NCBI RefSeq assembly: GCF_003664995.1
Contig: NZ_JFHL01000005.1
Location: 124,001-188,000, forward strand
DNA from: Mesotoga sp. BH458_6_3_2_1
Lineage (GTDB): Bacteria > Thermotogota > Thermotogae > Petrotogales > Kosmotogaceae
Reading direction: 5' to 3'
Length of the DNA stretch: 64,000 nucleotides
Part shown: positions 1-64,000 of the stretch, one piece after another
Layout of the letters: every line of letters starts with the position of its first letter
Position numbering within the stretch: position 1 is the stretch's first letter
Notes under the pieces: generated by a model
What the model saw: only the letters and a program-made list of their open reading frames with translations
Told to the model about the DNA's origin: nothing
Database searches by the model: none
Program-made: the position numbers and the translations under genes

Positions 1-2516
1 TCAGGAGCATTGTCGACAAAGCTCTTGTTTTCAAGCTTCGATTTGGTTCGGGTAAGATCGTTTCTCTCCTTCTCGAGTTTTCCCTGTAATCTCTGGATTT
101 CAGCCTCGGTGTCAATCTCACCCAATACTACATAAAGCGTATTTTCATTATCTGCCCAGGCTGAAACGCTTCCCGAGGTCTTTTCATCTCTCCGGCCAAT
201 CTCATTTGAATTCGATAGATGAGATACAAGCTTCAGGACTTCTGAATCAATCTCTCTTCCGAGACAGTAGACATCGGTCTTCGAGGAGGGAGGAATATTC
301 ATCTCCGCCTTAACGTTTCTGATTCCTCTCACTATTTCCATGATCCTCGAAAACTCGTTTTCTGAAGCATCGTCGAAATCCGACTCATCGAACTCCGGCC
401 ATTCAGAAGAGATCAGCAAGCCTTCGGAACCAGGGAGTCTCTGCCAGATTTCTTCGGTTATGTACGGCATGAAGGGATGAAGCATTCTCAAAGAGGCGTC
501 TAGGATCTTAATGAGAACATTCTGCGCTACAGCTCGATCTTCGGCTCCTCTGTTCAGTCTCGGTTTTATACTTTCAATGTACCAATCACAGAATTCATTC
601 CAGAAGAAAGAATAGATCGTCTTGGAGGCTGTCGGGAAATCATAGACGTCGATTGAGCTTTCGACTGCCGTCACAGATTTCGCCAATCGGGACATTATCC
701 AGCGGTCCTCCACAGCTAGCTTCGTTTCATCGATCTCCATCTTTTCGAAACCCTCCATGTTAAGGAAGACAAACCTCGAGGCGTTCCAGATCTTGTTGGC
801 GAACTTCTTGTAAGTATCAAAGAATCTTACATCGAGTTTGATATCGTGATTCTGGGCCGCAAGAATGGCAAGTGTGAAACGCATGGCATCCGTACCGTGT
901 TCCTCTATTACATCAAGTGGGTCGATGCCGTTTCCCAGTGACTTTGACATCTTTCTTCCGTTTTTGTCTCTGATTAAACGAGTGATATAGACATGATCAA
1001 AAGGCTTATCTCCCATGAAGTGGTACCCGGCCATTATCATCCTTGCCACCCAGAAGAAGATGATATCGAAGGCCGTTACCAGAACACTCGTTGGATAAAA
1101 AGCTTTCAGATCGGATGTCTTTTCTGGCCAGCCCAGAGTGGTAAATGGCCACAGCTGTGAAGAGAACCAGGTATCCAGAACATCTTCATCCTGTCTCAGC
1201 TTTCTGGAGCCGCACCTGGGACAGAATTCGGGATCATGTTCTTCAACTATTATCTCGTTGCAATCATCACAATACCATACGGGAACCCTGTGGCCCCACC
1301 ACAACTGGCGCGAGATACACCAGTCGCGAATTTCGTGCATCCAGTTCAAATATACCTTCTTCCAAGTTTCGGGAAAGAAGACTACGTCTCCTTGCTCGAC
1401 AGCCTCTATAGCCCTTTTTGCAAGCGGCCCAACTTTGACATACCATTGATCGGAAAGCGAGGGTTCAACTATGGTCTCGCAGCGATAGCATCTTCCGACG
1501 GCATGCACCATGGGTTCGACTTTTATCAGGAAGCCCTGTTCCTCGAGATCTTTGACGACCTGTTTCCTCGCTTCGTATCTGTCGAGGCCTCTATACTTCC
1601 CGCCATTCTCGTTAATCCTTGCATCTTTATCGATTACCTCGATCACTTCCAGACCATGTCGCAGGCCTATCTGAAAATCATTGGGATCGTGAGCCGGTGT
1701 TACCTTTAGGGCTCCGGTTCCAAAGGATGGATCTACATACCTGTCCTGAATTATCGGAATCTCTCTGTTCATTAGCGGCAGAATAACCGTCTTGCCTGCA
1801 ATACCCTCATATCGTTCGTCGGAAGGGTAGACCGCGACTGCCGTATCCGCAAGCATTGTCTCGGGCCGAGTAGTTGCGATTACAACGTATTCTTCGCTAC
1901 CCTTTATAGGGTACTTTATATGATAGAAGGCTCCCTTTTCATCTTCATGCTCGACTTCTTCGTCGGACAGAACTGTTGCACATCTCGGACACCAGTTCAC
2001 TATGTATTTTCCACGGTAAATAAGCCCTTGCTTGTAGAGATCGACAAAGGACTTTCTTACGGCTTCGCTCAGCCCGTCATCCATAGTGAATCTCTCCCTG
2101 GACCAGTCAACCGAGCAGCCCATTGCTTCTATCTGCTCGCGGATTCGCTGTCTGTATTCAGCAGTCCAGTTCCAGGTAGCCTCGAGGAACTTCTCTCTAC
2201 CCAGTTCTTCGCGATTCGTTCCCTTTTTGGCGAGGTCCTTCTCGACAGCGTTCTGAGTCGCGATACCTGCGTGATCCTCACCGGGAACCCACAGCGCCTT
2301 GAATCCTTTCATTCTCTTGAAGCGGATTATAATGTCCTGAATAACGAGATTCAGGGCGTGTCCCATGTGAAGGGGGGCTGTGATATTTGGAGGTGGAATC
2401 ATTATCGTAAATGGTTCACCCGTTCCTCTTGGTTCGAAATAGCCGCCTTCCTTCCAACGAGAGTACCACTTCTCCTCAAGGTCAGAAGGATTGTATCTGG
2501 TGCTCAGCTCCTCCAT
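1..2516 (-). CDS. valS: Valyl-tRNA synthetase (3' end beyond window)
   Basis: Class I aminoacyl-tRNA synthetase that charges tRNA-Val in the cytoplasm. I read it by translating the minus strand from the ATG at 2516; about 838 codons lie inside the window and the frame stays open to base 1, so only a short C-terminal tail (part of the coiled-coil arm) is missing. The HIGH-type signature appears as HMGH at residues 50-53 after PPPNITAPL. The KMSKS motif lies at 522-526, followed by LGNGIDPLDV. The editing (CP1) domain sits between them, and zinc-finger-like CxxC pairs occur near WYCDDCNE and FCPRCG. The visible C-terminus is rich in Glu, Lys and Leu, as expected for the ValRS coiled coil. The start is supported by TAAGGAGGT just upstream. 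No T-box fits in the short gap before the divergent gene. Confidence 0.97.
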   Translation of the reverse strand, partial: MEELSTRYNPSDLEEKWYSRWKEGGYFEPRGTGEPFTIMIPPPNITAPLHMGHALNLVIQDIIIRFKRMKGFKALWVPGEDHAGIATQNAVEKDLAKKGTNREELGREKFLEATWNWTAEYRQRIREQIEAMGCSVDWSRERFTMDDGLSEAVRKSFVDLYKQGLIYRGKYIVNWCPRCATVLSDEEVEHEDEKGAFYHIKYPIKGSEEYVVIATTRPETMLADTAVAVYPSDERYEGIAGKTVILPLMNREIPIIQDRYVDPSFGTGALKVTPAHDPNDFQIGLRHGLEVIEVIDKDARINENGGKYRGLDRYEARKQVVKDLEEQGFLIKVEPMVHAVGRCYRCETIVEPSLSDQWYVKVGPLAKRAIEAVEQGDVVFFPETWKKVYLNWMHEIRDWCISRQLWWGHRVPVWYCDDCNEIIVEEHDPEFCPRCGSRKLRQDEDVLDTWFSSQLWPFTTLGWPEKTSDLKAFYPTSVLVTAFDIIFFWVARMIMAGYHFMGDKPFDHVYITRLIRDKNGRKMSKSLGNGIDPLDVIEEHGTDAMRFTLAILAAQNHDIKLDVRFFDTYKKFANKIWNASRFVFLNMEGFEKMEIDETKLAVEDRWIMSRLAKSVTAVESSIDVYDFPTASKTIYSFFWNEFCDWYIESIKPRLNRGAEDRAVAQNVLIKILDASLRMLHPFMPYITEEIWQRLPGSEGLLISSEWPEFDESDFDDASENEFSRIMEIVRGIRNVKAEMNIPPSSKTDVYCLGREIDSEVLKLVSHLSNSNEIGRRDEKTSGSVSAWADNENTLYVVLGEIDTEAEIQRLQGKLEKERNDLTRTKSKLENKSFVDNAP

Positions 2517-2644
2517 TCGAACTACCTCCTTATGGGGCTTCTGCATTTAAATCGAATTATATCACGAAGTAAAACCGCATAATGAGAGATGCCGTTAATA
2601 TGTAGATTAGCTCTCCGTATAGTAAAATCATCGAGGTGATGTAT

Positions 2645-2962
2645 ATGGAAAACGAGAGAGTCTCGGTCTACAGAAGAATCTACGACATGGTAAGAAGGAT
2701 TCCATCGGGAAGAGTTGCGACCTACGGCCAGATTGCCGCGCTGGTGGGTGGATGCTCTGCAAGGATGGTTGGATACGCCATGGCGGGAGTATCAGATGAG
2801 ACTATTCCATGGCAGAGAGTGATAAATGCACGAGGAAGAATAAGCATAAGGGATCCGAACGGCTACTCCCTTCAGAAGGCAATCCTCGAAAGAGAGGGGA
2901 TCGACTTCGATGAAAGCGATTCAGTGGACCTTTCCGTCTTTGGCTGGGAGGGACCGATTTAG
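2645..2962 (+). CDS. Alkyltransferase-like protein (MGMT fold, Trp replaces active-site Cys)
   Basis: About 105 residues of the MGMT/Ada C-terminal DNA-binding fold, with SGRVATYGQIAALVGG and the helix-turn-helix ARMVGYAMAG. The alkyl-acceptor motif PCHRV reads PWQRV here, so the catalytic Cys is Trp. That is the hallmark of the ATL family, which binds O6-alkylguanine, cannot transfer the alkyl group, and hands lesions to nucleotide excision repair. Its length fits ATL proteins rather than full MGMT. Three in-frame starts exist (GTG 2636, ATG 2639, ATG 2645). GAGGTG at 2633-2638 sits six bases before ATG 2645, so I chose that one. The gene is divergent from valS and its stop overlaps the convergent lipoprotein gene by four bases. 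Confidence 0.85.
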   Translation: MENERVSVYRRIYDMVRRIPSGRVATYGQIAALVGGCSARMVGYAMAGVSDETIPWQRVINARGRISIRDPNGYSLQKAILEREGIDFDESDSVDLSVFGWEGPI

Positions 2963-4311
2963 GAAGTCTTCTCGACGACGTGAATAGTCAGTGTATGGGT
3001 CTTTTCGACGGTTAGATTTTCAAACTCCCCGAAGAATCTGAACGTGACTGGATAGTCTCCTTTCATTTCAGGCGTCCAGCAGAAGACGCAGTGATCATCT
3101 TTCTTTGTCAGAGTACCGGATGTCGTCTCTAGTTCGACTCCATTTGTAGACTTCCAAATCCATGCATGATCCGACAACGACCATTTATCGTACCCGATGT
3201 AGTTCCACTCTGCAAGAAGCGAGTTTACCCTGAACTCAATCGTCTCTCCAATTCCGGCAGTAATCTCGGGAACCGGAATCGTCCTTGAGAATTGCTCGAA
3301 GGAATTCAGGTAGAACATGTCCTCCCAGAATGGGACAATGTTTTTACCTGCGCTTTCGTAGGCTTTTTCGACGATCCCCACGCAGGAGTAAAGATCTCTT
3401 TCGGTGAAGGGAAGATCCCAGTAACCGGACCAGGCAAATCCGACCGACCAGAGCGCACCCTTTCCTGCCACTTCAAAGATGAATCTCGAGATTCTTCGCC
3501 GTTCTTGGGGAGTGATTTCTCCTGCATACCTTCGTGACCCTGAGAAGCTCGTTGACCAGTATTTAAGCCATCGGGATTCGTAAGTATCGTACTTGAAGAG
3601 ACTTACATAGGTATCATTCTGAAGAGTATTCGGGAAGACGAATACCCCCTCTTCGATTAAATTGTATCCATGAGTCAAAAAGGGATACGACTCTCCGAAA
3701 GTAACGCCGTCGTTGAACCCGAGATTCCCGTCCGTCATGGCCGTCTCTTGATCAACCCCCAGATATAATGCGGAGTGGGAGGGTATCCAGTTCGGGCCGA
3801 TGTGATACAGTAGGTCGCCTTCAAGAAGAAACTTTCCTGGAAGATGTTCAGCAGAGTAAAGAGCGTCTGCTCTTGAAATCAACAGGCAGTAGGGAAGCCT
3901 GGTAAACCTGACGAGCGTGGAAAGGGAATCTCTGCTGCACTGAGACTGAAACTCCGTTTCCACAGGTAGAAAGGAAGTGGTGCTGAGAATCGGCTGAACC
4001 ATCAAGAGCTGACCTTCACCTACTCCAAGCTCCGAGTGGGAGAGCTCGAAAAGCGGCCCGGGAACTTCCGGATCACTTTCATGAAAAAAGATCAGTGTCG
4101 TCCTTTCAGAAATTGACTGCAATTCGTAAGAGACGACTTTTTCTTTCTGGACATTGTTGAAATATGCTGTTATGCCTTTGGCCAACTGAAAAGAGTTGTC
4201 TCCTGGAAGCAGAGAGAGAGCTTCTCGTAGCGGTACAGCATGAAAAGGTCCGGTGCATCCTGCAAAGAGCAGAATACACAAAGTGACAGAGAAGAAAATC
4301 GATCTCCGCAT
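2959..4311 (-). CDS. Lipoprotein with permuted NlpC/P60-like peptidase domain and Ig-like tail
   Basis: A secreted lipoprotein of about 450 residues. The N-terminus has a charged start, a hydrophobic stretch and the lipobox LFAGC. In the middle, GDLLYHIG followed by SHSALYLG, and later DLYSCVGIVEKAYE, match the order His then Cys seen in circularly permuted NlpC/P60 (YiiX/YebB type) enzymes. This is a motif judgement, not a search result. The last 90 or so residues (from VPEITAGIGETIEF) look like an immunoglobulin-type beta domain. A cell-envelope hydrolase or amidase role is inferred; substrate unknown. ATGs at 4323, 4317 and 4311 are all possible; GGTGA just upstream favours 4311. It is divergent from murJ, which would suit a wall-related job. 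Confidence 0.7.
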   Translation of the reverse strand: MRRSIFFSVTLCILLFAGCTGPFHAVPLREALSLLPGDNSFQLAKGITAYFNNVQKEKVVSYELQSISERTTLIFFHESDPEVPGPLFELSHSELGVGEGQLLMVQPILSTTSFLPVETEFQSQCSRDSLSTLVRFTRLPYCLLISRADALYSAEHLPGKFLLEGDLLYHIGPNWIPSHSALYLGVDQETAMTDGNLGFNDGVTFGESYPFLTHGYNLIEEGVFVFPNTLQNDTYVSLFKYDTYESRWLKYWSTSFSGSRRYAGEITPQERRRISRFIFEVAGKGALWSVGFAWSGYWDLPFTERDLYSCVGIVEKAYESAGKNIVPFWEDMFYLNSFEQFSRTIPVPEITAGIGETIEFRVNSLLAEWNYIGYDKWSLSDHAWIWKSTNGVELETTSGTLTKKDDHCVFCWTPEMKGDYPVTFRFFGEFENLTVEKTHTLTIHVVEKTS

Positions 4312-4399
4312 TGACATCACCATTATTTAGTTTACCATTGTAGGGGCTAAAGAGAGATCGGACGTGTGGTAAATTATACTGTGAGGAACAGGAGGCGTG

Positions 4400-5896
4400 A
4401 TGAAAAGGATTCCTAGGTCAACTTCGGTCGCGGCAGGCACTATAGCGATTCTTACCTTTTCGATTTTGTCGAAGGGTATGGGTTTTTTCAGAGAGATGCT
4501 CGTCGCCGGATTGTTTGGAACGTCTGCAAATCTAGATGCAGTATTCGTCGCTATGACTCCGGCTACAACGCTTTCCGGGATAATTGCAGGAGCACTTGCG
4601 GCCATTTTCGTCCCGGTATATCATTCAATCAGAAAGGAAGACCCGGAAAGATCAAGAAGATATGCGGGAGCTGTTCTCATTTCTGGTTCACTCGTATTTC
4701 TGACGATGGGAGTTGTCTTTCTTCTTATTCCTGAACTGGTTATAAAGCTTTTCGCTCCCGGCTTTTCCGACGAAGTGGTGGCCTATGCAGCCAGAAAGCT
4801 GAGATATCTGTCTATCTACCCATTGATTGGCGGAATTGAGAGCATACTGGGCGCGATTCTGAAATCGAACAGAAGGTTCATCCAATACGGTATTTCACAG
4901 CTATTTTTCAACGTAATTGCGATTCCGGTCATATTTTTCACCGCCCCGTTTCTTTCCGAAGCATCATACATACTGGCCTGGATACTCGGAAACGCGATTA
5001 CTGTGTTGGCTTACCTGCTTCAATCAAGAGAGCTATTCACTCTCAGGATTGGTAGAGGAACATCGATTGTGGAAACACTGTATCTTAGCCTTCCGCTAAT
5101 TTTTTCCGGAAGTCTGGGTGTGATAAACAACATGGTGGACAAGGCTTTCGTTTCGCTCCTTCCGCCTGGCCGGGTTGCTTCTTTACAGTATGCGCACACG
5201 CTTCTCGGATTGATCACTTTCACGATATCTGCCTTTCAAATGACTGCATACACCGAACTATCAGAGCTCATAGTCGCAGACGACAAAGACAGAGTGAAAG
5301 AGCGACTGAGGAAAACCGTTACAACTTCTCTGAATATATCTCTTCCTCTCGCGGCCTGGATTATCATGATGGCCGAGCCTCTTGTGAGGATAATCTACCA
5401 GCGAGGGGAGTTTGACTCGAATTCCACAAGCCTTGTGAGCATGGCTCTTATCGGTTATGGAGCGCTAATAGTGCTTTCCCCGATCTCCCATACTTGCTCG
5501 AGCTATTTCACGGCAAGAAAGAGATTGAAGGCGATTACTATGGTATCTGTGTTCTCAATCTTTTTGAATGCTTTTTTTGACTGGCTTATGCTTGAACCTT
5601 TCGGTCACGCAGGTATCGCTGCAAGCACTTCGATTGTGGTCCTAAATGCCACAATCATCTATGTTCTGCTCATTAGAAGAGAGGGCCTGAATTTCATGCC
5701 CTACAAACGAATAATCAAGCTTGTTGGATTCTCGATTGCTGTTTATCTTGTCGTTCTTCTTCTGAGGTTCAAAACAGGCACGACACTCTGGCTCCTTCTG
5801 GGAAATGGTCTTTTCTTCTCTTTGTTCTTCATTAGTGCAAAGAGTGAGATTAGAGCAATCTCATCAAAGATCATGTCGCTTTTCAAAAGAAAGTGA
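4400..5896 (+). CDS. murJ: MurJ/MviN lipid II flippase family protein
   Basis: A polytopic membrane protein of about 498 residues in the MOP superfamily. MurJ flips lipid II across the inner membrane for peptidoglycan synthesis. The start region (FSILSKGMGFFREMLVAGLFGTS) is the conserved MurJ N-terminus, with the Arg of FREM in the first transmembrane helix. About 12-14 hydrophobic helices follow at normal family length. The C-terminal half contains IYQRGEFDSNST, which corresponds to the conserved YERGxF loop. AGGAGG at 4390-4395 precedes both GTG 4397 and ATG 4400; the ATG has the better spacing. A flippase for other polyprenyl-linked glycans in the same family cannot be excluded. Confidence 0.88.
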   Translation: MKRIPRSTSVAAGTIAILTFSILSKGMGFFREMLVAGLFGTSANLDAVFVAMTPATTLSGIIAGALAAIFVPVYHSIRKEDPERSRRYAGAVLISGSLVFLTMGVVFLLIPELVIKLFAPGFSDEVVAYAARKLRYLSIYPLIGGIESILGAILKSNRRFIQYGISQLFFNVIAIPVIFFTAPFLSEASYILAWILGNAITVLAYLLQSRELFTLRIGRGTSIVETLYLSLPLIFSGSLGVINNMVDKAFVSLLPPGRVASLQYAHTLLGLITFTISAFQMTAYTELSELIVADDKDRVKERLRKTVTTSLNISLPLAAWIIMMAEPLVRIIYQRGEFDSNSTSLVSMALIGYGALIVLSPISHTCSSYFTARKRLKAITMVSVFSIFLNAFFDWLMLEPFGHAGIAASTSIVVLNATIIYVLLIRREGLNFMPYKRIIKLVGFSIAVYLVVLLLRFKTGTTLWLLLGNGLFFSLFFISAKSEIRAISSKIMSLFKRK

Positions 5897-5960
5897 TCAC
5901 GAGTAATGTCTTTTAGCTCGATTGTCCTCGAAATCGAACTGCAAAACAGGAGGAAGAATT

Positions 5961-7190
5961 ATGAGAGATGTAGTGATAATCGGCGCCGGCCCCGCCGGAC
6001 TCTTCGCGGGAATAAGCTGCACTACGATGGGAAGAAACGTGACTATTATTGAGAAGACAAGTTCACCGGGAAAGAAGCTTCTGCTCTCCGGCGGAGGACA
6101 ATGCAACTTGACAAATGATGAACCAACAGCTGCCATGCTCAAGAGATATTTCGGTGCGGGAAGATTTTTGAAACCTTCATTGATGGCCTTTGATTCAGAT
6201 AGATTGAGAGATTTCTTCGAACAGAGAGGGCTGCCGCTTTTCAGCAGGGAGGATGGCAAGGTCTTTCCGGCCACATACTCTGCAAGAGATGTTCTTGAAG
6301 TGCTTCTCGGCGAGTGCGAGAAACAGGGAATACAGATCAGATACGGCTGCGGAGCAAGGGGAATCGAACTGACTCCTTCAGGTCGGTTTAAGCTCAGCAC
6401 TCAAGCTGGTGAGATAGACGCAGATTATCTGGTGATCGCTGCCGGAGGAAAGAGCTATCAAGAGACGGGCTCTTCGGGGGACGGTTACTTCTTGGCAGAA
6501 ATGCTTGGCCACAGCATTGTCCCGCCCAGGCCAGCGCTCACCTCAGTTTCAATTAAGGATTTCGCATTGTCAGATCTGGCCGGAATCTCTCTGAAAGAAG
6601 CAGACGTCACGTTGTGGAGAAATCAGAAGAAGTTAACCGGTCGGAGTGAAGACCTTCTCTTCACCCATGAGGGTTTTTCGGGGCCGGCAATTCTCCATCT
6701 TTCCAGAGAAGCGGAACCCGAAGACATCATAAAGTTGAACATTAGCGGTCTCCCACGTGAGAAACTCGAAGCCAAACTTATCGAGCTCTTCACCAACGAA
6801 GGCAAGAAGCTTGTAAAGACTGCTCTGAATTCCTTGCTGGACATCCCCGACAGACTCCTCACGAAGATCGTGGAAATCTCAGGGGTCGCTCAAAGATCAT
6901 GTTCAGAACTGAAAAAAGAGGAGAGAAAGGCGTTGATTAAAAACCTCTTCGAGTCAAGTTACGTTATAGAATCAATCGGAGACTTTTCTCAGGCGATGGT
7001 TACAAGAGGAGGAGTCTCCTTATCAGAAGTCAATCCTAAGACAATGGAATCTAGACTCGTTGCCAATCTCTTCTTTTCGGGAGAAGTTCTGGATTTCGAT
7101 GGCGAGACGGGAGGCTACAATCTCCAGGCGGCCTTCTCGACGGGTTATTTGGCCGGCAAGACGATCAAGGTCAAGACGTCAAGAGAGTGA
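5961..7190 (+). CDS. BaiN/HI0933-family FAD-dependent oxidoreductase
   Basis: A flavoprotein of 409 residues. The N-terminus carries the Rossmann dinucleotide motif VVIIGAGPAGLFAG, then GGGQCNLTN, typical of the HI0933/YhiN/BaiN family. VIAAGGKSYQETGSSGDGY is the second family motif, and the C-terminus (FFSGEVLDFDGETGGYNLQAAFSTG) is the conserved FAD-contacting segment. Members act as cytosolic oxidoreductases; BaiN has been linked to bile-acid dehydroxylation, but most have no known substrate, so none is assigned. An upstream in-frame TTG (5922) exists, but AGGAGG at 5949-5954 points to ATG 5961. It follows murJ with a 64-base gap and may be co-transcribed. Confidence 0.9.
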   Translation: MRDVVIIGAGPAGLFAGISCTTMGRNVTIIEKTSSPGKKLLLSGGGQCNLTNDEPTAAMLKRYFGAGRFLKPSLMAFDSDRLRDFFEQRGLPLFSREDGKVFPATYSARDVLEVLLGECEKQGIQIRYGCGARGIELTPSGRFKLSTQAGEIDADYLVIAAGGKSYQETGSSGDGYFLAEMLGHSIVPPRPALTSVSIKDFALSDLAGISLKEADVTLWRNQKKLTGRSEDLLFTHEGFSGPAILHLSREAEPEDIIKLNISGLPREKLEAKLIELFTNEGKKLVKTALNSLLDIPDRLLTKIVEISGVAQRSCSELKKEERKALIKNLFESSYVIESIGDFSQAMVTRGGVSLSEVNPKTMESRLVANLFFSGEVLDFDGETGGYNLQAAFSTGYLAGKTIKVKTSRE

Positions 7191-7384
7191 AACCGACAAG
7201 CAGCTATTCCTCATTTTATTGTTTATGAAGAAAACAATATGTTAAGATTGATAGAGCATAGAACAGAGTTCGTTGACCTACCCACCTCAAGTTTCATGGA
7301 GACAGAGAGTTTTTCGGGAAGCAAACGCGCTGCCACTGAACAACGTATTTTGTTGTCTCTATGGTCCTCTTTCGGAGGTGCATT

Positions 7385-7573
7385 GTGGAGGTTAAGAAAC
7401 CGAAGTGGTTTGATGACTGGATTGAGATCGATCAGGATTATCTGAAGGAATCAGGGACAAGTTGGAAACTGAAAGCGAATGCTCCCAGAAGAGTCAGAAG
7501 AGAGTATGAAAGACTCATTGAACAGATCGTCAACAAGGGTCCTCACTCTTACTCCTGGAAACATGAACGGTAA
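7385..7573 (+). CDS. Small conserved-looking hypothetical protein (62 aa)
   Basis: I do not recognise this gene. It encodes 62 charged, soluble residues beginning MEVKKPKWFDDWIE, with a helical, Arg-rich centre (APRRVRREYERLIEQIV) and a basic end (SYSWKHER). There is no membrane segment and no Cys cluster. GGAGGTG at 7374-7380 lies four bases before GTG 7385, which supports translation; the ATG at 7361 has no such site. Its stop overlaps the first possible ATG of the cobalamin adenosyltransferase gene (7563), so the two may be translationally coupled. Confidence 0.55.
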   Translation: MEVKKPKWFDDWIEIDQDYLKESGTSWKLKANAPRRVRREYERLIEQIVNKGPHSYSWKHER

Positions 7574-8177
7574 TCTCTTCCAGTTTAGATTATTGTTATT
7601 GAGACTCGTACGGCAGAGAATTCTGCAACGCATTGGGGGTATTCGTCTGAGTATAAGTACTGGGACCGGTGATGGAGGGGAAACGAGCCTCTGGAGTGGA
7701 GAAAGAATAGAGAAAGACAGCGAACGTGTTGAAGCGTATGGAACGATAGACGAGTTGAGCTCTTTTCTCGGCGAAGCTAAGCATTTCTCCAGAGAAGAAG
7801 TCGCCCATCATCTGGTCAAGATTCAGCGTTCTCTATTCAAGGCCGCCGGCCAGCTGGCTTCAAAAGATATTGATTATGTTGAGCCGATTGAAGAGGCCGA
7901 TGTCCAAGTGCTTACTGATCTCGTACACAGATACGAGTCGGAAGTAAAACTCGAGGGATTCGTGATCCCAGGAAGCACTGTTGCCTCCTCGAAGCTTGAC
8001 ATTTGTAGAACTGTAGCCAGAAGGGCTGAAAGGCGGGTAATTGCGCTCTCGAGAACCGAAAAGATCGACAGCGTCTTACTTAAATATATCAACAGGCTTT
8101 CCGATCTTCTCTTCATGCTTGCAAGGTATGAAGAGTATAAGGCAGGTAAGATTGTCTACAAGAGAGATGTGAAGTAA
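7563..8177 (+). CDS. PduO-type cob(I)alamin adenosyltransferase
   Basis: Transfers the adenosyl group of ATP to cob(I)alamin to make coenzyme B12. The ATP-binding N-terminus is TGTGDGGETSL, followed by EAYGTIDELSSFLGEA, FVIPGST, RTVARRAERRV and YINRLSDLLFMLARY, all signature segments of the PduO family and in the right order. The start is odd. By homology the protein should begin about one residue before SISTGTGDGG, at base 7647, where the codon is CTG, preceded by GGGGGT at 7635-7640. The nearest in-frame ATG (7563) adds about 28 hydrophobic and basic residues not typical of the family. I give the ATG coordinate but think the CTG may be the real start. It may serve the B12-dependent radical-SAM enzyme at 20642. 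Confidence 0.88.
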   Translation: MNGNLFQFRLLLLRLVRQRILQRIGGIRLSISTGTGDGGETSLWSGERIEKDSERVEAYGTIDELSSFLGEAKHFSREEVAHHLVKIQRSLFKAAGQLASKDIDYVEPIEEADVQVLTDLVHRYESEVKLEGFVIPGSTVASSKLDICRTVARRAERRVIALSRTEKIDSVLLKYINRLSDLLFMLARYEEYKAGKIVYKRDVK

Positions 8178-8180
8178 GTG

Positions 8181-8498
8181 TTATCGATAGCTTACTCTCG
8201 CTACTCCGTCCTTCATGCATGAACCGAAACTGTAAGCCACCGAGTCCGTATCCATTCCAGGCAGGTAGAAGACGGTTATCATCTCGTCGACATCCTGTCC
8301 CGAAGTCTCCCATATTTGGTGAGTGATGTTTTCGAGTTCGACCTCGCTCACAACTGATTTCTTCAGAATAATTCGTGCAGTACGCCTACGCCAGGCCCTT
8401 CCAAAATCCCTGACAGTAAGTATCGAATATGAGTCTTCAAGGTTCGAAGTCAACTCAAAAATCTCCCTCCCGCGCAAGTCTAAATTATTATACAACAT
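8181..8498 (-). CDS. Hypothetical protein (about 105 aa)
   Basis: Not recognised. A soluble protein with no signal peptide. The N-terminal half is mixed helix and strand (NLEDSYSILTVRDFGRAWRRRTARIIL). The C-terminal half contains DEMITVFYLPGMDTDSVAYSFG, a compact strand-turn pattern that looks like a conserved domain core. ATG 8498 is chosen over the upstream TTG 8516, but neither has a good SD, so the start is uncertain. It is convergent with the adenosyltransferase gene, whose stop lies three bases away, and lies on the same strand as the zinc-ribbon and GH84 genes upstream of it. Confidence 0.5.
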   Translation of the reverse strand: MLYNNLDLRGREIFELTSNLEDSYSILTVRDFGRAWRRRTARIILKKSVVSEVELENITHQIWETSGQDVDEMITVFYLPGMDTDSVAYSFGSCMKDGVARVSYR

Positions 8499-8749
8499 GT
8501 TACAGATCAATTCCAACTAAAACACATAATTCAGTCGGTAATTTATTTTCTACAATTCGCAAACGAAACTATTAGGGATTGTTTCACCAAACGGAATAAT
8601 GGAGTCAGACTATCCTGATCGGTTCAGTGTATTGACGGGACTTCAAGACAGTTTGCTCCAGGATGATTGAGGCAGATTTTAAGAGTCGCATCGATACTGA
8701 CTTTGCATTGCGCAGAAAAGACAGAGCTAGAGACTTCTGTTCAAAATTT

Positions 8750-8923
8750 CTAACCTATGTTGCTTCTTCCAATGCCGAGTACCTTGCGGCAGTGAGGGCA
8801 GAAGTATACTGCCGTTTTGCTGAACAACAGGCCGGGCCCCTTCTGCTTAAAGAAAATATCCGAAAGATCTGACTCACAGTAAGGACACTTAGGTTTCAGC
8901 TCTTCCTTTTTGATTATGTTCAA
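8750..8923 (-). CDS. Small zinc-ribbon protein (57 aa)
   Basis: A tiny protein with two CxxC pairs, CPYC and CPHC, about 30 residues apart (PKCPYCESDL and YFCPHCRKVLG), the usual ligand set of a zinc ribbon. Such proteins bind nucleic acid or partners; no specific role can be given. The longest reading begins at ATG 8962, but no SD precedes it. GAGGAGGGG followed six bases later by TTG 8923 gives a compact protein starting MNIIKKEELKPK, which I prefer. It lies 84 bases downstream of the GH84 gene on the same strand, so may share its transcript. Confidence 0.65.
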   Translation of the reverse strand: MNIIKKEELKPKCPYCESDLSDIFFKQKGPGLLFSKTAVYFCPHCRKVLGIGRSNIG

Positions 8924-9007
8924 GTATCTCCCCTCCTCAGAATCGATATCCCCTGCTAACATACGCGCAGGCAGTCAGTCTCAAAAAATGATAGCACAAG
9001 AAAAAGC

Positions 9008-10384
9008 CTAGTTCAGGAGAAGTTTCGTGAAGCCTTTTACCCTTACTAGAATCTCATGAATTGACTCTCTGAAGAGAGTCCCTCCCGAAAGCGTGTCAGC
9101 CTTCACTAATTCGCAAAGAGCAGATTCTGCTTCGATGCACAAATCATGGCTTTCGGAAATCTCTTCTTCTGTTACAGTCTGTGCAAACATAAGAAGTCTT
9201 GCTGATACTATTTCTGCCGCGGCACGAAGTACCTTTCCCCAAAGTGAGAATTCAAGAATCCATGGTTCGATTTCTTCCATCAAACTGGTTGGCAGCGTCT
9301 CCTTAAGAACCTCGGCCGATTCAGAAATCCTCTTCGCCTCTTGCATGAGTAGTTCTTGCACTTGTGACCATCTGTTCTGAGATATCAGAAGCGCTAAAGA
9401 GTCTCGAGTATCAACAAGCCTCTTCGAGTGGCCTCGATGAATGGGACTCATTAGATAGTATTCACAGAAGATCTTCATCTCTTCTTCGCACGACGGAGCG
9501 ATCTCCTTGACAGCACGAGACCAGGATTCTTCGACTTCAAATCCATAAGGATCTGAAAGGAATTCGGCAGCCGAGCAGAGAGCTATCTTAGATGCGCAGG
9601 GCTGGATCATTGGATTCAGCACAATTCCTTCACTGTGTTCAACAATCTCGGGATCTCTTCCTTCATAAGGACCGACATGCAGCTCGGGGACCATGAACGC
9701 ATCGTTTACGGGATAATTATCCCAGAATAAAGGCTTTCTCTCGAATGCCATTTCGGCCAACCTGGCATTTTCAGCAGAAATTCTTTCCGAACAGATACCG
9801 GGCCCTGTCCACATGATCGAGATATCTCTGTCGAGTTCTTTGCCGAGCGTTCGCATGTATTCGGTGATCTCTTTGCCGTGGTAATGAGTCGGACACACAA
9901 TGAAGCTGGAAATATTTTCTACTTTCCTTTTAAGCGATCTGTACACCGTATTTGCGAAGAAGGATTGGGCCTGTGCAAGGGAAGTGAACTCCCTAATGTC
10001 CTCTTCATGGACAAGAGTCTCTGGAATATCATCGTAGAAAAGCGCAAAAGAACGAACTCCAACATTTGCCATTTCAATGAACTTCGAAATCATGATATCG
10101 ACATCTGAATCGCTAGAGTATTTCACGGCAAGTCCAGGGCTGACGGAAAATGCAACGGTTACCCCCCACGACGAACCTTCAACGACCAATTTTGAGAACT
10201 CGCTTTTGAAATCCTCGTCGTACATATTTCGCCATCTCTTCCTGTGGAGCTGATCGTCTTTCGGAGCGTATATGTAAAGATTGTACTTGTGCTCTCCCAA
10301 AAACTTCATGATCTCTCGCCTCTTCTCCATTGCCCAGGGGGTGCCGTAGAATCCCTCAACAACGCCCCTAATCTCAAAATACAT
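9008..10384 (-). CDS. GH84-family beta-N-acetylglucosaminidase (O-GlcNAcase-like), apparently cytosolic
   Basis: The opening RGVVEGFYGTPWAME and the following (beta/alpha)8 segments are characteristic of glycoside hydrolase family 84, which removes terminal N-acetylglucosamine by substrate-assisted catalysis. The paired catalytic aspartates are visible as FYDDI (D118, D119). TGPGICSERIS and FWDNYPVNDA fit later loops of the barrel. The C-terminal 150 residues are helical. There is no signal peptide, so the enzyme should act in the cytoplasm on imported sugar or peptide fragments, unlike many secreted GH84 enzymes. The start is supported by AAAGGAG before ATG 10384. Substrate (GlcNAc glycosides, muropeptides or a modified protein) is not determined. 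Confidence 0.85.
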   Translation of the reverse strand: MYFEIRGVVEGFYGTPWAMEKRREIMKFLGEHKYNLYIYAPKDDQLHRKRWRNMYDEDFKSEFSKLVVEGSSWGVTVAFSVSPGLAVKYSSDSDVDIMISKFIEMANVGVRSFALFYDDIPETLVHEEDIREFTSLAQAQSFFANTVYRSLKRKVENISSFIVCPTHYHGKEITEYMRTLGKELDRDISIMWTGPGICSERISAENARLAEMAFERKPLFWDNYPVNDAFMVPELHVGPYEGRDPEIVEHSEGIVLNPMIQPCASKIALCSAAEFLSDPYGFEVEESWSRAVKEIAPSCEEEMKIFCEYYLMSPIHRGHSKRLVDTRDSLALLISQNRWSQVQELLMQEAKRISESAEVLKETLPTSLMEEIEPWILEFSLWGKVLRAAAEIVSARLLMFAQTVTEEEISESHDLCIEAESALCELVKADTLSGGTLFRESIHEILVRVKGFTKLLLN

Positions 10385-10583
10385 GAAATCAACTCCTTTG
10401 GCCCTTCTATTTCCAAAAAGTCTATCACGACGCTTTCGTTTCTGCAGAAATCTGCGCTTTCTCAGGGCGAGATTTTAAAAGAGTGCGGAGAGTTTCGAGA
10501 AATGACATCGAAATCTTCAGTAGGTTTTGTCTCTGAACGCTATAATTGTAGAATAGTCTAGTCTACTGAAGGAGGTAGGTAGA

Positions 10584-11420
10584 ATGAAAATAGGTCTGGT
10601 CACCGATAATACGTGTAATTTGACCCCTGAGGAGGTACAGAAATACGATGTTCGAATCGTTTCGCTGTATATCAATAGAGGTGGCAAGTACTCTAAATCT
10701 GTTGATCTCGATCTAGACAAATATTACGAGGAGTTGGGTTCTGCCTCTGAACTGCCCAGTACCTCACAACCTTCTCCCCAAGACTTCATAGAAGTTTTTG
10801 AGGAGGCACTCAAGACATACGAGGTTTTGATAGTCCCCGTTCTCTCTGGTAAATTGAGTGGCACAAGCGTTTCCGCAACTATTGCCGCAGGAGATTTTGA
10901 ACAGCCCATACATGTAGTCGATTCGCAGCTGATAGCCGATGGAACGGGACTGCTTGTGAAAAACCTCGGTGACATGATTCAAAAGGGCGCTTCCATTGAA
11001 GAGCTAGTCGAATACGCTTCAAACTTCCACAACAAGACCAGAACATTCTGTTCAACTGATGATTTAAGTTACTTGCAGAAGGGTGGAAGGATTGGAAAGG
11101 CCAAAGCTCTGATGGGAAACCTATTGAAGATGAAGCCGCTAATCCAGCTTGACGAGGGCGAGCTTAAACCTGTAGAAAACGTCAGAGGGAATAAGAAATT
11201 GCTTGAAAGCCTTGTTAGCCACGTTCTCAAAGAGATTCCACCCGAGAATCTCCGAAGAGTGAGAGTGCTGACGATTTGGAGAAAGGAAGATGCTGTAGCC
11301 GCAGAGAAGATGTTCCGTGAAGAGGCTCCCGGAGCAGAAATCGAAAGCAGGATTATTGAGCCGGTAATCGGTACTCATCTCGGCCCTCAAGGAATCGGTA
11401 TAGTCAGCGAAATGAAGTAA
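10584..11420 (+). CDS. DegV family (fatty-acid-binding FakB-like) protein
   Basis: 278 residues of the DegV fold, which binds a single fatty acid. In Firmicutes FakB presents it to the kinase FakA. MKIGLVTDNTCNLTPEEV is the typical start, with the Thr/Asn loop that contacts the carboxylate. PVLSGKLSGTSVSA and STDDLSYLQKGGRIGKAKA are the two other family blocks. Length is normal. A strong GGAGGT site precedes ATG 10584. No FakA partner gene is in the window. An unmatched TATAAT at 10541-10546 may be its -10 element, but I see no convincing -35. The next gene, a winged-helix regulator, follows after 88 bases. Confidence 0.9.
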   Translation: MKIGLVTDNTCNLTPEEVQKYDVRIVSLYINRGGKYSKSVDLDLDKYYEELGSASELPSTSQPSPQDFIEVFEEALKTYEVLIVPVLSGKLSGTSVSATIAAGDFEQPIHVVDSQLIADGTGLLVKNLGDMIQKGASIEELVEYASNFHNKTRTFCSTDDLSYLQKGGRIGKAKALMGNLLKMKPLIQLDEGELKPVENVRGNKKLLESLVSHVLKEIPPENLRRVRVLTIWRKEDAVAAEKMFREEAPGAEIESRIIEPVIGTHLGPQGIGIVSEMK

Positions 11421-11508
11421 GAAGCTCAAAGACCTTTTATGTACTTGGCAAGAGACAGTATAAGAAACAAGTTCATCTCATATTCATCATCCGGGAGGTG
11501 AAAAGACT

Positions 11509-12579
11509 TTGAATGCGCTTGAAAGAGTTAAGATAAGGTTTGGAAGGGCCTTCGATTTCCTGCCGAGCATATATCGACTAACAAATGACGAGAGACTGAC
11601 AAAGCACTTTTTGGAACTGACTCCGGGCTACCGTCCCGTGGGAGAGCTTGCCGAATGGGTAAGGACTACCAAGAAGAAGCTGCCGGAAACGATTCTCGAG
11701 AAAATGAGTCTGTACTTCGACTGGAAAGCACCGCTTGGAATGAGAATAAGTCCTGTCATGTCTGAAGAGAGTTTCGAAAGTGTTCAAGCTTTGTTGCAGA
11801 AAATCGCCTTAGTCTCTCCGAAAGACATGATAAAGGATTTCTTGTTGATTGGGTTAGGACCGAGATCTGTCGGGTACGATGAAGGGGTTGTAGACAAAAT
11901 ACTGGACGACCAAAAGGAGGCACTCGTCTTCCTTGCGGAAAAGGCTGTTCTTACACCTCAGCAAAAGGCGGTTATGCTTGATTTCATATCGGATCCGGAA
12001 AAGATGAAGGATGACTACCTTCATCTCTTGCAGTGGTATGAAGAACATGTGTATTCAACCTCTCCCTACGATGAGAAGAAGTTGAAAGAAAGTCAGGAAT
12101 ACCTCCAAAGAAATCTCTCCACCCACGGCAACGGGTATCTCCTGAAGCTCACGGACAATTTGCATTATGAAGAACTCGATGAGGACCGGAAGATCCTTCT
12201 AGTCCTTTCATATTTCATAGAGAACGCTCAGGGCGGTATTTTTCATCCGCGTTCTGAGAGCGATGTCTTCATCGTTGGCTTCAATTTCGTCAGTTCTGTT
12301 CTCGAAAGAGATTCGGTCAGTATTGCTTCCAGAAGATACGGAGCTCTCTCAAATCCGAATCGCATAAGACTGCTCAATGCACTTTTTGGGAAACGTCTTA
12401 CCGGCTACGAGCTGTCGCGATCAATGAAGTTGTCTAACGCGGAGTTGACAGAGGCTTTCTCGGCCTTGGTAGCATGTGGACTGGTCAAGACTTTTCGTCT
12501 GAACGATCGGATTATCTTCACAGCCGACAGAGATGAAGTGATCGAAATGTTGACATGTGTACTTGACGCCCCGAGCTAG
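11509..12579 (+). CDS. ArsR-like winged-helix transcriptional regulator with large N-terminal domain
   Basis: 356 residues. The C-terminal 90 carry an ArsR-type winged helix: RYGALSNPNRIRLLNAL, then TGYELSRSMKLSNAELTEAFSALVACGLV and a wing strand. The N-terminal 250 residues are mostly helical with no recognised motif, and probably form a sensor or dimer domain; the overall layout resembles ArsR-family regulators of the DUF5937 kind. No metal-binding Cys pair is visible, so it is unlikely to be a metal sensor. It starts with TTG 11509, supported by GGAGGTG at 11494-11500. It may regulate the neighbouring degV gene or itself; no operator could be identified. Confidence 0.65.
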   Translation: MNALERVKIRFGRAFDFLPSIYRLTNDERLTKHFLELTPGYRPVGELAEWVRTTKKKLPETILEKMSLYFDWKAPLGMRISPVMSEESFESVQALLQKIALVSPKDMIKDFLLIGLGPRSVGYDEGVVDKILDDQKEALVFLAEKAVLTPQQKAVMLDFISDPEKMKDDYLHLLQWYEEHVYSTSPYDEKKLKESQEYLQRNLSTHGNGYLLKLTDNLHYEELDEDRKILLVLSYFIENAQGGIFHPRSESDVFIVGFNFVSSVLERDSVSIASRRYGALSNPNRIRLLNALFGKRLTGYELSRSMKLSNAELTEAFSALVACGLVKTFRLNDRIIFTADRDEVIEMLTCVLDAPS

Positions 12580-12880
12580 TTAACTGGTCCCTCTTGCGGC
12601 CATTTACCTATCATGAAATCTCACTCTTTCGATCTGTTCTCTCTTCCGAAATAAGGAGCCCGGAAAGCGGCCGGGCCGGGTGGTAGGAGACCGAGTCTCT
12701 TTGAAATTGCGATGGAGGATTCGTGCCACCAGTCATTGTTTTCTTGTAGGGTTAACGACACTTCGTCTAGAATTGTTCCGCTTTTGGTGAGTGATTAGGT
12801 GTATTCTATTGAAATCTTACTGGGAGAGAATCACAATATTTGATAATTGCCGTAGTAACATTGTAATTGGGGGTGAGTGA
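12580..12880. other. Intergenic region with no gene
   Basis: About 300 bases between the regulator and the aldo/keto reductase. The only structure seen is a GC-rich patch near 12659-12682 (CCCGGAAAGCGGCCGGGCC) that can fold into small stems but has no U-run, so I do not call it a terminator. The SD GGGGGTGA for the next gene is at its end. No RNA gene or repeat was recognised. Confidence 0.5.
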
Positions 12881-13984
12881 ATGGAATATCGTAAACTTGG
12901 GAAGACAGGACTTGAGCTCTCCCTTTTGGGGTTGGGAGGGTTTCATCTGCTTGAAATTGAGCTTGACACAGTAAAAGAGATTGTGAAGAGATACCTGGAG
13001 GCGGGTGGCAATTACTTCGAAACCGCAAGATCTTATGGTGACGGTGTATCTGAGAGAAAGCTCTCCACAGTACTTCCAAAGGAAGGAATTGTAGTAGCCT
13101 CCAAGACAGGAAGCAGAGAGAGGCAATCTTCGGAAAAAGACTTATTATCTACCCTTAAGGCACTCGGAAGGGATCACATAGATATCCTCTTCCTTCACGC
13201 CGTAACCAAAAACGACTACTGGGAAGCCATTTCTTCCTCGGATGGAGCGTTGAAAACGGTGGAATGGGCGAAAAGGGAAGGCCTAATAAGATATGTGGGT
13301 ATAACCAGTCACGGTTACGGAGGAACGCTTCTAAAGGCGCTTAAAGAGTACCCCTTCGATCTTTTCATGACACAGATGAACTATTACGACAGATTCAACT
13401 TCCCCGAAATAGAAACGAAAGTCATTCCATATGCGGTGTCGAACAATATTGGAATTGTCGCAATGAAATCTCTGGCAGACGGCTACCTCTGGAGAAGCGT
13501 TGAGAATGCCTTCAGATATACTAAGACAATACCTGTTTCGTGCATCGTCAGTGGGATCAATTCTCTGGATCAGCTTGAAGAGGATCTGAAGTTGATAGAG
13601 AAAGACCCCTTTTCTCCTGAAGAGCTCGAGCGGCTGTTTTTTGAGGGACCAGAACTCGGCAATTACGTTTGCAGACAGTGCATGAAATGTCTCCCATGCC
13701 CTCAGGGCATTAACATTCCCGGTCATTTTCTTGCAGAGGGTCGTTACGACAGGCAGATGTTGGATGGAAAAGTTAGAAGCGCTGCAGACTATGCCTTAAG
13801 GGACAGACTCGCTCACTGGTTTGGAAGCGAAGATCAGGGTATTGCTGAATATAAATCAATGATTCCCGGTGTCGATGCCTGTACCGACTGCGGCATATGC
13901 AACGAGCGATGTCCTTACGGGATAGATATTCCGAGGAAGCTTAGAATCGTGAAGTCCAAGATTACGGAAGGGTATGTCTGGTAA
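12881..13984 (+). CDS. Aldo/keto reductase with C-terminal ferredoxin-like 4Fe-4S domain
   Basis: 367 residues. The first 270 form an aldo/keto reductase TIM barrel: MEYRKLGKTGLELSLLGLGG, the catalytic region FETARSYGDG with its Tyr, the active-site Lys in VASKTG and His in FLHAV, and the NADPH-binding end IVSGINSLDQLEED. The C-terminal part has two Cys clusters, CRQCMKCLPCPQGI and CTDCGICNERCPYGI, typical of the Fe-S-extended AKR group that couples NAD(P)H chemistry to ferredoxin-like centres. Substrate unknown. It precedes, with short gaps, a membrane protein, urocanate hydratase and a PK-C protein on the same strand, so a common transcript is likely. Confidence 0.88.
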   Translation: MEYRKLGKTGLELSLLGLGGFHLLEIELDTVKEIVKRYLEAGGNYFETARSYGDGVSERKLSTVLPKEGIVVASKTGSRERQSSEKDLLSTLKALGRDHIDILFLHAVTKNDYWEAISSSDGALKTVEWAKREGLIRYVGITSHGYGGTLLKALKEYPFDLFMTQMNYYDRFNFPEIETKVIPYAVSNNIGIVAMKSLADGYLWRSVENAFRYTKTIPVSCIVSGINSLDQLEEDLKLIEKDPFSPEELERLFFEGPELGNYVCRQCMKCLPCPQGINIPGHFLAEGRYDRQMLDGKVRSAADYALRDRLAHWFGSEDQGIAEYKSMIPGVDACTDCGICNERCPYGIDIPRKLRIVKSKITEGYVW

Positions 13985-14008
13985 TCAGAAACTCCAACGG
14001 GGGCTCTT

Positions 14009-14542
14009 ATGAACAAAACGAGGTTTTTCCAATGGGAGGTCTTCGGTTTCTTTTTCATATTCTTTCTTGGTGCTCTTCTCCATATGGTCTATGAATGGAG
14101 TAACGGCAATATTGTCGTTGGTGCTCTGACTCCCGTCAATGAAAGTATCTGGGAGCACCTGAAAATGGTATTCCTTCCAGGAATTGTCCTTCTAGTTCTT
14201 GAGGCCATCTTGTGCAAAGAGATCACATTCCCATCCTTGATCCTTGGAAAGACGCTGGGCATATATATCATGTGCGGCACTATTCTAGGAGGCTTTTATT
14301 TCTATACTCTCTTTATCCATCATGTCTTGATTATCGACATACTTCTTATGGCTATCGCAGTGGCGCTCGGGCAGGTGGTTTCTTATTTTGTCTCTTCGAG
14401 GGTGGAAATCGGTCGAGCATTGGCCCTATTGTCATTAGTAATGCTTTTCGCGCTCGGAGTTGCTTTCGTAGTATTTACGTTCATTCCACCTCACTGGGAG
14501 CCTTTCAAGGACTCTTTGACGGGGGGTTACGGTATTCAGTAG
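14009..14542 (+). CDS. DUF6512-like integral membrane protein
   Basis: 177 residues with five or six hydrophobic helices and no enzyme motif. The block HMVYEWSNGN followed by LTPVNESIWEHLKMVFLP matches my memory of the DUF6512 family of small Clostridia/Thermotogae membrane proteins, which have no known function. The gene starts 24 bases after the aldo/keto reductase and is followed after 66 bases by hutU. GGGGG upstream of the ATG acts as SD. A transport or anchoring role for the neighbouring enzymes would be a guess. Confidence 0.65.
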   Translation: MNKTRFFQWEVFGFFFIFFLGALLHMVYEWSNGNIVVGALTPVNESIWEHLKMVFLPGIVLLVLEAILCKEITFPSLILGKTLGIYIMCGTILGGFYFYTLFIHHVLIIDILLMAIAVALGQVVSYFVSSRVEIGRALALLSLVMLFALGVAFVVFTFIPPHWEPFKDSLTGGYGIQ

Positions 14543-14608
14543 AGCTTTCTTCAATTGAGAGCGTTTACCCAATAACTACAGATAAGTGTTGAGAAAGGAG
14601 GTTTCGTT

Positions 14609-16633
14609 TTGCTTTCCGCAGATATGTACGGATCGATGGAGATCAAATTAGATGAGAGTTTGCCACCAGATCCTGTCTTTAGGCAAGGAATTAGAAGGGC
14701 GCCGAAAAGAGAGCTCAATCTCTCCCGGAAAGAGATTGAACTTGCGTTGCATAATGCGCTTCGTTATATACCGACAGGACTTCATGACAGGCTAGCTCCT
14801 GAGTTTCTTCAAGAGCTTTTGACCATGGGAAGGATCTACGGATACCGTTATCGTCCTCAGGGTGAGATAAAGGGAAAGCCAATCGATCAGTACAAAGGAA
14901 AATGCATTGAGGGTAAGGCATTCCAGGTAATGATCGACAATAATCTTGACTTCGAAGTGGCCCTTTACCCTTACGAACTGGTAACTTATGGAGAGACTGG
15001 GCAGGTCTGCCAGAACTGGATGCAGTACAGGCTTATTAAGAGATATCTCGAGGAGCTGACCGATGAGCAGACTCTTGTGGTAATGTCCGGACACCCGCTT
15101 GGCCTATTCAAATCGGGTAGTTCAAGCCCGAGGGTCATTATCACCAATGCGCTTATGGTGGGAATGTTCGATAACCAGGAGCAGTGGATCAAGGCTCAGG
15201 CTCTGGGAGTAGCCAATTACGGACAGATGACTGCTGGTGGATGGATGTACATCGGGCCTCAGGGGATAGTTCACGGTACGTTCAACACGATCCTCAACGC
15301 CGGAAGGCTGAAGCTGGGAATTGCAGACGACGGTGATCTTCGAGGACATCTCTTTGTTTCCTCTGGCCTCGGAGGGATGAGCGGAGCCCAGGGAAAGGCA
15401 GTCAAGATAGCCGGCGGTGTGGGAATTATTGCCGAGGTTGACCGGTCGAGAATTAGGACTAGATTGGAGCAGGGCTGGATCGATGAAGTTGTAGAAGTGC
15501 CCGAGAAGGCCTTTGAGCTGGCAGAAAGAAAGACCAGGAACAATGAGAGTCATGCGATTGCCTTCCACGGAAACATAGTCGATCTACTGGAATTTGCGGT
15601 TGAGAAAGGTTTGAACATTGAGCTTCTTTCGGACCAGACGTCTTGTCATGCTCCGTACGACGGCGGCTACTGTCCTCAGGGACTTACATTCGAGGAGAGA
15701 ACAGAACTCCTCAGAACGGACAAGCGCAAATTCAGAGAGGCCGTGGACAAATCTCTCATTAAGCACTTCGAATGCATTAGACAGCTGGTGAAAGGGGGAA
15801 CTTACTTCTTCGATTACGGGAACTCTTTTATGAAGGCAGTCTTTGATGCAGGAGCAAAGGAAATCGCTAAGAACGGATTAGACACTTCTGAAGGATTCAT
15901 CTTCCCGTCGTACGTCGAGGACATCATGGGCCCCATGTTGTTCGATTTCGGTTACGGTCCCTTTCGCTGGGTGTGTCTGAGCGGGAGAAAGGAAGATCTA
16001 CTCAAAACAGATGCTGCCGCACTGAGATGTATCGATCCAGAACGCCGTGGACAGGACAGAGACAACTACATGTGGATAAAGGATGCAGACAAAAACAAGT
16101 TGGTTGTAGGTACTCAGGCAAGAATACTGTATCAGGATGCGTCAGGCAGGCGCGATATTGCCCTGGAATTCAATGACATGGTTAGAAATGGAGAGATAGG
16201 ACCGGTAGTGATAGGAAGAGATCATCACGACACCGGAGGAACGGACTCGCCTTTCAGGGAGACCGCAAATATTAAGGACGGAAGTAATGTCATGGCAGAC
16301 ATGGCAACACAGTGCTTTGCAGGAAATGCGGCCCGAGGTATGAGCATGGTCTCGCTTCACAATGGGGGTGGAGTGGGAATAGGGAAGGCAATAAACGGAG
16401 GATTTGGGCTTGTTCTAGACGGAAGTCGGAGAGTTGATGAGATAATCAAGACATCAATATCCTGGGATGTCATGAGCGGTGTTGCAAGGAGAGCCTGGGC
16501 GAGAAACGAAAATGCCCTGTTGGTTGCCTCCGAATTCAACAAAGAGAAAGGGAGAAGCGAGCAGATTACTCTTCCATTCCTGGTGGAGGAAGAGATAATC
16601 AAAAAGACGATGAAGATTGTGGATTGGGAGTGA
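14609..16633 (+). CDS. hutU: Urocanate hydratase (long form)
   Basis: 674 residues, the length of the long urocanase form rather than the 550-residue Pseudomonas form. It hydrates urocanate to imidazolonepropionate with tightly bound NAD+. Visible signatures include QVCQNWMQYRLI, VVMSGHPLGLFKS, ANYGQMTAGGWMYIGPQGIVHGT, the glycine-rich GLGGMSGAQGKAVKIAGG near the NAD site, DQTSCHAPYDGGYCPQG and GRDHHDTGGTDSPFRET. The start is TTG 14609, backed by AAAGGAGGT about six bases upstream. No histidase, imidazolonepropionase or glutamate formiminotransferase gene is in the window, so the rest of histidine breakdown must be elsewhere or absent. Confidence 0.95.
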   Translation: MLSADMYGSMEIKLDESLPPDPVFRQGIRRAPKRELNLSRKEIELALHNALRYIPTGLHDRLAPEFLQELLTMGRIYGYRYRPQGEIKGKPIDQYKGKCIEGKAFQVMIDNNLDFEVALYPYELVTYGETGQVCQNWMQYRLIKRYLEELTDEQTLVVMSGHPLGLFKSGSSSPRVIITNALMVGMFDNQEQWIKAQALGVANYGQMTAGGWMYIGPQGIVHGTFNTILNAGRLKLGIADDGDLRGHLFVSSGLGGMSGAQGKAVKIAGGVGIIAEVDRSRIRTRLEQGWIDEVVEVPEKAFELAERKTRNNESHAIAFHGNIVDLLEFAVEKGLNIELLSDQTSCHAPYDGGYCPQGLTFEERTELLRTDKRKFREAVDKSLIKHFECIRQLVKGGTYFFDYGNSFMKAVFDAGAKEIAKNGLDTSEGFIFPSYVEDIMGPMLFDFGYGPFRWVCLSGRKEDLLKTDAAALRCIDPERRGQDRDNYMWIKDADKNKLVVGTQARILYQDASGRRDIALEFNDMVRNGEIGPVVIGRDHHDTGGTDSPFRETANIKDGSNVMADMATQCFAGNAARGMSMVSLHNGGGVGIGKAINGGFGLVLDGSRRVDEIIKTSISWDVMSGVARRAWARNENALLVASEFNKEKGRSEQITLPFLVEEEIIKKTMKIVDWE

Positions 16634-16640
16634 TGAGTGA

Positions 16641-17201
16641 ATGACTATGTATTTCTCTAAGAGTGATGAAGAGACTACCAGAGCTCTTCTTCAAAGGATT
16701 TTCCAGCGATCGGAGGAAACGCGGATCAGGGATGTGGTTTTGCCTTCGACTAGTGGAAGAGTCGCAGAAATTGCCCATGAGCTCGTCCCCGATTCAGTTA
16801 AACTGACCGTTGTTACTCATAGCGTGGGCTTCAGGGAGCCAAACGGTGATGAATTCGATCCGGCGATCAGGAAGCTTTACGCAGGTAGCAGGCACTCTTT
16901 GTTGACGGCGACTCATCTCTTTCGGGGTATTGATGGCGCCTTTGCCAAGGCGAACGGTGGGGTCTATCCGCCTCAGGTATTTGCGACTGCTCTGCGGCTA
17001 TTCGGTCAGGGAACGAAGGTGGCCGTGGAGATCGCGATCATGGCTGCCGACGCCGGATTGATAAGAGTCGGCGACTGGGCGATCACCTCGGGAGGAACCG
17101 GACATGGAATAGATACTGCCTACATTGTCAAACCGTGTCATTCCATTGATCTGAGTCTCTTTGAATTTGGAGAGCTGATTGGGATTCCTTCGAGCCTTTG
17201 A
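16641..17201 (+). CDS. Pyruvate kinase C-terminal (alpha/beta) domain-like protein
   Basis: 186 residues resembling the free-standing PK-C domain. The pattern TRALLQRIFQRSEETRIRDVVLPSTSGRVAEIAHEL matches the pyruvate kinase allosteric domain, where the loop after VLPSTSG would bind a phosphate. GDWAITSGGTGHGIDTAYIVKP is the end of the fold. The catalytic barrel of pyruvate kinase is absent, so it is not a pyruvate kinase; stand-alone forms are annotated but uncharacterised. ATG 16641 follows hutU by seven bases with GGAGTGA as SD, suggesting translation together with hutU. Confidence 0.75.
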   Translation: MTMYFSKSDEETTRALLQRIFQRSEETRIRDVVLPSTSGRVAEIAHELVPDSVKLTVVTHSVGFREPNGDEFDPAIRKLYAGSRHSLLTATHLFRGIDGAFAKANGGVYPPQVFATALRLFGQGTKVAVEIAIMAADAGLIRVGDWAITSGGTGHGIDTAYIVKPCHSIDLSLFEFGELIGIPSSL

Positions 17202-17215
17202 TTTTTCGTGATAGA

Positions 17216-17244
17216 TTGAATTCCTTGATAATTCGGGCTATAAT
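17216..17244 (+). promoter_or_regulatory. Promoter of tRNA-Ala
   Basis: A -35 element TTGAAT (17216-17221) and a consensus -10 TATAAT (17239-17244) are separated by exactly 17 bases. Transcription would begin near 17251, a few bases before the mature tRNA 5' end. Confidence 0.8.
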
Positions 17245-17255
17245 CAATCTTGTGT

Positions 17256-17331
17256 GGGGCCGTAGCACAGCTGGGAGCGCGCCGCCTTCGCAAGGCGGAG
17301 GCCGGGGGTTCGAATCCCCTCGGCTCCACCA
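17256..17331 (+). tRNA. tRNA-Ala(CGC)
   Basis: A 76-base cloverleaf with encoded CCA. The acceptor stem GGGGCCG pairs with CGGCTCC and contains the G3-U70 wobble that identifies alanine tRNA. The anticodon stem CCGCC/GGCGG holds the loop TTCGCAA, giving anticodon CGC (codon GCG). The T arm is GGGGG-TTCGAAT-CCCCT with one end wobble. The D stem has one A-C mismatch. Flanked by a promoter and a terminator, so it is transcribed alone. Confidence 0.95.
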
Positions 17332-17357
17332 GAGGGGAGATTTCTCCCCTTTTTTTT
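17332..17357 (+). terminator. Rho-independent terminator after tRNA-Ala
   Basis: The inverted repeat AGGGGAGA / TCTCCCCT directly follows the tRNA CCA and leads into an uninterrupted run of eight or more T. A textbook intrinsic terminator. Confidence 0.9.
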
Positions 17358-17475
17358 ATTTGCTCCTTGTGATATGCCACTCTGTAGATCTCTTTGCAGT
17401 GAAAAAAGTGTCAAAGAGTGGCCTTCATTAGAAGCGGAGGCTTCTATAAGGGTTGATCTACTTAAGACACAGAGC

Positions 17476-17700
17476 CTATTTATATCCTGAAGAGATAATA
17501 TCTGTGATGGTAGGAAAGGTGTCGTCACCGGTCGGAGTATTTAGTGCTCTTTCTGGGTACCTATAGCAATAGTCTTGAGAAATCTCGACGTCCTCGTCAA
17601 AAGAGAGATCTAAAGTCAGTACTGAGGCGGGACGTAATCCTTTTGTGAGGTAGTCGCGGTGAGTCAAGACTAAAAAGACATCGTACGTAGAGTTTGACTT
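17476..17700 (-). pseudogene. Protein-like gene fragment without start
   Basis: The 421-base gap after the tRNA terminator contains an open minus-strand frame of about 75 codons (stop before 17700 to stop at 17476). Its translation looks protein-like (STYDVFLVLTHRDYLTKGL ... DDTFPTITDIISSGY) and is not low-complexity, but no start codon has an SD; the only candidate is TTG 17667. I recognise no family. It may be the remnant of a gene lost next to the tRNA, or chance. The rest of the gap shows nothing. Confidence 0.28.
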
Positions 17701-17752
17701 TCACTTATTTAGAACGTTAAGTCGCTGGTATGATGATCAGTGAGGTGAGAAA

Positions 17753-19861
17753 GTGAAGGAAGCAGGTGCACTCCTTATTGATACAATTCGAGAAACCTCT
17801 GATTCAGTGGATCGATCTCTGATGACTTTTGAATCTGCCTGTGAAGTCGTAAGTAAGAGCGGGCAGATTGCAGATGGATTCGCTGCTGCTATTAATCTTA
17901 TAAACATGCTCAATAATCGCGAGAAACTCTCCGAAATAGCTAGACATGAGAATTCTCTGCTAAGAATCCTGGCAGCGATCAGGATAGGGGAGCTTCTGAG
18001 CCCAGAGAAGTTCGACGATCAAGCAAAGGAGTGGAGAGGAGACAGTCTTCTGATGACGTCGCTTCTGAGAGGCATGGTTCGAGCTGGAAAGGAAGTCCAT
18101 GAGAATAGTGTCCTGAGTTTGGCAGGAATCTCTGAAGAAACGGATTTTCTCCTCGCCCGACTGCTCCGTAGTCAAGAGCTGGAAGCGGTTTTTTCGAGAG
18201 AGCTGCTGCCGATAGTTGCTGAATCGGCAATTCTGAGTCAAAGGAAGGATTGGGACGCGGATCTCCTGCTGAGTCTCTGGGAAAAAGAGAGAAGCATTCG
18301 GCGATCTCTGCTGTACCTGGCGGATGGGAACGAGATGCTCATCAGAGATATGCTTAACAGAATTGATGGATCTGACAAATCTCTCGCCCTTATGGGCTTA
18401 ATGAAGGCTACCAGATATGGGATCGATCTGCCTCCAAATCATCCCATACTCAGTTCCGATACCTCAATCAGTACGCTCCGTGAGTCCCTGAAGAATCTGG
18501 GAAATCACTCAATTATCGGAAATCCTCTGGTTCAGTTCAGCTTTTATGGTGATCCGCTGAAGGCGGGGAAAGGTTCTAGCGGAGGCATTGGAACCTTCCT
18601 TAGAACACTTGGCAATAAGCTGTCTGAGACTCTTCCGGGCGTGATTACAGTCGTTCCGATCGATGCCAAAGACCTGTTGAAAAACAATCTCTTGTTAAAC
18701 AAAGAAAGAGAGCGGCATCTCTTCATTTATGTGCCGTTAATTGACTATGAGAAAGTGAAGGCAGATAGTTTTCTAGAAGGAAGGTTGGACGTTCTATCAA
18801 ACGTAAGTGATATTCTCGCGATTGGTGGTATTCATCCAGCACAATTTCACATGCGCTTTTCCGATTATGCTTCCTATTCAATGCTCCATTTGGCTAATGA
18901 GATGAACTCGAAGTCGTTCTTCACGATAACTCCAGATCCGCAGCGAAGCTTTTCCGATCATAACGGAGATCTCATCAGCCTGGATTCAATCAAGGCATTG
19001 AAGGAGACATCAAGAGTGGAGATCTCACACTCAATGGTGAGAGAGTGCGACAGATTATTTGGTATCGGTGCGGAAGAAAGTCACAGTCAGCTCTTATCCT
19101 ATTATCCTCAGCTTGTCGAGAAGAGTGTCGCGAAAAAACTTGAAATGATGCCTGAGGGCATCTCACTAAGTAATGAATGTCCCATTGCCGTCGAAGGCCC
19201 ACTCTTCTCGATTTTGTTTGACAAAAACAGAGAATTCTTTCTCGACCGCGCATTCAGGGAAAACCCGCTTCTGCTTACGATTGGCAGGCTCGATCCTGCA
19301 AAGGGACAGACAAAACTGCTAAAGGCCTGGGGAGATTCACAGCTCAGGGACTCATTCAATCTGGTTATTATTGGAGGAGACATAGAGAATCCAAATCAAA
19401 TTGAGCTGAACGAACTGGAAGAGATAAGAAAGTACGCGCAGGAAAACCGCAAAATTCAGGGTAGGTTCTGTCACTTGCCTGCGATGAATAATGATAGGAT
19501 AAGATGTCTTGAGAACAGCATCGCACATGTAAAGACTACTCCCTGGCCCCCCATCTATGTTGCACCTTCTTTCAAAGAGGAGTTTGGCATTGCGATTCTC
19601 GAGGCTATGGCGGCCGGTTTCGTTGCAATAGGACCCAGGCGAGGAGGGGTGAAGAGCTATATACGTCACGAAAAAAACGGTTTTCTTATGGATACGACCA
19701 ATGAGTCGACTATAAGGAACGACCTTCAGAAAGTCCTGCTAGACCGTCAAAACTCGGCCCGAAAGATGAAAATGATTGCCGAAAACGGCAGCAAGACCGT
19801 TTACAGGAGATACTCAATTTCAGTTGTAGCAAAGATGTTTTCGTCCTCTTACACTTCTTAA
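17753..19861 (+). CDS. GT4-type glycosyltransferase fused to N-terminal helical domain
   Basis: 702 residues. From about residue 265 the protein is a GT-B glycosyltransferase resembling sucrose/mannosyl-phosphate synthases: GGIGTFLRTLG is the acceptor-site glycine loop, LLTIGRLDPAKGQTKLLKAW the start of the donor domain, and PSFKEEFGIAILEAMAAGF the family-4 E-x7-E donor-binding motif. The first 250 residues are alpha-helical with repeated Leu-rich units like HEAT or Armadillo repeats, not a usual part of this family. No signal or membrane segment. GTG 17753 is supported by GAGGTG five bases upstream. It stands alone between the tRNA and a repeat region. Product unknown; a compatible-solute or glycoside synthase is possible. 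Confidence 0.72.
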   Translation: MKEAGALLIDTIRETSDSVDRSLMTFESACEVVSKSGQIADGFAAAINLINMLNNREKLSEIARHENSLLRILAAIRIGELLSPEKFDDQAKEWRGDSLLMTSLLRGMVRAGKEVHENSVLSLAGISEETDFLLARLLRSQELEAVFSRELLPIVAESAILSQRKDWDADLLLSLWEKERSIRRSLLYLADGNEMLIRDMLNRIDGSDKSLALMGLMKATRYGIDLPPNHPILSSDTSISTLRESLKNLGNHSIIGNPLVQFSFYGDPLKAGKGSSGGIGTFLRTLGNKLSETLPGVITVVPIDAKDLLKNNLLLNKERERHLFIYVPLIDYEKVKADSFLEGRLDVLSNVSDILAIGGIHPAQFHMRFSDYASYSMLHLANEMNSKSFFTITPDPQRSFSDHNGDLISLDSIKALKETSRVEISHSMVRECDRLFGIGAEESHSQLLSYYPQLVEKSVAKKLEMMPEGISLSNECPIAVEGPLFSILFDKNREFFLDRAFRENPLLLTIGRLDPAKGQTKLLKAWGDSQLRDSFNLVIIGGDIENPNQIELNELEEIRKYAQENRKIQGRFCHLPAMNNDRIRCLENSIAHVKTTPWPPIYVAPSFKEEFGIAILEAMAAGFVAIGPRRGGVKSYIRHEKNGFLMDTTNESTIRNDLQKVLLDRQNSARKMKMIAENGSKTVYRRYSISVVAKMFSSSYTS

Positions 19862-19867
19862 AAACAA

Positions 19868-20000
19868 TTCTCCTTCCCTTGGGGACAGACTCCATTTTTT
19901 ACATCACGTTAACATACATAAGTGCCTAGGAACACTGGAAGACGCTGCGTCGGCCGAAGATGGTACCGGGACGTAAGACACTGAATTGAAGTCTTTGAAA
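19868..20000. repeat. 133-bp tandem repeat, copy 1
   Basis: First of two nearly identical 133-bp units, starting TTCTCCTTCCCTTGGGGACA. It contains, in inverse orientation, the dispersed core GGGGACAGACTCCATT...GTTAACAT also found near 26150 and 52250. Differences from copy 2 are single bases (for example CATCACGTTAAC versus CATTTAGTTAAC). Confidence 0.9.
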
Positions 20001-20133
20001 TTCTCCTTCCCTTGGGGACAGACTCCATTATTTACATTTAGTTAACATGCACAAGTGCCTAAGAACACTGGAAGACGCAACGTCGGCCGAAGATCGTACT
20101 GGGACGTAAGACACTGAATTGAAGTCTTTGAAA
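20001..20133. repeat. 133-bp tandem repeat, copy 2
   Basis: Second 133-bp unit, directly adjoining the first; the start of a third unit (about 10 bases, TTCTCCTTCT) follows at 20134. Its inverse complement aligns along nearly its whole length with the composite repeats at 26071-26160 and 52434-52275: a GTACGATCTT hairpin side, GTTGCGTCT, GCACTTGTGCATGTTAAC and ATAATGGAGTCTGTCCCC. Confidence 0.9.
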
Positions 20134-20641
20134 TTCTCCTTCTTCGTTGTCCCTGGTTTAACTTGGGATCTAGGATTTTAGTTTGTCGTTGTTATAAGTG
20201 GGTTGTCCGAAGGGAGCGAAATAGATCATGATTGCAGTAGGCACGAAGACGCATGATCGCGTTGCGGACATTCACGGCGCGGTGAGCAAGCGGGTGTTCT
20301 CTTTGAAAACAAATAGTTGTGATTAGCTGGGGACAGTTCCGATCCGCTGGGCAGTGTTGTACTGATTACTCCTTTCGATCGGTTCGTTGTGATAATATTG
20401 ATTAGATGGCACTGCGAGATGAGTGATGTGTTTAGGTCTTCAACTAATTACTACGCTTTCCAACAGTATGGAATCTGTGGATACTTCGAAATTCTTGTAG
20501 ATCAAAGACCAGTCGGTCCAGCCAAAAATCAAACAACTTGGAGACTCAACCACTATCGATATTGCACAAATTCATCAACTTGCAGAGCAAGGTGTTTCCA
20601 GCAAAGGTTCGAGTGTCACTATAAAAAAGGGAAGTGGAGAT
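20134..20641. other. Gene-free stretch before radical-SAM gene
   Basis: No convincing gene. It contains short repeat-like fragments (CCGAAGGGAG at about 20208, GGGGACAGTTCC at about 20331). From 20501 the frame of the downstream radical-SAM gene is open (47 protein-like codons, IKDQSVQPKIKQLGDSTTID...), but has no start codon, so it may be a decayed gene end joined to the next gene. Confidence 0.5.
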
Positions 20642-22147
20642 ATGAAGGTTTTGATGGTCTATCCAGAATATCCAGAAACATTTTGGAGTTTCAAGCACGC
20701 TTTAAAATTTGTCTCAAAAAAGGCGGCGTACCCTCCGCTGGGCCTCATGACTGTTGCCGCTATGTTGCCCGAAGATTGGGAGAAGAAACTCGTAGATATG
20801 AATACTGACAGTCTACGTGATGAAGATATCCTGAAGTCCGATTACGTGATGATCAGCTCAATGGATATTCAGCTTGACTCGGCAAAGAAGGTTATCCAAA
20901 GATGCAAGGAGTTGGGCGTCAAGACGATAGCAGGCGGGCCGCTTTTCACAACGAGACCAGAGGAGTTCAGTGAAGTCGATCATCTAGTTCTTGGTGAAGC
21001 AGAAGTGACTCTGGCACCGTTTCTTCATGATTTAGAGAAGGGTCAGGCTAAGCACATTTACAAGTCCGACGGGTTTCCAGATATTTCAAATTGCCCCATT
21101 CCTGAATGGAAACTTCTCGACATGAGAAAGTACTCTTCTATGAATATCCAGTATTCTAGAGGTTGTCCTTATAACTGTGAGTTTTGTGACATTGTTCTGC
21201 TAAACGGACGTATTCCCAGGACGAAGAGTGCGGAAAAACTCATTGGGGAAATGGAAGCATTATATAAGGCCGGCTGGCGTGGAGGAGTATTCATAGTTGA
21301 CGATAACTTTATCGGCAATAAGACTAAACTGAAGAGAGAGATTCTTCCGGCTATTGCCGAATGGATGAAAGACAGGAGTTATCCGTTTGTGTTGAATACG
21401 GAAGCCTCGATTGATCTTTCAGATGACGATGAACTGATGAGACTCATGGTGGACGCTAATTTCGGAACGGTCTTCGTAGGCATCGAGACTACCGAAGAGG
21501 AAAGCCTCGTTGAATGCGGTAAGTACCAGAACCGAAACAGAGATTTGCTCTCTTCTGTGAAGAAAATGCAGGAGTTCGGACTGCAGGTTCAGGGAGGATT
21601 CATTGTAGGCTTTGATCACGATAAGCCTTCGGTATTTCGGAACATGATCGATTTCATCCAGAAGAGCGGCATAGTGACGGCAATGGTTGGTGTCCTCACA
21701 GCGCCTACGGGCACAAGACTCTTCCTAAGGTTGAAAGAAGAGAACAGGATCGCTTCGGAGTTTTCAGGAAACAACACTAGCATTCTAACTAACATAGTTC
21801 CCAAAATGGATCTCAATAACCTTGTAGACGGTTACTATAAAATACTCAGAAACATTTACGCTCCAAAACCATATCGCCAGAGAGTAATAACGTTTCTCAA
21901 AAACTACAAACCCAATTCGCTTAAACATGTCAGGCCCCTTTCAGATAGTCTGAAGGCTTTTCTGAAGTCACTATGGCTAATTGGAATAAGGGAAAAAGGT
22001 CGAATGAACTATTGGTTGTTGCTCCTGTGGACGGCTTTCTTTAAGCCATCGCTATTCCCGCTCTCAGTTGAATTTGCGATATATGGCTATCACTTCCGAA
22101 AATCTCTTTCTTTTGGGTTAGGCAGAGAGGATGAAAACAGCCGCTGA
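20642..22147 (+). CDS. B12-binding radical SAM protein (DUF4070-like C-terminus)
   Basis: 501 residues. An N-terminal cobalamin-binding Rossmann domain (MKVLMVYPEYPETFW, GLMTVAAMLPEDWE, IAGGPLFTTRPEEF, HLVLGEAE) precedes the radical-SAM core with the 4Fe-4S motif CPYNCEFCD. FIVDDNF and FVGIETTEEESL are further core strands. The C-terminal extension with PTGTRLFLRLKEENRI resembles DUF4070 proteins such as hopanoid methylases (HpnP/HpnR). It likely performs a methylation or similar radical step, substrate unknown; no hopanoid genes are near. GGAG precedes ATG 20642. It stands alone, downstream of repeats, which hints at acquisition. Confidence 0.85.
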   Translation: MKVLMVYPEYPETFWSFKHALKFVSKKAAYPPLGLMTVAAMLPEDWEKKLVDMNTDSLRDEDILKSDYVMISSMDIQLDSAKKVIQRCKELGVKTIAGGPLFTTRPEEFSEVDHLVLGEAEVTLAPFLHDLEKGQAKHIYKSDGFPDISNCPIPEWKLLDMRKYSSMNIQYSRGCPYNCEFCDIVLLNGRIPRTKSAEKLIGEMEALYKAGWRGGVFIVDDNFIGNKTKLKREILPAIAEWMKDRSYPFVLNTEASIDLSDDDELMRLMVDANFGTVFVGIETTEEESLVECGKYQNRNRDLLSSVKKMQEFGLQVQGGFIVGFDHDKPSVFRNMIDFIQKSGIVTAMVGVLTAPTGTRLFLRLKEENRIASEFSGNNTSILTNIVPKMDLNNLVDGYYKILRNIYAPKPYRQRVITFLKNYKPNSLKHVRPLSDSLKAFLKSLWLIGIREKGRMNYWLLLLWTAFFKPSLFPLSVEFAIYGYHFRKSLSFGLGREDENSR

Positions 22148-22322
22148 GTCACGGAGACCAAAATTCAAAGTGAGCCCACATATAGGAAACAGAAAGTTGC
22201 CGACCGGTTAATTCCAGGTTCTTTTTTCGCAAGAGGTTATAATTGAATTCAGTCCGATATCTCGACTCATGAGGGCGGATTGATGTCAGCGATTCTTTAT
22301 GGCGGGAGTGAGAACATAATAG

Positions 22323-23582
22323 ATGTCAGGAAAGAGCGTGAAGTTCGGCAGCTTTCTAAGAAATTACATAGATCATACTGATAAGTTCAAAAAATGGCTT
22401 CAGCTTGGTATGGGATTTGAGAATTTCAGAAGAAGGCATTTTCCAGACAGGGATCGAGCACGATTTGTCAACACGGTCAATCACCTGGCGCTTGAGGAAG
22501 TATATCTTGCGATAAAGGGCTCGAGTACGGTGTGGGTGAACTTAATGGCTCCTTCTGAGCTTCTTCTTTCGGCGGGTCTTAACCCCGTCTCGGCCGAAGG
22601 CATTTCGGGAGCGCTTTCGTCGATGCATCTTGAGGACACGGCGATTGCATATTCTTCACAGGCAGGAATCAGCGATTCCCTGTGCACGTTTCATAGAGCT
22701 TCTCTCGGAGTATCCATGAGAAAACTTCTACCTCCACCGAAGTTGGTGATGACGACAAGCATTCTTTGCGATGGAAATCTTCCGACATTCAAGAGGATAG
22801 CCAGAGAGTACGACGTTCCTTTCATTTTGATAGATGTGCCCAGAGGTCGAAAGCCGGAGGCCGTGGGTTATGTTGTCTCTCAACTGAAGGCAGTTATCGG
22901 CACGATCGAAGAAATCACCGGGAGCGCTTTCAAGATGGAAGAGTTGTCAATGAGATTATCTTATGAACGAGAACTGATGGAAAACCTAGAGGAGATAAAG
23001 TCCAGAGCGAAAGACGAGTATTTGCCTCAGCATCTCTACGAACACATGAACTCACTGTATGTACTGCATACTTTGGCCGGCGACAGCAGAATTGCTGAGG
23101 CCTCCAGAAGTATTGGCGAGAGGCTTGAAGCGATTCCCGAAAATGCTAGGAAGGTACTCTGGCTTCACATCCCCCCTTATTACGACAACGAGCTTTTCAA
23201 TCTCTTCCTCCCGGGATCGAAAAACCTCGTGGTTGCGAACGAGCTGATGTGGGACTGGATGTATCCGGTCGATCCGCAGCGACCGCTTGAGAGTCTCGCC
23301 GAGAAACTGGTATACAACCCTCTTTGCGGAAGCGTGGTCGATCGTGGGAATTTCTGCCTGAATCTTGCACGAAACTTCAGTGTCGATGGAGTGATCCACT
23401 TTTCTCATTGGGGATGCAGACAGTCGGCAGGAGGAGTGAGCTACTTGAAAAAAGTCTTCGAAGAGGAGGATATTTCCTTTCTCGAGCTCACGGGTGACTG
23501 CGTTGACCATGCATCTCAGGGAGCCGGGCAGTTACGAACAAGGACAGAAGCATTTCTGGAGATAATGGAGAATAGAAAATGA
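22323..23582 (+). CDS. 2-hydroxyacyl-CoA dehydratase-like subunit (HgdB/FldB/double-cubane family)
   Basis: 419 residues of the HgdB-type iron-sulfur family. Characteristic segments are VWVNLMAPSELLLSAGLNPVSAEG, SLCTFHRASLG (C121), VMTTSILCDGN (C149) and HFSHWGCRQSAGG (C365), where the cysteines are expected to ligate an Fe-S cluster. Relatives dehydrate 2-hydroxyacyl-CoA by a ketyl radical, or carry a double-cubane cluster that reduces small molecules after ATP-driven activation. Here the gene overlaps the next by four bases (ATGA), and that next protein carries the second subunit-like domain and the activase. No CoA-transferase or acyl-CoA dehydrogenase gene is near, so a true dehydratase pathway is not supported. 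Confidence 0.82.
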   Translation: MSGKSVKFGSFLRNYIDHTDKFKKWLQLGMGFENFRRRHFPDRDRARFVNTVNHLALEEVYLAIKGSSTVWVNLMAPSELLLSAGLNPVSAEGISGALSSMHLEDTAIAYSSQAGISDSLCTFHRASLGVSMRKLLPPPKLVMTTSILCDGNLPTFKRIAREYDVPFILIDVPRGRKPEAVGYVVSQLKAVIGTIEEITGSAFKMEELSMRLSYERELMENLEEIKSRAKDEYLPQHLYEHMNSLYVLHTLAGDSRIAEASRSIGERLEAIPENARKVLWLHIPPYYDNELFNLFLPGSKNLVVANELMWDWMYPVDPQRPLESLAEKLVYNPLCGSVVDRGNFCLNLARNFSVDGVIHFSHWGCRQSAGGVSYLKKVFEEEDISFLELTGDCVDHASQGAGQLRTRTEAFLEIMENRK

Positions 23583-25309
23583 TCTACTACTCGTGCAGTT
23601 ACATACCGATGGAAGTAATGCTAGGAAGCGACAGCGAATTCCACAGAATTACCTCCGATACGCCTATCTCTTGCCACGAATTAGGATGCAATTTATGTGG
23701 TTATGCAAAGACGGTCTACGAAAAAGGAATGGAACTTAATTCAGGTGATTGTCTCTTGATTGCCGACTCCTGTGACGCGATGCGTAGAATCGGAGATCTT
23801 CTTTCCGAACTTTCATCGGCCAGGGTTTTCATCCTCAGACTTCCTTGGAAGAGAGATGCTGATGCAATACAATTCCTTTCCGGCGAAATCGGAGATCTGA
23901 CGATTTTCCTCGAAAACTCAGGTGTTGCTGTTAACCTGCATAAAGGCATCGGTCGATTCAACGATCTCGTAGATCACGTCCTTACAAATGAGATTAGGGT
24001 AGAGGGGGCCGACTTGTCAAGGCTATATCTTTCGGCGCTGGATGGAAAAAAAGCCGAGATCGACTCCTCTAATCTCGTGAGCGGTGGAGCGAGAAAACGA
24101 GTTGCACTAACTGGGGGAGTAACTGATATGAGGGTTTTCGATACTGCAGTAGAGAAGGCCGGCGGAATAACAGTATCCAATGACACTTGCCTGGGAAGAA
24201 GACCGTTTTCCAGTAAGACTGCCGATAAGATCGAGCCACTAATGGCGATTGCCGAACGTCTGCTGAAGTGGAGATCTCCTTGCGCTCGTTTCTCCGAGAG
24301 AATTTCAGCTTCAGATGAGAGTGCGGACGCGACTGTCTTTGTAGTTCCCAAGTTCTGCGACTTCTTTGATTTTGTTCGTCCCCTTGACAAAGAGAAGACA
24401 TACAGAGTTGAACTCGACTTTCCTCTAAATTCCGATGGACAACTGACCACTAGAATCGGGGCACTGATGGAAAAGAACGACTCCAGATCGGTACTACATT
24501 CTCAGGAGGGAACAGCGGTGATTTACGCAGGAGTTGATTCCGGCTCCACAACAACAAACGGCGTCCTGATTGATGGAAAAGGAAAGATAATATTTTCGAA
24601 GACCGTGAGGACGGGAATTAGGGCTTCAAATACTGCCGAAGACATCATGAAGGAGATGACCGAATTCTCCCGAAAGAATGGAAATCAGATAGGAAAGTGC
24701 ATCTCTACGGGTTATGGAAGACTGCTTGTCTCGTCTGCAAGCGATAAGATCACTGAAATCTCGTGTCATGCGAGAGGTGTTTTCGAACTCTTTCCCGAAG
24801 CGCGCGGGATTATTGACATCGGCGGGCAAGATAGCAAAGTTATTCGCTTGAATTCCGAGGGGAACGTTGAAGACTTTGCAATGAATGATAAGTGTGCCGC
24901 CGGAACAGGAAGATTTCTTGAGGTCATGGCTTCTGCTCTTGAACTGGACACCGAAAAGATGTCTTCGCTTGCCCAAAAATCGAAGAAGGACATTTCGATA
25001 AGTTCAGTTTGCACCGTATTTGCGGAGTCTGAAGTCGTCTCGCTAATTGGAATGGGAGAAGGAATCGAAGATATATCGGCCGGTCTGTTCAAGGCGATAG
25101 CAAGAAGAGTGGGTGCGATGTATTCAAGACTGGGATCACCAACACCTCTTGTTTTCACTGGAGGTGTTGCGAGAAATGCCGGAGTAGTTGAGGCTTTGAA
25201 GATGTTTTTCAAAACGGAGATTCTCATTCCCGACGTGCCGGATATCATGGGAGCTTACGGCGCAGCCCTGTTCGCAAGAGAGTCAAGTTCTGAGAGTGAC
25301 ATTAGATGA
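23579..25309 (+). CDS. Fusion of HgdB-like domain with HgdC-type ATP-dependent activase
   Basis: 576 residues in two parts. Residues 1-310 are a second, shortened HgdB-like domain with its own cysteine set: CHELGCNLCGYAK, IADSCDAMRR, NDTCLGRR and VPKFCDFFDFVRP. From about 315 it is an ASKHA-fold activase: YAGVDSGSTTTNGVLI (phosphate 1), GIIDIGGQDSK (phosphate 2), and the two cluster-bridging cysteines in NDKCAAGTGRF and SSVCTVFAESEV, then FTGGVARNAGV. Such activases pump electrons into the dehydratase at the cost of ATP. They are normally a separate homodimeric protein, so fusion to a subunit is unusual. Translationally coupled to the preceding gene. Confidence 0.82.
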   Translation: MIYYSCSYIPMEVMLGSDSEFHRITSDTPISCHELGCNLCGYAKTVYEKGMELNSGDCLLIADSCDAMRRIGDLLSELSSARVFILRLPWKRDADAIQFLSGEIGDLTIFLENSGVAVNLHKGIGRFNDLVDHVLTNEIRVEGADLSRLYLSALDGKKAEIDSSNLVSGGARKRVALTGGVTDMRVFDTAVEKAGGITVSNDTCLGRRPFSSKTADKIEPLMAIAERLLKWRSPCARFSERISASDESADATVFVVPKFCDFFDFVRPLDKEKTYRVELDFPLNSDGQLTTRIGALMEKNDSRSVLHSQEGTAVIYAGVDSGSTTTNGVLIDGKGKIIFSKTVRTGIRASNTAEDIMKEMTEFSRKNGNQIGKCISTGYGRLLVSSASDKITEISCHARGVFELFPEARGIIDIGGQDSKVIRLNSEGNVEDFAMNDKCAAGTGRFLEVMASALELDTEKMSSLAQKSKKDISISSVCTVFAESEVVSLIGMGEGIEDISAGLFKAIARRVGAMYSRLGSPTPLVFTGGVARNAGVVEALKMFFKTEILIPDVPDIMGAYGAALFARESSSESDIR

Positions 25310-25364
25310 GCCTTTGAACTTCTGCGCCCTTCAATTTGTCATAAATCTGTAGGAGGTGCATTTT

Positions 25365-25697
25365 ATGGATCACCATGAAGAATTGCACAAGATTCCGAGT
25401 ATAAGTGAAAACGTTATGGAAGACATTTACCATGTTAAGCCCCACGAAGGGTCCTGGATAGTGGACCACGAAAGTGAAGAGAGAATAATTCACCGGTTCG
25501 ACGACAAAGTCGACGCAATTAATGCTGCTTCGGAGTTGGCAAGGAATAGTCCTGAAGGGAAACTAGTAATTCATGATTCCGAGGGAAACGTCGACAGAGA
25601 TGAAACGATAAGAGTAGGTAAGTCTCTTCAGGAAAGAGCTGGAGGCGCCAGGGTTTTTATCCCTGTAGCCTATCACACCCGACTAAGCAGACATTGA
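25365..25697 (+). CDS. DUF2188-like small protein
   Basis: 110 residues, acidic. The core YHVKPHEGSWIVDHESEERIIHRFDDKVDAINAASELARNSPEGKLVIHDSEGNVDRDE follows the DUF2188 pattern (residue His, 'GGWxVK', strand, helix, 'LxIHxxDG'); the family is uncharacterised. I give the positions rather than a role. The start ATG 25365 is set by AGGAGGT at 25351-25357; the GTG at 25356 overlaps that site. It follows the activase gene by 55 bases and may be co-transcribed. Confidence 0.68.
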   Translation: MDHHEELHKIPSISENVMEDIYHVKPHEGSWIVDHESEERIIHRFDDKVDAINAASELARNSPEGKLVIHDSEGNVDRDETIRVGKSLQERAGGARVFIPVAYHTRLSRH

Positions 25698-26002
25698 AAG
25701 TGAAGAATCGTAGACCCTCCAATAGCGAAGACTCTTCAACCTATAAGTTCGAGAGAAGACGAGGAAGATCATTTCGAGAAGATGGCTTCACTGACGAGAA
25801 GGCCGTAAATATTGTATTTAGTCGCTACTAAAACAAGACGTATTGCACGAGAAGCACCATCGCGTGTAATACCGTCCGGTAAATCCTAGCTGGCATGTCT
25901 AAACAAAATGGTTCATTTCATCAGGAGACAGATGCTAATGGATGTAGATATTGGAGTTACCTATGCAATCTTCCTTTTCATCAAGCAAAACTCGCTCTCT
26001 AT

Positions 26003-26049
26003 AACCCGGTTTTCTTAACCAATTCTTCGTAACCCGATCTTCATAACCC
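26003..26049. repeat. 14-base tandem array
   Basis: Three successive 14-base units (AACCCGGTTTTCTT, AACCAATTCTTCGT, AACCCGATCTTCAT) and the beginning of a fourth (AACCC). The same motif recurs at 51916-51943 and 52816-52850, also in repeat-rich intergenic DNA. Confidence 0.75.
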
Positions 26050-26100
26050 TTCACTTAGCTGTATTTCGTTCCGGGACGATCTTGTGCAGGCATTGCGTCT

Positions 26101-26170
26101 GCAAATATTCCACGGCACTCCCTTATGTTAACTGGATGTAAATAATGGAGTCTGTCACCGATGGAAATAT
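26101..26170. repeat. 70-bp tandem duplication, copy 1
   Basis: Exact 70-bp unit from GCAAATATTCCACGGCACTC to GGAAATAT, carrying the dispersed core ATGTTAACTGGATGTAAATA + ATGGAGTCTGTC. Confidence 0.95.
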
Positions 26171-26240
26171 GCAAATATTCCACGGCACTCCCTTATGTTA
26201 ACTGGATGTAAATAATGGAGTCTGTCACCGATGGAAATAT
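26171..26240. repeat. 70-bp tandem duplication, copy 2
   Basis: Identical to copy 1 at every base I compared, so the duplication is recent or maintained. Confidence 0.95.
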
Positions 26241-26312
26241 GAGAGTGTTCTGGCTCCTTGCTCTTAACAAACCTCCCACCAAGTACCACCAACAACCGCT
26301 CTTAGCCTTTGA

Positions 26313-26672
26313 TCACTTCTTATCGATCTTGAAGACCCATTGTGAATAGGTGCCGGATTCGACTATTAGAGAGTGACCCACCCCGGTAGGAATGAGCAGT
26401 GAATCGCCTAATTGGAGGATGTGTTCTTCTTCGACAATCATTTCGTCACTCCTGTACTCGCCATCGGAGATTTCGTTGATGTCACCGTTTAGTACGCCCG
26501 TCTTTACCTTCGCAGTTCCCGAAATCACAACATACAGATCATGCTGGTACTTGTGGGCCTCAGGCTTTCCCGAGAACGGAGCTTTTATCTCCACAGCCTT
26601 TGCTGAGAATCCCTTAACTCCAGGTGCGAAATCTACTCCTTTTGCCGAATACTTTATCGCTTTGTCTGCCAT
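26313..26672 (-). CDS. Cupin domain protein
   Basis: 119 residues forming one double-stranded beta-helix. The first cupin motif reads KPEAHKYQHDLYVVISGTAKVKTG; the second is GDSLLIPTGVGHSLIVESG. Metal ligands available are the two His of HKYQH and the His of GVGHS. Small cupins of this kind bind sugars, acids or metals; nothing here tells which. AGGAGG before the ATG supports the start. It is a single gene, convergent with the repeat region. Confidence 0.85.
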   Translation of the reverse strand: MADKAIKYSAKGVDFAPGVKGFSAKAVEIKAPFSGKPEAHKYQHDLYVVISGTAKVKTGVLNGDINEISDGEYRSDEMIVEEEHILQLGDSLLIPTGVGHSLIVESGTYSQWVFKIDKK

Positions 26673-26814
26673 TTTAATTCCTCCTATTCAGAACTGAGTT
26701 TTTTATCAAAAGTGATCTAGTCTACAGTAGTCTGGAAATCTAGATCAACCGATAATTGTTCAGAAAGACGCGTTTACTTCCTTTCGGATTTTCTAGATTG
26801 TGTCTTGTGCAGAA

Positions 26815-27843
26815 TCAATCCTCCAGGCCCGCGTTCAGCAAAGTCTGAAGTTTGACAACTTGCTCGTGTTCACCGAGCACCATAAGACTGTCTCCCGGCT
26901 TCACTAAAGTCGAAGCGCTTGGGTTGAACTTGTTGACTCCATCGTTGACTGTCGCAATGACTATCAAGCCAGTTTTTTGCGGGATCTTCAATGCCTCCAT
27001 CGACATCCCCTCTTTAGTGAAAGTGCGGGGTACCTTGACCTCTTCAAAGCGCAACTGAAGCGACCCGGACTGAGAAATGCTGTCGAGAAAGCCTATTATA
27101 GTTGGATTAAGCATCATCGACACCATTCTATGTGCCCCGATTTCCTGGATAGGGATTACTTTGTCGGCGCCCGCATAGCTGAGTTTGTTTATGTTCTCTT
27201 GGTGGGTAACCTTGGAGATTATTTTCATCCTCTTGTTCATTCCTCTAGCCGTAAGGACAACAAATATATTGTCAACATCATCTGGTAGACAGGCGAGCAA
27301 TCCTTGGGCAGTATCAACCCCGGCATTCCTTAGAGTCTCTTCCTCGGTAGCATCGCCAGAGATATAGATGAGTTTTCCTCCCTCTTTTGTTGTGAGATCC
27401 CTGAGCCTTTCTTCGTTCCTTTCAACTACCACCACATCGTTGTTCCTCATCGACATCTCATGGGCGATTGTAGACCCCAAGTCTCCCGCCCCGATTACTA
27501 TGTAATGATTATCGAGCTTCTGAATGGTCTTCAATATCCTTCTCCTCCTAATAAACTTATTGACTCTTCCTTCAACAAGAAAGGCCGTTATGTTTGAAAC
27601 GGCATAAACAACTATGGTGATGCTTGCAAGTATTATTAGACTGGTGAACACCTTCCCGGCTTGAGTCAGGTCAGTAATCGTGCTGTACCCAACAGTCGAT
27701 ATAGTTATCATTATCATGAAAAAAGAGTCGATAGGGTTATAGCCTTCAATTATCGAGTATCCTACGATTCCAATTACGAACACAGTCAGTAGCAAAAAAA
27801 GAGAAACAACAATCTGTTTTACACCCCCGGTTTCGTTATTCAT
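26815..27843 (-). CDS. Potassium channel with RCK (TrkA-N/TrkA-C) domain
   Basis: 342 residues in the layout of MthK-type channels. There are two transmembrane helices flanking the selectivity filter TISTVGYSTI, then a cytoplasmic Rossmann RCK-N domain (HYIVIGAGDLGSTIAHEM, VVVERNEERLRDL, YISGDATEEETLRNAGVD) and an RCK-C domain ending GDSLMVLGEHEQV. It should conduct K+ across the inner membrane under control of a bound nucleotide or ion. ATG 27843 is preferred over TTG 27846 given GGAGGG upstream. Divergent from the helicase gene, with 84 bases between. Confidence 0.92.
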   Translation of the reverse strand: MNNETGGVKQIVVSLFLLLTVFVIGIVGYSIIEGYNPIDSFFMIMITISTVGYSTITDLTQAGKVFTSLIILASITIVVYAVSNITAFLVEGRVNKFIRRRRILKTIQKLDNHYIVIGAGDLGSTIAHEMSMRNNDVVVVERNEERLRDLTTKEGGKLIYISGDATEEETLRNAGVDTAQGLLACLPDDVDNIFVVLTARGMNKRMKIISKVTHQENINKLSYAGADKVIPIQEIGAHRMVSMMLNPTIIGFLDSISQSGSLQLRFEEVKVPRTFTKEGMSMEALKIPQKTGLIVIATVNDGVNKFNPSASTLVKPGDSLMVLGEHEQVVKLQTLLNAGLED

Positions 27844-27927
27844 CAATCCCTCCGAATCAAATGCAGTCTGAGTGAAGCCATTTCTCCGTTATGGTAAAAT
27901 CTTAGCAGAAGGGGGCCGCTGTGGTCG

Positions 27928-29886
27928 ATGAAGAAATATACTCTCAAAAGTTCTGAAATTCCCGGATTTCTAAGTGAAGGACTCGACGAGGAGCAGCTGA
28001 AAGCTGTCGTCGAATCAAACGGACGTTCATTAATTGTTGCGGGCCCTGGTTCGGGAAAGACAAGGGTTATCACATACAAGATAGCGCATCTAGTATCAAG
28101 CTCTATCAATCCGCAAAATATCCTTCTTGTGACTTTCACACGCGCAGCCTCCAGGGAAATGATTGATCGAGCGAGGCGGGCTAGCGGATCGAATCTTCAG
28201 GGAATGCTTTCAGGCACGTTCCACCATGTCTGCAACTATTTCCTGAGAAAGTATTCCAAAGCGGCCCAGTTGAAGGAAAACTTTACGATTCTTGATAGAG
28301 AGGATTCCAAGGATCTCATAAAACACTGCAGGACAGAGCTTCTCGAAGAGAGAAAGGGAATAAACAGCTCGACTCTCCCATCTGCAGGTGTATTACAGAG
28401 CATATATTCATACTCGGTCAATGTTCTTTCATCTCTGAGAGAGTCGACAGTGAGGAAGAACAGGAAATTTCTTGGTTCGTACGATGAGATAGAGGAGATC
28501 TGGAAGAGATACGTTCAAGAGAAGACTCATCAGAACTGTGTTGACTACGATGACCTCCTTCTGAAGGCTCTCAAGCTCTTTAATGATAATCCCGCTATCT
28601 TGAAAAAGGAGTCGGAAAGGTTCAGATGGGTTTTGGTCGATGAGTTTCAGGATACCAACGTTCTTCAGTTCAGACTTGTTGAGATGCTTTCTTCTGTCCA
28701 TGGAAACCTTATCGTTGTAGGAGATGACGCTCAGTCTATCTACTCTTTCCGCGGGGCCAGGTTTGAAAACGTCTATGATTTTCTTGCCGCCAAGGACGCC
28801 AAGATCTTCAAGATACAAACGAATTACCGTTCCACTCCTCAAATCGTTGAGCTAATCAATACTATAGTCCCAGAAGACTCGATTGAGAAGCAGCTTAGGG
28901 CCGTTCGTATGAGTGGTCCGATTCCAGTCGTCGCCGAGACCTGGGACAATCTCGAAGAAGCATCGTTTGTGGCACAAAGAATACAGGAACATATAGACGA
29001 TGGAATAGACCCTGAAAGCATAGCAGTCTTGTACCGTTCTCATTATCATTCACTGGAACTCCAGATGGAGATGGACAAAAGGAAGATGAATTTCACGCTC
29101 TACTCTGGGCCGAGATTCACGGAAACTGCTCATGTGAAGGATATTCTGTCGGTGCTGAAAGTAATAGAAAACCCGCTGGATCAAATCTCATGGGGAAGGT
29201 CTCTAAGACTCTTTCCAGGCGTGGGTAACGCAACCTCGCTTAGAATAATCCAGGGAATAACAGCTGCTGTGAATGATGGCCACAAACCGGTCGATGTAGT
29301 GAGTTCTCATGTGAGCAATCGTGTTAAGCTTGATAAAATGGTAAGTCTCTTCGGCGACATTGGCGAAGAAGAACCTCCTTCGGAAATAATAAGGAGATTC
29401 TATACGGATTTCTACGGCGACTATCTTGACGAGAAGTTTCAAGACGCAAGAGAAAGAAGAATGGATGTTGAGAGGATGATCGAAATAGCAGGACGGTACA
29501 AATCGATCTCCGACCTTCTCGAGGACCTTGCAGTGAGCGAAAAAATCGACATCGAGCGGGAGTCGGCGGAAAAGCAGCCGTCGGTAGTGCTCACCACGGT
29601 TCATCAGGCAAAGGGACTGGAATGGGAAGTCGTTTTCATTCTTGCCGTCAATCCGGGTGATTTCCCCAATTCTATGGCCATAATCGAGGGTTCATTAAGC
29701 GAAGAAGAGAGGATTTTCTATGTGGCCGTAACGAGAGCAAAAGATTATCTTTACATACTCAGGCAGAAAGGTGGCAGATCCAGACCTATGATAGGAAACA
29801 GATATGTCTTCAGAAGCGGACACGATTTTGTGGAGAAGTTGCCGAAAGACTGTTTTGAACGATGGGACGTTAGCTGGGATTTTTAG
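27928..29886 (+). CDS. UvrD/PcrA/Rep family superfamily 1 DNA helicase
   Basis: 652 residues with the full SF1A motif set: Walker A AGPGSGKTRVITYKIAHLV, VTFTRAASREM, motif II VDEFQDTNVLQ, GDDAQSIYSFRGA (motif III), TNYRSTPQIV (motif IV), VVLTTVHQAKGLEWEVVF (motif V) and FYVAVTRAKDYLY (motif VI). This is a 3'-5' helicase of repair or replication restart. It is shorter than E. coli UvrD (720 residues) and lacks the usual basic C-terminal tail, so I do not assign uvrD, pcrA or rep specifically. The SD is weak and distant (GGGGG at 27911-27915). Confidence 0.92.
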   Translation: MKKYTLKSSEIPGFLSEGLDEEQLKAVVESNGRSLIVAGPGSGKTRVITYKIAHLVSSSINPQNILLVTFTRAASREMIDRARRASGSNLQGMLSGTFHHVCNYFLRKYSKAAQLKENFTILDREDSKDLIKHCRTELLEERKGINSSTLPSAGVLQSIYSYSVNVLSSLRESTVRKNRKFLGSYDEIEEIWKRYVQEKTHQNCVDYDDLLLKALKLFNDNPAILKKESERFRWVLVDEFQDTNVLQFRLVEMLSSVHGNLIVVGDDAQSIYSFRGARFENVYDFLAAKDAKIFKIQTNYRSTPQIVELINTIVPEDSIEKQLRAVRMSGPIPVVAETWDNLEEASFVAQRIQEHIDDGIDPESIAVLYRSHYHSLELQMEMDKRKMNFTLYSGPRFTETAHVKDILSVLKVIENPLDQISWGRSLRLFPGVGNATSLRIIQGITAAVNDGHKPVDVVSSHVSNRVKLDKMVSLFGDIGEEEPPSEIIRRFYTDFYGDYLDEKFQDARERRMDVERMIEIAGRYKSISDLLEDLAVSEKIDIERESAEKQPSVVLTTVHQAKGLEWEVVFILAVNPGDFPNSMAIIEGSLSEEERIFYVAVTRAKDYLYILRQKGGRSRPMIGNRYVFRSGHDFVEKLPKDCFERWDVSWDF

Positions 29887-29930
29887 CCAATTTTGTGCTC
29901 CAATATAGAAGTAACTAGGAGGGAGAAGAA

Positions 29931-32078
29931 ATGAACTCATTGTACTTACCACTCGTGGCAGGGATCATCTCTACAGTCTTTGCTTTCATTATGTTGCGGC
30001 GTACTCTAGGTTTTTCGCAGGGCAGTGACAGGATGAAAGAGCTTTCCAAGTATATTCAAGAAGGTGCCTCTGCATTCCTTGAAGAAGAAGCAAGAAAGAT
30101 ATTTCTTGTGGCGGTGATTCTGGCTGCCGTTCTCGGGATCATCTTTCAGTCGTTCAAATATCCGATAGTCTTGCTATTCGGAGCTCTTGTTTCTGAATTG
30201 GCAGGGGTAATAGGAATGTATGCGGCAACAAGAGCTAATGCAAGGGTGGCGGCCGGAGCGGGCACCGGACTCTCAAGCGCCTTCAAAGTAGCCTTTTCAA
30301 GCGGTTCAGTAATGGGGCTTGCAGTCGCCGGTTTCTCATTGACCGGTCTTGCGATTGTGATGCTGGTTTTCAAGAGCTCGTTCGTTTTCGAGAGCATAAC
30401 AGATATCTCGAAAGCATTCGGGAGAATCTCCTATATAGATGGAGTGATGATCATCAGCTCGTACTCTCTCGGTGCCAGTCTGATAGCTCTGTTCGACAGG
30501 GTCGGCGGAGGTATGTATACGAAAGCCGCCGATATGAGTGCCGATCTCGTGGGTAAGATCGAGGAGCATATCGAAGAAGACGACCCCAGGAATCCAGCGA
30601 CTATTGCCGACAACGTCGGTGACAACGTGGGAGATGTCGCAGGGCTCGGTGCAGACATTCTCGAGTCGTACGTAGCATCGATTGTATCTGCTATCGTACT
30701 TGCGATCTTTATGAAGTTCGCCGATCACGGAACGATGACAGAGTCTCAGTATTATGGGCTGATCATCCTTCCTGTTCTTATTGCCGGAGCGGGTGTGCTT
30801 GCCTCGCTGATCGGAGTTCTCGTTGTGGCGAACATGAAAACGAAGGATGCACAGAAGAGCCTGAGTTTCGGGAACTTATTTACTGGGGCTCTTGTTCTAG
30901 GATCTGTGGCGATTGTAATCGGAATTGCCGCACCGGACTATCCTTTCAAGGACAGTTTCATAATCAACCCCGAATTCGTTTCAAGGTGGAGACTGTTCTT
31001 CGCAATAGCTTCGGGACTAATCGCGGGGATAATCATCTCGAAGCTCAGTGAGTACTACACTTCCGATCAATACAAACCGACAAGAAAGCTTGCAAAGGAT
31101 ACTCAAAGCGGTGTTGCAATCAATATTACAGGCGGTCTTGCGCTTGGCATGGGCAGTACACTGTGGCCAGTGATAACGCTTGCAATGGCAATTCTTGCAG
31201 CTTACTGGTCTGCCGGTGTCTATGGAATCGCGATCGCCGCTCTTGGAATGCTTTCCTTTGTCGGATACATTGTTTCAGTCGACTCTTATGGACCGGTAGC
31301 GGACAACGCAGGTGGAATAGCTCAGATGGCCAATCTCGATCCGAAGGTCAGAAAGCTGACAGACAGATTGGATTCTGTTGGAAATACGACCGCTGCAATA
31401 GGTAAGGGCTTCGCCATAGGCTCTGCCGCCTTTGCAGCTCTGGCGTTGATAGTCTCATACATATGGGGCTCAGCAGGGACTGCAAATGAGATTGTGAACA
31501 ATCCCGTAATCAACCTCGTAGAACCCTACACACTGATTGGGATTCTAATTGGCGGAATGCTTCCCTTCTTCTTCACTTCATTGTTGATCAAAGGGGTATC
31601 CGACACGGCCAACCTCATGATAGTGGAGATCCGCAGACAGTTCAAAGAGATTCCAGGAATCAGAACTGGCGAGGCGGTCCCTGACTACAAGAGATGTATA
31701 GAGATAACCACAAAGGGAGCCGTCAGCAGAATGCTTACTCCCGGTGTGGTCGCGATTGCTTCACCGTTCATAATCGGATTCCTCTTTGGCCGCTCTGCAG
31801 TTGCCGGCTTGTTGGTGGGTGGACTTTCGAGCGCAATAATGATAGCCATCTTCAGCGCCAATTCAGGCGGGGCCTGGGACAATGCCAAGAAATTCATTGA
31901 AACAGGCGAGTACGGAGGAAAAGGAACTCCAACGCATGAAGCGGCTGTTGTAGGCGACACCGTAGGAGATCCCCTAAAGGATACGGTTGGACCCTCAATG
32001 GATATTCTCATAAAGCTCATGTCTGTAGTTTCTCTGGTCTTTGGGTCTCTCTTCCCAGTTACACCATTCTTCATGTGA
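29931..32078 (+). CDS. hppA: K+-dependent membrane-bound ion-translocating pyrophosphatase
   Basis: 715 residues and about 16 transmembrane helices. It couples pyrophosphate hydrolysis to Na+ and/or H+ pumping. The catalytic loops are visible: GGGMYTKAADMSADLVGKIE, then DDPRNPATIADNVGDNVGDVAG (Mg-PPi binding aspartates), VDSYGPVADNAGG and the C-terminal GDTVGDPLKDTVGPS. SVGNTTAAIGKG has Ala (A488) where K+-independent enzymes have Lys, so it should need K+. Na+ versus H+ specificity cannot be settled here, but K+-dependent relatives in Thermotoga pump Na+. A strong AGGAGGGAG precedes the ATG. Followed by a clear terminator, so probably monocistronic. Confidence 0.96.
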   Translation: MNSLYLPLVAGIISTVFAFIMLRRTLGFSQGSDRMKELSKYIQEGASAFLEEEARKIFLVAVILAAVLGIIFQSFKYPIVLLFGALVSELAGVIGMYAATRANARVAAGAGTGLSSAFKVAFSSGSVMGLAVAGFSLTGLAIVMLVFKSSFVFESITDISKAFGRISYIDGVMIISSYSLGASLIALFDRVGGGMYTKAADMSADLVGKIEEHIEEDDPRNPATIADNVGDNVGDVAGLGADILESYVASIVSAIVLAIFMKFADHGTMTESQYYGLIILPVLIAGAGVLASLIGVLVVANMKTKDAQKSLSFGNLFTGALVLGSVAIVIGIAAPDYPFKDSFIINPEFVSRWRLFFAIASGLIAGIIISKLSEYYTSDQYKPTRKLAKDTQSGVAINITGGLALGMGSTLWPVITLAMAILAAYWSAGVYGIAIAALGMLSFVGYIVSVDSYGPVADNAGGIAQMANLDPKVRKLTDRLDSVGNTTAAIGKGFAIGSAAFAALALIVSYIWGSAGTANEIVNNPVINLVEPYTLIGILIGGMLPFFFTSLLIKGVSDTANLMIVEIRRQFKEIPGIRTGEAVPDYKRCIEITTKGAVSRMLTPGVVAIASPFIIGFLFGRSAVAGLLVGGLSSAIMIAIFSANSGGAWDNAKKFIETGEYGGKGTPTHEAAVVGDTVGDPLKDTVGPSMDILIKLMSVVSLVFGSLFPVTPFFM

Positions 32079-32094
32079 AGGAGAGATCTTTCAT

Positions 32095-32124
32095 AAACGC
32101 GGCCTCATGGGCCGCGTTTTCTTT
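32095..32124 (+). terminator. Rho-independent terminator after hppA
   Basis: Perfect 10-bp inverted repeat AAACGCGGCC / GGCCGCGTTT with a 5-base loop (TCATG), followed by TCTTT, 17 bases after the hppA stop. Confidence 0.9.
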
Positions 32125-32137
32125 AGAATCGCTTCAT

Positions 32138-32166
32138 TTCAAAGTATCGGCCGGCCGTGTTAGAAT
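32138..32166 (+). promoter_or_regulatory. Possible promoter giving a leaderless MFS transcript
   Basis: TTCAAA (32138-32143), a 17-base spacer and extended -10 TGTTAGAAT (32158-32166). The ATG at 32173 follows after six bases with no SD, so the transcript would start at or next to the initiation codon. Confidence 0.5.
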
Positions 32167-32172
32167 TCTCTC

Positions 32173-33336
32173 ATGGAAACCAAGAAAGCTTTCAGCCTAA
32201 TTTCGTCGTACGGTTTTTTTCTCTTTGGATTTACCTCAATAATACTCGGCAGCGCGCTCCCGGCAATCGAGAGAAGTTTCGGAATAGATCATCAGATGGC
32301 AGGCATTTTGCTTTCACTTCCAACACTCGCCTTCATGTCATCGGCCCTCGTTGTCAGTGCCCTTACAAATCGTCTGGGACCTTTTAAACTTCTTGCTATG
32401 GGTATCTTTTCTCTTACCGGGGGATTGACCGTTCTCTCGATTGGACGGTCGTTCGGACTTCTACTTATCGGAAGCATGGCCGTGAGCTTCGGAACTGGAG
32501 CCATGGAGACTTCAATCGGTATCGGAGTCTCTGGAATGAATTACAGAAAGCCCGGAGGAGCGCTCAACCTTATGCATTCATTATTTGCGGTTGGTTCTAT
32601 TATCGCGCCCTTTCTCGTCGCTGCCTTTCTTGTGGATTACAACTCATGGTGGAAGCCATTTCTGGTAGGGCTTTTTGGAGCGGTTTTTCTTGTTGCGTTT
32701 GTGCCGTTTCTCTTCAGGATTCCCTTTGTTGGAACGAGTGAAAAGGCGACGCACTTCAAGAACGAGGTCTTTTCTCAGAAGATCTTCTGGCTCATCATGG
32801 CTGGAGTCCTTCTCTATGTGGGTTATGAGATCGGCTTCACTTCATGGCTCTCAAGCTTCGTTTTTGAGACAAAGGGCATTGATATGAGATATGCGAGTAT
32901 CTTTCCCGCTCTTCTTTGGGCAGGAATATTCATCGGGCGATTACTTGCCGGATTCTTTGTCGATAAACTGGGATACGAACTTTCACTTCTAATGATGGTC
33001 ATAATTGCTTTTGTGTCATTTGGAGCGGCTTTGCTTCTTCAATCGGCCATAGCTATCGGAGTGGCAGTAGTCTTTGCGGGGTTTGGTTTTTCAGGAACTT
33101 TCCCCACACTTCAGGCCGTTTTGATTTCTTCCATGAAGAATGGAATAGGCTTTGCTATTGGCATGTTTACAGTCGCTGCATCGATTGGCGGCGCAATAGC
33201 AAACTTCTTTGTTGGCTTCCTCGGTCATCAGTTTGGTATGATGGCCGGAGTTATCTTCATAATGTTTCTTATCTTCCTTGAGATAGTTGTAGTGCTTTTA
33301 ATAATGAGGCTTAGGGCGGTGAGAGGAAATGCATAA
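32173..33336 (+). CDS. MFS transporter (12 TM)
   Basis: 387 residues with twelve hydrophobic helices and the major facilitator layout: GSALPAIERSFGIDHQMAGILLSLPTLAFMSSALV in helices 1-2, and the loop 8-9 motif GRLLAGFFVDKLG mirroring the family's loop 2-3 signature. The paired half KKAFSLISSYGFFLFGF is the start. Relatives include sugar (FucP/YfkL-like) exporters, but substrate is not predictable. No SD is visible upstream. Its 3' end overlaps the next gene by eight bases, which suggests a coupled function with the FAD reductase. Confidence 0.85.
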   Translation: METKKAFSLISSYGFFLFGFTSIILGSALPAIERSFGIDHQMAGILLSLPTLAFMSSALVVSALTNRLGPFKLLAMGIFSLTGGLTVLSIGRSFGLLLIGSMAVSFGTGAMETSIGIGVSGMNYRKPGGALNLMHSLFAVGSIIAPFLVAAFLVDYNSWWKPFLVGLFGAVFLVAFVPFLFRIPFVGTSEKATHFKNEVFSQKIFWLIMAGVLLYVGYEIGFTSWLSSFVFETKGIDMRYASIFPALLWAGIFIGRLLAGFFVDKLGYELSLLMMVIIAFVSFGAALLLQSAIAIGVAVVFAGFGFSGTFPTLQAVLISSMKNGIGFAIGMFTVAASIGGAIANFFVGFLGHQFGMMAGVIFIMFLIFLEIVVVLLIMRLRAVRGNA

Positions 33337-34447
33337 GAAGGTCATAGTGGTTGGTGCTGGACCTGCCGGTCTGGCGGCTTCAAGAACGCTTCTTAGAGAG
33401 GGTATTGAGTTCACCCTTTTAGATTCTCGAAGCTTTCCCAGGGAGAAAGGTTGCGGTGGAGGGCTTACACCTCGAGCTCGAAGAACTATCTCACAGATAT
33501 TTCCTGAATTAGAAATAGATGGTTTTGAAAGTTTTGAGCTTGCATTAAGCAAGATTTCAGATGGAGCAGTTAAGCATCTGGTGACACTGGTTTCAAAAAA
33601 GCCGATATTCACGACCGTAAACAGAAGGGAATTCGATAACACTCTGCTGGAATCAGTCATTGAAAGAGGGGGAGAGTTTGTCAGCTCAAGAGTTAGAGAA
33701 GTGAACAGGAGCGGAGATGGTTTCGTGGTTCGAACGGAAGATTTAGAGTACACCGCAGACTATGTGATAATAGCTGCAGGAGTATTCGGAGCGAAACTTT
33801 TGGGGCAGGAACCGCCATGTTACACTATTGCATCCCACGGTAACAGCTCTCCCACAGCGAGTGCTTCGGTCATTTTTATTCAGGACGGATACCTTTGGAG
33901 TTTTCCGGGAGAATCTTACGATTCAGTCGGGGGTGGAACTTACCCGGACTGCAGACTGCTCCCATCTTTCGACGAGATGAGCACAAGGATAAAGAAGTGC
34001 TTTGATGAAGAGCTTATACTTAATGGAACACCTGTTCCACTTTTCAATAGTGATTTAGTCCTCAAACTAAACAATGTTGAGACGGGCCTTCTCTTTACAG
34101 GGGACAGCGCAGGTCTTATCGACAACTGGATAGGTGCGGGGATTGACTTTGCACTTGATTCGGGGAGGCAGGCGGCCCTGTCGATTGCTGAAGACGGTTA
34201 CAAGGGAAAGACCGCAAACGAAAGATACCTGGAAAGGCTCTTCCCTATTGCGAGGCATCTGCAGATCGCAGACGCCTTCAGGAAGAAGTTCAACGCTAAT
34301 CTTGATGAGAAACTAGATCTTCTTAAAGGAAGAACGGCTGGCAAACTGTTGATCAATTATTTGAGCGGTTATGTGAAAGATCCTTACTGGCTCACCTTGA
34401 AGAGTCTCTTCACGAGTGGAGTCAAGAGTCGCTCAACACATAACTGA
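33329..34447 (+). CDS. Geranylgeranyl-reductase-family FAD oxidoreductase
   Basis: 372 residues. The Rossmann motif VIVVGAGPAGLAASRTLL is followed by FPREKGCGGGLTPRA, the conserved Cys-Gly patch of the geranylgeranyl reductase/ChlP branch, and by GLLFTGDSAGLIDNWIGAGIDFALDSGRQAA, the FAD-binding GD block. This group saturates isoprenoid chains or oxidises hydrophobic substrates. It starts inside the MFS gene (overlap 33329-33336) with GAGAGGAA as SD. Its end overlaps the convergent ABC ATPase gene by 15 bases. Confidence 0.82.
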   Translation: MHKKVIVVGAGPAGLAASRTLLREGIEFTLLDSRSFPREKGCGGGLTPRARRTISQIFPELEIDGFESFELALSKISDGAVKHLVTLVSKKPIFTTVNRREFDNTLLESVIERGGEFVSSRVREVNRSGDGFVVRTEDLEYTADYVIIAAGVFGAKLLGQEPPCYTIASHGNSSPTASASVIFIQDGYLWSFPGESYDSVGGGTYPDCRLLPSFDEMSTRIKKCFDEELILNGTPVPLFNSDLVLKLNNVETGLLFTGDSAGLIDNWIGAGIDFALDSGRQAALSIAEDGYKGKTANERYLERLFPIARHLQIADAFRKKFNANLDEKLDLLKGRTAGKLLINYLSGYVKDPYWLTLKSLFTSGVKSRSTHN

Positions 34448-35155
34448 AGTTGCTCTGGACAGTATCTCCCTTATTCCATCGTTTGCAACTTCTCCCTCGA
34501 TCAATCTCATCAACCTTTCTCCGTAAGAATTGGCGATTTCCATGTTGTGAGTTATCATGATTATCGTTATGTCATATTCTATGTTGATTCTGGCCGTCAG
34601 TTCCATAACTCTTAAGGCGCTGTCCGGATCAAGTGCAGCCGTATGTTCGTCAAGAAGCAGCAGTCTGGGCTTCGACAAAATGGCCATTACCATTGCAAGA
34701 GACTGTTTCTGTCCGCCCGAGAGTTCTCCCGCCTTGGTTTTCATTCTGTCTTCCAGTCCAAGGCCGAGATCCTTGAGAAGAGATATCGCCTCCTCTTTGA
34801 CAGAACTGAACCTGAAGGGTCTGTTGCCTTTCTTCGATGCGATTATCAGGTTCTCGGCTATTGTAAGAGCCGGGAATATTCCCGTATTTGGGTCCTGATA
34901 GACTCTTCCAATAAACTCCGCAAGCCTGTGAGGCTTCATACAATTCATGGTCTTGTCGTCGATTATATATAGACCCGAAGTAGGCTGAACCTCGCCAAGA
35001 ATTACTTTCAGAAGCGTTGACTTCCCTGCCCCATTGGGTCCTACTATTGTCAGAAACTGCCCTTCGGGAATTGTCAGACTTACATTCTTCAGAGCGACTC
35101 TTTCATTTTCCATTCCCTGATTGTATACGACCGTCAGATCTTTGAATTCGACCAT
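34433..35155 (-). CDS. ABC transporter ATP-binding protein of TrpXYZ-like system
   Basis: 240 residues, a single ABC ATPase domain: Walker A GPNGAGKST, Q-loop region GRVYQDPN, signature LSGGQKQS, Walker B RLLLLDEHTAALD and the switch His in MITHNME. It powers import with the permease and binding protein encoded just upstream on the same strand. AGGAGGTGA gives a good SD before ATG 35155; the gene overlaps the permease gene by 22 bases. Last gene of the operon. The attenuator ahead of the operon argues for aromatic amino acid uptake. Confidence 0.9.
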   Translation of the reverse strand: MVEFKDLTVVYNQGMENERVALKNVSLTIPEGQFLTIVGPNGAGKSTLLKVILGEVQPTSGLYIIDDKTMNCMKPHRLAEFIGRVYQDPNTGIFPALTIAENLIIASKKGNRPFRFSSVKEEAISLLKDLGLGLEDRMKTKAGELSGGQKQSLAMVMAILSKPRLLLLDEHTAALDPDSALRVMELTARINIEYDITIIMITHNMEIANSYGERLMRLIEGEVANDGIREILSRATSVMC

Positions 35156-36147
35156 AACCTCTTCACCTCCTGTTTCACCTTCCGCTTCCCCCCGCTTGAG
35201 GAAAGCTGACGTAATCCAATTACCGTGATTATGAAGACTGCTGTGAGTAGTTTCATATCGCTTGCAAGAAAGCCTATTCTGTAACCGTATCTCATTGCCA
35301 GAGATAGTAGTGCCTGATAGATAACACCTCCGACTATCGGAGATAGAAGTCCGTAGAACAACTTGACTCTCCCTAGAAGTATCTCGCCCATTATTACCGA
35401 TGCCAGTCCCGTAACAACCATTCCCTGACCGATTGTGGCATCAGAGAAACCGCTGTAGAGAGCAAAAAGACCTCCGCTCAAACCTATTACACAGTTGGCA
35501 ATGGTAAGCCCCGCAATGGCAAGAACATTCTGCGAGATTCCAAAGGAAACCACCCCTGAGGGATTGCTGCCAAAAGCTCTCAGTGTCATTCCCGGATCCG
35601 ACTTTAAAGCAACAGACAGAACTACGATCACAGCAGAAATCACCAGAATTATGAGCATCAAATCCGAGCCATCGAGATCGTTGTTGAAGATATTCTTGGC
35701 GACAACGGTAGTTCTTGACTCTCTCTTCTCAGCATCTATGTCGATCTCTCCAAATAAACTCTCCAAACCTGTGCTTCCGCTCATCTCTTCGAAACTCTGG
35801 GTTGCTCTCTCTGGAACGACTCTAGGAACAGGGAGATTGGGGCCACCCATTACCCTGAGATTTACTGAGTAAAGCATTGTCATGACTAGTATTCCGGCTA
35901 AAAGAACGTTGATCTTGAGTTTTCTGTGGATGGTTCCGGTAATACTCCCCGCAAGCGCCCCGGTCCCTGCCGCTAATGCAATCGCTATCCAGGCAGGTAG
36001 ACCGGAAACAATTGCTCTTACGGCAACCGCTGCACCCAGTGCAAAGGATCCATCCGTTGTGAGATCTGGAAGATCAACTATTCTGAATGATATGTACACT
36101 CCCAGGGCCATGAGGCCAATTATCAATCCCTGTTCCAGAATCGCCAT
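35134..36147 (-). CDS. ABC transporter permease of TrpXYZ-like system
   Basis: 337 residues, nine or ten hydrophobic helices of the BPD_transp_2 (LivH/RbsC-like) class. The conserved opening LGVYISFRIVDLPDLTTDGSFALGAAV and ending SMRYGYRIGFLASDMKLLTAVFIITVIGLRQLS are those of permeases paired with ABC_sub_bind proteins. Between them lies an insert of about 50 residues (GGPNLPVPRVVPERATQSFEEMSG...) presumed periplasmic. It starts four bases after the binding-protein stop, so all three genes are translated from one mRNA. Confidence 0.88.
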   Translation of the reverse strand: MAILEQGLIIGLMALGVYISFRIVDLPDLTTDGSFALGAAVAVRAIVSGLPAWIAIALAAGTGALAGSITGTIHRKLKINVLLAGILVMTMLYSVNLRVMGGPNLPVPRVVPERATQSFEEMSGSTGLESLFGEIDIDAEKRESRTTVVAKNIFNNDLDGSDLMLIILVISAVIVVLSVALKSDPGMTLRAFGSNPSGVVSFGISQNVLAIAGLTIANCVIGLSGGLFALYSGFSDATIGQGMVVTGLASVIMGEILLGRVKLFYGLLSPIVGGVIYQALLSLAMRYGYRIGFLASDMKLLTAVFIITVIGLRQLSSSGGKRKVKQEVKRLWSNSKI

Positions 36148-36151
36148 CTTA

Positions 36152-37123
36152 CTACCTTTCGGTCTCTACACCATCAGTTACTATGAGATTGGCTAGATCC
36201 AGAACTGATTGTGGAATTTCAACACCGATTTCTTCGGCTATGTCTGTGTTTACGAAAAGAATCAGGGAATCCTGCCCAAGTATCTTTGTCTCAAGTTCCG
36301 ATGGAAGAGCGCCCTTGAGAATCTCAACGACAAGTTGCCCGGTAGCTCTACCTATCTGATAGTAGTTGAATCCAAAGCCTATCAGGCCGCCGGATCTCGC
36401 GATGTCGATATCGGCTGCGACGATTGCGATATTCTCTCTCAAAGCTACTTTAGAAATCGATTCTATGCTTGAGGCCGCAGTGTTGTCAGTACCGATGTAG
36501 ATTGCATCGACGTCTTTGATCTGCGCATTGAGTGAGGCGACCATTTCAACTGTCGTGGAGCCTGTGATATCAATTAGCTTCAGCCCAAGAGCGTCACAGG
36601 CCTCTTTAGCAAATTCCCTTATCGTGACCGAATTTGCCTCTCCCGAGTTATAGATGATCCCGACAGTTTCAACGTCGGGAAGAGTCAGTGTCAAAAGCTG
36701 CAGCTGAGTCTTCACAGGTGTCATGTCACTTATTCCAACCACATTTCCAGAATTCTTTCCAAAGGCAGGTACAAGACTTGCACTGACTGGATCCGTAACT
36801 GCACTGAAGACTATTGGAATGGTCTTCGAGGCATTTACCAGCGCTTGTGCAGATGGTGTGGCAATACCCACCATTACTGCAGCGTTTGTCGAAACGAACT
36901 GTTTGGCAATAGTAACCGCGGTTGAAACCGAACCCTGAGCGTTCTGAAAGTCGATTACAATGTTCTCTCCGTGCTTAAAGCCGTTCTCTTCGAGTACGTC
37001 GATTACCCCATCCCTAACCGCATCGAGTGCCGGGTGTTCAACGATTGCCGTAATTCCAACCGTCTGCATAGATAAACCAAGAACTCCAACAAGTAGCACC
37101 AAACATACAAGAACCCGCTTCAT
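36152..37123 (-). CDS. ABC_sub_bind (TrpX-like) substrate-binding protein
   Basis: 323 residues with an N-terminal signal peptide (KRVLVCLVLLVGVLGLSMQ) and no lipobox Cys. The mature part follows the ABC_sub_bind family (DUF534): ITAIVEHPALDAVRDGVIDVL, QNAQGSVSTAVTIAKQFV, VGIATPSAQALVNA, VGIIYNSGEANSV, YIGTDNTAASSI and GFGFNYYQIGRATGQL. Its partners and the leader peptide upstream point to an aromatic amino acid ligand such as tyrosine or tryptophan; this is inference. AGGAGGGATG lies just before ATG 37123, directly after the attenuator's U-run, so only read-through transcripts can be translated. Confidence 0.9.
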   Translation of the reverse strand: MKRVLVCLVLLVGVLGLSMQTVGITAIVEHPALDAVRDGVIDVLEENGFKHGENIVIDFQNAQGSVSTAVTIAKQFVSTNAAVMVGIATPSAQALVNASKTIPIVFSAVTDPVSASLVPAFGKNSGNVVGISDMTPVKTQLQLLTLTLPDVETVGIIYNSGEANSVTIREFAKEACDALGLKLIDITGSTTVEMVASLNAQIKDVDAIYIGTDNTAASSIESISKVALRENIAIVAADIDIARSGGLIGFGFNYYQIGRATGQLVVEILKGALPSELETKILGQDSLILFVNTDIAEEIGVEIPQSVLDLANLIVTDGVETER

Positions 37124-37142
37124 TCTACATCCCTCCTGATAT

Positions 37143-37179
37143 AAAAAAAGAGAGGACGTTTCTCACGTCCTCTCTCTTT
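37143..37179 (-). terminator. Attenuator terminator before the TrpXYZ-like operon
   Basis: On the minus strand, the 11-bp stem AGAGAGGACGT / ACGTCCTCTCT (37175-37165 with 37159-37149) closes a GAGAA loop and runs straight into seven T (37149-37143). Flanking A and T residues can extend the stem. It ends about 20 bases before the first start codon of the operon, so it is a leader terminator, not the end of a gene. See the antiterminator entry for the competing fold. Confidence 0.93.
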
Positions 37180-37243
37180 ATACTCTCTAGTGTATTTTAA
37201 CTCAAGCACACACTGGAGGAGTCCGAAGAAAGGACGTTCCTCC
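37165..37243 (-). promoter_or_regulatory. Attenuator hairpin 1 and antiterminator pairing
   Basis: Segment 1, GGAGGA (37243-37238), pairs with TCCTCC (37220-37215); inside it GTCC (37235-37232) pairs with GGAC (37224-37221), so the sequence ACGTCCTTTCT (37237-37227) is hidden. If freed, that same sequence can pair over 11 bases (one G-U) with AGAGAGGACGT (37175-37165), the 5' arm of the terminator. Segment 2 thus mimics the terminator's own 3' arm except for one base: the classic 1:2, 2:3, 3:4 attenuation layout. Confidence 0.85.
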
Positions 37244-37289
37244 TAAACCAATAAGCGTATACGTAGCTTACAAATGCCGCTCGAGTCAT
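37197..37289 (-). CDS. Aromatic-rich leader peptide (30 aa) of the TrpXYZ-like operon
   Basis: A 30-codon ORF from ATG 37289 to TAA 37199-37197, with the SD GGAGG (37302-37298) eight bases upstream. It reads MTRAAFVSYVYAYWFRRN and continues to CLS. Between residues 6 and 15 it has Phe, Tyr, Tyr, Tyr, Trp and Phe, six aromatic codons in ten. The run TAC-GCT-TAT-TGG-TTT ends one base before hairpin 1. A ribosome waiting at a Tyr or Trp codon would cover GGAGGA and free segment 2 for the antiterminator. Too short to be listed by usual gene finders. Product has no expected function besides being translated. Confidence 0.85.
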   Translation of the reverse strand: MTRAAFVSYVYAYWFRRNVLSSDSSSVCLS

Positions 37290-37320
37290 CGCATTAACCT
37301 CCGAATATCTTGATGAGAAG

Positions 37321-37350
37321 TTTATACCACAAATGAATGTTACGGATCAA
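37321..37350 (-). promoter_or_regulatory. Promoter of the attenuated TrpXYZ-like operon
   Basis: On the minus strand TTGATC (37350-37345), an 18-base spacer and TATAAA (37326-37321). Transcription would begin near 37314, giving a leader of roughly 190 bases that includes the leader peptide and the attenuator. Confidence 0.65.
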
Positions 37351-37376
37351 GAATAAAGACGAACGTTTTGTTTCCT

Positions 37377-38315
37377 TTAGGTTCTCTCTTCTCTTGAATA
37401 CGGTACTCCCAGTGACGCCGGAGCTCCCACCTTTCTCTTCAGTGTCTCTGTAGAGGTGAAGAATAGAACGACGATCGTGAGAAGATATGGAAGCATCTTC
37501 AGAAAGTCGGGCGAAATATGCGCCCCGACTGCCTGCAATCTCAATCCGAGAGCAGTGATTCCTCCGAATAGATAAGCTCCGATCAATGCCTTAGCGGGAT
37601 CCCATGTGGCGAACAGCACGAGAGCTATGGCAATCCATCCTCTTCCTGCAGTCATGTTCTCGATCCACATGGAGTTGTAAGCTAGCGAAAGATAAGCTCC
37701 CCCGATGGCCGTGATGGAACCTCCCAGTATCGTGTAGAAGTATCTCACCGCAAATACGTTTATTCCTTTGGCATCTGCAGCATCTGGAGATTCGCCCACT
37801 GCGCGAAGCGTAAGCCCCGGTCGAGTCTTGTATATGAACAACCACATGAGTGGAACCATAATGAAGCTTATATAGACCAGGAGATCATGGTTGAATAGGA
37901 TCTGACCAATATATGGAACCTCGGAAAGAACGGGGATCTTTATCGGTTCAAAACGCCTGGCGATTACACCGATATAGTCCTTTCCCCAGAGTCCGCTGAG
38001 GCCAGTGCCGAGCATCGTTATAGCAAGTCCGCTCACGATCTGATTTACTCTCAGAGTCACTGTGAAAAAGGCGTGGACCAGACCGAGAATAGCCCCTGCA
38101 AGCATCGCAACCAGAATTGCCGCTAGTAGACTTGACGTCTGGTAAGAAGCTACAAAGCCTCCAATCGCCCCAATAAGCATAAATCCTTCAAGGCCGAGAT
38201 TCATGACGCCCGACCTTTCAGTAAATATCGTGCCGAGGACCGCAAAAAGCAGCGGAGTTCCCGCCCTAACGGTAGCGCTGAGTGTCGAGAGAATGAAAGA
38301 CTCGATATTATTCAT
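37377..38315 (-). CDS. Nucleoside ABC transporter permease (second subunit)
   Basis: 312 residues, about eight to ten helices, of the BPD_transp_2 class. Segments GTPLLFAVLGTIFTERSGVMNLGLEGFMLIGA, LTLRAVGESPDAADAKGI and the glycine-rich GGAYLSLAYNSMW belong to the NupQ/YufQ/RnsC-like permeases of BMP-type nucleoside importers. It pairs with the permease encoded just before it, overlapping by eight bases. GAGGAGG lies nine bases before ATG 38315. Last gene of the four-gene operon; I see no terminator before the following attenuator promoter. Confidence 0.9.
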   Translation of the reverse strand: MNNIESFILSTLSATVRAGTPLLFAVLGTIFTERSGVMNLGLEGFMLIGAIGGFVASYQTSSLLAAILVAMLAGAILGLVHAFFTVTLRVNQIVSGLAITMLGTGLSGLWGKDYIGVIARRFEPIKIPVLSEVPYIGQILFNHDLLVYISFIMVPLMWLFIYKTRPGLTLRAVGESPDAADAKGINVFAVRYFYTILGGSITAIGGAYLSLAYNSMWIENMTAGRGWIAIALVLFATWDPAKALIGAYLFGGITALGLRLQAVGAHISPDFLKMLPYLLTIVVLFFTSTETLKRKVGAPASLGVPYSREERT

Positions 38316-39423
38316 TCGTAACTGCCTCCTCTCTCGATACCCTAAATCTGTATTTGGAAATTGCCTCTCCTCCGAGAAGGCTGAAAAGTACCAATCCCTG
38401 GAACACAGATATTAGAGCCATCGGCAGCTTATAGAACATCTGAAGCTGATCATTCCCTACGAGCAGCCCGCCGAAGAGAAATGCGACAAGGAGAATTGCA
38501 ATTGGGTTCAGCTTGGCCAGCCAGGCTACGATGATTGCAGTGTAACCATATCCGGGAGAGAATCCGTGCTGCAATCTGTGCTGAATTCCCATCATCTGTA
38601 CGGCTCCTCCCAGCCCCGCTATTGCTCCGCTGACAACGAGCGCAATGATCGTGTACTTTATTATGCTGATCCCCGAGTATCTGGCAGCCTGAGCGTTGTC
38701 TCCGACGATTTTCGAATTCATCCCCCATCTAGTCCGCTTATAGACGTAGTAAAGGACTATCGCAAGGGCAACCGCAATAAAGAAGCCAACGTGGAACTCG
38801 CCTTTGAAAAGAGTCGGTAACCTTGCTTGATCAGGGAAGGGAGCCGTCCCGGGGAAGCCATATCCCTTGGGGTCTTTCCACGGTCCGTAGACAAGATAAT
38901 CCACCCAGAATATTGCGACATAGTTGAGCATGAGAGTTACCACTATCTCGTCGGTCTTTGCAAAAGCCTTCATCAATGCGGGTATTAAGGCCCAGATTCC
39001 GCCCGCTGCCGCTCCGAGGACTGAAATAAGGAGAATCATCAATACCGGTGAAGTGACATCTTTGAACAAATAAAGAGCTCCCCAAGTAGCGGCCAATGCT
39101 CCCATATAGAGCTGGCCTTCACCTCCGATGTTCCATATCTTCATTCTATAAGCAAATGACAGACCCAATCCTACAAAAGCGAGTGGGACCATTCTCATTA
39201 GCGTGCTGAAGATTCCATACTTGTTGGCAAATGGCCATGTAAGCATTTCTTTGTATGCTTCAAACATTTCGCGGAAAGCAAGCGAGAAATTCCCCAGCCG
39301 TCCATAGAAAAACACCAGCAAGATTATACCCATAATAACCAGAGCAATAGCTACCGAAAGGATGGGAACAAGGACCGAGGAGTATTTAGGAACTGTCAGT
39401 CTCTTCTCGATTCGTATTTTCAC
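38308..39423 (-). CDS. Nucleoside ABC transporter permease (first subunit)
   Basis: 371 residues, ten or so helices. LGLSFAYRMKIWNIGGEGQLYMGALAATWGALYL is the conserved NupP/YufP-type start of the permease core, and AQAARYSGISIIKYTIIALVVSGAIAGLGGAVQMMG the coupling-helix region contacting the ATPase. The start is GTG 39423, which overlaps the ATPase stop in GTGA, so translation is coupled. With the ATPase and BMP protein this makes a complete nucleoside importer. Confidence 0.9.
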   Translation of the reverse strand: MKIRIEKRLTVPKYSSVLVPILSVAIALVIMGIILLVFFYGRLGNFSLAFREMFEAYKEMLTWPFANKYGIFSTLMRMVPLAFVGLGLSFAYRMKIWNIGGEGQLYMGALAATWGALYLFKDVTSPVLMILLISVLGAAAGGIWALIPALMKAFAKTDEIVVTLMLNYVAIFWVDYLVYGPWKDPKGYGFPGTAPFPDQARLPTLFKGEFHVGFFIAVALAIVLYYVYKRTRWGMNSKIVGDNAQAARYSGISIIKYTIIALVVSGAIAGLGGAVQMMGIQHRLQHGFSPGYGYTAIIVAWLAKLNPIAILLVAFLFGGLLVGNDQLQMFYKLPMALISVFQGLVLFSLLGGEAISKYRFRVSREEAVTNE

Positions 39424-40946
39424 GCTATCTCCCCCTGCTTTGAGCCGGCCATCATGAAACCGATCTCCTCGGTGAATTTCGGATCGGGAGGCGTGTATCC
39501 CATTATTTCTCCCTCATAGATTACTGCAACCCTGTCTGAAAGCCTGAAAATCTCGTACAGTTCGCCGGCCAGGAGCAGAATGGCCGCTCCGCGCTCTTTG
39601 TGAGCAAGAAGAGTTCTGTAAACAAACTCCATGGCTCCTATGTCAAGGCCTCTTGTGGGGTGCTCCGCAACGATGAGGCAGGGTTTAGTGGACAGTTCCC
39701 TTGCAAGGACTAGTTTCTGCAGGTTTCCGCCTGAAAGAAATCTTGAGGGTGTCCTCGTCGAAGGAGTCGATATCGAATAACTGCTGATCAATTCTTCTGT
39801 AGCCTTATGCATTGCGCGTATATTGACGTTGAAGGGTGACTGAGGAATGTAGTTGGAGTAAGCGTTCTTCATGAACATATTTTCCGTTATTGACAACGAA
39901 GGACAAGTTGCAAGCGCTCTTCTGTCCTGAGGAATAAATGCCACACCTTCTTCAATTCGCTGAGCGATATCGGTAGAATTGAGTTCCTTGTCGTTCAAGA
40001 AAACGGTTCCGTGGGTTGGTTTTCTCAGACCGTATATTGCTTCAGCCAGCTCTCTCTGCCCATTTCCGGCAACCCCCGCGATTCCCAGTATTTCGCCCGA
40101 TCGAATGCTCAAGCTAAGCTCTCTTACAGCTTCCAGATTCTTATCGTTCTTGACCGTCAACTTTTCGACCTCGAGAACTGTCTTCCCGGGTTCGGTCTTA
40201 GGCTTGTCGAAATCAAGAAGTACATCTCTGCCTACCATCATTCTTACCAGGGATCTTCTATCAATTGAACTTCTCTCTTCAGTTCCAACAAACCTGCCGC
40301 CTCTCAATACCGTCACCCTGTCGCTAATCTGAAGCACCTCGTCCAGTTTGTGACTTATGAAGATGACTGAAGAGCCTTCACTCACAAGCTTTCTTATTGC
40401 TTTGAACAAGACTTCTGTCTCTTGAGGAGTAAGTACGGCCGTTGGCTCGTCAAGAATGATGACTTTTGCGCCGGTATAAAGCAGCTTTAGAATCTCGATT
40501 CGCTGCTTCTCCCCGACAGAAAGAGTCCAGACTCTAGCCCTGGGGTTCACTGGAAGGTCGTAGCTTTCTCCGAGTTTCTTTATAATTGATTCCACAGTCT
40601 TGGTTTTAACGAAGAAACCCATCTCTTTCAGACCGAGCACAACATTTTCAGCCACAGTGAACGAAGGCACGACTGTGAAATGCTGCTGGACCATTCCGAT
40701 TCCATACTTCAGCGCGTTGTGAGGAGAAGAAATGGAGATTCGCTGACCTTCCATGAGAATCTCTCCCTTGTCCGGTTTATATATGCCGAAGAGAATATTC
40801 ATGAGAGTCGTCTTACCTGCCCCATTTTCTCCCAGCAGAGCATGGACTTCACCTTTACGAAGATCGAGCGAAATATTATCGTTTGCTAAAATACCAGGAA
40901 AGGCCTTTGTGATGTTTCTCATTTCAAGAACTGGAAGCTCAGCCAA
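39420..40946 (-). CDS. Nucleoside ABC transporter, double ATP-binding protein
   Basis: 508 residues with two ABC domains. Domain 1 has Walker A GENGAGKTT, Q-loop VQQHFTV, signature LSVGEKQR and Walker B VIILDEPTAVLT. Domain 2 has the degenerate Walker A GVAGNGQRE, signature LSGGNLQK and IVAEHPTRGLD. This pattern is that of NupO/YufO, ATPases serving BMP-type nucleoside uptake. It follows the BMP gene after a 52-base spacer containing a strong hairpin. Confidence 0.93.
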   Translation of the reverse strand: MAELPVLEMRNITKAFPGILANDNISLDLRKGEVHALLGENGAGKTTLMNILFGIYKPDKGEILMEGQRISISSPHNALKYGIGMVQQHFTVVPSFTVAENVVLGLKEMGFFVKTKTVESIIKKLGESYDLPVNPRARVWTLSVGEKQRIEILKLLYTGAKVIILDEPTAVLTPQETEVLFKAIRKLVSEGSSVIFISHKLDEVLQISDRVTVLRGGRFVGTEERSSIDRRSLVRMMVGRDVLLDFDKPKTEPGKTVLEVEKLTVKNDKNLEAVRELSLSIRSGEILGIAGVAGNGQRELAEAIYGLRKPTHGTVFLNDKELNSTDIAQRIEEGVAFIPQDRRALATCPSLSITENMFMKNAYSNYIPQSPFNVNIRAMHKATEELISSYSISTPSTRTPSRFLSGGNLQKLVLARELSTKPCLIVAEHPTRGLDIGAMEFVYRTLLAHKERGAAILLLAGELYEIFRLSDRVAVIYEGEIMGYTPPDPKFTEEIGFMMAGSKQGEIA

Positions 40947-40971
40947 GAAAAATCACTCCAAAGAAAGAAAT

Positions 40972-40993
40972 TGAGGGGCCGGGCGGCCCCTCA
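40972..40993 (-). terminator. Stem-loop between BMP protein and ABC ATPase genes
   Basis: A 9-bp stem TGAGGGGCC / GGCCCCTCA with a 4-base loop lies just after the BMP stop. On the minus strand it is followed by ATTTCTTTCTTT, not a clean U-run, so it is probably a partial terminator or an mRNA-stabilising barrier that leaves the binding protein in excess over the membrane parts. Confidence 0.7.
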
Positions 40994-40998
40994 CAATT

Positions 40999-42057
40999 TT
41001 ACTGGATCTTTCCCACTACGTTGCTTACAAACCAATCCATGCTGAGAAGCTCTGCATCGGTAGGCTTCTCGCCTTTTCCGTATCTAAGTGCACCCGTCTG
41101 GTCGTAAACTGGCCCGTCGAAGGGATGCATAAGCCCCTGGATGATTGCCTCTCTCATCGACATCACAAGCTTTGCGATACCTTCGGGGACGAGGTCACCG
41201 ATGAAGATGTCTACAACGCCTTCCTTGATGCCTCCCCAGTATTGTTCGTTGGTCCAGGTATCCTCAATCACGTTTCTAACTACGTACTCGTAGAAAGGAC
41301 CCCAATCCCATACAGGAGCTGCGAGGAATGCGTTTGGAGCGAAGGCACTCATGTCGCTGTTGTATCCTATTGAAAGCGCGCCTCTGTCTTCTGCCGCTTG
41401 CTGTGGAGAGGGTGAATCCTGATGCTGTGTGATAACATCTGCGCCCACATCAAGAAGAGATTCTGCGGCTTCCTTTTCTCTCGCAGGATCGAACCAGGTG
41501 TTGGACCAAACAACATGAACCTTTGCATCGGGATTGACGTACTGCACACCCATCGCGAATGCGTTGATTCCGCGGATAACCTCGGGTATTGGATATGCGG
41601 CAACGTAACCGATAATATTGCTCTCAGTCATCGCTCCGGCGATGAGTCCACTGAGAAATCTTGGCTCGTACATTCTGCCGAAATAAGTCCCCAAATTGTC
41701 GGTAGTCATGTAACCGGAACAGTGCATGAAGGTTGAATCCGGGAAAGCCTGCGCAACCTTGACCATGCTGTCCATATAACCGAAGCTTGTTCCGAAGACA
41801 AGGTCATAACCTCTCTGAGCGTATCCTCTGAAAACAACTTCCGCTTCTGCCCCTTCAGGAACGCTCTCAATGAAATCAGTTACAACCTGGTCCCCAAAGA
41901 CTTCCTCGACGTGAAGCCTGCCGGCATTGTGCATGGTGCTCCAGCCACCGTCGCCGACCGGTGCTACGTAGATAAAAGCTACTTTCAGTGGTGCCGCCAT
42001 CAGCGCCGCTGCAATCAGCAGTACCGAGAAGAACAAGAAAATCTTCCTCACTGTCAT
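40999..42057 (-). CDS. BMP-family nucleoside-binding protein
   Basis: 352 residues. A signal peptide (RKIFLFFSVLLIAAALMAA) precedes the BMP/Med fold: LKVAFIYVAPVGDGGWSTMHNAGR, GFGYMDSM-type GTSFGYMDSMVKVA, YFGRMYEPRFLSGLIAGAM, GYVAAYPIPEVIRGINAFAMG, DVITQHQDSPSPQQAAEDRG and VWDWGPFYEYVV. These are signatures of purine nucleoside-binding relatives (PnrA). No lipobox Cys is seen, so it is probably a free periplasmic or externally tethered protein rather than a lipoprotein. First gene of the operon. Confidence 0.92.
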   Translation of the reverse strand: MTVRKIFLFFSVLLIAAALMAAPLKVAFIYVAPVGDGGWSTMHNAGRLHVEEVFGDQVVTDFIESVPEGAEAEVVFRGYAQRGYDLVFGTSFGYMDSMVKVAQAFPDSTFMHCSGYMTTDNLGTYFGRMYEPRFLSGLIAGAMTESNIIGYVAAYPIPEVIRGINAFAMGVQYVNPDAKVHVVWSNTWFDPAREKEAAESLLDVGADVITQHQDSPSPQQAAEDRGALSIGYNSDMSAFAPNAFLAAPVWDWGPFYEYVVRNVIEDTWTNEQYWGGIKEGVVDIFIGDLVPEGIAKLVMSMREAIIQGLMHPFDGPVYDQTGALRYGKGEKPTDAELLSMDWFVSNVVGKIQ

Positions 42058-42097
42058 TACCCCCTTTGTAGTGAAATTAGGTTATCATGATGTAGAA

Positions 42098-42126
42098 ATT
42101 ATACCTTTATGAGATTGTCAATCCAA
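42098..42126 (-). promoter_or_regulatory. Putative promoter of the nucleoside ABC operon
   Basis: Minus strand TTGGAT (42126-42121), 17 bases, then consensus TATAAT (42103-42098). A perfect TTGACA (42121-42116) also overlaps, but its spacing of 12 is too short. No purine riboswitch signature was found in this leader. Confidence 0.45.
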
Positions 42127-42221
42127 ATCGAAAGCCGATGAGTAATCGAGAAAAAGCTTGAGTGTATAAGTCTATTAGAACAGCTTTCCGCGACATTTGG
42201 GGTACTTCTCATTAAGATAGT

Positions 42222-42249
42222 TTGAGACTTCTCTTCGCGGTGGTAAAAT
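42222..42249 (+). promoter_or_regulatory. Putative ferritin promoter
   Basis: TTGAGA (42222-42227), 16 bases, TAAAAT (42244-42249). About 45 bases of leader precede the ATG. No clear Fur box was recognised. Confidence 0.55.
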
Positions 42250-42299
42250 ATCATGAAGGAAGTGTTGACGTTTATAGAGAATAGAGAAGGAGGCTGACT

Positions 42300-42785
42300 A
42301 TGATAACAGCAAGAATGGAAAAGGAAATCAACGCCCAGATAAAGGCTGAGTTTGAATCTGCGTTCATTTACATGGGTATGGCTGCCTGGGCTCACAAGAA
42401 CGGATACTTTGGAACAGAGAACTTCATGTGGAAACAGGCAAAAGAGGAAGAAGAACACGCAATGAAGTTCATTGATTACCTTAAGGACGTAGATGCAACC
42501 GTTGAGATTCCTGGCATTGAGAAACCGACCATTGACTACAAGTCGATTTTGGATGTGTTCGAAAAAGGGCTCGAGCATGAGAAATACATCACTTCAAGGA
42601 TTAACAATCTCGTCACAATTTCCGATGAAGACGGGGATTACGCAACGAATGACTTTCTTCAGTGGTATGTCACGGAGCAAGTGGAAGAGGAGAAGACGTT
42701 CAGGAACATAGTGAAGAGGCTGAAAATGGTAGGCGATCACGTGAATGGAATCTTCATGATTGATTCGAAGCTCGAAGAGAGATAG
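42300..42785 (+). CDS. Ferritin (FtnA type)
   Basis: 161 residues, the standard length of a bacterial 24-mer ferritin that oxidises and stores iron in the cytoplasm. The ferroxidase centre residues fall at the canonical numbers: E17, E50, H53, E94, Q127 and E130, with Y24 nearby. There is no Met heme-ligand feature of bacterioferritin. GGAGG lies eight bases before ATG 42300. Own promoter and terminator, so monocistronic. Confidence 0.97.
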   Translation: MITARMEKEINAQIKAEFESAFIYMGMAAWAHKNGYFGTENFMWKQAKEEEEHAMKFIDYLKDVDATVEIPGIEKPTIDYKSILDVFEKGLEHEKYITSRINNLVTISDEDGDYATNDFLQWYVTEQVEEEKTFRNIVKRLKMVGDHVNGIFMIDSKLEER

Positions 42786-42791
42786 AACTCT

Positions 42792-42822
42792 GCGGGATGC
42801 TCAGGCATCCCGCTTTCATTTC
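42792..42822 (+). terminator. Terminator after ferritin
   Basis: Perfect 9-bp inverted repeat GCGGGATGC / GCATCCCGC with loop TCAG, followed by TTTCATTTCT; it starts six bases after the stop codon. Confidence 0.85.
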
Positions 42823-42862
42823 TCACCGGACGGCACCAGCTCGAGATGAAAGGGGGATGAAA

Positions 42863-44647
42863 ATGCGGAGACTGCTTTCTCTAATCTTCATTTTCTTTTT
42901 TTCAACTCTAGTACTTGCTTCTAGTTTTCAACTCACGATTCTCCACACGAGTGACATTCACGGAAATGTCTTCCCAATAGATTATGCGACCGGGGAGCTC
43001 GCCGATGTCGGTCTGGCAAGAGTATCGAGTTTCGTCAATCTTGTGAAATCGATGAATTCAAATACCATCGTCATAGATACAGGCGATCTAATTCAGGGAA
43101 CCCCTTTTTCATACTACTTTGCAAGAATAGATGACTCCACTGCCAATCCGGTAATAAGGGCCATGAACATTATAGGATTTACCGCTTCCACTATAGGGAG
43201 TCACGAATTCAGCTACGGGCCAAAGCTTCTGGAGGAGGCTGTCTATTGCGCAGAGTTCCCCTTTCTCTGTGCAAACATAGTCTTTGAAGGCAGTGAAGAT
43301 CCTGTCTTTCCCCCCTATGAGATACTCACCCTCGAAAGTGACGATGAGAAGTTAAGGATCGCGATTCTCGGTCTTACTTCGACTATCATAAAGAAATGGG
43401 GAGATCCCGAACATATAGCGGGCCTTTCCTTTCTCGATCCCGTGTGTGTCGCTGAGAAATATCTTCCTTTGCTGAGAGAAGAGGCAGATGTAATAATACT
43501 CGCTTACCACGGAGGCTTTGAAAGAGATCTGTCAACTGGGGAGCCCACTGAAGACTTTTCTGGAGGGAATGTCGGTTACGAGATACTAGAAAGAGTTGAT
43601 GGAATTGATGTGATGTTAACCGGTCATCAGCACAGGACAATTTCGGAGATAGTAGATGGAGTTGTGGTCTCTCAGCCTTCGAGTCGGGGAAGCTTCGTCG
43701 GCAGAGTTGAGCTGGGATTTGAGAAGAGAGACGGTCGCTGGCAGATCGTCGACAAGTCCGTAAATCTCGTGTCGATGGCGGCGTATGATGCTGACAAAGC
43801 TTTGCTGGAGATATTAGGTGATTTCGAGAACCGCGTTCAGAGCTGGCTCGATCAGCGTGCCGGTTTCTCCATAGGAGACTTTTATATAGGAAACCACCTT
43901 GAAGCTAGATTGAGAGACAATGCTCTTATTGAGTTTATCAACAGGGTGCAGATGGAAGCGACAGGAGTAAGTATTTCATGTGCCTCGATCCTAACGGAGG
44001 AAATTACCGGATGGAAGACAGGCCCCATCACCATTCGTGATATTATTTCTGTCTATCCCCATTCAAATACCCTAAAAGTCCTTCAAGTGACCGGCGCAGA
44101 TATCAAGGCCGCCCTCGAGAAAAGCGCCGAATACTTCACTTGCATTGACAACGAAATCGCTCTCAAGCAGAGTGGGCTGACTCCAAAACCGATCCACTAT
44201 GAATATGACATGTGGGAGGGAATCGAGTACATCATCGCCGCGGATAGACCTGTCGGAGAAAGAGTTCTCAGCATAAGGCGAAATGGAAAGCCTCTCGAGA
44301 TGAACGAGACTTATAAGATCGTCTTGAACAGCTATCGAGCAGGGGGCGGAGGCGGATATCCCATGTTTGAAGGCAGGCCCGTTCAAAAGGAGATAATGCT
44401 CGACATCTCGGAAATCATGACGGATTACGTGCTGCACAGGTATGTAATTAACGCTACCGTAGACAACAACTGGTCAGTGGGAACGGGATTCATTCATACG
44501 ATAGGGTGGAACGAGACATTGAGATCTATTGCCGAAATGTATGGAATTAGCACCTCTGAAATTATGGAATACAACCTAGACCTCACAAGAGTTCGAAGTA
44601 TCCCGACTGGCACAGAGCTGATAATCTACAGACCTGCGATTCCGTGA
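42863..44647 (+). CDS. Secreted 5'-nucleotidase / cyclic-nucleotide phosphodiesterase with LysM domain
   Basis: About 594 residues. Signal peptide MRRLLSLIFIFFFSTLVLAS, then a metallophosphatase domain with the dimetal motifs ILHTSDIHGNV, IDTGDLIQGTP, GSHEFSYG (His in place of the usual Asn of GNHE) and LTGHQHR. A 5'-nucleotidase C-terminal domain follows (SCASILTEEITGWKTGPITIRDIISVYPHSN, LNSYRAGGGGGYPMF). The last 55 residues (TIGWNETLRSIAEMYGISTSEIMEYNLD) form a LysM peptidoglycan-binding unit. It would release nucleosides outside the cell membrane, feeding the nucleoside importer encoded nearby. ATG 42863 is favoured by AAAGGGGG six bases upstream. Confidence 0.92.
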   Translation: MRRLLSLIFIFFFSTLVLASSFQLTILHTSDIHGNVFPIDYATGELADVGLARVSSFVNLVKSMNSNTIVIDTGDLIQGTPFSYYFARIDDSTANPVIRAMNIIGFTASTIGSHEFSYGPKLLEEAVYCAEFPFLCANIVFEGSEDPVFPPYEILTLESDDEKLRIAILGLTSTIIKKWGDPEHIAGLSFLDPVCVAEKYLPLLREEADVIILAYHGGFERDLSTGEPTEDFSGGNVGYEILERVDGIDVMLTGHQHRTISEIVDGVVVSQPSSRGSFVGRVELGFEKRDGRWQIVDKSVNLVSMAAYDADKALLEILGDFENRVQSWLDQRAGFSIGDFYIGNHLEARLRDNALIEFINRVQMEATGVSISCASILTEEITGWKTGPITIRDIISVYPHSNTLKVLQVTGADIKAALEKSAEYFTCIDNEIALKQSGLTPKPIHYEYDMWEGIEYIIAADRPVGERVLSIRRNGKPLEMNETYKIVLNSYRAGGGGGYPMFEGRPVQKEIMLDISEIMTDYVLHRYVINATVDNNWSVGTGFIHTIGWNETLRSIAEMYGISTSEIMEYNLDLTRVRSIPTGTELIIYRPAIP

Positions 44648-44724
44648 ACTTTTACCTTCTGGCTGCACTGGAAGAATCATAGAAGAGTGGCGACAACTCT
44701 TAAGGCGTTTTTTTGTTAAGGTCT

Positions 44725-45585
44725 CTAGTCAGTGCGGGAGAGAAACTGCCTAACTTCTTCGATATATTCGAACGGCTTTTCGAGATGATGCTCATGTGAA
44801 GACTCTTCAAATACCTTCATAATGGCGTTCGGAAACTTCTCTCTGTAGAAGGCAGTTGTCTCTGGCGTTGCCTCGTCGTACTCCCCGCAGGTCAGTAGAA
44901 CGGGGGAGTTTATTTCGCCGAGATTTGAACTGCAGTCGTAACCCTTCAGGATACCAGTTACCGTGAATTCGCTCGGTCCGTACATGTAGTTGTAGACGTC
45001 TTCCCCCATGCCTGCGACGGCCTCATTCATGCACTCTGGCCAGGGTTCCATTCTGCAAACGAACTTGCCGTAGAACTCCGAAACTGCTTCCTGATAATCT
45101 ATTTGAGTGAAGTCTCCGCTAATTTCTGCTCTACTAATTGCCTCTATCGATCTAACTGAAAGCGTCTTCATTAGCCTTCTGGCATCGCCTTCGAATCTTG
45201 AAATACTCATTGCCGGCCCTGAGAGAACCATGCTTTTGAGAGTCTCCGGATACTTCAGAGCGTATTCACAGGCAAGAATTGTCCCCCAGGACTGCCCCAG
45301 CAAATGAATTTCCGAGTAGCCCAACTCATTTCTCAAGAGCTCTATCTCCTCGACAAAGCGCTCAATTCTCCACAGAGATTTGTCTGAAGGTCTGTCTGAC
45401 TTCCCGCAACCTAACTGGTCGTAGAATACCACTGGTCTTTCGTTCTCAAGCATTGCGAGTGTCTCCAAATAGTTGTGAGGAACACCGGGACCGCCATGAA
45501 TCGTCAGCAGTGGGATACCTTTACTATCTCCACCCTTAACTTCATACCACAGTCTCCCTCCCGGAACCCTGACAAATCCTTCCAT
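44725..45585 (-). CDS. Alpha/beta hydrolase, proline iminopeptidase family
   Basis: 286 residues of the S33 family. The oxyanion segment is LTIHGGPGVPHNYLETL (HGGPG), the nucleophile elbow LLGQSWGTILACEYAL (GQSWG), the acid lies in LTCGEYDEATPE and the catalytic His in EESSHEHHLEKP. These features are of proline iminopeptidases and related amino-acid amidases, which free N-terminal proline from peptides in the cytoplasm. No signal peptide. AAGGGGAAG precedes the ATG. Convergent with the 5'-nucleotidase gene. Confidence 0.9.
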   Translation of the reverse strand: MEGFVRVPGGRLWYEVKGGDSKGIPLLTIHGGPGVPHNYLETLAMLENERPVVFYDQLGCGKSDRPSDKSLWRIERFVEEIELLRNELGYSEIHLLGQSWGTILACEYALKYPETLKSMVLSGPAMSISRFEGDARRLMKTLSVRSIEAISRAEISGDFTQIDYQEAVSEFYGKFVCRMEPWPECMNEAVAGMGEDVYNYMYGPSEFTVTGILKGYDCSSNLGEINSPVLLTCGEYDEATPETTAFYREKFPNAIMKVFEESSHEHHLEKPFEYIEEVRQFLSRTD

Positions 45586-46030
45586 CGTTCTTCCCCTTTA
45601 AGTGATTGCTTCTGAATTGAACAAGTGTAACAGCCAGCAAACAGCTAGATTCGCAGCTAAAACGGGCAAAGCCACACGCCTAACCAGTGAGAATGCGAAG
45701 ACCCGAATCTTTGGTTCAACCTGCCTCTCATGCAAAACCCAGGATCAAATCCAGTATATCACTGCAGAATGAGAGTCTGATCCTTCGTAAACCGAGGAGA
45801 CAATCAAGAATAATTTATTGCTCAAAGCAAAGAATAACTTACAGCGAACTAATAATTTTTCAGATAAGAAGGATATTTGGCTCTATTCGACCAATGAGGT
45901 CTGTAATCGTCCTTCGTCGAATTACATGAGACATCAGCGGAATTCTTCAACAACGGCTGTCATTGATATAATTATCGTGGGCATTCCAGAATAGTATTTG
46001 TCAATTTATTTCCAAAAGGGAGGTAAAGCT
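45586..46030. other. Intergenic region with promoter of sugar ABC operon
   Basis: 445 bases without a supported gene; the open frame in its middle has no SD and a non-protein-like composition. An A+T-rich stretch leads to the extended -10 described separately, and the SD GGGAGGT lies just before the next ATG. Confidence 0.5.
45964..45972 (+). promoter_or_regulatory. Extended -10 promoter of the sugar ABC operon
   Basis: TGATATAAT, a TG-extended consensus -10, about 58 bases upstream of the binding-protein ATG. No good -35 is present (TTCTTC at about 45943), which is normal for extended -10 promoters. Confidence 0.5.
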
Positions 46031-47038
46031 ATGAGACATGTCAGGCGTTCGGTAATGCTTCTTCTTCTACTTACAGTAATTCTTGGAGGAGAAGCGCTTC
46101 TTGCAGGGCTAACCTATGGTTATGTAACTCCGGGACCCGATACGTGGTACAGAAAGGATGTTGAAGGATTCGAGTATGCGGCAAGTCTCGTTGGCGTGGA
46201 AGTTGTCGTACTTAACTCCGACTATGATACAGAGAAAGAGATCACAAATATCAACACTCTGGTAAATATGGGTGTTGACGGAATGTGTGTCTTCTCTTTC
46301 AACCCTAATGGTGCTTTCATCGCCGCAAGAGAAGCTGCGAAGGCAGGAATACCTCTAGTGGTTACAGATAACGTTGGTCAGGTCCTCCAGTCAGATGACG
46401 ATATCGTTGCATGCATCGACTTTGACTGGGAGGGAATGGGAGTAAACATTGCCAACTACATCGCAGATAAGTATCCCGGCGAAAATGTCGCATGCATCAT
46501 GGGACTTTTCGAACACGTTCCCGTTCAGATGTTCAGAAACACTTTCGAACCGAAGGTTAAAGAACTGGGAAAGAACGAGATCGTTGCTATCAGAGATGGT
46601 CAGTACACTCCGACAGTCGCTGTCGATCAGGCTCAGGATTTGATCGAGTCCGGTTACGAATTCTCCAACCTCTTCATCTTCAATGAAGAAATGGCGGCGG
46701 CAGTAGTCAGAATGCTTAAGACAAGAGGTCTGTTAAACAACCCGATCAGGGTAATCACGACAAATGGTGCGCCTTACGGAATTGAGCTTATCAAAGAAGG
46801 AAGCATCGATTACTCAATCTCGACTTCACCTGGTTGGGAAGGATTCGTATCATTCCTTGCGCTCCATGCTTACACTCAGGAACTAATAACCGATGTGAAT
46901 CAGCAGATCCTCCTGCCAAACACTCCGATCACTCCCGAAACGATAGACGACAAGACGAAGGTAGTTCCCTGGGATGTCGATCCAGTCTGGATAGATCTGA
47001 CAAGAGAGTACTTCCCTCAATACAATTCGCTTTACTGA
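46031..47038 (+). CDS. Sugar-binding protein of ribose-type ABC transporter
   Basis: 335 residues. Signal peptide RRSVMLLLLLTVILGGEALLAG, then a Peripla_BP_4 fold: YRKDVEGFEYAASLVGVEVVVLNSDYDTEKEITNINTLVNMGVDGMCVFSF, AAKAGIPLVVTDN and IDFDWEGMGVNIANYIADKYP. The expected ligand is a monosaccharide or small polyol (relatives bind ribose, xylose, inositol, rhamnose). GGGAGGT before ATG 46031 fixes the start. First gene of a five-gene operon. Confidence 0.9.
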   Translation: MRHVRRSVMLLLLLTVILGGEALLAGLTYGYVTPGPDTWYRKDVEGFEYAASLVGVEVVVLNSDYDTEKEITNINTLVNMGVDGMCVFSFNPNGAFIAAREAAKAGIPLVVTDNVGQVLQSDDDIVACIDFDWEGMGVNIANYIADKYPGENVACIMGLFEHVPVQMFRNTFEPKVKELGKNEIVAIRDGQYTPTVAVDQAQDLIESGYEFSNLFIFNEEMAAAVVRMLKTRGLLNNPIRVITTNGAPYGIELIKEGSIDYSISTSPGWEGFVSFLALHAYTQELITDVNQQILLPNTPITPETIDDKTKVVPWDVDPVWIDLTREYFPQYNSLY

Positions 47039-47056
47039 CAAAGAAACGAGATTCCA

Positions 47057-47092
47057 GGGGGGATGAGAGCGGAGCTCTTCATCCCCCCTTTT
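47057..47092 (+). terminator. Stem-loop between sugar-binding protein and ATPase genes
   Basis: GGGGGGATGA (47057-47066) pairs with TCATCCCCCC (47079-47088), followed by TTTT; the loop itself contains GAGC/GCTC. A partial terminator is likely, giving more binding protein than membrane components, as at the BMP gene. Confidence 0.75.
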
Positions 47093-47119
47093 AGATAATC
47101 TTTAGATAAGGGTGAAGAT

Positions 47120-48610
47120 ATGCAGAGAAATCCGATAGTCGAAATGGATAAGGCAACAAAGATTTACGGAAATCACAGGGCACTCGATGACGTATCCTTT
47201 GAGCTTCTTCCTGGAGAGGTGCATTGCCTGGTTGGAGAGAACGGGGCCGGAAAGTCTACTTTAATCAAAATTCTTTCCGGAGCGATTTCACCCGAGGCCG
47301 GACTGATCAAAATCGATGGGAAAGAAATCGAAGGCCTAACTCCCCGTCAGTCGATCGAAATGGGTATCTCCACAATATATCAGGATGCCGAACTGGTAGA
47401 CTCTCTTACCGTTTCCGATAATGTCTATCTCGGCGATGAGTTAGCGGGGAGACTTCCCTTTGTTGTTGACAGCAAGAGACAGATGGAGAAAGTAAATGAA
47501 ATTATCGAGACTCTGAAGATGCACCTTCCGACCGGTGTTCTTGTAGAAGAGCTCTCGGCCTCTCAGAAGCAGATGCTTCAAATTGTCAAAGCTCTTTATA
47601 GAGACGCGAAGGTTTTAATAATGGATGAACCAACGAGCTCACTGGGAATGGACGAAACGAAGGCTCTCATGGATATCGTGAGAAATTTGCGAAATCGCGG
47701 TATCGGCATCGTATATATATCCCATTATCTTGAGGAGATATTCGAAATAGGAGACAGAGTAACGGTTCTTAAGGATGGGAGGAGTATGGGTACTTTCTCG
47801 ATTGAAAACATAACCGTTGAAGAGATCATCAGGAAAATGGTGGGAAGAGATGCCTCCCTGTTTTACAGGAGAAGGAAAGTTGATATTGGCGATTTTGCTC
47901 TTGAAGTGAATAGCATTACCAGCTGGGGAGTAGTCGACAATGTCACTTTTTCAGTAAGGAAGGGAGAGATTTTCGGAATTGGGGGACTGGTCGGATCGGG
48001 GAGAAGTGAACTGGTAAATATTCTCTTCGGTGCGGACAGGGCCGATGAAGGAGAGATAGTCCTAAACGGCAAAAAGCTGAAGGTAAAGTCCCCGCAGGAT
48101 GCTGTTAAGCACGGAATCGCTTTGATTACTGAGGATAGAAAGAAACTGGCTATGCTTGGGGGCAGAGATATCGTTGAAAATACGGCTCTTGTGCACAGCG
48201 AGAATTTCAAGGGCTTTCTTCTCGATCGCAAGGAAGAAGATAAACTTACTGATGACATTGTGAACAAGCTCTCTGTAGCAGCACAGGACAAGTCGCAAAA
48301 GATCGAGGAGCTTTCCGGAGGAAATCAGCAGAAGGTTATTATAGGTCGTTGGCTGATTGATGACTCGGAAGTCTATATATTCGACGAACCTACAAAAGGC
48401 GTAGACATCGGAGCAAGAGAGCAGATCTATGAGTTAATCATTGAGCTCGCCGAACGAGGCAAATGCATAATCATGGTCTCATCCGATATGCCAGAATTGC
48501 TTTCGATGAGCGACAGGATTGGGGTCATGAGGAACGGAAGATTGGTCGATATTGTACAAAACAAGGACATAGAAGAAGAAGATATGATAAAACGTTTCAT
48601 AGGTGTCTAG
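47120..48610 (+). CDS. Sugar ABC transporter, double ATP-binding protein (RbsA/MglA type)
   Basis: 496 residues with two ABC modules. Module 1 has Walker A GENGAGKST, Q-loop STIYQDAEL, an atypical signature LSASQKQ and Walker B VLIMDEPTSSLG. Module 2 has the degenerate Walker A GLVGSGRSE, signature LSGGNQQK and YIFDEPTKGVD. This is the CUT2 layout that drives ribose, galactose or xylose uptake with a single permease gene. SD AAGGGTGAAG before ATG 47120. Confidence 0.93.
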   Translation: MQRNPIVEMDKATKIYGNHRALDDVSFELLPGEVHCLVGENGAGKSTLIKILSGAISPEAGLIKIDGKEIEGLTPRQSIEMGISTIYQDAELVDSLTVSDNVYLGDELAGRLPFVVDSKRQMEKVNEIIETLKMHLPTGVLVEELSASQKQMLQIVKALYRDAKVLIMDEPTSSLGMDETKALMDIVRNLRNRGIGIVYISHYLEEIFEIGDRVTVLKDGRSMGTFSIENITVEEIIRKMVGRDASLFYRRRKVDIGDFALEVNSITSWGVVDNVTFSVRKGEIFGIGGLVGSGRSELVNILFGADRADEGEIVLNGKKLKVKSPQDAVKHGIALITEDRKKLAMLGGRDIVENTALVHSENFKGFLLDRKEEDKLTDDIVNKLSVAAQDKSQKIEELSGGNQQKVIIGRWLIDDSEVYIFDEPTKGVDIGAREQIYELIIELAERGKCIIMVSSDMPELLSMSDRIGVMRNGRLVDIVQNKDIEEEDMIKRFIGV

Positions 48611-48633
48611 AGCTCGCGGGAGGGAATACGATA

Positions 48634-49659
48634 ATGAGTAAGGATGACACGATGGTGCAGAAAAGAAGAATTCTTTCGAGAAAGAGAAGCTCGATTCTCA
48701 AGAGCCAGTGGTTCTATCTGCTCATTGCAGAAGTGACAATAGCCATAATTACGGGGCTGGTCAACCCAAGATTTTTCACAACAAGCAATGTGATGAACAT
48801 TCTTGAACAGATAGCCGTTCTCGGTATCGTTTCTTCGGGGATGACTTTGCTGATAATATCCGGCGAGATAGACATCTCAGTCGGAGCGAATATCGGTCTT
48901 TCTTCTGTTGTTATGGCAATGATGATAAAAGCGGGGTACGGCTACCTTCTCGCAGTCCTTGTTGGAATAGCTCTAGCCATATTCAACAGCCTATTAGTTG
49001 GAATAACTGCGAGAGCATTCAAGGCCCCCTCATTCATTACTTCATTAGCCTTCATCAGTGTCTTTCAAGGAGTTGCTCTTGCAATAACCAAGGGATCTTT
49101 TCAAACAATATACGGTCAATTTGAGTTTGTCGGTACTTTCAGACTCTGGCAAATTGTTCCGTTGAGCTTTCTGATTAGTATCGCAGCATACATTGTGATG
49201 CACTTCATGCTGTCGTATACGAAGCTTGGAAGACGAACTTATGCAGTCGGAAGCAATCCATCGGCCGCCTTCCTTTCCGGTATTTCCGTCAACAAAGCAA
49301 AGCTTACTGCCTTCGCACTTAACGGTTTGTTTATCGGTGTTGCCTCAATGGTATTGCTCTCGAGAATTGGAGCCGCCCAACCTTCAACGGGCAGTGGGAC
49401 AGAACTAAAGGCGATTGGAGCCGTCGTTATTGGAGGCACTCCACTTGCGGGAGGAAAAGGCCGGATAATCGGGACCTTCTTTGGCGTTCTGCTGATGGGA
49501 ATAATATCTAATTCACTCAATATGCTCAGGGTGAATCCTTACTTCCAGACGGTGACTTTCGGTGTGCTGATAATAGCTTCCCTTGCAGTGAGTGTTCTGA
49601 GTTCCTACAAAAAGAAGGAGAAGATTAAGCCACAATCCGTAAGGGAGGAGAACTCATGA
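48634..49659 (+). CDS. Sugar ABC transporter permease (RbsC type)
   Basis: 341 residues, about ten helices. VLGIVSSGMTLLIISGEIDISVGANIGLSSVVMAM is the signature region of CUT2 permeases, and RTYAVGSNPSAAFLSGISVNKAKLTAFALNG the cytoplasmic coupling loop, followed by GTELKAIGAVVIGGTPLAGGKGRIIGTFFGVLLMGII. A longer frame exists upstream inside the ATPase gene, but GGGAGGG at 48618-48624 nine bases before ATG 48634 sets the start. Overlaps the next gene in ATGA. Confidence 0.92.
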   Translation: MSKDDTMVQKRRILSRKRSSILKSQWFYLLIAEVTIAIITGLVNPRFFTTSNVMNILEQIAVLGIVSSGMTLLIISGEIDISVGANIGLSSVVMAMMIKAGYGYLLAVLVGIALAIFNSLLVGITARAFKAPSFITSLAFISVFQGVALAITKGSFQTIYGQFEFVGTFRLWQIVPLSFLISIAAYIVMHFMLSYTKLGRRTYAVGSNPSAAFLSGISVNKAKLTAFALNGLFIGVASMVLLSRIGAAQPSTGSGTELKAIGAVVIGGTPLAGGKGRIIGTFFGVLLMGIISNSLNMLRVNPYFQTVTFGVLIIASLAVSVLSSYKKKEKIKPQSVREENS

Positions 49660-50588
49660 AACCACAGAACTATGTCTTGATCAATCAGGAGATTGAGAAG
49701 AAGTTCGTCCAGGAAAAGAAAAGGAGACCCGAGCGATTTGAACGCAGGCTTTCCCTTTCGTGGAGTATCTGGATGTTTGGCACCGAGCCTATCGAAGATT
49801 CTCTCGAAAGACTGCAAAGAAACGGCCTTGAGTATGTCGAGATAAAGGGCGACACGTCGATACCGAAGGAAAGGATGAAACGAGCCCTTGAGACCTACGG
49901 TATAAGAGTTTCCGGAGCCTGCGGCATGTTTTCGCCTGAAAGGGATCTCTCGAGCACTTCAGTAGACTCGCAAGAGAACGCTATCGATTACGTTCGTCGA
50001 GTTTCTCGATACGTGGCCGATCTCGATGGAGTGTACATGATTATCGTTCCTGGGGCGGTGGGAAGGCCCGAAGCAGTTGACAACCTCGAGATCGAAAGAA
50101 GTGCCGAAGCTTTGAAGCGATGCGTTTGCTTTTTCGAGAATACTGGAGTTAAGCCTGCAATAGAACCGATAAGGTCGGCCGAAGTAAGTCTGGTCCACAC
50201 GATCGACGAAGCTCTGAAGTATTTGGAGAAGGTCGATGAACCGTCTATAAACTCTATAAATGGCGACATATACCACATGCTGAACGGAGAAAGAAATGTC
50301 GGCGAGGCTATTCTGAAGTGCGGTGAGAGACTTGTGAATCTTCATATTGCCGACAGCAACAGAGATGCGCCCGGAAAAGGCCAGATAGATATTGATACTG
50401 CGATTATGGCAGCCTACCTCACCGGTATGAATAAAGAAGGAAGATTCATCACATTTGAACCCCTTGGTCCTTATCCCGACCCATACGTTCTCTCAACGGG
50501 TCCGTGTAATGTCGAAGTAATGGATCGGCTGGTCAAAGATTCAGTTGAATACTTCAGAGAGCGTGAAGAAATAGTCCGCTCACTGTAA
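49656..50588 (+). CDS. Sugar phosphate isomerase/epimerase-like TIM barrel (first of pair)
   Basis: 310 residues of the AP_endonuc_2/xylose-isomerase-like family. The C-terminal two thirds show the metal-site pattern: Glu in KPAIEPIRS, Asp/His region INGDIYHML, His in LVNLHIADSNRDAPGKGQID and Glu in FITFEPLG. The loop after the third strand has DNRDAPGKGQ, as in D-tagatose/allulose 3-epimerases. An N-terminal tail of about 30 charged residues precedes the barrel. Likely epimerises the imported sugar or its phosphate. GGGAGGAG precedes ATG 49656. Confidence 0.78.
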   Translation: MKPQNYVLINQEIEKKFVQEKKRRPERFERRLSLSWSIWMFGTEPIEDSLERLQRNGLEYVEIKGDTSIPKERMKRALETYGIRVSGACGMFSPERDLSSTSVDSQENAIDYVRRVSRYVADLDGVYMIIVPGAVGRPEAVDNLEIERSAEALKRCVCFFENTGVKPAIEPIRSAEVSLVHTIDEALKYLEKVDEPSINSINGDIYHMLNGERNVGEAILKCGERLVNLHIADSNRDAPGKGQIDIDTAIMAAYLTGMNKEGRFITFEPLGPYPDPYVLSTGPCNVEVMDRLVKDSVEYFREREEIVRSL

Positions 50589-50604
50589 ATTTGGAGGAAT
50601 TGCC

Positions 50605-51474
50605 ATGAAGATTGGTTTTCACACAGATGCTTTCAATTCGGCGGTGTTTAGTTTCGAAAAGGCGCTAAATTGGGCCAAAGAAAATGATGTGCATTATATC
50701 GAACCGGGCATAATCGACGGTGTTTCATGGATTCACGGTCTCGGATACTTTCCCCACATCTCGCTATCCGAGGACCCACTTAGAACGAAGATCAAGATGG
50801 AAGAGTACGGAGTCCGTTTTTCTCAGATAGATTCGGCCTATCCCCTCTCCGGCAATGAAGGCTTCTACAACGGCGTTCCCTACGTTCTTAAATCGATCCC
50901 GTGGGCGAAACTTGCCGAGTGCCCAAACATCGCAACAACAGACGGTCTTAAAAAGCCTTCTGGATTCGGTGAGGACGAGGCACTTGAATTGATGAAGAGA
51001 GCCTACAGCATAATTGTAGAAACGGCGGAACTATATGAGATAAACATAAACATCGAAGTCCATGGCTATTTCACCACTAATCCCGATCTTCTGGAAAAGA
51101 TGCTCGACTTCGTTCAGAGTGACAGACTCGGCCTCAATCTCGATACTGGAAACAGCTTCATAGCTGGCCAGGATCCAGTGGCCTTCTGCAGGCGCTTCAT
51201 CGACAAAATAAAGCACGTTCATATCAAAGATGTCTCTGAAGATCTGGCAGCCGCCATGAGGGGAAAGGACACCGGAATCGGTATTAGTCATTCTGCAATT
51301 GGAGATGGTGTCAATTCAGACAATATAAAGACAATCATCGCTATGCTAAGGGACCACGGTTACACCGGAACTCTCAGCATGGAGTGCGAAGGTATGGGCG
51401 GACCACTAATCGAAAGATCGCTCAAATGGTTGAGAACGACCCTTGAAGAGCTTGGAATAGAAGAAGAGAAGTGA
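50605..51474 (+). CDS. Sugar phosphate isomerase/epimerase-like TIM barrel (second of pair)
   Basis: 289 residues, same superfamily as the preceding gene but clearly different in sequence. Metal ligands are suggested by Glu in NINIEVHGYF, Asp in LGLNLDTGNSF, His in KIKHVHIKDVS and Glu in LSMECEGMGG. MKIGFHTDAFNSAVFSFEKALNWA is a typical barrel start. It lies 16 bases after the first gene, with GGAGG before its ATG. A tandem of two epimerases behind an uptake system suggests two consecutive isomerisation steps, for example of a rare ketose or a polyol derivative. Confidence 0.78.
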   Translation: MKIGFHTDAFNSAVFSFEKALNWAKENDVHYIEPGIIDGVSWIHGLGYFPHISLSEDPLRTKIKMEEYGVRFSQIDSAYPLSGNEGFYNGVPYVLKSIPWAKLAECPNIATTDGLKKPSGFGEDEALELMKRAYSIIVETAELYEININIEVHGYFTTNPDLLEKMLDFVQSDRLGLNLDTGNSFIAGQDPVAFCRRFIDKIKHVHIKDVSEDLAAAMRGKDTGIGISHSAIGDGVNSDNIKTIIAMLRDHGYTGTLSMECEGMGGPLIERSLKWLRTTLEELGIEEEK

Positions 51475-52089
51475 AACAGATTTCGGCAACGATTTGGAGG
51501 AGGATCTAGCCCGCTTTCAGCTTCTTTGTCCGAAGCTGGGAAAGGCCGTTCAAATAGTAGTCTCTATATGGACAGATAGTTTAAAACTGAGTTGATCCTG
51601 ATGGAGTAATCTGAATGTCGATGATCCGAAAGAAACGTATCTTCGTAACCTCACTTTTGCTTGGGCTTCGTGTTCAATACGAGGCCCCCTCCTTCTTTCA
51701 AATCGAGAAAAGGCTACCGAACCTGAGTTACTAAAGATAGAGTAACTCCCTATCAATTTCCAAGAAATCGTCACTCCCCGTCATTAACCTGATTCAGCAT
51801 CTCGCTCCTAAGAAGCGGTGTACGCTCTGAAGACAACGTTGTCCGTCAACGGTCCACCGTTCACCGAATTAGCTCACAAATTCTTGTGAACTCCATTCAG
51901 CATCTTGTTCTTCCTGACCCGATTCTCATAACCCGCTCACAAAGCTCCGCTTTACGCTTAAAGTCAAGGACCCGTTGATCGCTGGGAAGAACCGAGAAAA
52001 ATCATTTACGAGAGTTCGCTTCGCTCACGAGAAAAAGAGAGCGACCGTCTCGCTTTCTCTTCTTATCTTGTGGGACTTCTCTCTTTTCT

Positions 52090-52224
52090 TTTGGCCTCCT
52101 GGCGCGTAAGCGCCAGCATCACTTCCCCGGGTGTTTCTCCGGGCATCACTTCCTGGGATGCTCTTCCCAGCATCACTTCTTGAATGTTCTTCTCCAGCCT
52201 CACTTCCCGACGAAGTCGCATTGC
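52090..52224. repeat. 27-base periodic hairpin-cassette array
   Basis: The linker CATCACTTC (last copy CCTCACTTC) recurs at 52117, 52144, 52171 and 52198, exactly 27 bases apart. Between linkers are short palindromes whose stems differ but stay self-complementary: CTGGCGC/GCGCCAG, CCCGG/CCGGG, CTGGGA/TCCCAG and GAC/GTC. Not a CRISPR: spacers are hairpins and repeats only about 10 bases. Confidence 0.85.
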
Positions 52225-52287
52225 TCCACGGTACTTGTGTATGCTAACAGAATGTAAATAATGGAGTCTGTCCCCGAAGGGAGGGTT
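52201..52287. repeat. 87-bp tandem duplication, copy 1
   Basis: Starts CACTTCCCGACGAAGTCGCA and ends GAAGGGAGGGTT. It contains the dispersed core ATGCTAACAGAATGTAAATA + ATGGAGTCTGTCCCC. Confidence 0.93.
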
Positions 52288-52370
52288 CACTTCCCGACGA
52301 AGTCGCATTGCTCCACGGTACTTGTGTATGCTAACAGAATGTAAATAATGGAGTCCCCGAAGGGAGGGTT
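52288..52370. repeat. 83-bp tandem duplication, copy 2
   Basis: Identical to copy 1 except for loss of four bases (GAGTCTGTCCCC becomes GAGTCCCC) at the end of the core. Confidence 0.93.
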
Positions 52371-52379
52371 TGAAGATCT

Positions 52380-52530
52380 TTCCCCGCGAAGCGGGCCTTG
52401 CGACCTGGCGTGATCTTCGGCAGCCTTGCGTCCCGGCACGATCTTTGCCGGCATTGCGTCTAATATCTTTTATGGGCATGCGTCTAATGTTTTATAGCAG
52501 CCTCACTTCCGCTTCGGATCTTTCGAAGGA
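52380..52530. repeat. Second hairpin-cassette series
   Basis: Cassettes with linkers CCTTGCGACC (52396), CCTTGCGTCC (52424), CATTGCGTCT (52452), CATGCGTCT (52477) and CCTCACTTCC (52501), 24-28 bases apart. Stems include CCCGC/GCGGG and CCGGCA/TGCCGG. Confidence 0.7.
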
Positions 52531-52611
52531 CGGGTCCATGGTCTTGGACGAAGGACCAAGGACGTTTCTTTACGGCGACCAACGTTTCTTATCCAAGCGG
52601 CTCTTTTTGCT

Positions 52612-52631
52612 CGACGCAGTCGGAACTGGCC
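52612..52631. repeat. 20-base direct repeat, copy 1
   Basis: CGACGCAGTCGGAACTGGCC, perfectly repeated at 52721-52740; the preceding TTTGC(T) context is also similar. Confidence 0.85.
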
Positions 52632-52720
52632 AGCGTCAGCAAACTGACTCCCCTCTCTCAATTCTCTCGTGAGCGCAGCGAACGTCTCTATACTCTCTTT
52701 CTCGATTGTCTTTGCTTGCC

Positions 52721-52740
52721 CGACGCAGTCGGAACTGGCC
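52721..52740. repeat. 20-base direct repeat, copy 2
   Basis: Second perfect copy of the 20-base sequence at 52612, 109 bases downstream. Confidence 0.85.
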
Positions 52741-52859
52741 TCGCCGAAGGCGAGAATGGCCACCGAAGGTTAATGGCCTGCTCCAGCAAATAAGTTTATC
52801 CGTTCTATTTCCTTCTACCCGGTTTCATTGACCCGCACTTTTCACCCGATCCTTTGTTT

Positions 52860-52970
52860 CCCCGCGAAGCGGGCATTTCGTCCCGGCATGTTCTTTGCCG
52901 GCGTTGCGTCTGATGTTTTATAAGGGAATCACTTCCTCGCGCCAGCGAGGCTCACTTCTACAAAGGTTGA
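52860..52970. repeat. Third hairpin-cassette series
   Basis: CCCGCGAAGCGGG + CATTTCGTCC, CCGGCA...TGCCGG + CGTTGCGTCT, then AATCACTTCC + TCGC/GCGA stem + CTCACTTC. Same components as the other two series. Confidence 0.65.
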
Positions 52971-52999
52971 CTGGTCTGAGAACTTCACAAAGATTTCAT

Positions 53000-53028
53000 T
53001 TGCACGGAAAACCGAAATAGTTTATACT
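53000..53028 (+). promoter_or_regulatory. Promoter of the ccdA-thioredoxin pair
   Basis: TTGCAC (53000-53005), 17 bases, TATACT (53023-53028); the SD GGGGAGGGG follows directly before the ATG at 53047, so the leader is very short. Confidence 0.6.
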
Positions 53029-53046
53029 ATACCGGGGAGGGGTAAT

Positions 53047-53781
53047 ATGAATGAATTGACTTCTGTGGCAACGGGAACTCTAGGTTTATCACCAATGATC
53101 AGTCCAATCGTAACGACCAGCGTCACTTATGGCAGCGCGTTTCTAGGGGGACTGCTTTCCTTCTTTTCTCCTTGTATACTTCCATTGATTCCGGTCTTCT
53201 TCGGAGTTCTGATGGGTGGCGCGAGCGATTCGAAGGCTCGTTTTATAAGGGGAGCGTTTTTCACACTGGGAATGTCGATTTTTTTCTTCATACTTGGAAT
53301 AGGAGCAACGGGGCTTGGGACGTTCATCAGACAGAACGTAGTCCTGATGAACATCATCTCTGGAAGTCTCTTCATTCTCTTCGCATTCCTCTATCTCTTT
53401 GAAATTGGAATCAAGGGAGTAAATCTGAACGTCTGGAAGTTAGGTGGTTCGGCGGTGAGCGGCTTTGTACTCGGGGCAGTACTCGGGCTCGTGTGGGTAC
53501 CCTGTGCCGGTCCTATACTCGGATCGATTCTCGTTCTGGCAGCCAATCAATCTGCAATTGCCGAGGGTGGTCTTATGTTGTTGGTGTATTCACTCGGCCT
53601 GAGCATACCTTTCCTAACGCTCAGTGGTCTTGTGGCAAAACTTACTTCGAAGATCTCGTTTGGCGGAGAAAGCAAATGGAGGAAAGTTGTAAAGGTGGCG
53701 GTCTTCGTTGTTCTACTTGCTGCGGGACTTCTAACTATGACAGGAAATCTAAACTTACTACAGTTCGCAACGGGAGGTTGA
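53047..53781 (+). CDS. ccdA: CcdA/DsbD-type membrane thiol-disulfide transporter
   Basis: 244 residues, six or seven transmembrane helices. LGGLLSFFSPCILPLIPVFFGVLMGG carries the conserved Pro-Cys (SPCILPLIP) of CcdA, and LGLVWVPCAGPILGSIL the second redox Cys (VPCAGP). It passes electrons from cytoplasmic thioredoxin across the inner membrane to extracytoplasmic thiol proteins. An N-terminal stretch of about 30 residues precedes the first helix. The next gene, four bases on, encodes a secreted thioredoxin-like protein, its probable partner. GGGGAGGGG is the SD. Confidence 0.92.
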   Translation: MNELTSVATGTLGLSPMISPIVTTSVTYGSAFLGGLLSFFSPCILPLIPVFFGVLMGGASDSKARFIRGAFFTLGMSIFFFILGIGATGLGTFIRQNVVLMNIISGSLFILFAFLYLFEIGIKGVNLNVWKLGGSAVSGFVLGAVLGLVWVPCAGPILGSILVLAANQSAIAEGGLMLLVYSLGLSIPFLTLSGLVAKLTSKISFGGESKWRKVVKVAVFVVLLAAGLLTMTGNLNLLQFATGG

Positions 53782-53785
53782 TTCA

Positions 53786-54460
53786 ATGAAAAAGATAATC
53801 TTTGTGCTAATGCTAGTGTTGCCCGCTATGGTTTTCTCTTATGCCGGAATGCTGGACGATTTCGATACCGCTATAAGACTCTCTCAGATCGAAGACAAAG
53901 AGGCCATAGTCATGTTCTCTGACACGAGCTGTGTCTACTGCGTCAAGTTCGTGAAGGAGACGCTTTCAGACGAAACTGTTCAAGATTTGCTGAGAGCGGG
54001 CTTTGTTTTTTCTCAAATTTACAAAAGCAATCCCGGAACGGCTTCTTACATGGTTGGAGAGGAATTGAAGGAAATGACATATAATGACCTTTACGCCTAC
54101 TTCCAGATTCGGGGAACGCCGACATTATGGTTCTTCACTACCGAAGGCGCTCTCCTGACCAATTTGCCGGGCTTTGTTCCCGCAAATGATTTCGTTCCAA
54201 TACTCCGCTTCATCGGAGAGAAGGCCTACGAGTCGACAACTTTCGACGTTTTCCGCGGCAAGACTTCAGATTACATGGGTAAGGCAAAGATAGTGCGGGT
54301 TAATGAAGAAGAGTATAACTACGTCCTTGAGAACGATCCCATCGCCCTCGAATATGAAGGTCAGGAAGTTGACATATATACTGTTTGGTTGACAAGAGAC
54401 GAGTCAACGGCCGAGGAACTTCTGGAAAAGGGAGTTTTCAGAGTTATTCTACTGAACTGA
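53786..54460 (+). CDS. Secreted thioredoxin-like protein
   Basis: 224 residues. Signal peptide KKIIFVLMLVLPAMVFS, then a thioredoxin fold with active site SDTSCVYCVKF (CxxC) and cis-Pro in IRGTPTLWFF. The layout is of the SoxW/thioredoxin_2 group. After residue 155 is a tail of about 65 residues without recognised motif. It likely reduces disulfides outside the membrane using electrons from CcdA. It starts four bases after ccdA with GGGAGG as SD; its end overlaps the convergent macro-domain gene by 17 bases. Confidence 0.9.
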   Translation: MKKIIFVLMLVLPAMVFSYAGMLDDFDTAIRLSQIEDKEAIVMFSDTSCVYCVKFVKETLSDETVQDLLRAGFVFSQIYKSNPGTASYMVGEELKEMTYNDLYAYFQIRGTPTLWFFTTEGALLTNLPGFVPANDFVPILRFIGEKAYESTTFDVFRGKTSDYMGKAKIVRVNEEEYNYVLENDPIALEYEGQEVDIYTVWLTRDESTAEELLEKGVFRVILLN

Positions 54461-55004
54461 AATAATCGAGCGCGATCGAAAGAAAATCATCGTAAGTCTT
54501 CTTGTCGAGCAGGCACATTTTGATTAGTTTCAGAGAAGTGGATGCATTTTCGGATAGATGATCGCGAACGGCTCTTAGAAATTGATTTGCGCAAATAGAT
54601 ACCGGAACCCCGAAAATCCCTGTAGAAATTGCCGGAGTGGCAAGCGTAACGGCTTCCATTTCGGCAGCTTTTTTTAGTACGTGCCCAAACGAGGAGTAGA
54701 GCTTCTCTTCGAGATTGAGTTCACCATATTGTGGGCCGAATACGTGGATTATCTTCTTTGCATGAAGAGAGCCGGCACCAGTAACGGCCACCTCACCAAT
54801 TTCAAGAGGACCGTTTTCGCGAACATAGGCGTCGCTCTCAAGCTGTATCTCTTTTCCACCAGCTCTTACAAGCGCTCCGGCTACGCCTCCCCCATGCCTC
54901 AAATAACCGTTCGCAGCATTGACAATGACGTCAACTTCCTGTTCAGTAATATCCGAAATCTCAAGCTGAACGACTCTTCCTTCTTCGAGAATGAAACTCT
55001 TCAT
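54444..55004 (-). CDS. Macro-domain (ADP-ribose-binding) protein
   Basis: 186 residues. VDVIVNAANGYLRHGGGVAGALVRAGG is the ADP-ribose-binding signature; GEVAVTGAGSLHAKKIIHVFGP and ATPAISTGIFGVPVSICA are the other two loops of the macro fold. Such proteins remove ADP-ribose from proteins or hydrolyse O-acetyl-ADP-ribose. The upstream ATG (55037) lies within rarA; GGAGG before ATG 55004, which overlaps the rarA stop in ATGA, sets the start. Coupled to rarA, so a link with DNA-damage handling is plausible. Confidence 0.92.
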   Translation of the reverse strand: MKSFILEEGRVVQLEISDITEQEVDVIVNAANGYLRHGGGVAGALVRAGGKEIQLESDAYVRENGPLEIGEVAVTGAGSLHAKKIIHVFGPQYGELNLEEKLYSSFGHVLKKAAEMEAVTLATPAISTGIFGVPVSICANQFLRAVRDHLSENASTSLKLIKMCLLDKKTYDDFLSIALDYFSSVE

Positions 55005-56299
55005 TTTTCCTCCGGGTAATTCTTCATGCCCTTCCATAACGATCTGAGTCTTTGGAGAACGAGTTTCTCTTTGCCGTTTTCTCCTGGAACATAGAAGACT
55101 TCCTCCTCTATTGATTCGGGCAGGTAGAACTCCCTCGAAAAGCCTCCAGAGCTGTGAGGATAGTTGTAGCCTTTGCTGTATCCCATCTCCTTCATCACTT
55201 TCGTTACGGCATTGCGCAATTTCAGCGGAACCTCCAGGTTGGGGGTCTTCTTCACGCTTTCCTGGGCCTTCGACATTGCGCTGTAAGTTCTGTTGCTCTT
55301 TGTAGCCACCGAGAGATATATGGCTGCCTCAGAAAGATTGAGCTTACACTCCGGCAAACCAACATTGTTCACTGCTTCAAAGGCAGCATTGGCAACGACC
55401 AGCGCCATCGGATCTGAGAGACCTATATCCTCAGAAGAAAAGATGACCATCCTCCTTGCTATGAATTTTGGGTCTTCTCCTCCCTCAAGCATTCTCAACA
55501 TGTAATAAAGTGCCGCGTCGGGATCACTACCTCTCATGCTCTTTATGAACGCAGAGATCAAGTCATAATGTTCCTCTCCCTTCTTCGTGTACCTTCCCGA
55601 AGGGAGTACAGAGAGTTCATTCATGACTTCCAAATCAAGCACAGAACTGTCTAGTGCCGCAGCGCTCTCTACGAGAGTATCTAGGAGGTTCAGTGCTATT
55701 CTGGCATCGCCTCCGCTACTCTGGGAAATCACTTCGATCACGTCTTCGTCGACCTTCACATTTGACTCTCTCAGTAGACTGTCCTTCTCCATTGCCTTTC
55801 TGAGAAGATTGGCAATATCCTCTCTCTTGAGATTCTTCAAAATTACAAGCCTGCAGCGCGAGAGAAGAGCGGGATTGACCTCGAAGCTGGGATTCTCCGT
55901 TGTAGCACCGATAAGTATTATTAGACCTTTCTCGGTCACCGGAAGGAATACATCCTGTTGACTTTTGTTCAGCCGATGAATTTCATCGACGAAAAGCACG
56001 AGTTGTTGGCCGACCCTCTTCAGTCTCTCTCCATGTTCAAAATGCTTCTTCAGATCGCCAGTTCCTTGAAGACTGGCACTGAAGAATTCAAAATGGTATC
56101 GGTTTCCAAGCTTCGATTTGATGATTTCGCCGATCGTCGTCTTTCCCGTTCCGGGAGGACCGTAGAGAATCATAGAAAACAGCTTGCCACTCTCAACTGC
56201 TCCGCGAATAATGCCCTTGTTTCCAGTTAAGTGCTCCTGGCCTACAACGTCATCGAACTCTCTCGGCCTAAGCCTCTCACTGAGAGGATACCAGTTCAT
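55001..56299 (-). CDS. rarA: Replication-associated recombination AAA+ ATPase RarA/MgsA
   Basis: About 432 residues, family length. [20 protein letters not shown] is the conserved start, followed by Walker [16 protein letters not shown], Walker [20 protein letters not shown], sensor 1 [21 protein letters not shown] and the C-terminal tetramerisation part with YPHSSGG and REFYLPES. RarA acts at stalled replication forks. A TTG (56326) lies further upstream, but the homology begins with ATG 56299, inside the preceding epimerase gene (overlap 23 bases). Its SD is poor, so translation probably depends on coupling. Confidence 0.93.
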
Positions 56300-57221
56300 T
56301 TCTGAAATACTCAATTGTATCTTCAAGCCCCTTTTCCAGCTTCACAGAAGCCTCCCAGTTCAACAAGGATCTTGCTTTTTCTGCATTTAGGATCGATTTC
56401 TTCAGATCACCTGGCCGGGATTCTTTGTGAACCGCTTCTTTAGAATAACCTGTTAGATCCTTCATTTTCGCGAACAAATCATTTACCGACGTTCCTGTTC
56501 CAGTTCCAACATTCACGATTTCATTTTCGCATTTATCGAGCGCCAGAAGATTCGCCTTCGCAACGTCACTTACGAAGACGTAGTCTCTTACGCATTCACC
56601 GTCACCGAAGATAACAACCTCCTGACCGCGAAGCATTCTCTCCGAGAAGATTGCGACAACGCCTGCCTCTCCGTAAGGGTCCTGTCGAGGGCCGTAGACA
56701 TTGGCGTATCTCAGCACAGTATATTTCATCCCGATTTCGTTGGAGAAGAATCTAAGGTAGTTTTCAACTGAGAATTTTGCGATACCGTACGGAGAAAGTG
56801 GCTTGGGAAGCTCTTGCTCGTCCGTTGGAATCTTTTTGACGTCGTCGCCGTAGATCGCGCCACCCGTAGATGAAAAGATCACCTTCTTGATTCCGTATTT
56901 CGCCGCAATCTTTAGAAGCCTCAGCGTACCAATAATATTTATCATCGCATCTTCTTCGGGTTCTCTCACCGATTTGGAGACGCTTATCTGAGCTGCGAGA
57001 TGGAAGAGAGCTGTCGGCTTATGCAGCATGAAGACCCTTTCCATCATTTCGACATCAGTTACGTCCTGTTCATAGAAGAGCGCTCTGGGATCTAGATTTT
57101 CAATCTTCCCACTCGATAGATTGTCCACAACGATTGGTATCTTTCCAGCTGTAATCAAGTGGTCTACAACGTGTGATCCGATAAATCCTGCTCCTCCGGT
57201 AACCAGATAGTTTTCGGCCAT
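56277..57221 (-). CDS. galE: UDP-glucose 4-epimerase-like NAD-dependent epimerase
   Basis: 314 residues, short-chain dehydrogenase fold. NYLVTGGAGFIGSHVVDHL is the NAD-binding GxxGxxG; FSSTGGAIYG and SPYGIAKFSVENYLRFF supply the catalytic Ser/Thr and YxxxK. YGPRQDPYGEAGVVAIFSERMLRG is the sugar-nucleotide region of GalE/WbpP-type enzymes. Substrate may be UDP-Glc/UDP-Gal or the N-acetyl forms, for surface glycans. Length and the gap of nine bases after the glycosylase gene are normal. Confidence 0.88.
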   Translation of the reverse strand: MAENYLVTGGAGFIGSHVVDHLITAGKIPIVVDNLSSGKIENLDPRALFYEQDVTDVEMMERVFMLHKPTALFHLAAQISVSKSVREPEEDAMINIIGTLRLLKIAAKYGIKKVIFSSTGGAIYGDDVKKIPTDEQELPKPLSPYGIAKFSVENYLRFFSNEIGMKYTVLRYANVYGPRQDPYGEAGVVAIFSERMLRGQEVVIFGDGECVRDYVFVSDVAKANLLALDKCENEIVNVGTGTGTSVNDLFAKMKDLTGYSKEAVHKESRPGDLKKSILNAEKARSLLNWEASVKLEKGLEDTIEYFRNELVSSQ

Positions 57222-57230
57222 GCTTTCCTC

Positions 57231-57848
57231 CTATATATTGATTTCCTTTCCTGCAAGCAACTGATCGTACATCTTCCTGACTTTCTGAATGTCTTCCCAT
57301 GTTAAGCTCTTTGGTGAACCAGGCGCCCTTGAAGCATTCCTCAGGAGATAACTGGGATGGAACATTGCAAAGACCTTCACTCCTCCTATCCAGTCGAAGA
57401 GCTGCCCTCTTACTTTGGTGATTTGAATTTTGTCCTGTTCCACGAAATATGATAGTGCTGTTGAGCCCAACGCGACAATGACCTTGGGCTTAATTACTGC
57501 CAGCTGAGAGAGTAAATACGGCGAGCATGCCCTCTGCTCCTCGGCCGTCGGCACTCTGTTTTTTGGAGGCCTGCACTTCACAATATTGGTGATGAATATG
57601 TCTTGCCTAGAAAGCTTAACGGACTCGAGAATCTTAGTAAGTAATTCGCCGGCCCGTCCCACAAAAGGTTTGCCGGAAGCGTCTTCGTCGGCTCCCGGTC
57701 CTTCGCCAACAAACACCACAGGTGTTTCGATCGAGCCTTCTCCAGGGACCGTGTTGGTTCTGGAGGAGCTGAGCGGACAGAGATTGCAATCACTTATCTT
57801 AGAGTTGAGCTCCAGAAGAAGCTCCTTTCTCTTAACGTAGTCAGTCAA
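57231..57848 (-). CDS. Family 4 uracil-DNA glycosylase (Fe-S)
   Basis: 205 residues. The 4Fe-4S ligands are two Cys in DCNLCPLSSSR and two in VKCRPPKNRVPTAEEQRAC. FVGEGPGADEDASGKPFVGRAGELLTKIL is the uracil-binding motif A (GEGPGxxED), and VFAMFHPSYLLRN contains motif B with its His. It excises uracil from DNA to start base-excision repair and is typical of thermophiles and Thermotoga. The start is TTG 57848, well supported by GAGGTGA six bases upstream. Follows the Lpt fusion gene by 11 bases. Confidence 0.93.
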   Translation of the reverse strand: MTDYVKRKELLLELNSKISDCNLCPLSSSRTNTVPGEGSIETPVVFVGEGPGADEDASGKPFVGRAGELLTKILESVKLSRQDIFITNIVKCRPPKNRVPTAEEQRACSPYLLSQLAVIKPKVIVALGSTALSYFVEQDKIQITKVRGQLFDWIGGVKVFAMFHPSYLLRNASRAPGSPKSLTWEDIQKVRKMYDQLLAGKEINI

Positions 57849-57859
57849 CAGTTCTCACC

Positions 57860-60800
57860 TCAGAATCTGAATCTGAAGAACGGAGCGCCTTTATAAAGGC
57901 CTATCACGAAATATCTATCCTTCAGTTCCTTAATATAATACTTCAACGCTATAGTCTCAACAGTATCCTGGATCGTGTTGATTTCGCTTCCGAAGCCAAG
58001 TCTCAATACTACTTCCAGTGCCATACAGTGCAGATCGAAGTACATCGGCGAAATCTTCGAGATCGATTCATCCCACTGAGAAATATCTCCGGCATAAGTC
58101 CCAATCTCGATGAAACTTCTTCTTCCGCTCCCGTCTATTCCTGCAGATAACCTGTTCAGGACGCCGGGTGTATCTGACAGAGAACCCATTGGGAAGTAGA
58201 GTTCGTTTATGTGCATCGTGAAGTACAGACTCTCGCTCTTTCGAAGTTCCATTGAAAGCCCGAATTCTTCGAACTTGGCGGTTCTACCCCCGAGTATTGT
58301 TTTATCTCCGAGCTTCACGTTTGATATTCCAAATGAATAAGCGGTATCTCCTGTTTCAGATGCGGTAGAAGTCGCTATGAAGTAATCTCCAACTGAAAGC
58401 GTCGAAATCGCAAGCCTTGTGGACTCCCATGCCAAGAATTTCGCCTCGGTCTCTGATTTAGTGAAGTATTTCTCCGGGTACTTGTACTTCGAATCGAACC
58501 TAGAGAAATCCGTAGTGAAATCAAGCGAGGCCGTTCTCCAGGATACCTGACCTATTGTGAGATTATTCACCTCTATTTTCAGTCTATCGTAGATTTTCTT
58601 CGAGCCGGAGAGGTAAGGGTATCTGAACTTCACGCCAAGTTCCGCAAAGTCTTTTATCTTTATTGAGGAGCCGAAAACCAAATCCTTCAACATTCTCTCA
58701 TCTTCAGCGACATTGGGGGAGGCATCCAGGGTCCAGTCGAGAGTAAACTCAAGGCTGGTCTCTGTCGCCACTTCAAAGGTCAGTCTCTCCTTGCTCACAA
58801 AATCATCAAACATGTCACCGCTCTGCCAGTAGACCTTGCTCTCCGTACTGTGAGAGTAGATCTTTGAGTCGAAAGTGATTGAGTAGGATGTCTGCGAGGC
58901 TTCCGAAGTAACTGGCCTGAAAATCGTCTCGGTTTTCTGGCCGAACTTCATTCCCCAGAACTCCGCCTCTCCTTCTGTGTTCAGAAGTCCCTTGCCGAGC
59001 CAGTTCATCTCAGTGGGACTGGCCACCAGCTCTTCATAATCCAGCTCAAGAATGTAGTCTGCTTTCAGGATTTCCGTTTCAATACCTGTCAGAAGCTTTC
59101 CGGGATGATCGAGACGCCATTCTTTCTTTACGAAATCGTAGGTAAGAACGGGATTGTACTGTATTCCGATGTAGTACCAGTCAAAAGGTTTGAAGGTCAG
59201 TTCATTCTTTAGAGTCACGGGAATCTCGTTCTTAGTTAGTTTCCAGCCTTCATCTGAGTCGTAGAAGAAGGCAACTTCGTAGGCGGGTTCCAGAACCACA
59301 CCGACTGAAAGTGGTCCCCATTCTCCTTTATACAATTCGATATCTTTGTAGACACGCAGTTTCTTTCCCTCTATCTTGAAGGAGCCGTCGTACCTCGATT
59401 CAAAATAGAACTTCAATTCAATCGAGACAAATCCATCATAAAGAATGTCGAAGGGATCAATCCAGAACAACCTATCTTTATTCTTCTCGTGTTCAGAGTT
59501 GTAATCCAGCGCGTATCTGCTGTTGATCTTCAGTTTCTCGTCGTCGGAGGCATAACTCAAATAGTTGCGGCCTATACCTTTGTCATCGGCAGGCATAGTT
59601 ATGTTTAGCTCAGTCGTAGATGCGTCGAATGTACTCTTGACGTCTCCACCTATCTTCAGATTACCGGCAGCAAAAAGGTACTTGTTGACCTCGAGCACGA
59701 AGTCCTCCATATTTGAAGGATTGAAAAGCTCCGTGATAGTTGCGGCATTTGAAGCCAGAGTGAAGTTCAACGACTGAACCGACATGTCGGCGCCGAACAA
59801 GAAACCTTCCGTCTTGACGGCAGAGGCTTTAGTCCTCAACGAGTAGAGAATCTTCTTATCTATATATCTCTGGCCGAAGAGTCCATTGACCTTGAACTCC
59901 GATGTGCTCAGCTTGAAGAAGCCTGCATCGATACTATCATCAGATGGAACGGTAAGGTTTTGCAGGTTCACCATCCACAGGTTCTTGTCATCGTACCTGG
60001 CAAAGGCGCCAATTACATCGAGCTCCAGTTCCCAATCCTCGGGAGAGAGAAGCTGAACGTATGCAAGCTGCATCTCGGTAGCATTCATCGACTCCTTCAC
60101 TGCGAATGGATCAAGCTGTGTAACCTTGTTCTTCGCGATACTCTCCCCAAGGTTTATTCCGCTGAAGGGAGTCTGGAGCTCTTTCAGCGAAGGACCGGTC
60201 AGATATAGTGCGCCGCCCTGTATTCTTAGCCATTCAAAAGCAGGTTTAAGCAGCACATATGCGCCGTAGCTCGTCTCCTTCTGCTGTCCGAACTGCCCAA
60301 ACAACTCTATATCTCCCAAAGGAGTATAGAGAACGGACTTTGCGGTAAAGGCGTCTTCGGTTGACACCCAGTTTCTGTACCAAGTCCCCTGAAGCAGCAG
60401 CCAGTCGAGTTCGAGATACCTAACCGTGATCCTTGTCTCGGCATCGCCTATACCGCTCAGGTCTACGTCGAACGGTCTTCTATCGGGATCATCTAACGGG
60501 AAGTAATAGGCCGGCAGATAGAAAACGGGGACGTTACCAATATACATCAACATGTTCTGAACAGACATCCCCTTCCCAGGTATAACAACAGCCGATGAGA
60601 CTCTGAAACGGTAATGCGGATGTTCCTGGTCACAAGTCGTTATATACCCGTCGCTTATGTTAAGTGTCGGGGAGGCTTCCATTGTCGACTGAACATAGTC
60701 GCCGTAAACATAGAATGGAACCTTGGAGCCAGTCTTGCTCGTATCACCTCTAGCCGCGGGGACTTCAACTTCCGTTCGCGAAAAAACCTGTATACTTTCG

Positions 60801-62212
60801 ACTCGTTCATTGGTAAGATCTAGAATCAGTCTATCCGAAAGAATAGTGGTTTCATCGCTCAGCATCTTTACGTTTCCCCAGAAAGAAATAGATTCGGGAG
60901 TTGAATCGACGTTAAGTATTGAGGCGTTGGATGCTTCAATCGTGGCGTTCATTGTGTCACTGACATATTCGACAGTAACACCGTCACCAAGAAGTATTTC
61001 CCTTCCATTCTTCGTTCCTGCGATTGTACCTCCAACTATCTTTATATCCGACCCCTGAAGAAGACCGGGAACCAGCAGTATCAATAGAATCGCCGATACT
61101 TTGAGTATTCTGGTGAAAAACTCAGACAATCTGTAGCTGGCCTTGGTATCTATAAGCGAGTAGATTACTACGCCGAGAATAGAAAAGATGATGTTTGGTA
61201 TCCAGGGTGCCAGAGAAGGGTTGATCAGGTTTTCCTTTCCCATGCCGCTGAGCCAGGCTCCAGAACCCTGATAGATAACTACTAGAAGAAAAGTCAGTAT
61301 CACGGACCAGGATTTCGACTGAAGATTGAACATCAGTGAAACAGGTACTCCAAGAAGAACTATGACAAGCGGAGCTATCGACATCGAATACTTTTCTTGA
61401 AGAGCAACTTCAAGAGATGAAGTATTTATTCCTGTCTTCTTGAAGGCTTCTATGTCTTCTCTCAACTCGGCGCTTGTCTTCTCCTTAGGTGACTTGAAAC
61501 TTGCAAGATAGCGCTCGATATCATCATCTATCTCAAATTCCGCGGTACCGAACTGCATCTCCACGCCGAGAAATCCCGAAGCATCGGTCTGGTAGATCTT
61601 CGCGTCTCTGAGTATCCACTTGTTTGACGAAATGACAGCACTTTCTGCCGTGGTTAGCGTTACCTGGCCTCTTGACACTTCATAGATCGAGACGGTCTTT
61701 AGTTCCTTTGTTTTCTGATCGATTCTCCTGACATAGATCATTCTTCCCTGGCTGTCTTGCATGAAAACGTTTTCCTTGAGAGTTATTTCGGGCTGTTTAT
61801 AAACAAACCTTGCCATCGCTTCACTTGCCTTAGTGGAGGCCGCTGGAACTAGATAATCGTTCAACAGGTAAGCGAATCCACTGAAGATTACTCCTAGCAG
61901 TAAGAAGGGTATCACAAGTCGTTTAAGAGAGATTCCGTGCGTCTGAAGAGCAATCAGCTCGTTATCGGAGCGCATTCTAGAGAGCACCCAGAAAATTGCG
62001 AGAAGAATTCCAACGGGTATTCCAAGTACTATGAACTCAGGAAGGTTGTAGTAGATTAAGAGGAAAAGCTTGTCGATTCCGACCTTATACCTGATAATCA
62101 TGTCTGAGAGATAGTAAAGCAACTCCAGACTCACAAATATTATGAACCCCGCAAGACCAACGAAAATCGCACCTAATGCTTGAGCTCCTATGTACTTCAA
62201 TAGAGTCTTCAA
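57860..62212 (-). CDS. LptF/G permease fused to OstA/LptD-like domains
   Basis: 1450 residues. Residues 1-355 are a complete LptF/LptG (YjgP/YjgQ) permease with six hydrophobic helices and a central periplasmic domain of about 160 residues; ELIALQTHGISLKRLV is the coupling helix. After a short charged linker a further hydrophobic, signal-like stretch (368-388) precedes an OstA/LptA-like domain (about 390-500), then an LptD-type part with TTCDQEHPHYRFR and GNVPVFYLPAYYFPLDD near 525-573. The remaining 870 residues have alternating beta-strand pattern and end in FFRFRF, as an outer-membrane barrel does. TTG 62212 is preceded by GAGGGGTGA. In Proteobacteria these are separate proteins. A lipid or glycan export role to the outer sheath is inferred. 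Confidence 0.82.
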   Translation of the reverse strand: MKTLLKYIGAQALGAIFVGLAGFIIFVSLELLYYLSDMIIRYKVGIDKLFLLIYYNLPEFIVLGIPVGILLAIFWVLSRMRSDNELIALQTHGISLKRLVIPFLLLGVIFSGFAYLLNDYLVPAASTKASEAMARFVYKQPEITLKENVFMQDSQGRMIYVRRIDQKTKELKTVSIYEVSRGQVTLTTAESAVISSNKWILRDAKIYQTDASGFLGVEMQFGTAEFEIDDDIERYLASFKSPKEKTSAELREDIEAFKKTGINTSSLEVALQEKYSMSIAPLVIVLLGVPVSLMFNLQSKSWSVILTFLLVVIYQGSGAWLSGMGKENLINPSLAPWIPNIIFSILGVVIYSLIDTKASYRLSEFFTRILKVSAILLILLVPGLLQGSDIKIVGGTIAGTKNGREILLGDGVTVEYVSDTMNATIEASNASILNVDSTPESISFWGNVKMLSDETTILSDRLILDLTNERVESIQVFSRTEVEVPAARGDTSKTGSKVPFYVYGDYVQSTMEASPTLNISDGYITTCDQEHPHYRFRVSSAVVIPGKGMSVQNMLMYIGNVPVFYLPAYYFPLDDPDRRPFDVDLSGIGDAETRITVRYLELDWLLLQGTWYRNWVSTEDAFTAKSVLYTPLGDIELFGQFGQQKETSYGAYVLLKPAFEWLRIQGGALYLTGPSLKELQTPFSGINLGESIAKNKVTQLDPFAVKESMNATEMQLAYVQLLSPEDWELELDVIGAFARYDDKNLWMVNLQNLTVPSDDSIDAGFFKLSTSEFKVNGLFGQRYIDKKILYSLRTKASAVKTEGFLFGADMSVQSLNFTLASNAATITELFNPSNMEDFVLEVNKYLFAAGNLKIGGDVKSTFDASTTELNITMPADDKGIGRNYLSYASDDEKLKINSRYALDYNSEHEKNKDRLFWIDPFDILYDGFVSIELKFYFESRYDGSFKIEGKKLRVYKDIELYKGEWGPLSVGVVLEPAYEVAFFYDSDEGWKLTKNEIPVTLKNELTFKPFDWYYIGIQYNPVLTYDFVKKEWRLDHPGKLLTGIETEILKADYILELDYEELVASPTEMNWLGKGLLNTEGEAEFWGMKFGQKTETIFRPVTSEASQTSYSITFDSKIYSHSTESKVYWQSGDMFDDFVSKERLTFEVATETSLEFTLDWTLDASPNVAEDERMLKDLVFGSSIKIKDFAELGVKFRYPYLSGSKKIYDRLKIEVNNLTIGQVSWRTASLDFTTDFSRFDSKYKYPEKYFTKSETEAKFLAWESTRLAISTLSVGDYFIATSTASETGDTAYSFGISNVKLGDKTILGGRTAKFEEFGLSMELRKSESLYFTMHINELYFPMGSLSDTPGVLNRLSAGIDGSGRRSFIEIGTYAGDISQWDESISKISPMYFDLHCMALEVVLRLGFGSEINTIQDTVETIALKYYIKELKDRYFVIGLYKGAPFFRFRF

Positions 62213-62218
62213 GAAGAA

Positions 62219-62920
62219 TCACCCCTCGTTATTCTGGGTTTCGAAATCAACAGGTTGAAAGTTATCGTTTACACATCTATAATATCGCCCAGCATCAATA
62301 TATACAGCAGCTTCCATGAGTTCCGTAGATAGATCGGCGATTTCTTCGAGAGCGCTGAAAATCATCATGAGGTCAAGCGCTCTACTGATTATCGAAGGCG
62401 ACTCCTCGCAGTATTTTACGAGATCAACCTTTACCTCTTCCTGGATTCTGTCCACAAAGTCATCGTTTTTGCATAGCCTGACTGCCTCAGACAAAGACGG
62501 ATCGACGAGATTGTCGATCGCACCCTTCGTCATTATTGATACCAGCTCAAACATGGTCTTTAGCTTCTCGTGATAACCGATCGGAGGCCTCTTCGTCAAT
62601 GAGAGACTTCTCTCGCAAATGAAGACGCACTTGTCACCTATACGCTCAAGCGTGCTCACAATGTTCATCGAGAGGGTAAGAAGCCTCAACTCTTTGCCAG
62701 TCGGAGTCAGAATACCCGTTAGCCCAATTATCATCGCCTGCAGTTCCACCTGATGATAATCAATTACAGAGTCAGAATAAATCACGTCCCGTGCCTGGTG
62801 TTCATTTCTCTCGAGAACTGCTACGGCTGTCTTGTTGAATATGCTCTGCACATATCTGGCCATTCTGAGGATTTCGATCCTCAAGTTTCCGATTCTTTCG
62901 AGGCCGACTTTAGATATCAT
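62219..62920 (-). CDS. PhoU-domain protein
   Basis: About 233 residues made of two three-helix PhoU repeats. The conserved ExxxD-type acidic pairs appear in RDVIYSDSVIDYHQVELQAMIIG and KNDDFVDRIQEEVKVDLV, and LERIGDKCVFICERS plus LEEIADLSTELMEAA are the matching ends of each repeat. PhoU proteins bind metal clusters and modulate phosphate import or Na/Pi transport. No pst genes are near. ATG 62920 is chosen, overlapping the nadK end by 11 bases; a TTG at 62944 is the alternative. It ends seven bases before the Lpt fusion's start, so it is co-transcribed. Confidence 0.85.
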   Translation of the reverse strand: MISKVGLERIGNLRIEILRMARYVQSIFNKTAVAVLERNEHQARDVIYSDSVIDYHQVELQAMIIGLTGILTPTGKELRLLTLSMNIVSTLERIGDKCVFICERSLSLTKRPPIGYHEKLKTMFELVSIMTKGAIDNLVDPSLSEAVRLCKNDDFVDRIQEEVKVDLVKYCEESPSIISRALDLMMIFSALEEIADLSTELMEAAVYIDAGRYYRCVNDNFQPVDFETQNNEG

Positions 62921-63728
62921 CTCGTAGGCGCCCCCCAAATGCAAGCTTTTTCTTCAGCAGAGCGACGAAGTCGAAGCTCCCTTCACGCAGAAGAGAAACG
63001 CTCTTCTCTGAAAGACCGACTTCGACGCTGTCCCCTGTCCTGATTTTAGATATGAGACTACCATCTATGTAGGCTTCAAGAGGGAAGCCTTTATCTTGTC
63101 TCACTTCCAATCTAACTTTTCTTGTAGCCGCAAGAACTACCGATCCAACGAAAGGATTGTGAGGGCAGATAGGTGTAACTTGGAAGCAGCTCGCCTCGGG
63201 ATCGACAAGAGCTCCACCCGCAGCCATGGCATAGGCAGTTGAACCAGTGTTTGTCGCGAAGATTATTCCGTCGCCGACAACCGAATAACTGCTCTGTCCA
63301 AAAATGTTGATGTTGAAAGAGACAGTTCTGCTCGGTGAAGAACGTTCAACAACGCAGTCGTTTAGAGCGTATCTAGTAGCATCTCCGATATTTATCTCCA
63401 TTACATTTCTCTTGATACTCTGCAGTCTGTCTTCAAGTAAGAGATCAAGCGCAGTATGAAGCATACTAAGCTCGAAGGCAGCCAGAAAGCCCACACTCCC
63501 CACCCTGAAGCTCATTATAGGGAGATCATTCATGATTGCCATCGGTATAGCCTTCAGTACGGTTCCGTCTCCTCCGAAGGTGAGAACAACCTCGGCTTCT
63601 AGCGGCAAACATGAGATTCCATCCTCACAGAGCGAAGTTTCTATGCCATGTGATTCGATTTCCTTTGAAAGCCAATCTAACGTCTCGGAAGAAATTCTTG
63701 TCTTGTTGTAGAAAACTGCTGCCTTCAT
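62910..63728 (-). CDS. nadK: NAD kinase
   Basis: 272 residues. Phosphorylates NAD+ to NADP+. The catalytic GGDGT motif is in VVLTFGGDGTVLKAIP; LNDCVVERSSPSRT and FATNTGSTAYAMAAGGALVDPEA are the NAD-binding segments, and ITPICPHNPF the conserved substrate loop. ATG 63728 is preferred because GGTGAGAG lies just before it and the family begins with a strand like MKAAVFYNK; the upstream 25 codons are not conserved in kind. First complete gene of the minus-strand cluster. Confidence 0.95.
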   Translation of the reverse strand: MKAAVFYNKTRISSETLDWLSKEIESHGIETSLCEDGISCLPLEAEVVLTFGGDGTVLKAIPMAIMNDLPIMSFRVGSVGFLAAFELSMLHTALDLLLEDRLQSIKRNVMEINIGDATRYALNDCVVERSSPSRTVSFNINIFGQSSYSVVGDGIIFATNTGSTAYAMAAGGALVDPEASCFQVTPICPHNPFVGSVVLAATRKVRLEVRQDKGFPLEAYIDGSLISKIRTGDSVEVGLSEKSVSLLREGSFDFVALLKKKLAFGGRLRDDI

Positions 63729-63875
63729 AACTCTCACCCCGTAATTACAGAGAGACGACTGTTGAAATCCGCAGATAATAATAAACGACTTTCCGAAATA
63801 CAAAGATCTGGGAACTCATGAATAGACCGATCGGAATTCTCACTCTTTCGATTCCCGCGAGACGAGAGTTTCATT

Positions 63876-64000
63876 CTACTCCTCTGCCTCGTCTCTCTGG
63901 TCGACGTAGTTCCACAGTGTGGAGTTCTTCCCTTCTAGAGGAAGTCCCAAATGGCGATATGCCTTTTCAGTAACCATCCTGCCCCGATTTGTCCGAACCA
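63876..64000 (-). CDS. ruvB: Holliday junction helicase RuvB (C-terminal 40 aa only)
   Basis: A partial gene entering from the right edge. The minus-strand frame from 63998 to TAG 63876-63878 reads VRTNRGRMVTEKAYRHLG and then LPLEGKNSTLW, the conserved end of RuvB (the DNA-binding winged-helix 'RTPRGR' segment followed by 'AYxHLG'). The ATPase part lies outside. About 150 bases separate it from nadK. Confidence 0.85.
   Translation of the reverse strand, partial: VRTNRGRMVTEKAYRHLGLPLEGKNSTLWNYVDQRDEAEE

Follow-up and report, generated by a model that had tools for sequence, protein, structure and literature searches.

We analysed a 64,000-nucleotide stretch of the genome of Mesotoga sp. BH458_6_3_2_1, referred to here as the window. 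Its minus strand carries an ABC importer operon for a solute-binding protein, a permease and an ATPase. The DNA from 37350 to 37121 (minus strand) contains, in this order, a promoter, a Shine-Dalgarno (SD) sequence, a 30-codon ORF, a hairpin (hairpin 1), a terminator, a second SD and the start codon of the binding-protein gene. The features of the leader and of the operon are listed below; where no other basis is given, they were read from the sequence.

37350-37345 (-): -35 box TTGATC; a promoter lies at a similar distance in relatives
37326-37321 (-): -10 box TATAAA, 18-nt spacer to the -35 box, with TGG just before it (extended -10)
37302-37297 (-): leader SD, GGAGGT
37289-37197 (-): leader ORF, 30 codons plus stop, MTRAAFVSYVYAYWFRRNVLSSDSSSVCLS; conserved in Mesotoga relatives
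37257..37274 (-): outer aromatic codons Phe6, Tyr9 and Tyr11
37245..37253 (-): control codons Tyr13-Trp14-Phe15, ending 13, 10 and 7 nt before segment 2
37243-37215 (-): hairpin 1, GGAGGA...GTCC/GGAC...TCCTCC, which sequesters segment 2; about -15 kcal/mol by folding
37237-37227 (-): segment 2, 5′ strand of the antiterminator, ACGTCCTTTCT; by complementarity
37175-37165 (-): segment 3, 5′ arm of the terminator, AGAGAGGACGT; its partner is segment 2 or the terminator 3′ arm
37175-37149 (-): intrinsic terminator AGAGAGGACGT-GAGAA-ACGTCCTCTCT, 11-bp stem with GAGAA loop; seven T at 37149-37143
37137-37132 (-): SD of the binding-protein gene, AGGAGG; ATG at 37123
36152..37123 (-): TrpX-like solute-binding protein, PF04392 (E 4e-80, 269.5 bits against a Pfam gathering cut-off of 25.9)
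35134..36147 (-): permease, BPD_transp_2 (PF02653), by Pfam
34433..35155 (-): ABC ATPase (PF00005), by Pfam

The aromatic residues of the leader peptide are F6, Y9, Y11, Y13, W14 and F15. An earlier note on this DNA had described the promoter, the SD and a 30-codon ORF with F/Y/Y/Y/W/F within residues 6-15, and this description was correct to the base, with all elements on the minus strand. Hairpin 1, which the note had placed right after the aromatic codons, starts 1 nt 3′ of the Phe15 codon. The coordinates of the 11-bp alternative pairing and of the 11-bp terminator with seven T next to the SD were also right; the alternative pairing is formed by ACGTCCTTTCT and AGAGAGGACGT and includes one G-U pair. 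The folding z-score of the leader was -5.4, and none of 200 shuffled sequences folded equally well. Likewise, 300 shuffled versions of segment 2 all paired less well than the original. A scan of both strands of the window gave 31 terminator-like hairpins, and only the leader terminator had the complete architecture: sequence upstream of it can pair with its 5′ arm, and a short ORF with an SD lies in the right register. A simple promoter scan had skipped the leader promoter because its -10 box ends in A and not in T. A Bmp/PnrA-like ABC operon (37377-42057, minus strand) lies upstream, and 27 nt separate its end from the -35 box of the leader. No terminator of this upstream operon was detected, and any read-through from there would meet the attenuator.

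The binding protein had been called TrpX-like in the earlier note. The assignment to PF04392 and the relatives with bound Phe, Tyr or Trp uphold this name, but the score against the NCBIfam TrpX equivalog NF041285 was 266 bits, below the cut-off of 390, and we therefore speak of a TrpX-like protein and not of TrpX. The nearest solved structures were 3LKV, 6HNI and 3LFT, which carry bound Phe, Tyr and Trp (PMC6816091). The homologues CD0873 of Clostridioides difficile, VC_1101 of Vibrio cholerae and SP1069 of Streptococcus pneumoniae bind Tyr, Phe and Trp, respectively, and two pocket positions set the specificity in this family; in CD0873, Glu263 anchors the hydroxyl of the bound Tyr, and Tyr279 keeps Trp out (PMC6816091). 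At the position of Glu263, the window protein differs from these homologues by an Asp in place of Glu or Ala, and Tyr occupies the position of Tyr279. The pocket thus hints at Tyr without fixing one ligand. The genome itself (99.98% complete) encodes chorismate synthase and prephenate dehydratase, but neither a chorismate_bind (TrpE-type) gene nor a HisG gene was found in it. Therefore, Trp import is probably needed, and the organism is likely auxotrophic for Trp and His.

The window binding protein matched proteins in 46 of 103 Thermotogota genomes, with 7 of the 46 being weak hits to other binding proteins. The upstream DNA was inspected for 47 Thermotogota binding-protein genes (loci L052 and L056b were read by eye), and a leader ORF with aromatic codons followed by a terminator was found at all 47. 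As the earlier note had proposed checking by alignment of homologues, the leader ORF, the aromatic codons, the three mutually exclusive stems and the promoter recur in all Thermotogota families that have this binding protein. Within Mesotoga, positions 6 and 9 exchange Phe and Tyr, position 6 is also Leu, and the Y11-A-Y13-W14-F15 stretch is invariant. The corresponding clusters are AYAYWWF in family f8, YFYFWYW and YYYWY in f2, YFYFYW in G005 (f6) and VYYF in G033. The leader SD is conserved across relatives. In nearly all lineages, a promoter precedes the leader start at a distance of 26-58 nt, in most cases about 31 nt; two Tyr-only paralogs, L035 and L036, have weak promoter matches.

The sequence of segment 2 differs between lineages: it is ACGTCCTTTCT in Mesotoga, GCCCTCTTC in several families, AGACACCCA and GGCATCCAC in two f2 groups and ACACTCG in G045. 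Despite this divergence, segment 2 stays complementary to the terminator 5′ arm of its own lineage, which bears out the compensatory changes that had been suggested for the stems. The duplexes between segment 2 and the terminator arm averaged -18.2 kcal/mol within a lineage and -11.8 kcal/mol across lineages, with a strong block structure. The antiterminator was weak in one paralog, L054a (shuffle P 0.12). In each lineage, segment 2 is alternatively held in hairpin 1, whose 5′ arm begins at the last control codons or within a few nucleotides of them.

The position of the aromatic codons was evaluated in 32 representative leaders as the distance from codon end to segment 2 start. Aromatic codons made up 102 of the 112 codons (91%) ending 6-15 nt before segment 2, 20 of 309 (6%) at 31-60 nt upstream and 3 of 127 (2%) after the segment 2 start; the leaders are phylogenetically related, so that the very small P values of these counts are not literal. 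The aromatic share fell from 98% at 6-9 nt to 91% at 10-12 nt and 81% at 13-15 nt, and further to 52% at 16-21 nt and 24% at 22-30 nt. When the leader was folded with a ribosome edge imposed, stalling at codons 6-15 nt before segment 2 weakened hairpin 1 and still allowed the antiterminator to form. Nearer codons blocked segment 2, and more distant ones left hairpin 1 intact. The edge was assumed to lie 10 nt past the A site, and a 2-nt shift keeps the cluster inside the effective interval. This match of codon position with the predicted mechanism is the strongest evidence for attenuation. Tyr13 (37253-37251), which had been named as the best stall site, lies within the effective register, but it is not the only candidate, as Trp14 and Phe15 are also plausible.

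We conclude that the window leader is most probably, with a probability of about 0.93, a transcription attenuator of the ribosome-mediated (leader-peptide) type that senses charged aromatic tRNA and controls an aromatic amino acid importer; the comparative tests proposed in the earlier note support its suggestion of ribosome-stalling attenuation at this operon. The leader contains what is expected of such a device, namely an SD-led short transcribed ORF between promoter and first gene, an intrinsic terminator ahead of the first structural gene, control codons that fit the operon function and are in register with the RNA switch, and a mutually exclusive antiterminator kept by covariation. In the course of events that we infer, a ribosome supplied with ample aromatic amino acids would pass Tyr13-Trp14-Phe15 and melt hairpin 1, which would form again behind the ribosome once this has reached or passed the stop codon. 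With segment 2 hidden, the terminator would form and the operon would be off. Under a shortage of charged tRNA for Tyr, Trp or Phe, the ribosome would stall with one of the control codons in the A site, and its leading edge would cover the 5′ arm of hairpin 1. The segment 2 thus freed (ACGTCCTTTCT) would capture the 5′ arm of the terminator during its synthesis by RNA polymerase, and transcription would run into the binding-protein, permease and ATPase genes. In equilibrium folding, the antiterminator prevailed although hairpin 1 was free to form (P 0.96). Repression therefore requires that hairpin 1 forms before the antiterminator, a kinetic requirement as in other attenuators.

Several lineages contain more than one copy of the importer. 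In G006 and G007, two species of one f6 genus, three binding-protein genes lie in tandem about 3 kb apart (loci L057 and L035 on G006:C24; L056 and L036 on G007:C98). Their leaders are Phe-only (FVFAF, FAFAF), Trp-containing (YYFWY, YGFWY) and Tyr-only or nearly so (FVYAYY, YAYY). G018 has one mixed leader and one WWW leader, and G045 has WWW, mixed and Phe-only leaders. According to the binding-protein tree, these duplications were independent. Binding proteins whose leader contains Tyr all have Asp or Glu at the position that contacts the Tyr hydroxyl. Of the four lineages with Tyr-less leaders, two have Phe there and the other two, L052 (WWW) and L054a (Phe-only), keep Asp. The pocket acid was thus lost in 2/4 Tyr-less lineages and in 0/17 others (Fisher P 0.03, with lineages counted by hand), a suggestive link between Tyr-less leaders and loss of this acid. 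Tandem leaders that differ in Phe, Tyr and Trp would offer a natural experiment on the joint divergence of regulation and transport specificity. At L054 (G045:C5), neighbouring leaders begin alike (MIKDNNKNLINIFSF) and then split into FYFYYW and FF; this pair reads as a visible duplication of the leader.

Conservation of the leader peptide within families (FAYAYWWFRGxPSS, YAYWFRR) might also be expected from nascent-peptide arrest of the TnaC type, in which binding of free Trp or another ligand makes a particular peptide halt its ribosome. However, the codons 3′ of the aromatic cluster also form hairpin 1, and this accounts for the conserved residues there, and the aromatic residues change freely in kind and order (YWF, WWF, WYW, YYF, WWW, FAF, YAYY) with the register to segment 2 kept. 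The leaders have no fixed arrest sequence ending in Pro-stop, no conserved Pro-stop and no fixed length, and an importer induced by excess of its ligand would be odd, so that such arrest is very improbable. A T-box or another direct RNA sensor comes to mind because the homologous trpXYZ of Streptococcus suis is under a Trp T-box (PMC9382623) and T-boxes likewise work through a terminator. What is conserved here, in contrast, is an ORF that is translated and whose codons keep their register. The window leader matched no Rfam family at E values up to 1, neither the T-box model nor the amino-acid leader models (Trp_leader, His_leader and others), and the sole hit, located elsewhere, was an unrelated sub-threshold miRNA; T-box, leader or riboswitch families were also absent from 18 related or control loci. 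Direct RNA sensing is therefore barely conceivable at this operon.

The closeness of the upstream Bmp operon, with no terminator of its own detected, would agree with a constitutive terminator of that operon next to an unrelated small protein gene, and with no regulation. It is hard to reconcile such an arrangement with the leader's own promoter, the exact antiterminator, the codon register and the phylum-wide covariation, and we give it hardly any credence. Attenuation could, on the other hand, be real and sense just one amino acid, Trp by codon position, with the other aromatic codons incidental. Trp codons are frequent where the register is optimal, with 19 of 48 codons at 6-9 nt and 13 of 32 at 10-12 nt, and Trp auxotrophy appears likely from the genome. 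However, Tyr and Phe sit in the same register, there are paralogs with Phe-only and Tyr-only leaders, and the pocket of the window protein carries Asp at the place that contacts the Tyr hydroxyl; sensing of Trp alone is thus unlikely.

In the Escherichia coli pheA and trp operons, a short translated leader with runs of pathway codons, hairpin 1, a competing antiterminator and an intrinsic terminator precede the first gene. The window leader has the same layout of leader ORF, hairpin 1, antiterminator and terminator, and the underlying mechanism is classical ribosome-mediated attenuation, which is already known. In contrast to the E. coli leaders, it encodes all three aromatic amino acids together and its target is an ABC importer. 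Moreover, the control codons are followed directly by segment 2, still within the ORF, and the stop codon is mostly beyond hairpin 1, whereas in E. coli it lies between segments 1 and 2. The trpXYZ operons of S. suis and S. pneumoniae, which have a homologous binding protein and also antiterminate on shortage of charged tRNA, are under T-box control, and the authors asked whether this is common to orthologues (PMC9382623). The streptococcal T-box reads the tRNA directly, whereas the Thermotogota leader would use a translating ribosome. In Thermotogota, as judged from the leaders, it is not.

Leader-peptide attenuators were known only from Proteobacteria and Actinobacteria according to a 2010 survey, which added hisS and hisZ in Firmicutes (PMC2965389). 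These Firmicutes leaders are likewise attenuators outside the two former phyla and replace T-boxes, but they concern another gene, amino acid and phylum. The earlier note knew of no described case for a Thermotogota transporter, and our search of openly accessible papers found no published report of such attenuation in Thermotogota. In the literature searched, there seems to be no description of such attenuation in this phylum or with a transporter as target, of a sensor for three amino acids, or of codons divided among paralogs. A survey of attenuation in bacteria by Lopatovskaya et al. (2010, Mol. Biol. 44:128) may already list Thermotogae. Leader-peptide attenuation would be a conserved feature of a phylum that branches deeply and is largely thermophilic, and it would act on a transporter family that is T-box-controlled in streptococci. 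In Bacillota, Tyr-rich leaders (MGRQNSFFTSSYYSYYYYPRKRE) with a terminator and without a T-box match were seen at L012:650-730 and upstream of L013; these loci were considered as further cases but excluded, as they had no clear antiterminator.

A wider reading, which we put forward tentatively at somewhat less than even odds, is that Thermotogota generally control amino acid importers by leader-peptide attenuation. The leader codons would then be a record of each importer's ligand, duplicated operons would have split the aromatic codons (Phe-only, Tyr-only, Trp-containing) along with pocket changes, and a Met-codon version would act on metQ. Leader codons would also yield testable ligand predictions for binding proteins that sequence annotation leaves unresolved. 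Comparison of the leader DNA with its own genome revealed a second site with an identical terminator tail and SD. This site (L002, G000:C29, around 119145-119300, minus strand) is a Met-codon leader, MTEETFREKNRIAMMMYGNALVSSGA, ahead of a MetQ-type gene, with the same geometry and terminator tail. Leaders with MMM or MMMM, absent from other f2 genomes, were present in Mesotoga, G018, G037, G038, G039 and G042, with the last Met codon 4-10 nt before the terminator-complementary segment.
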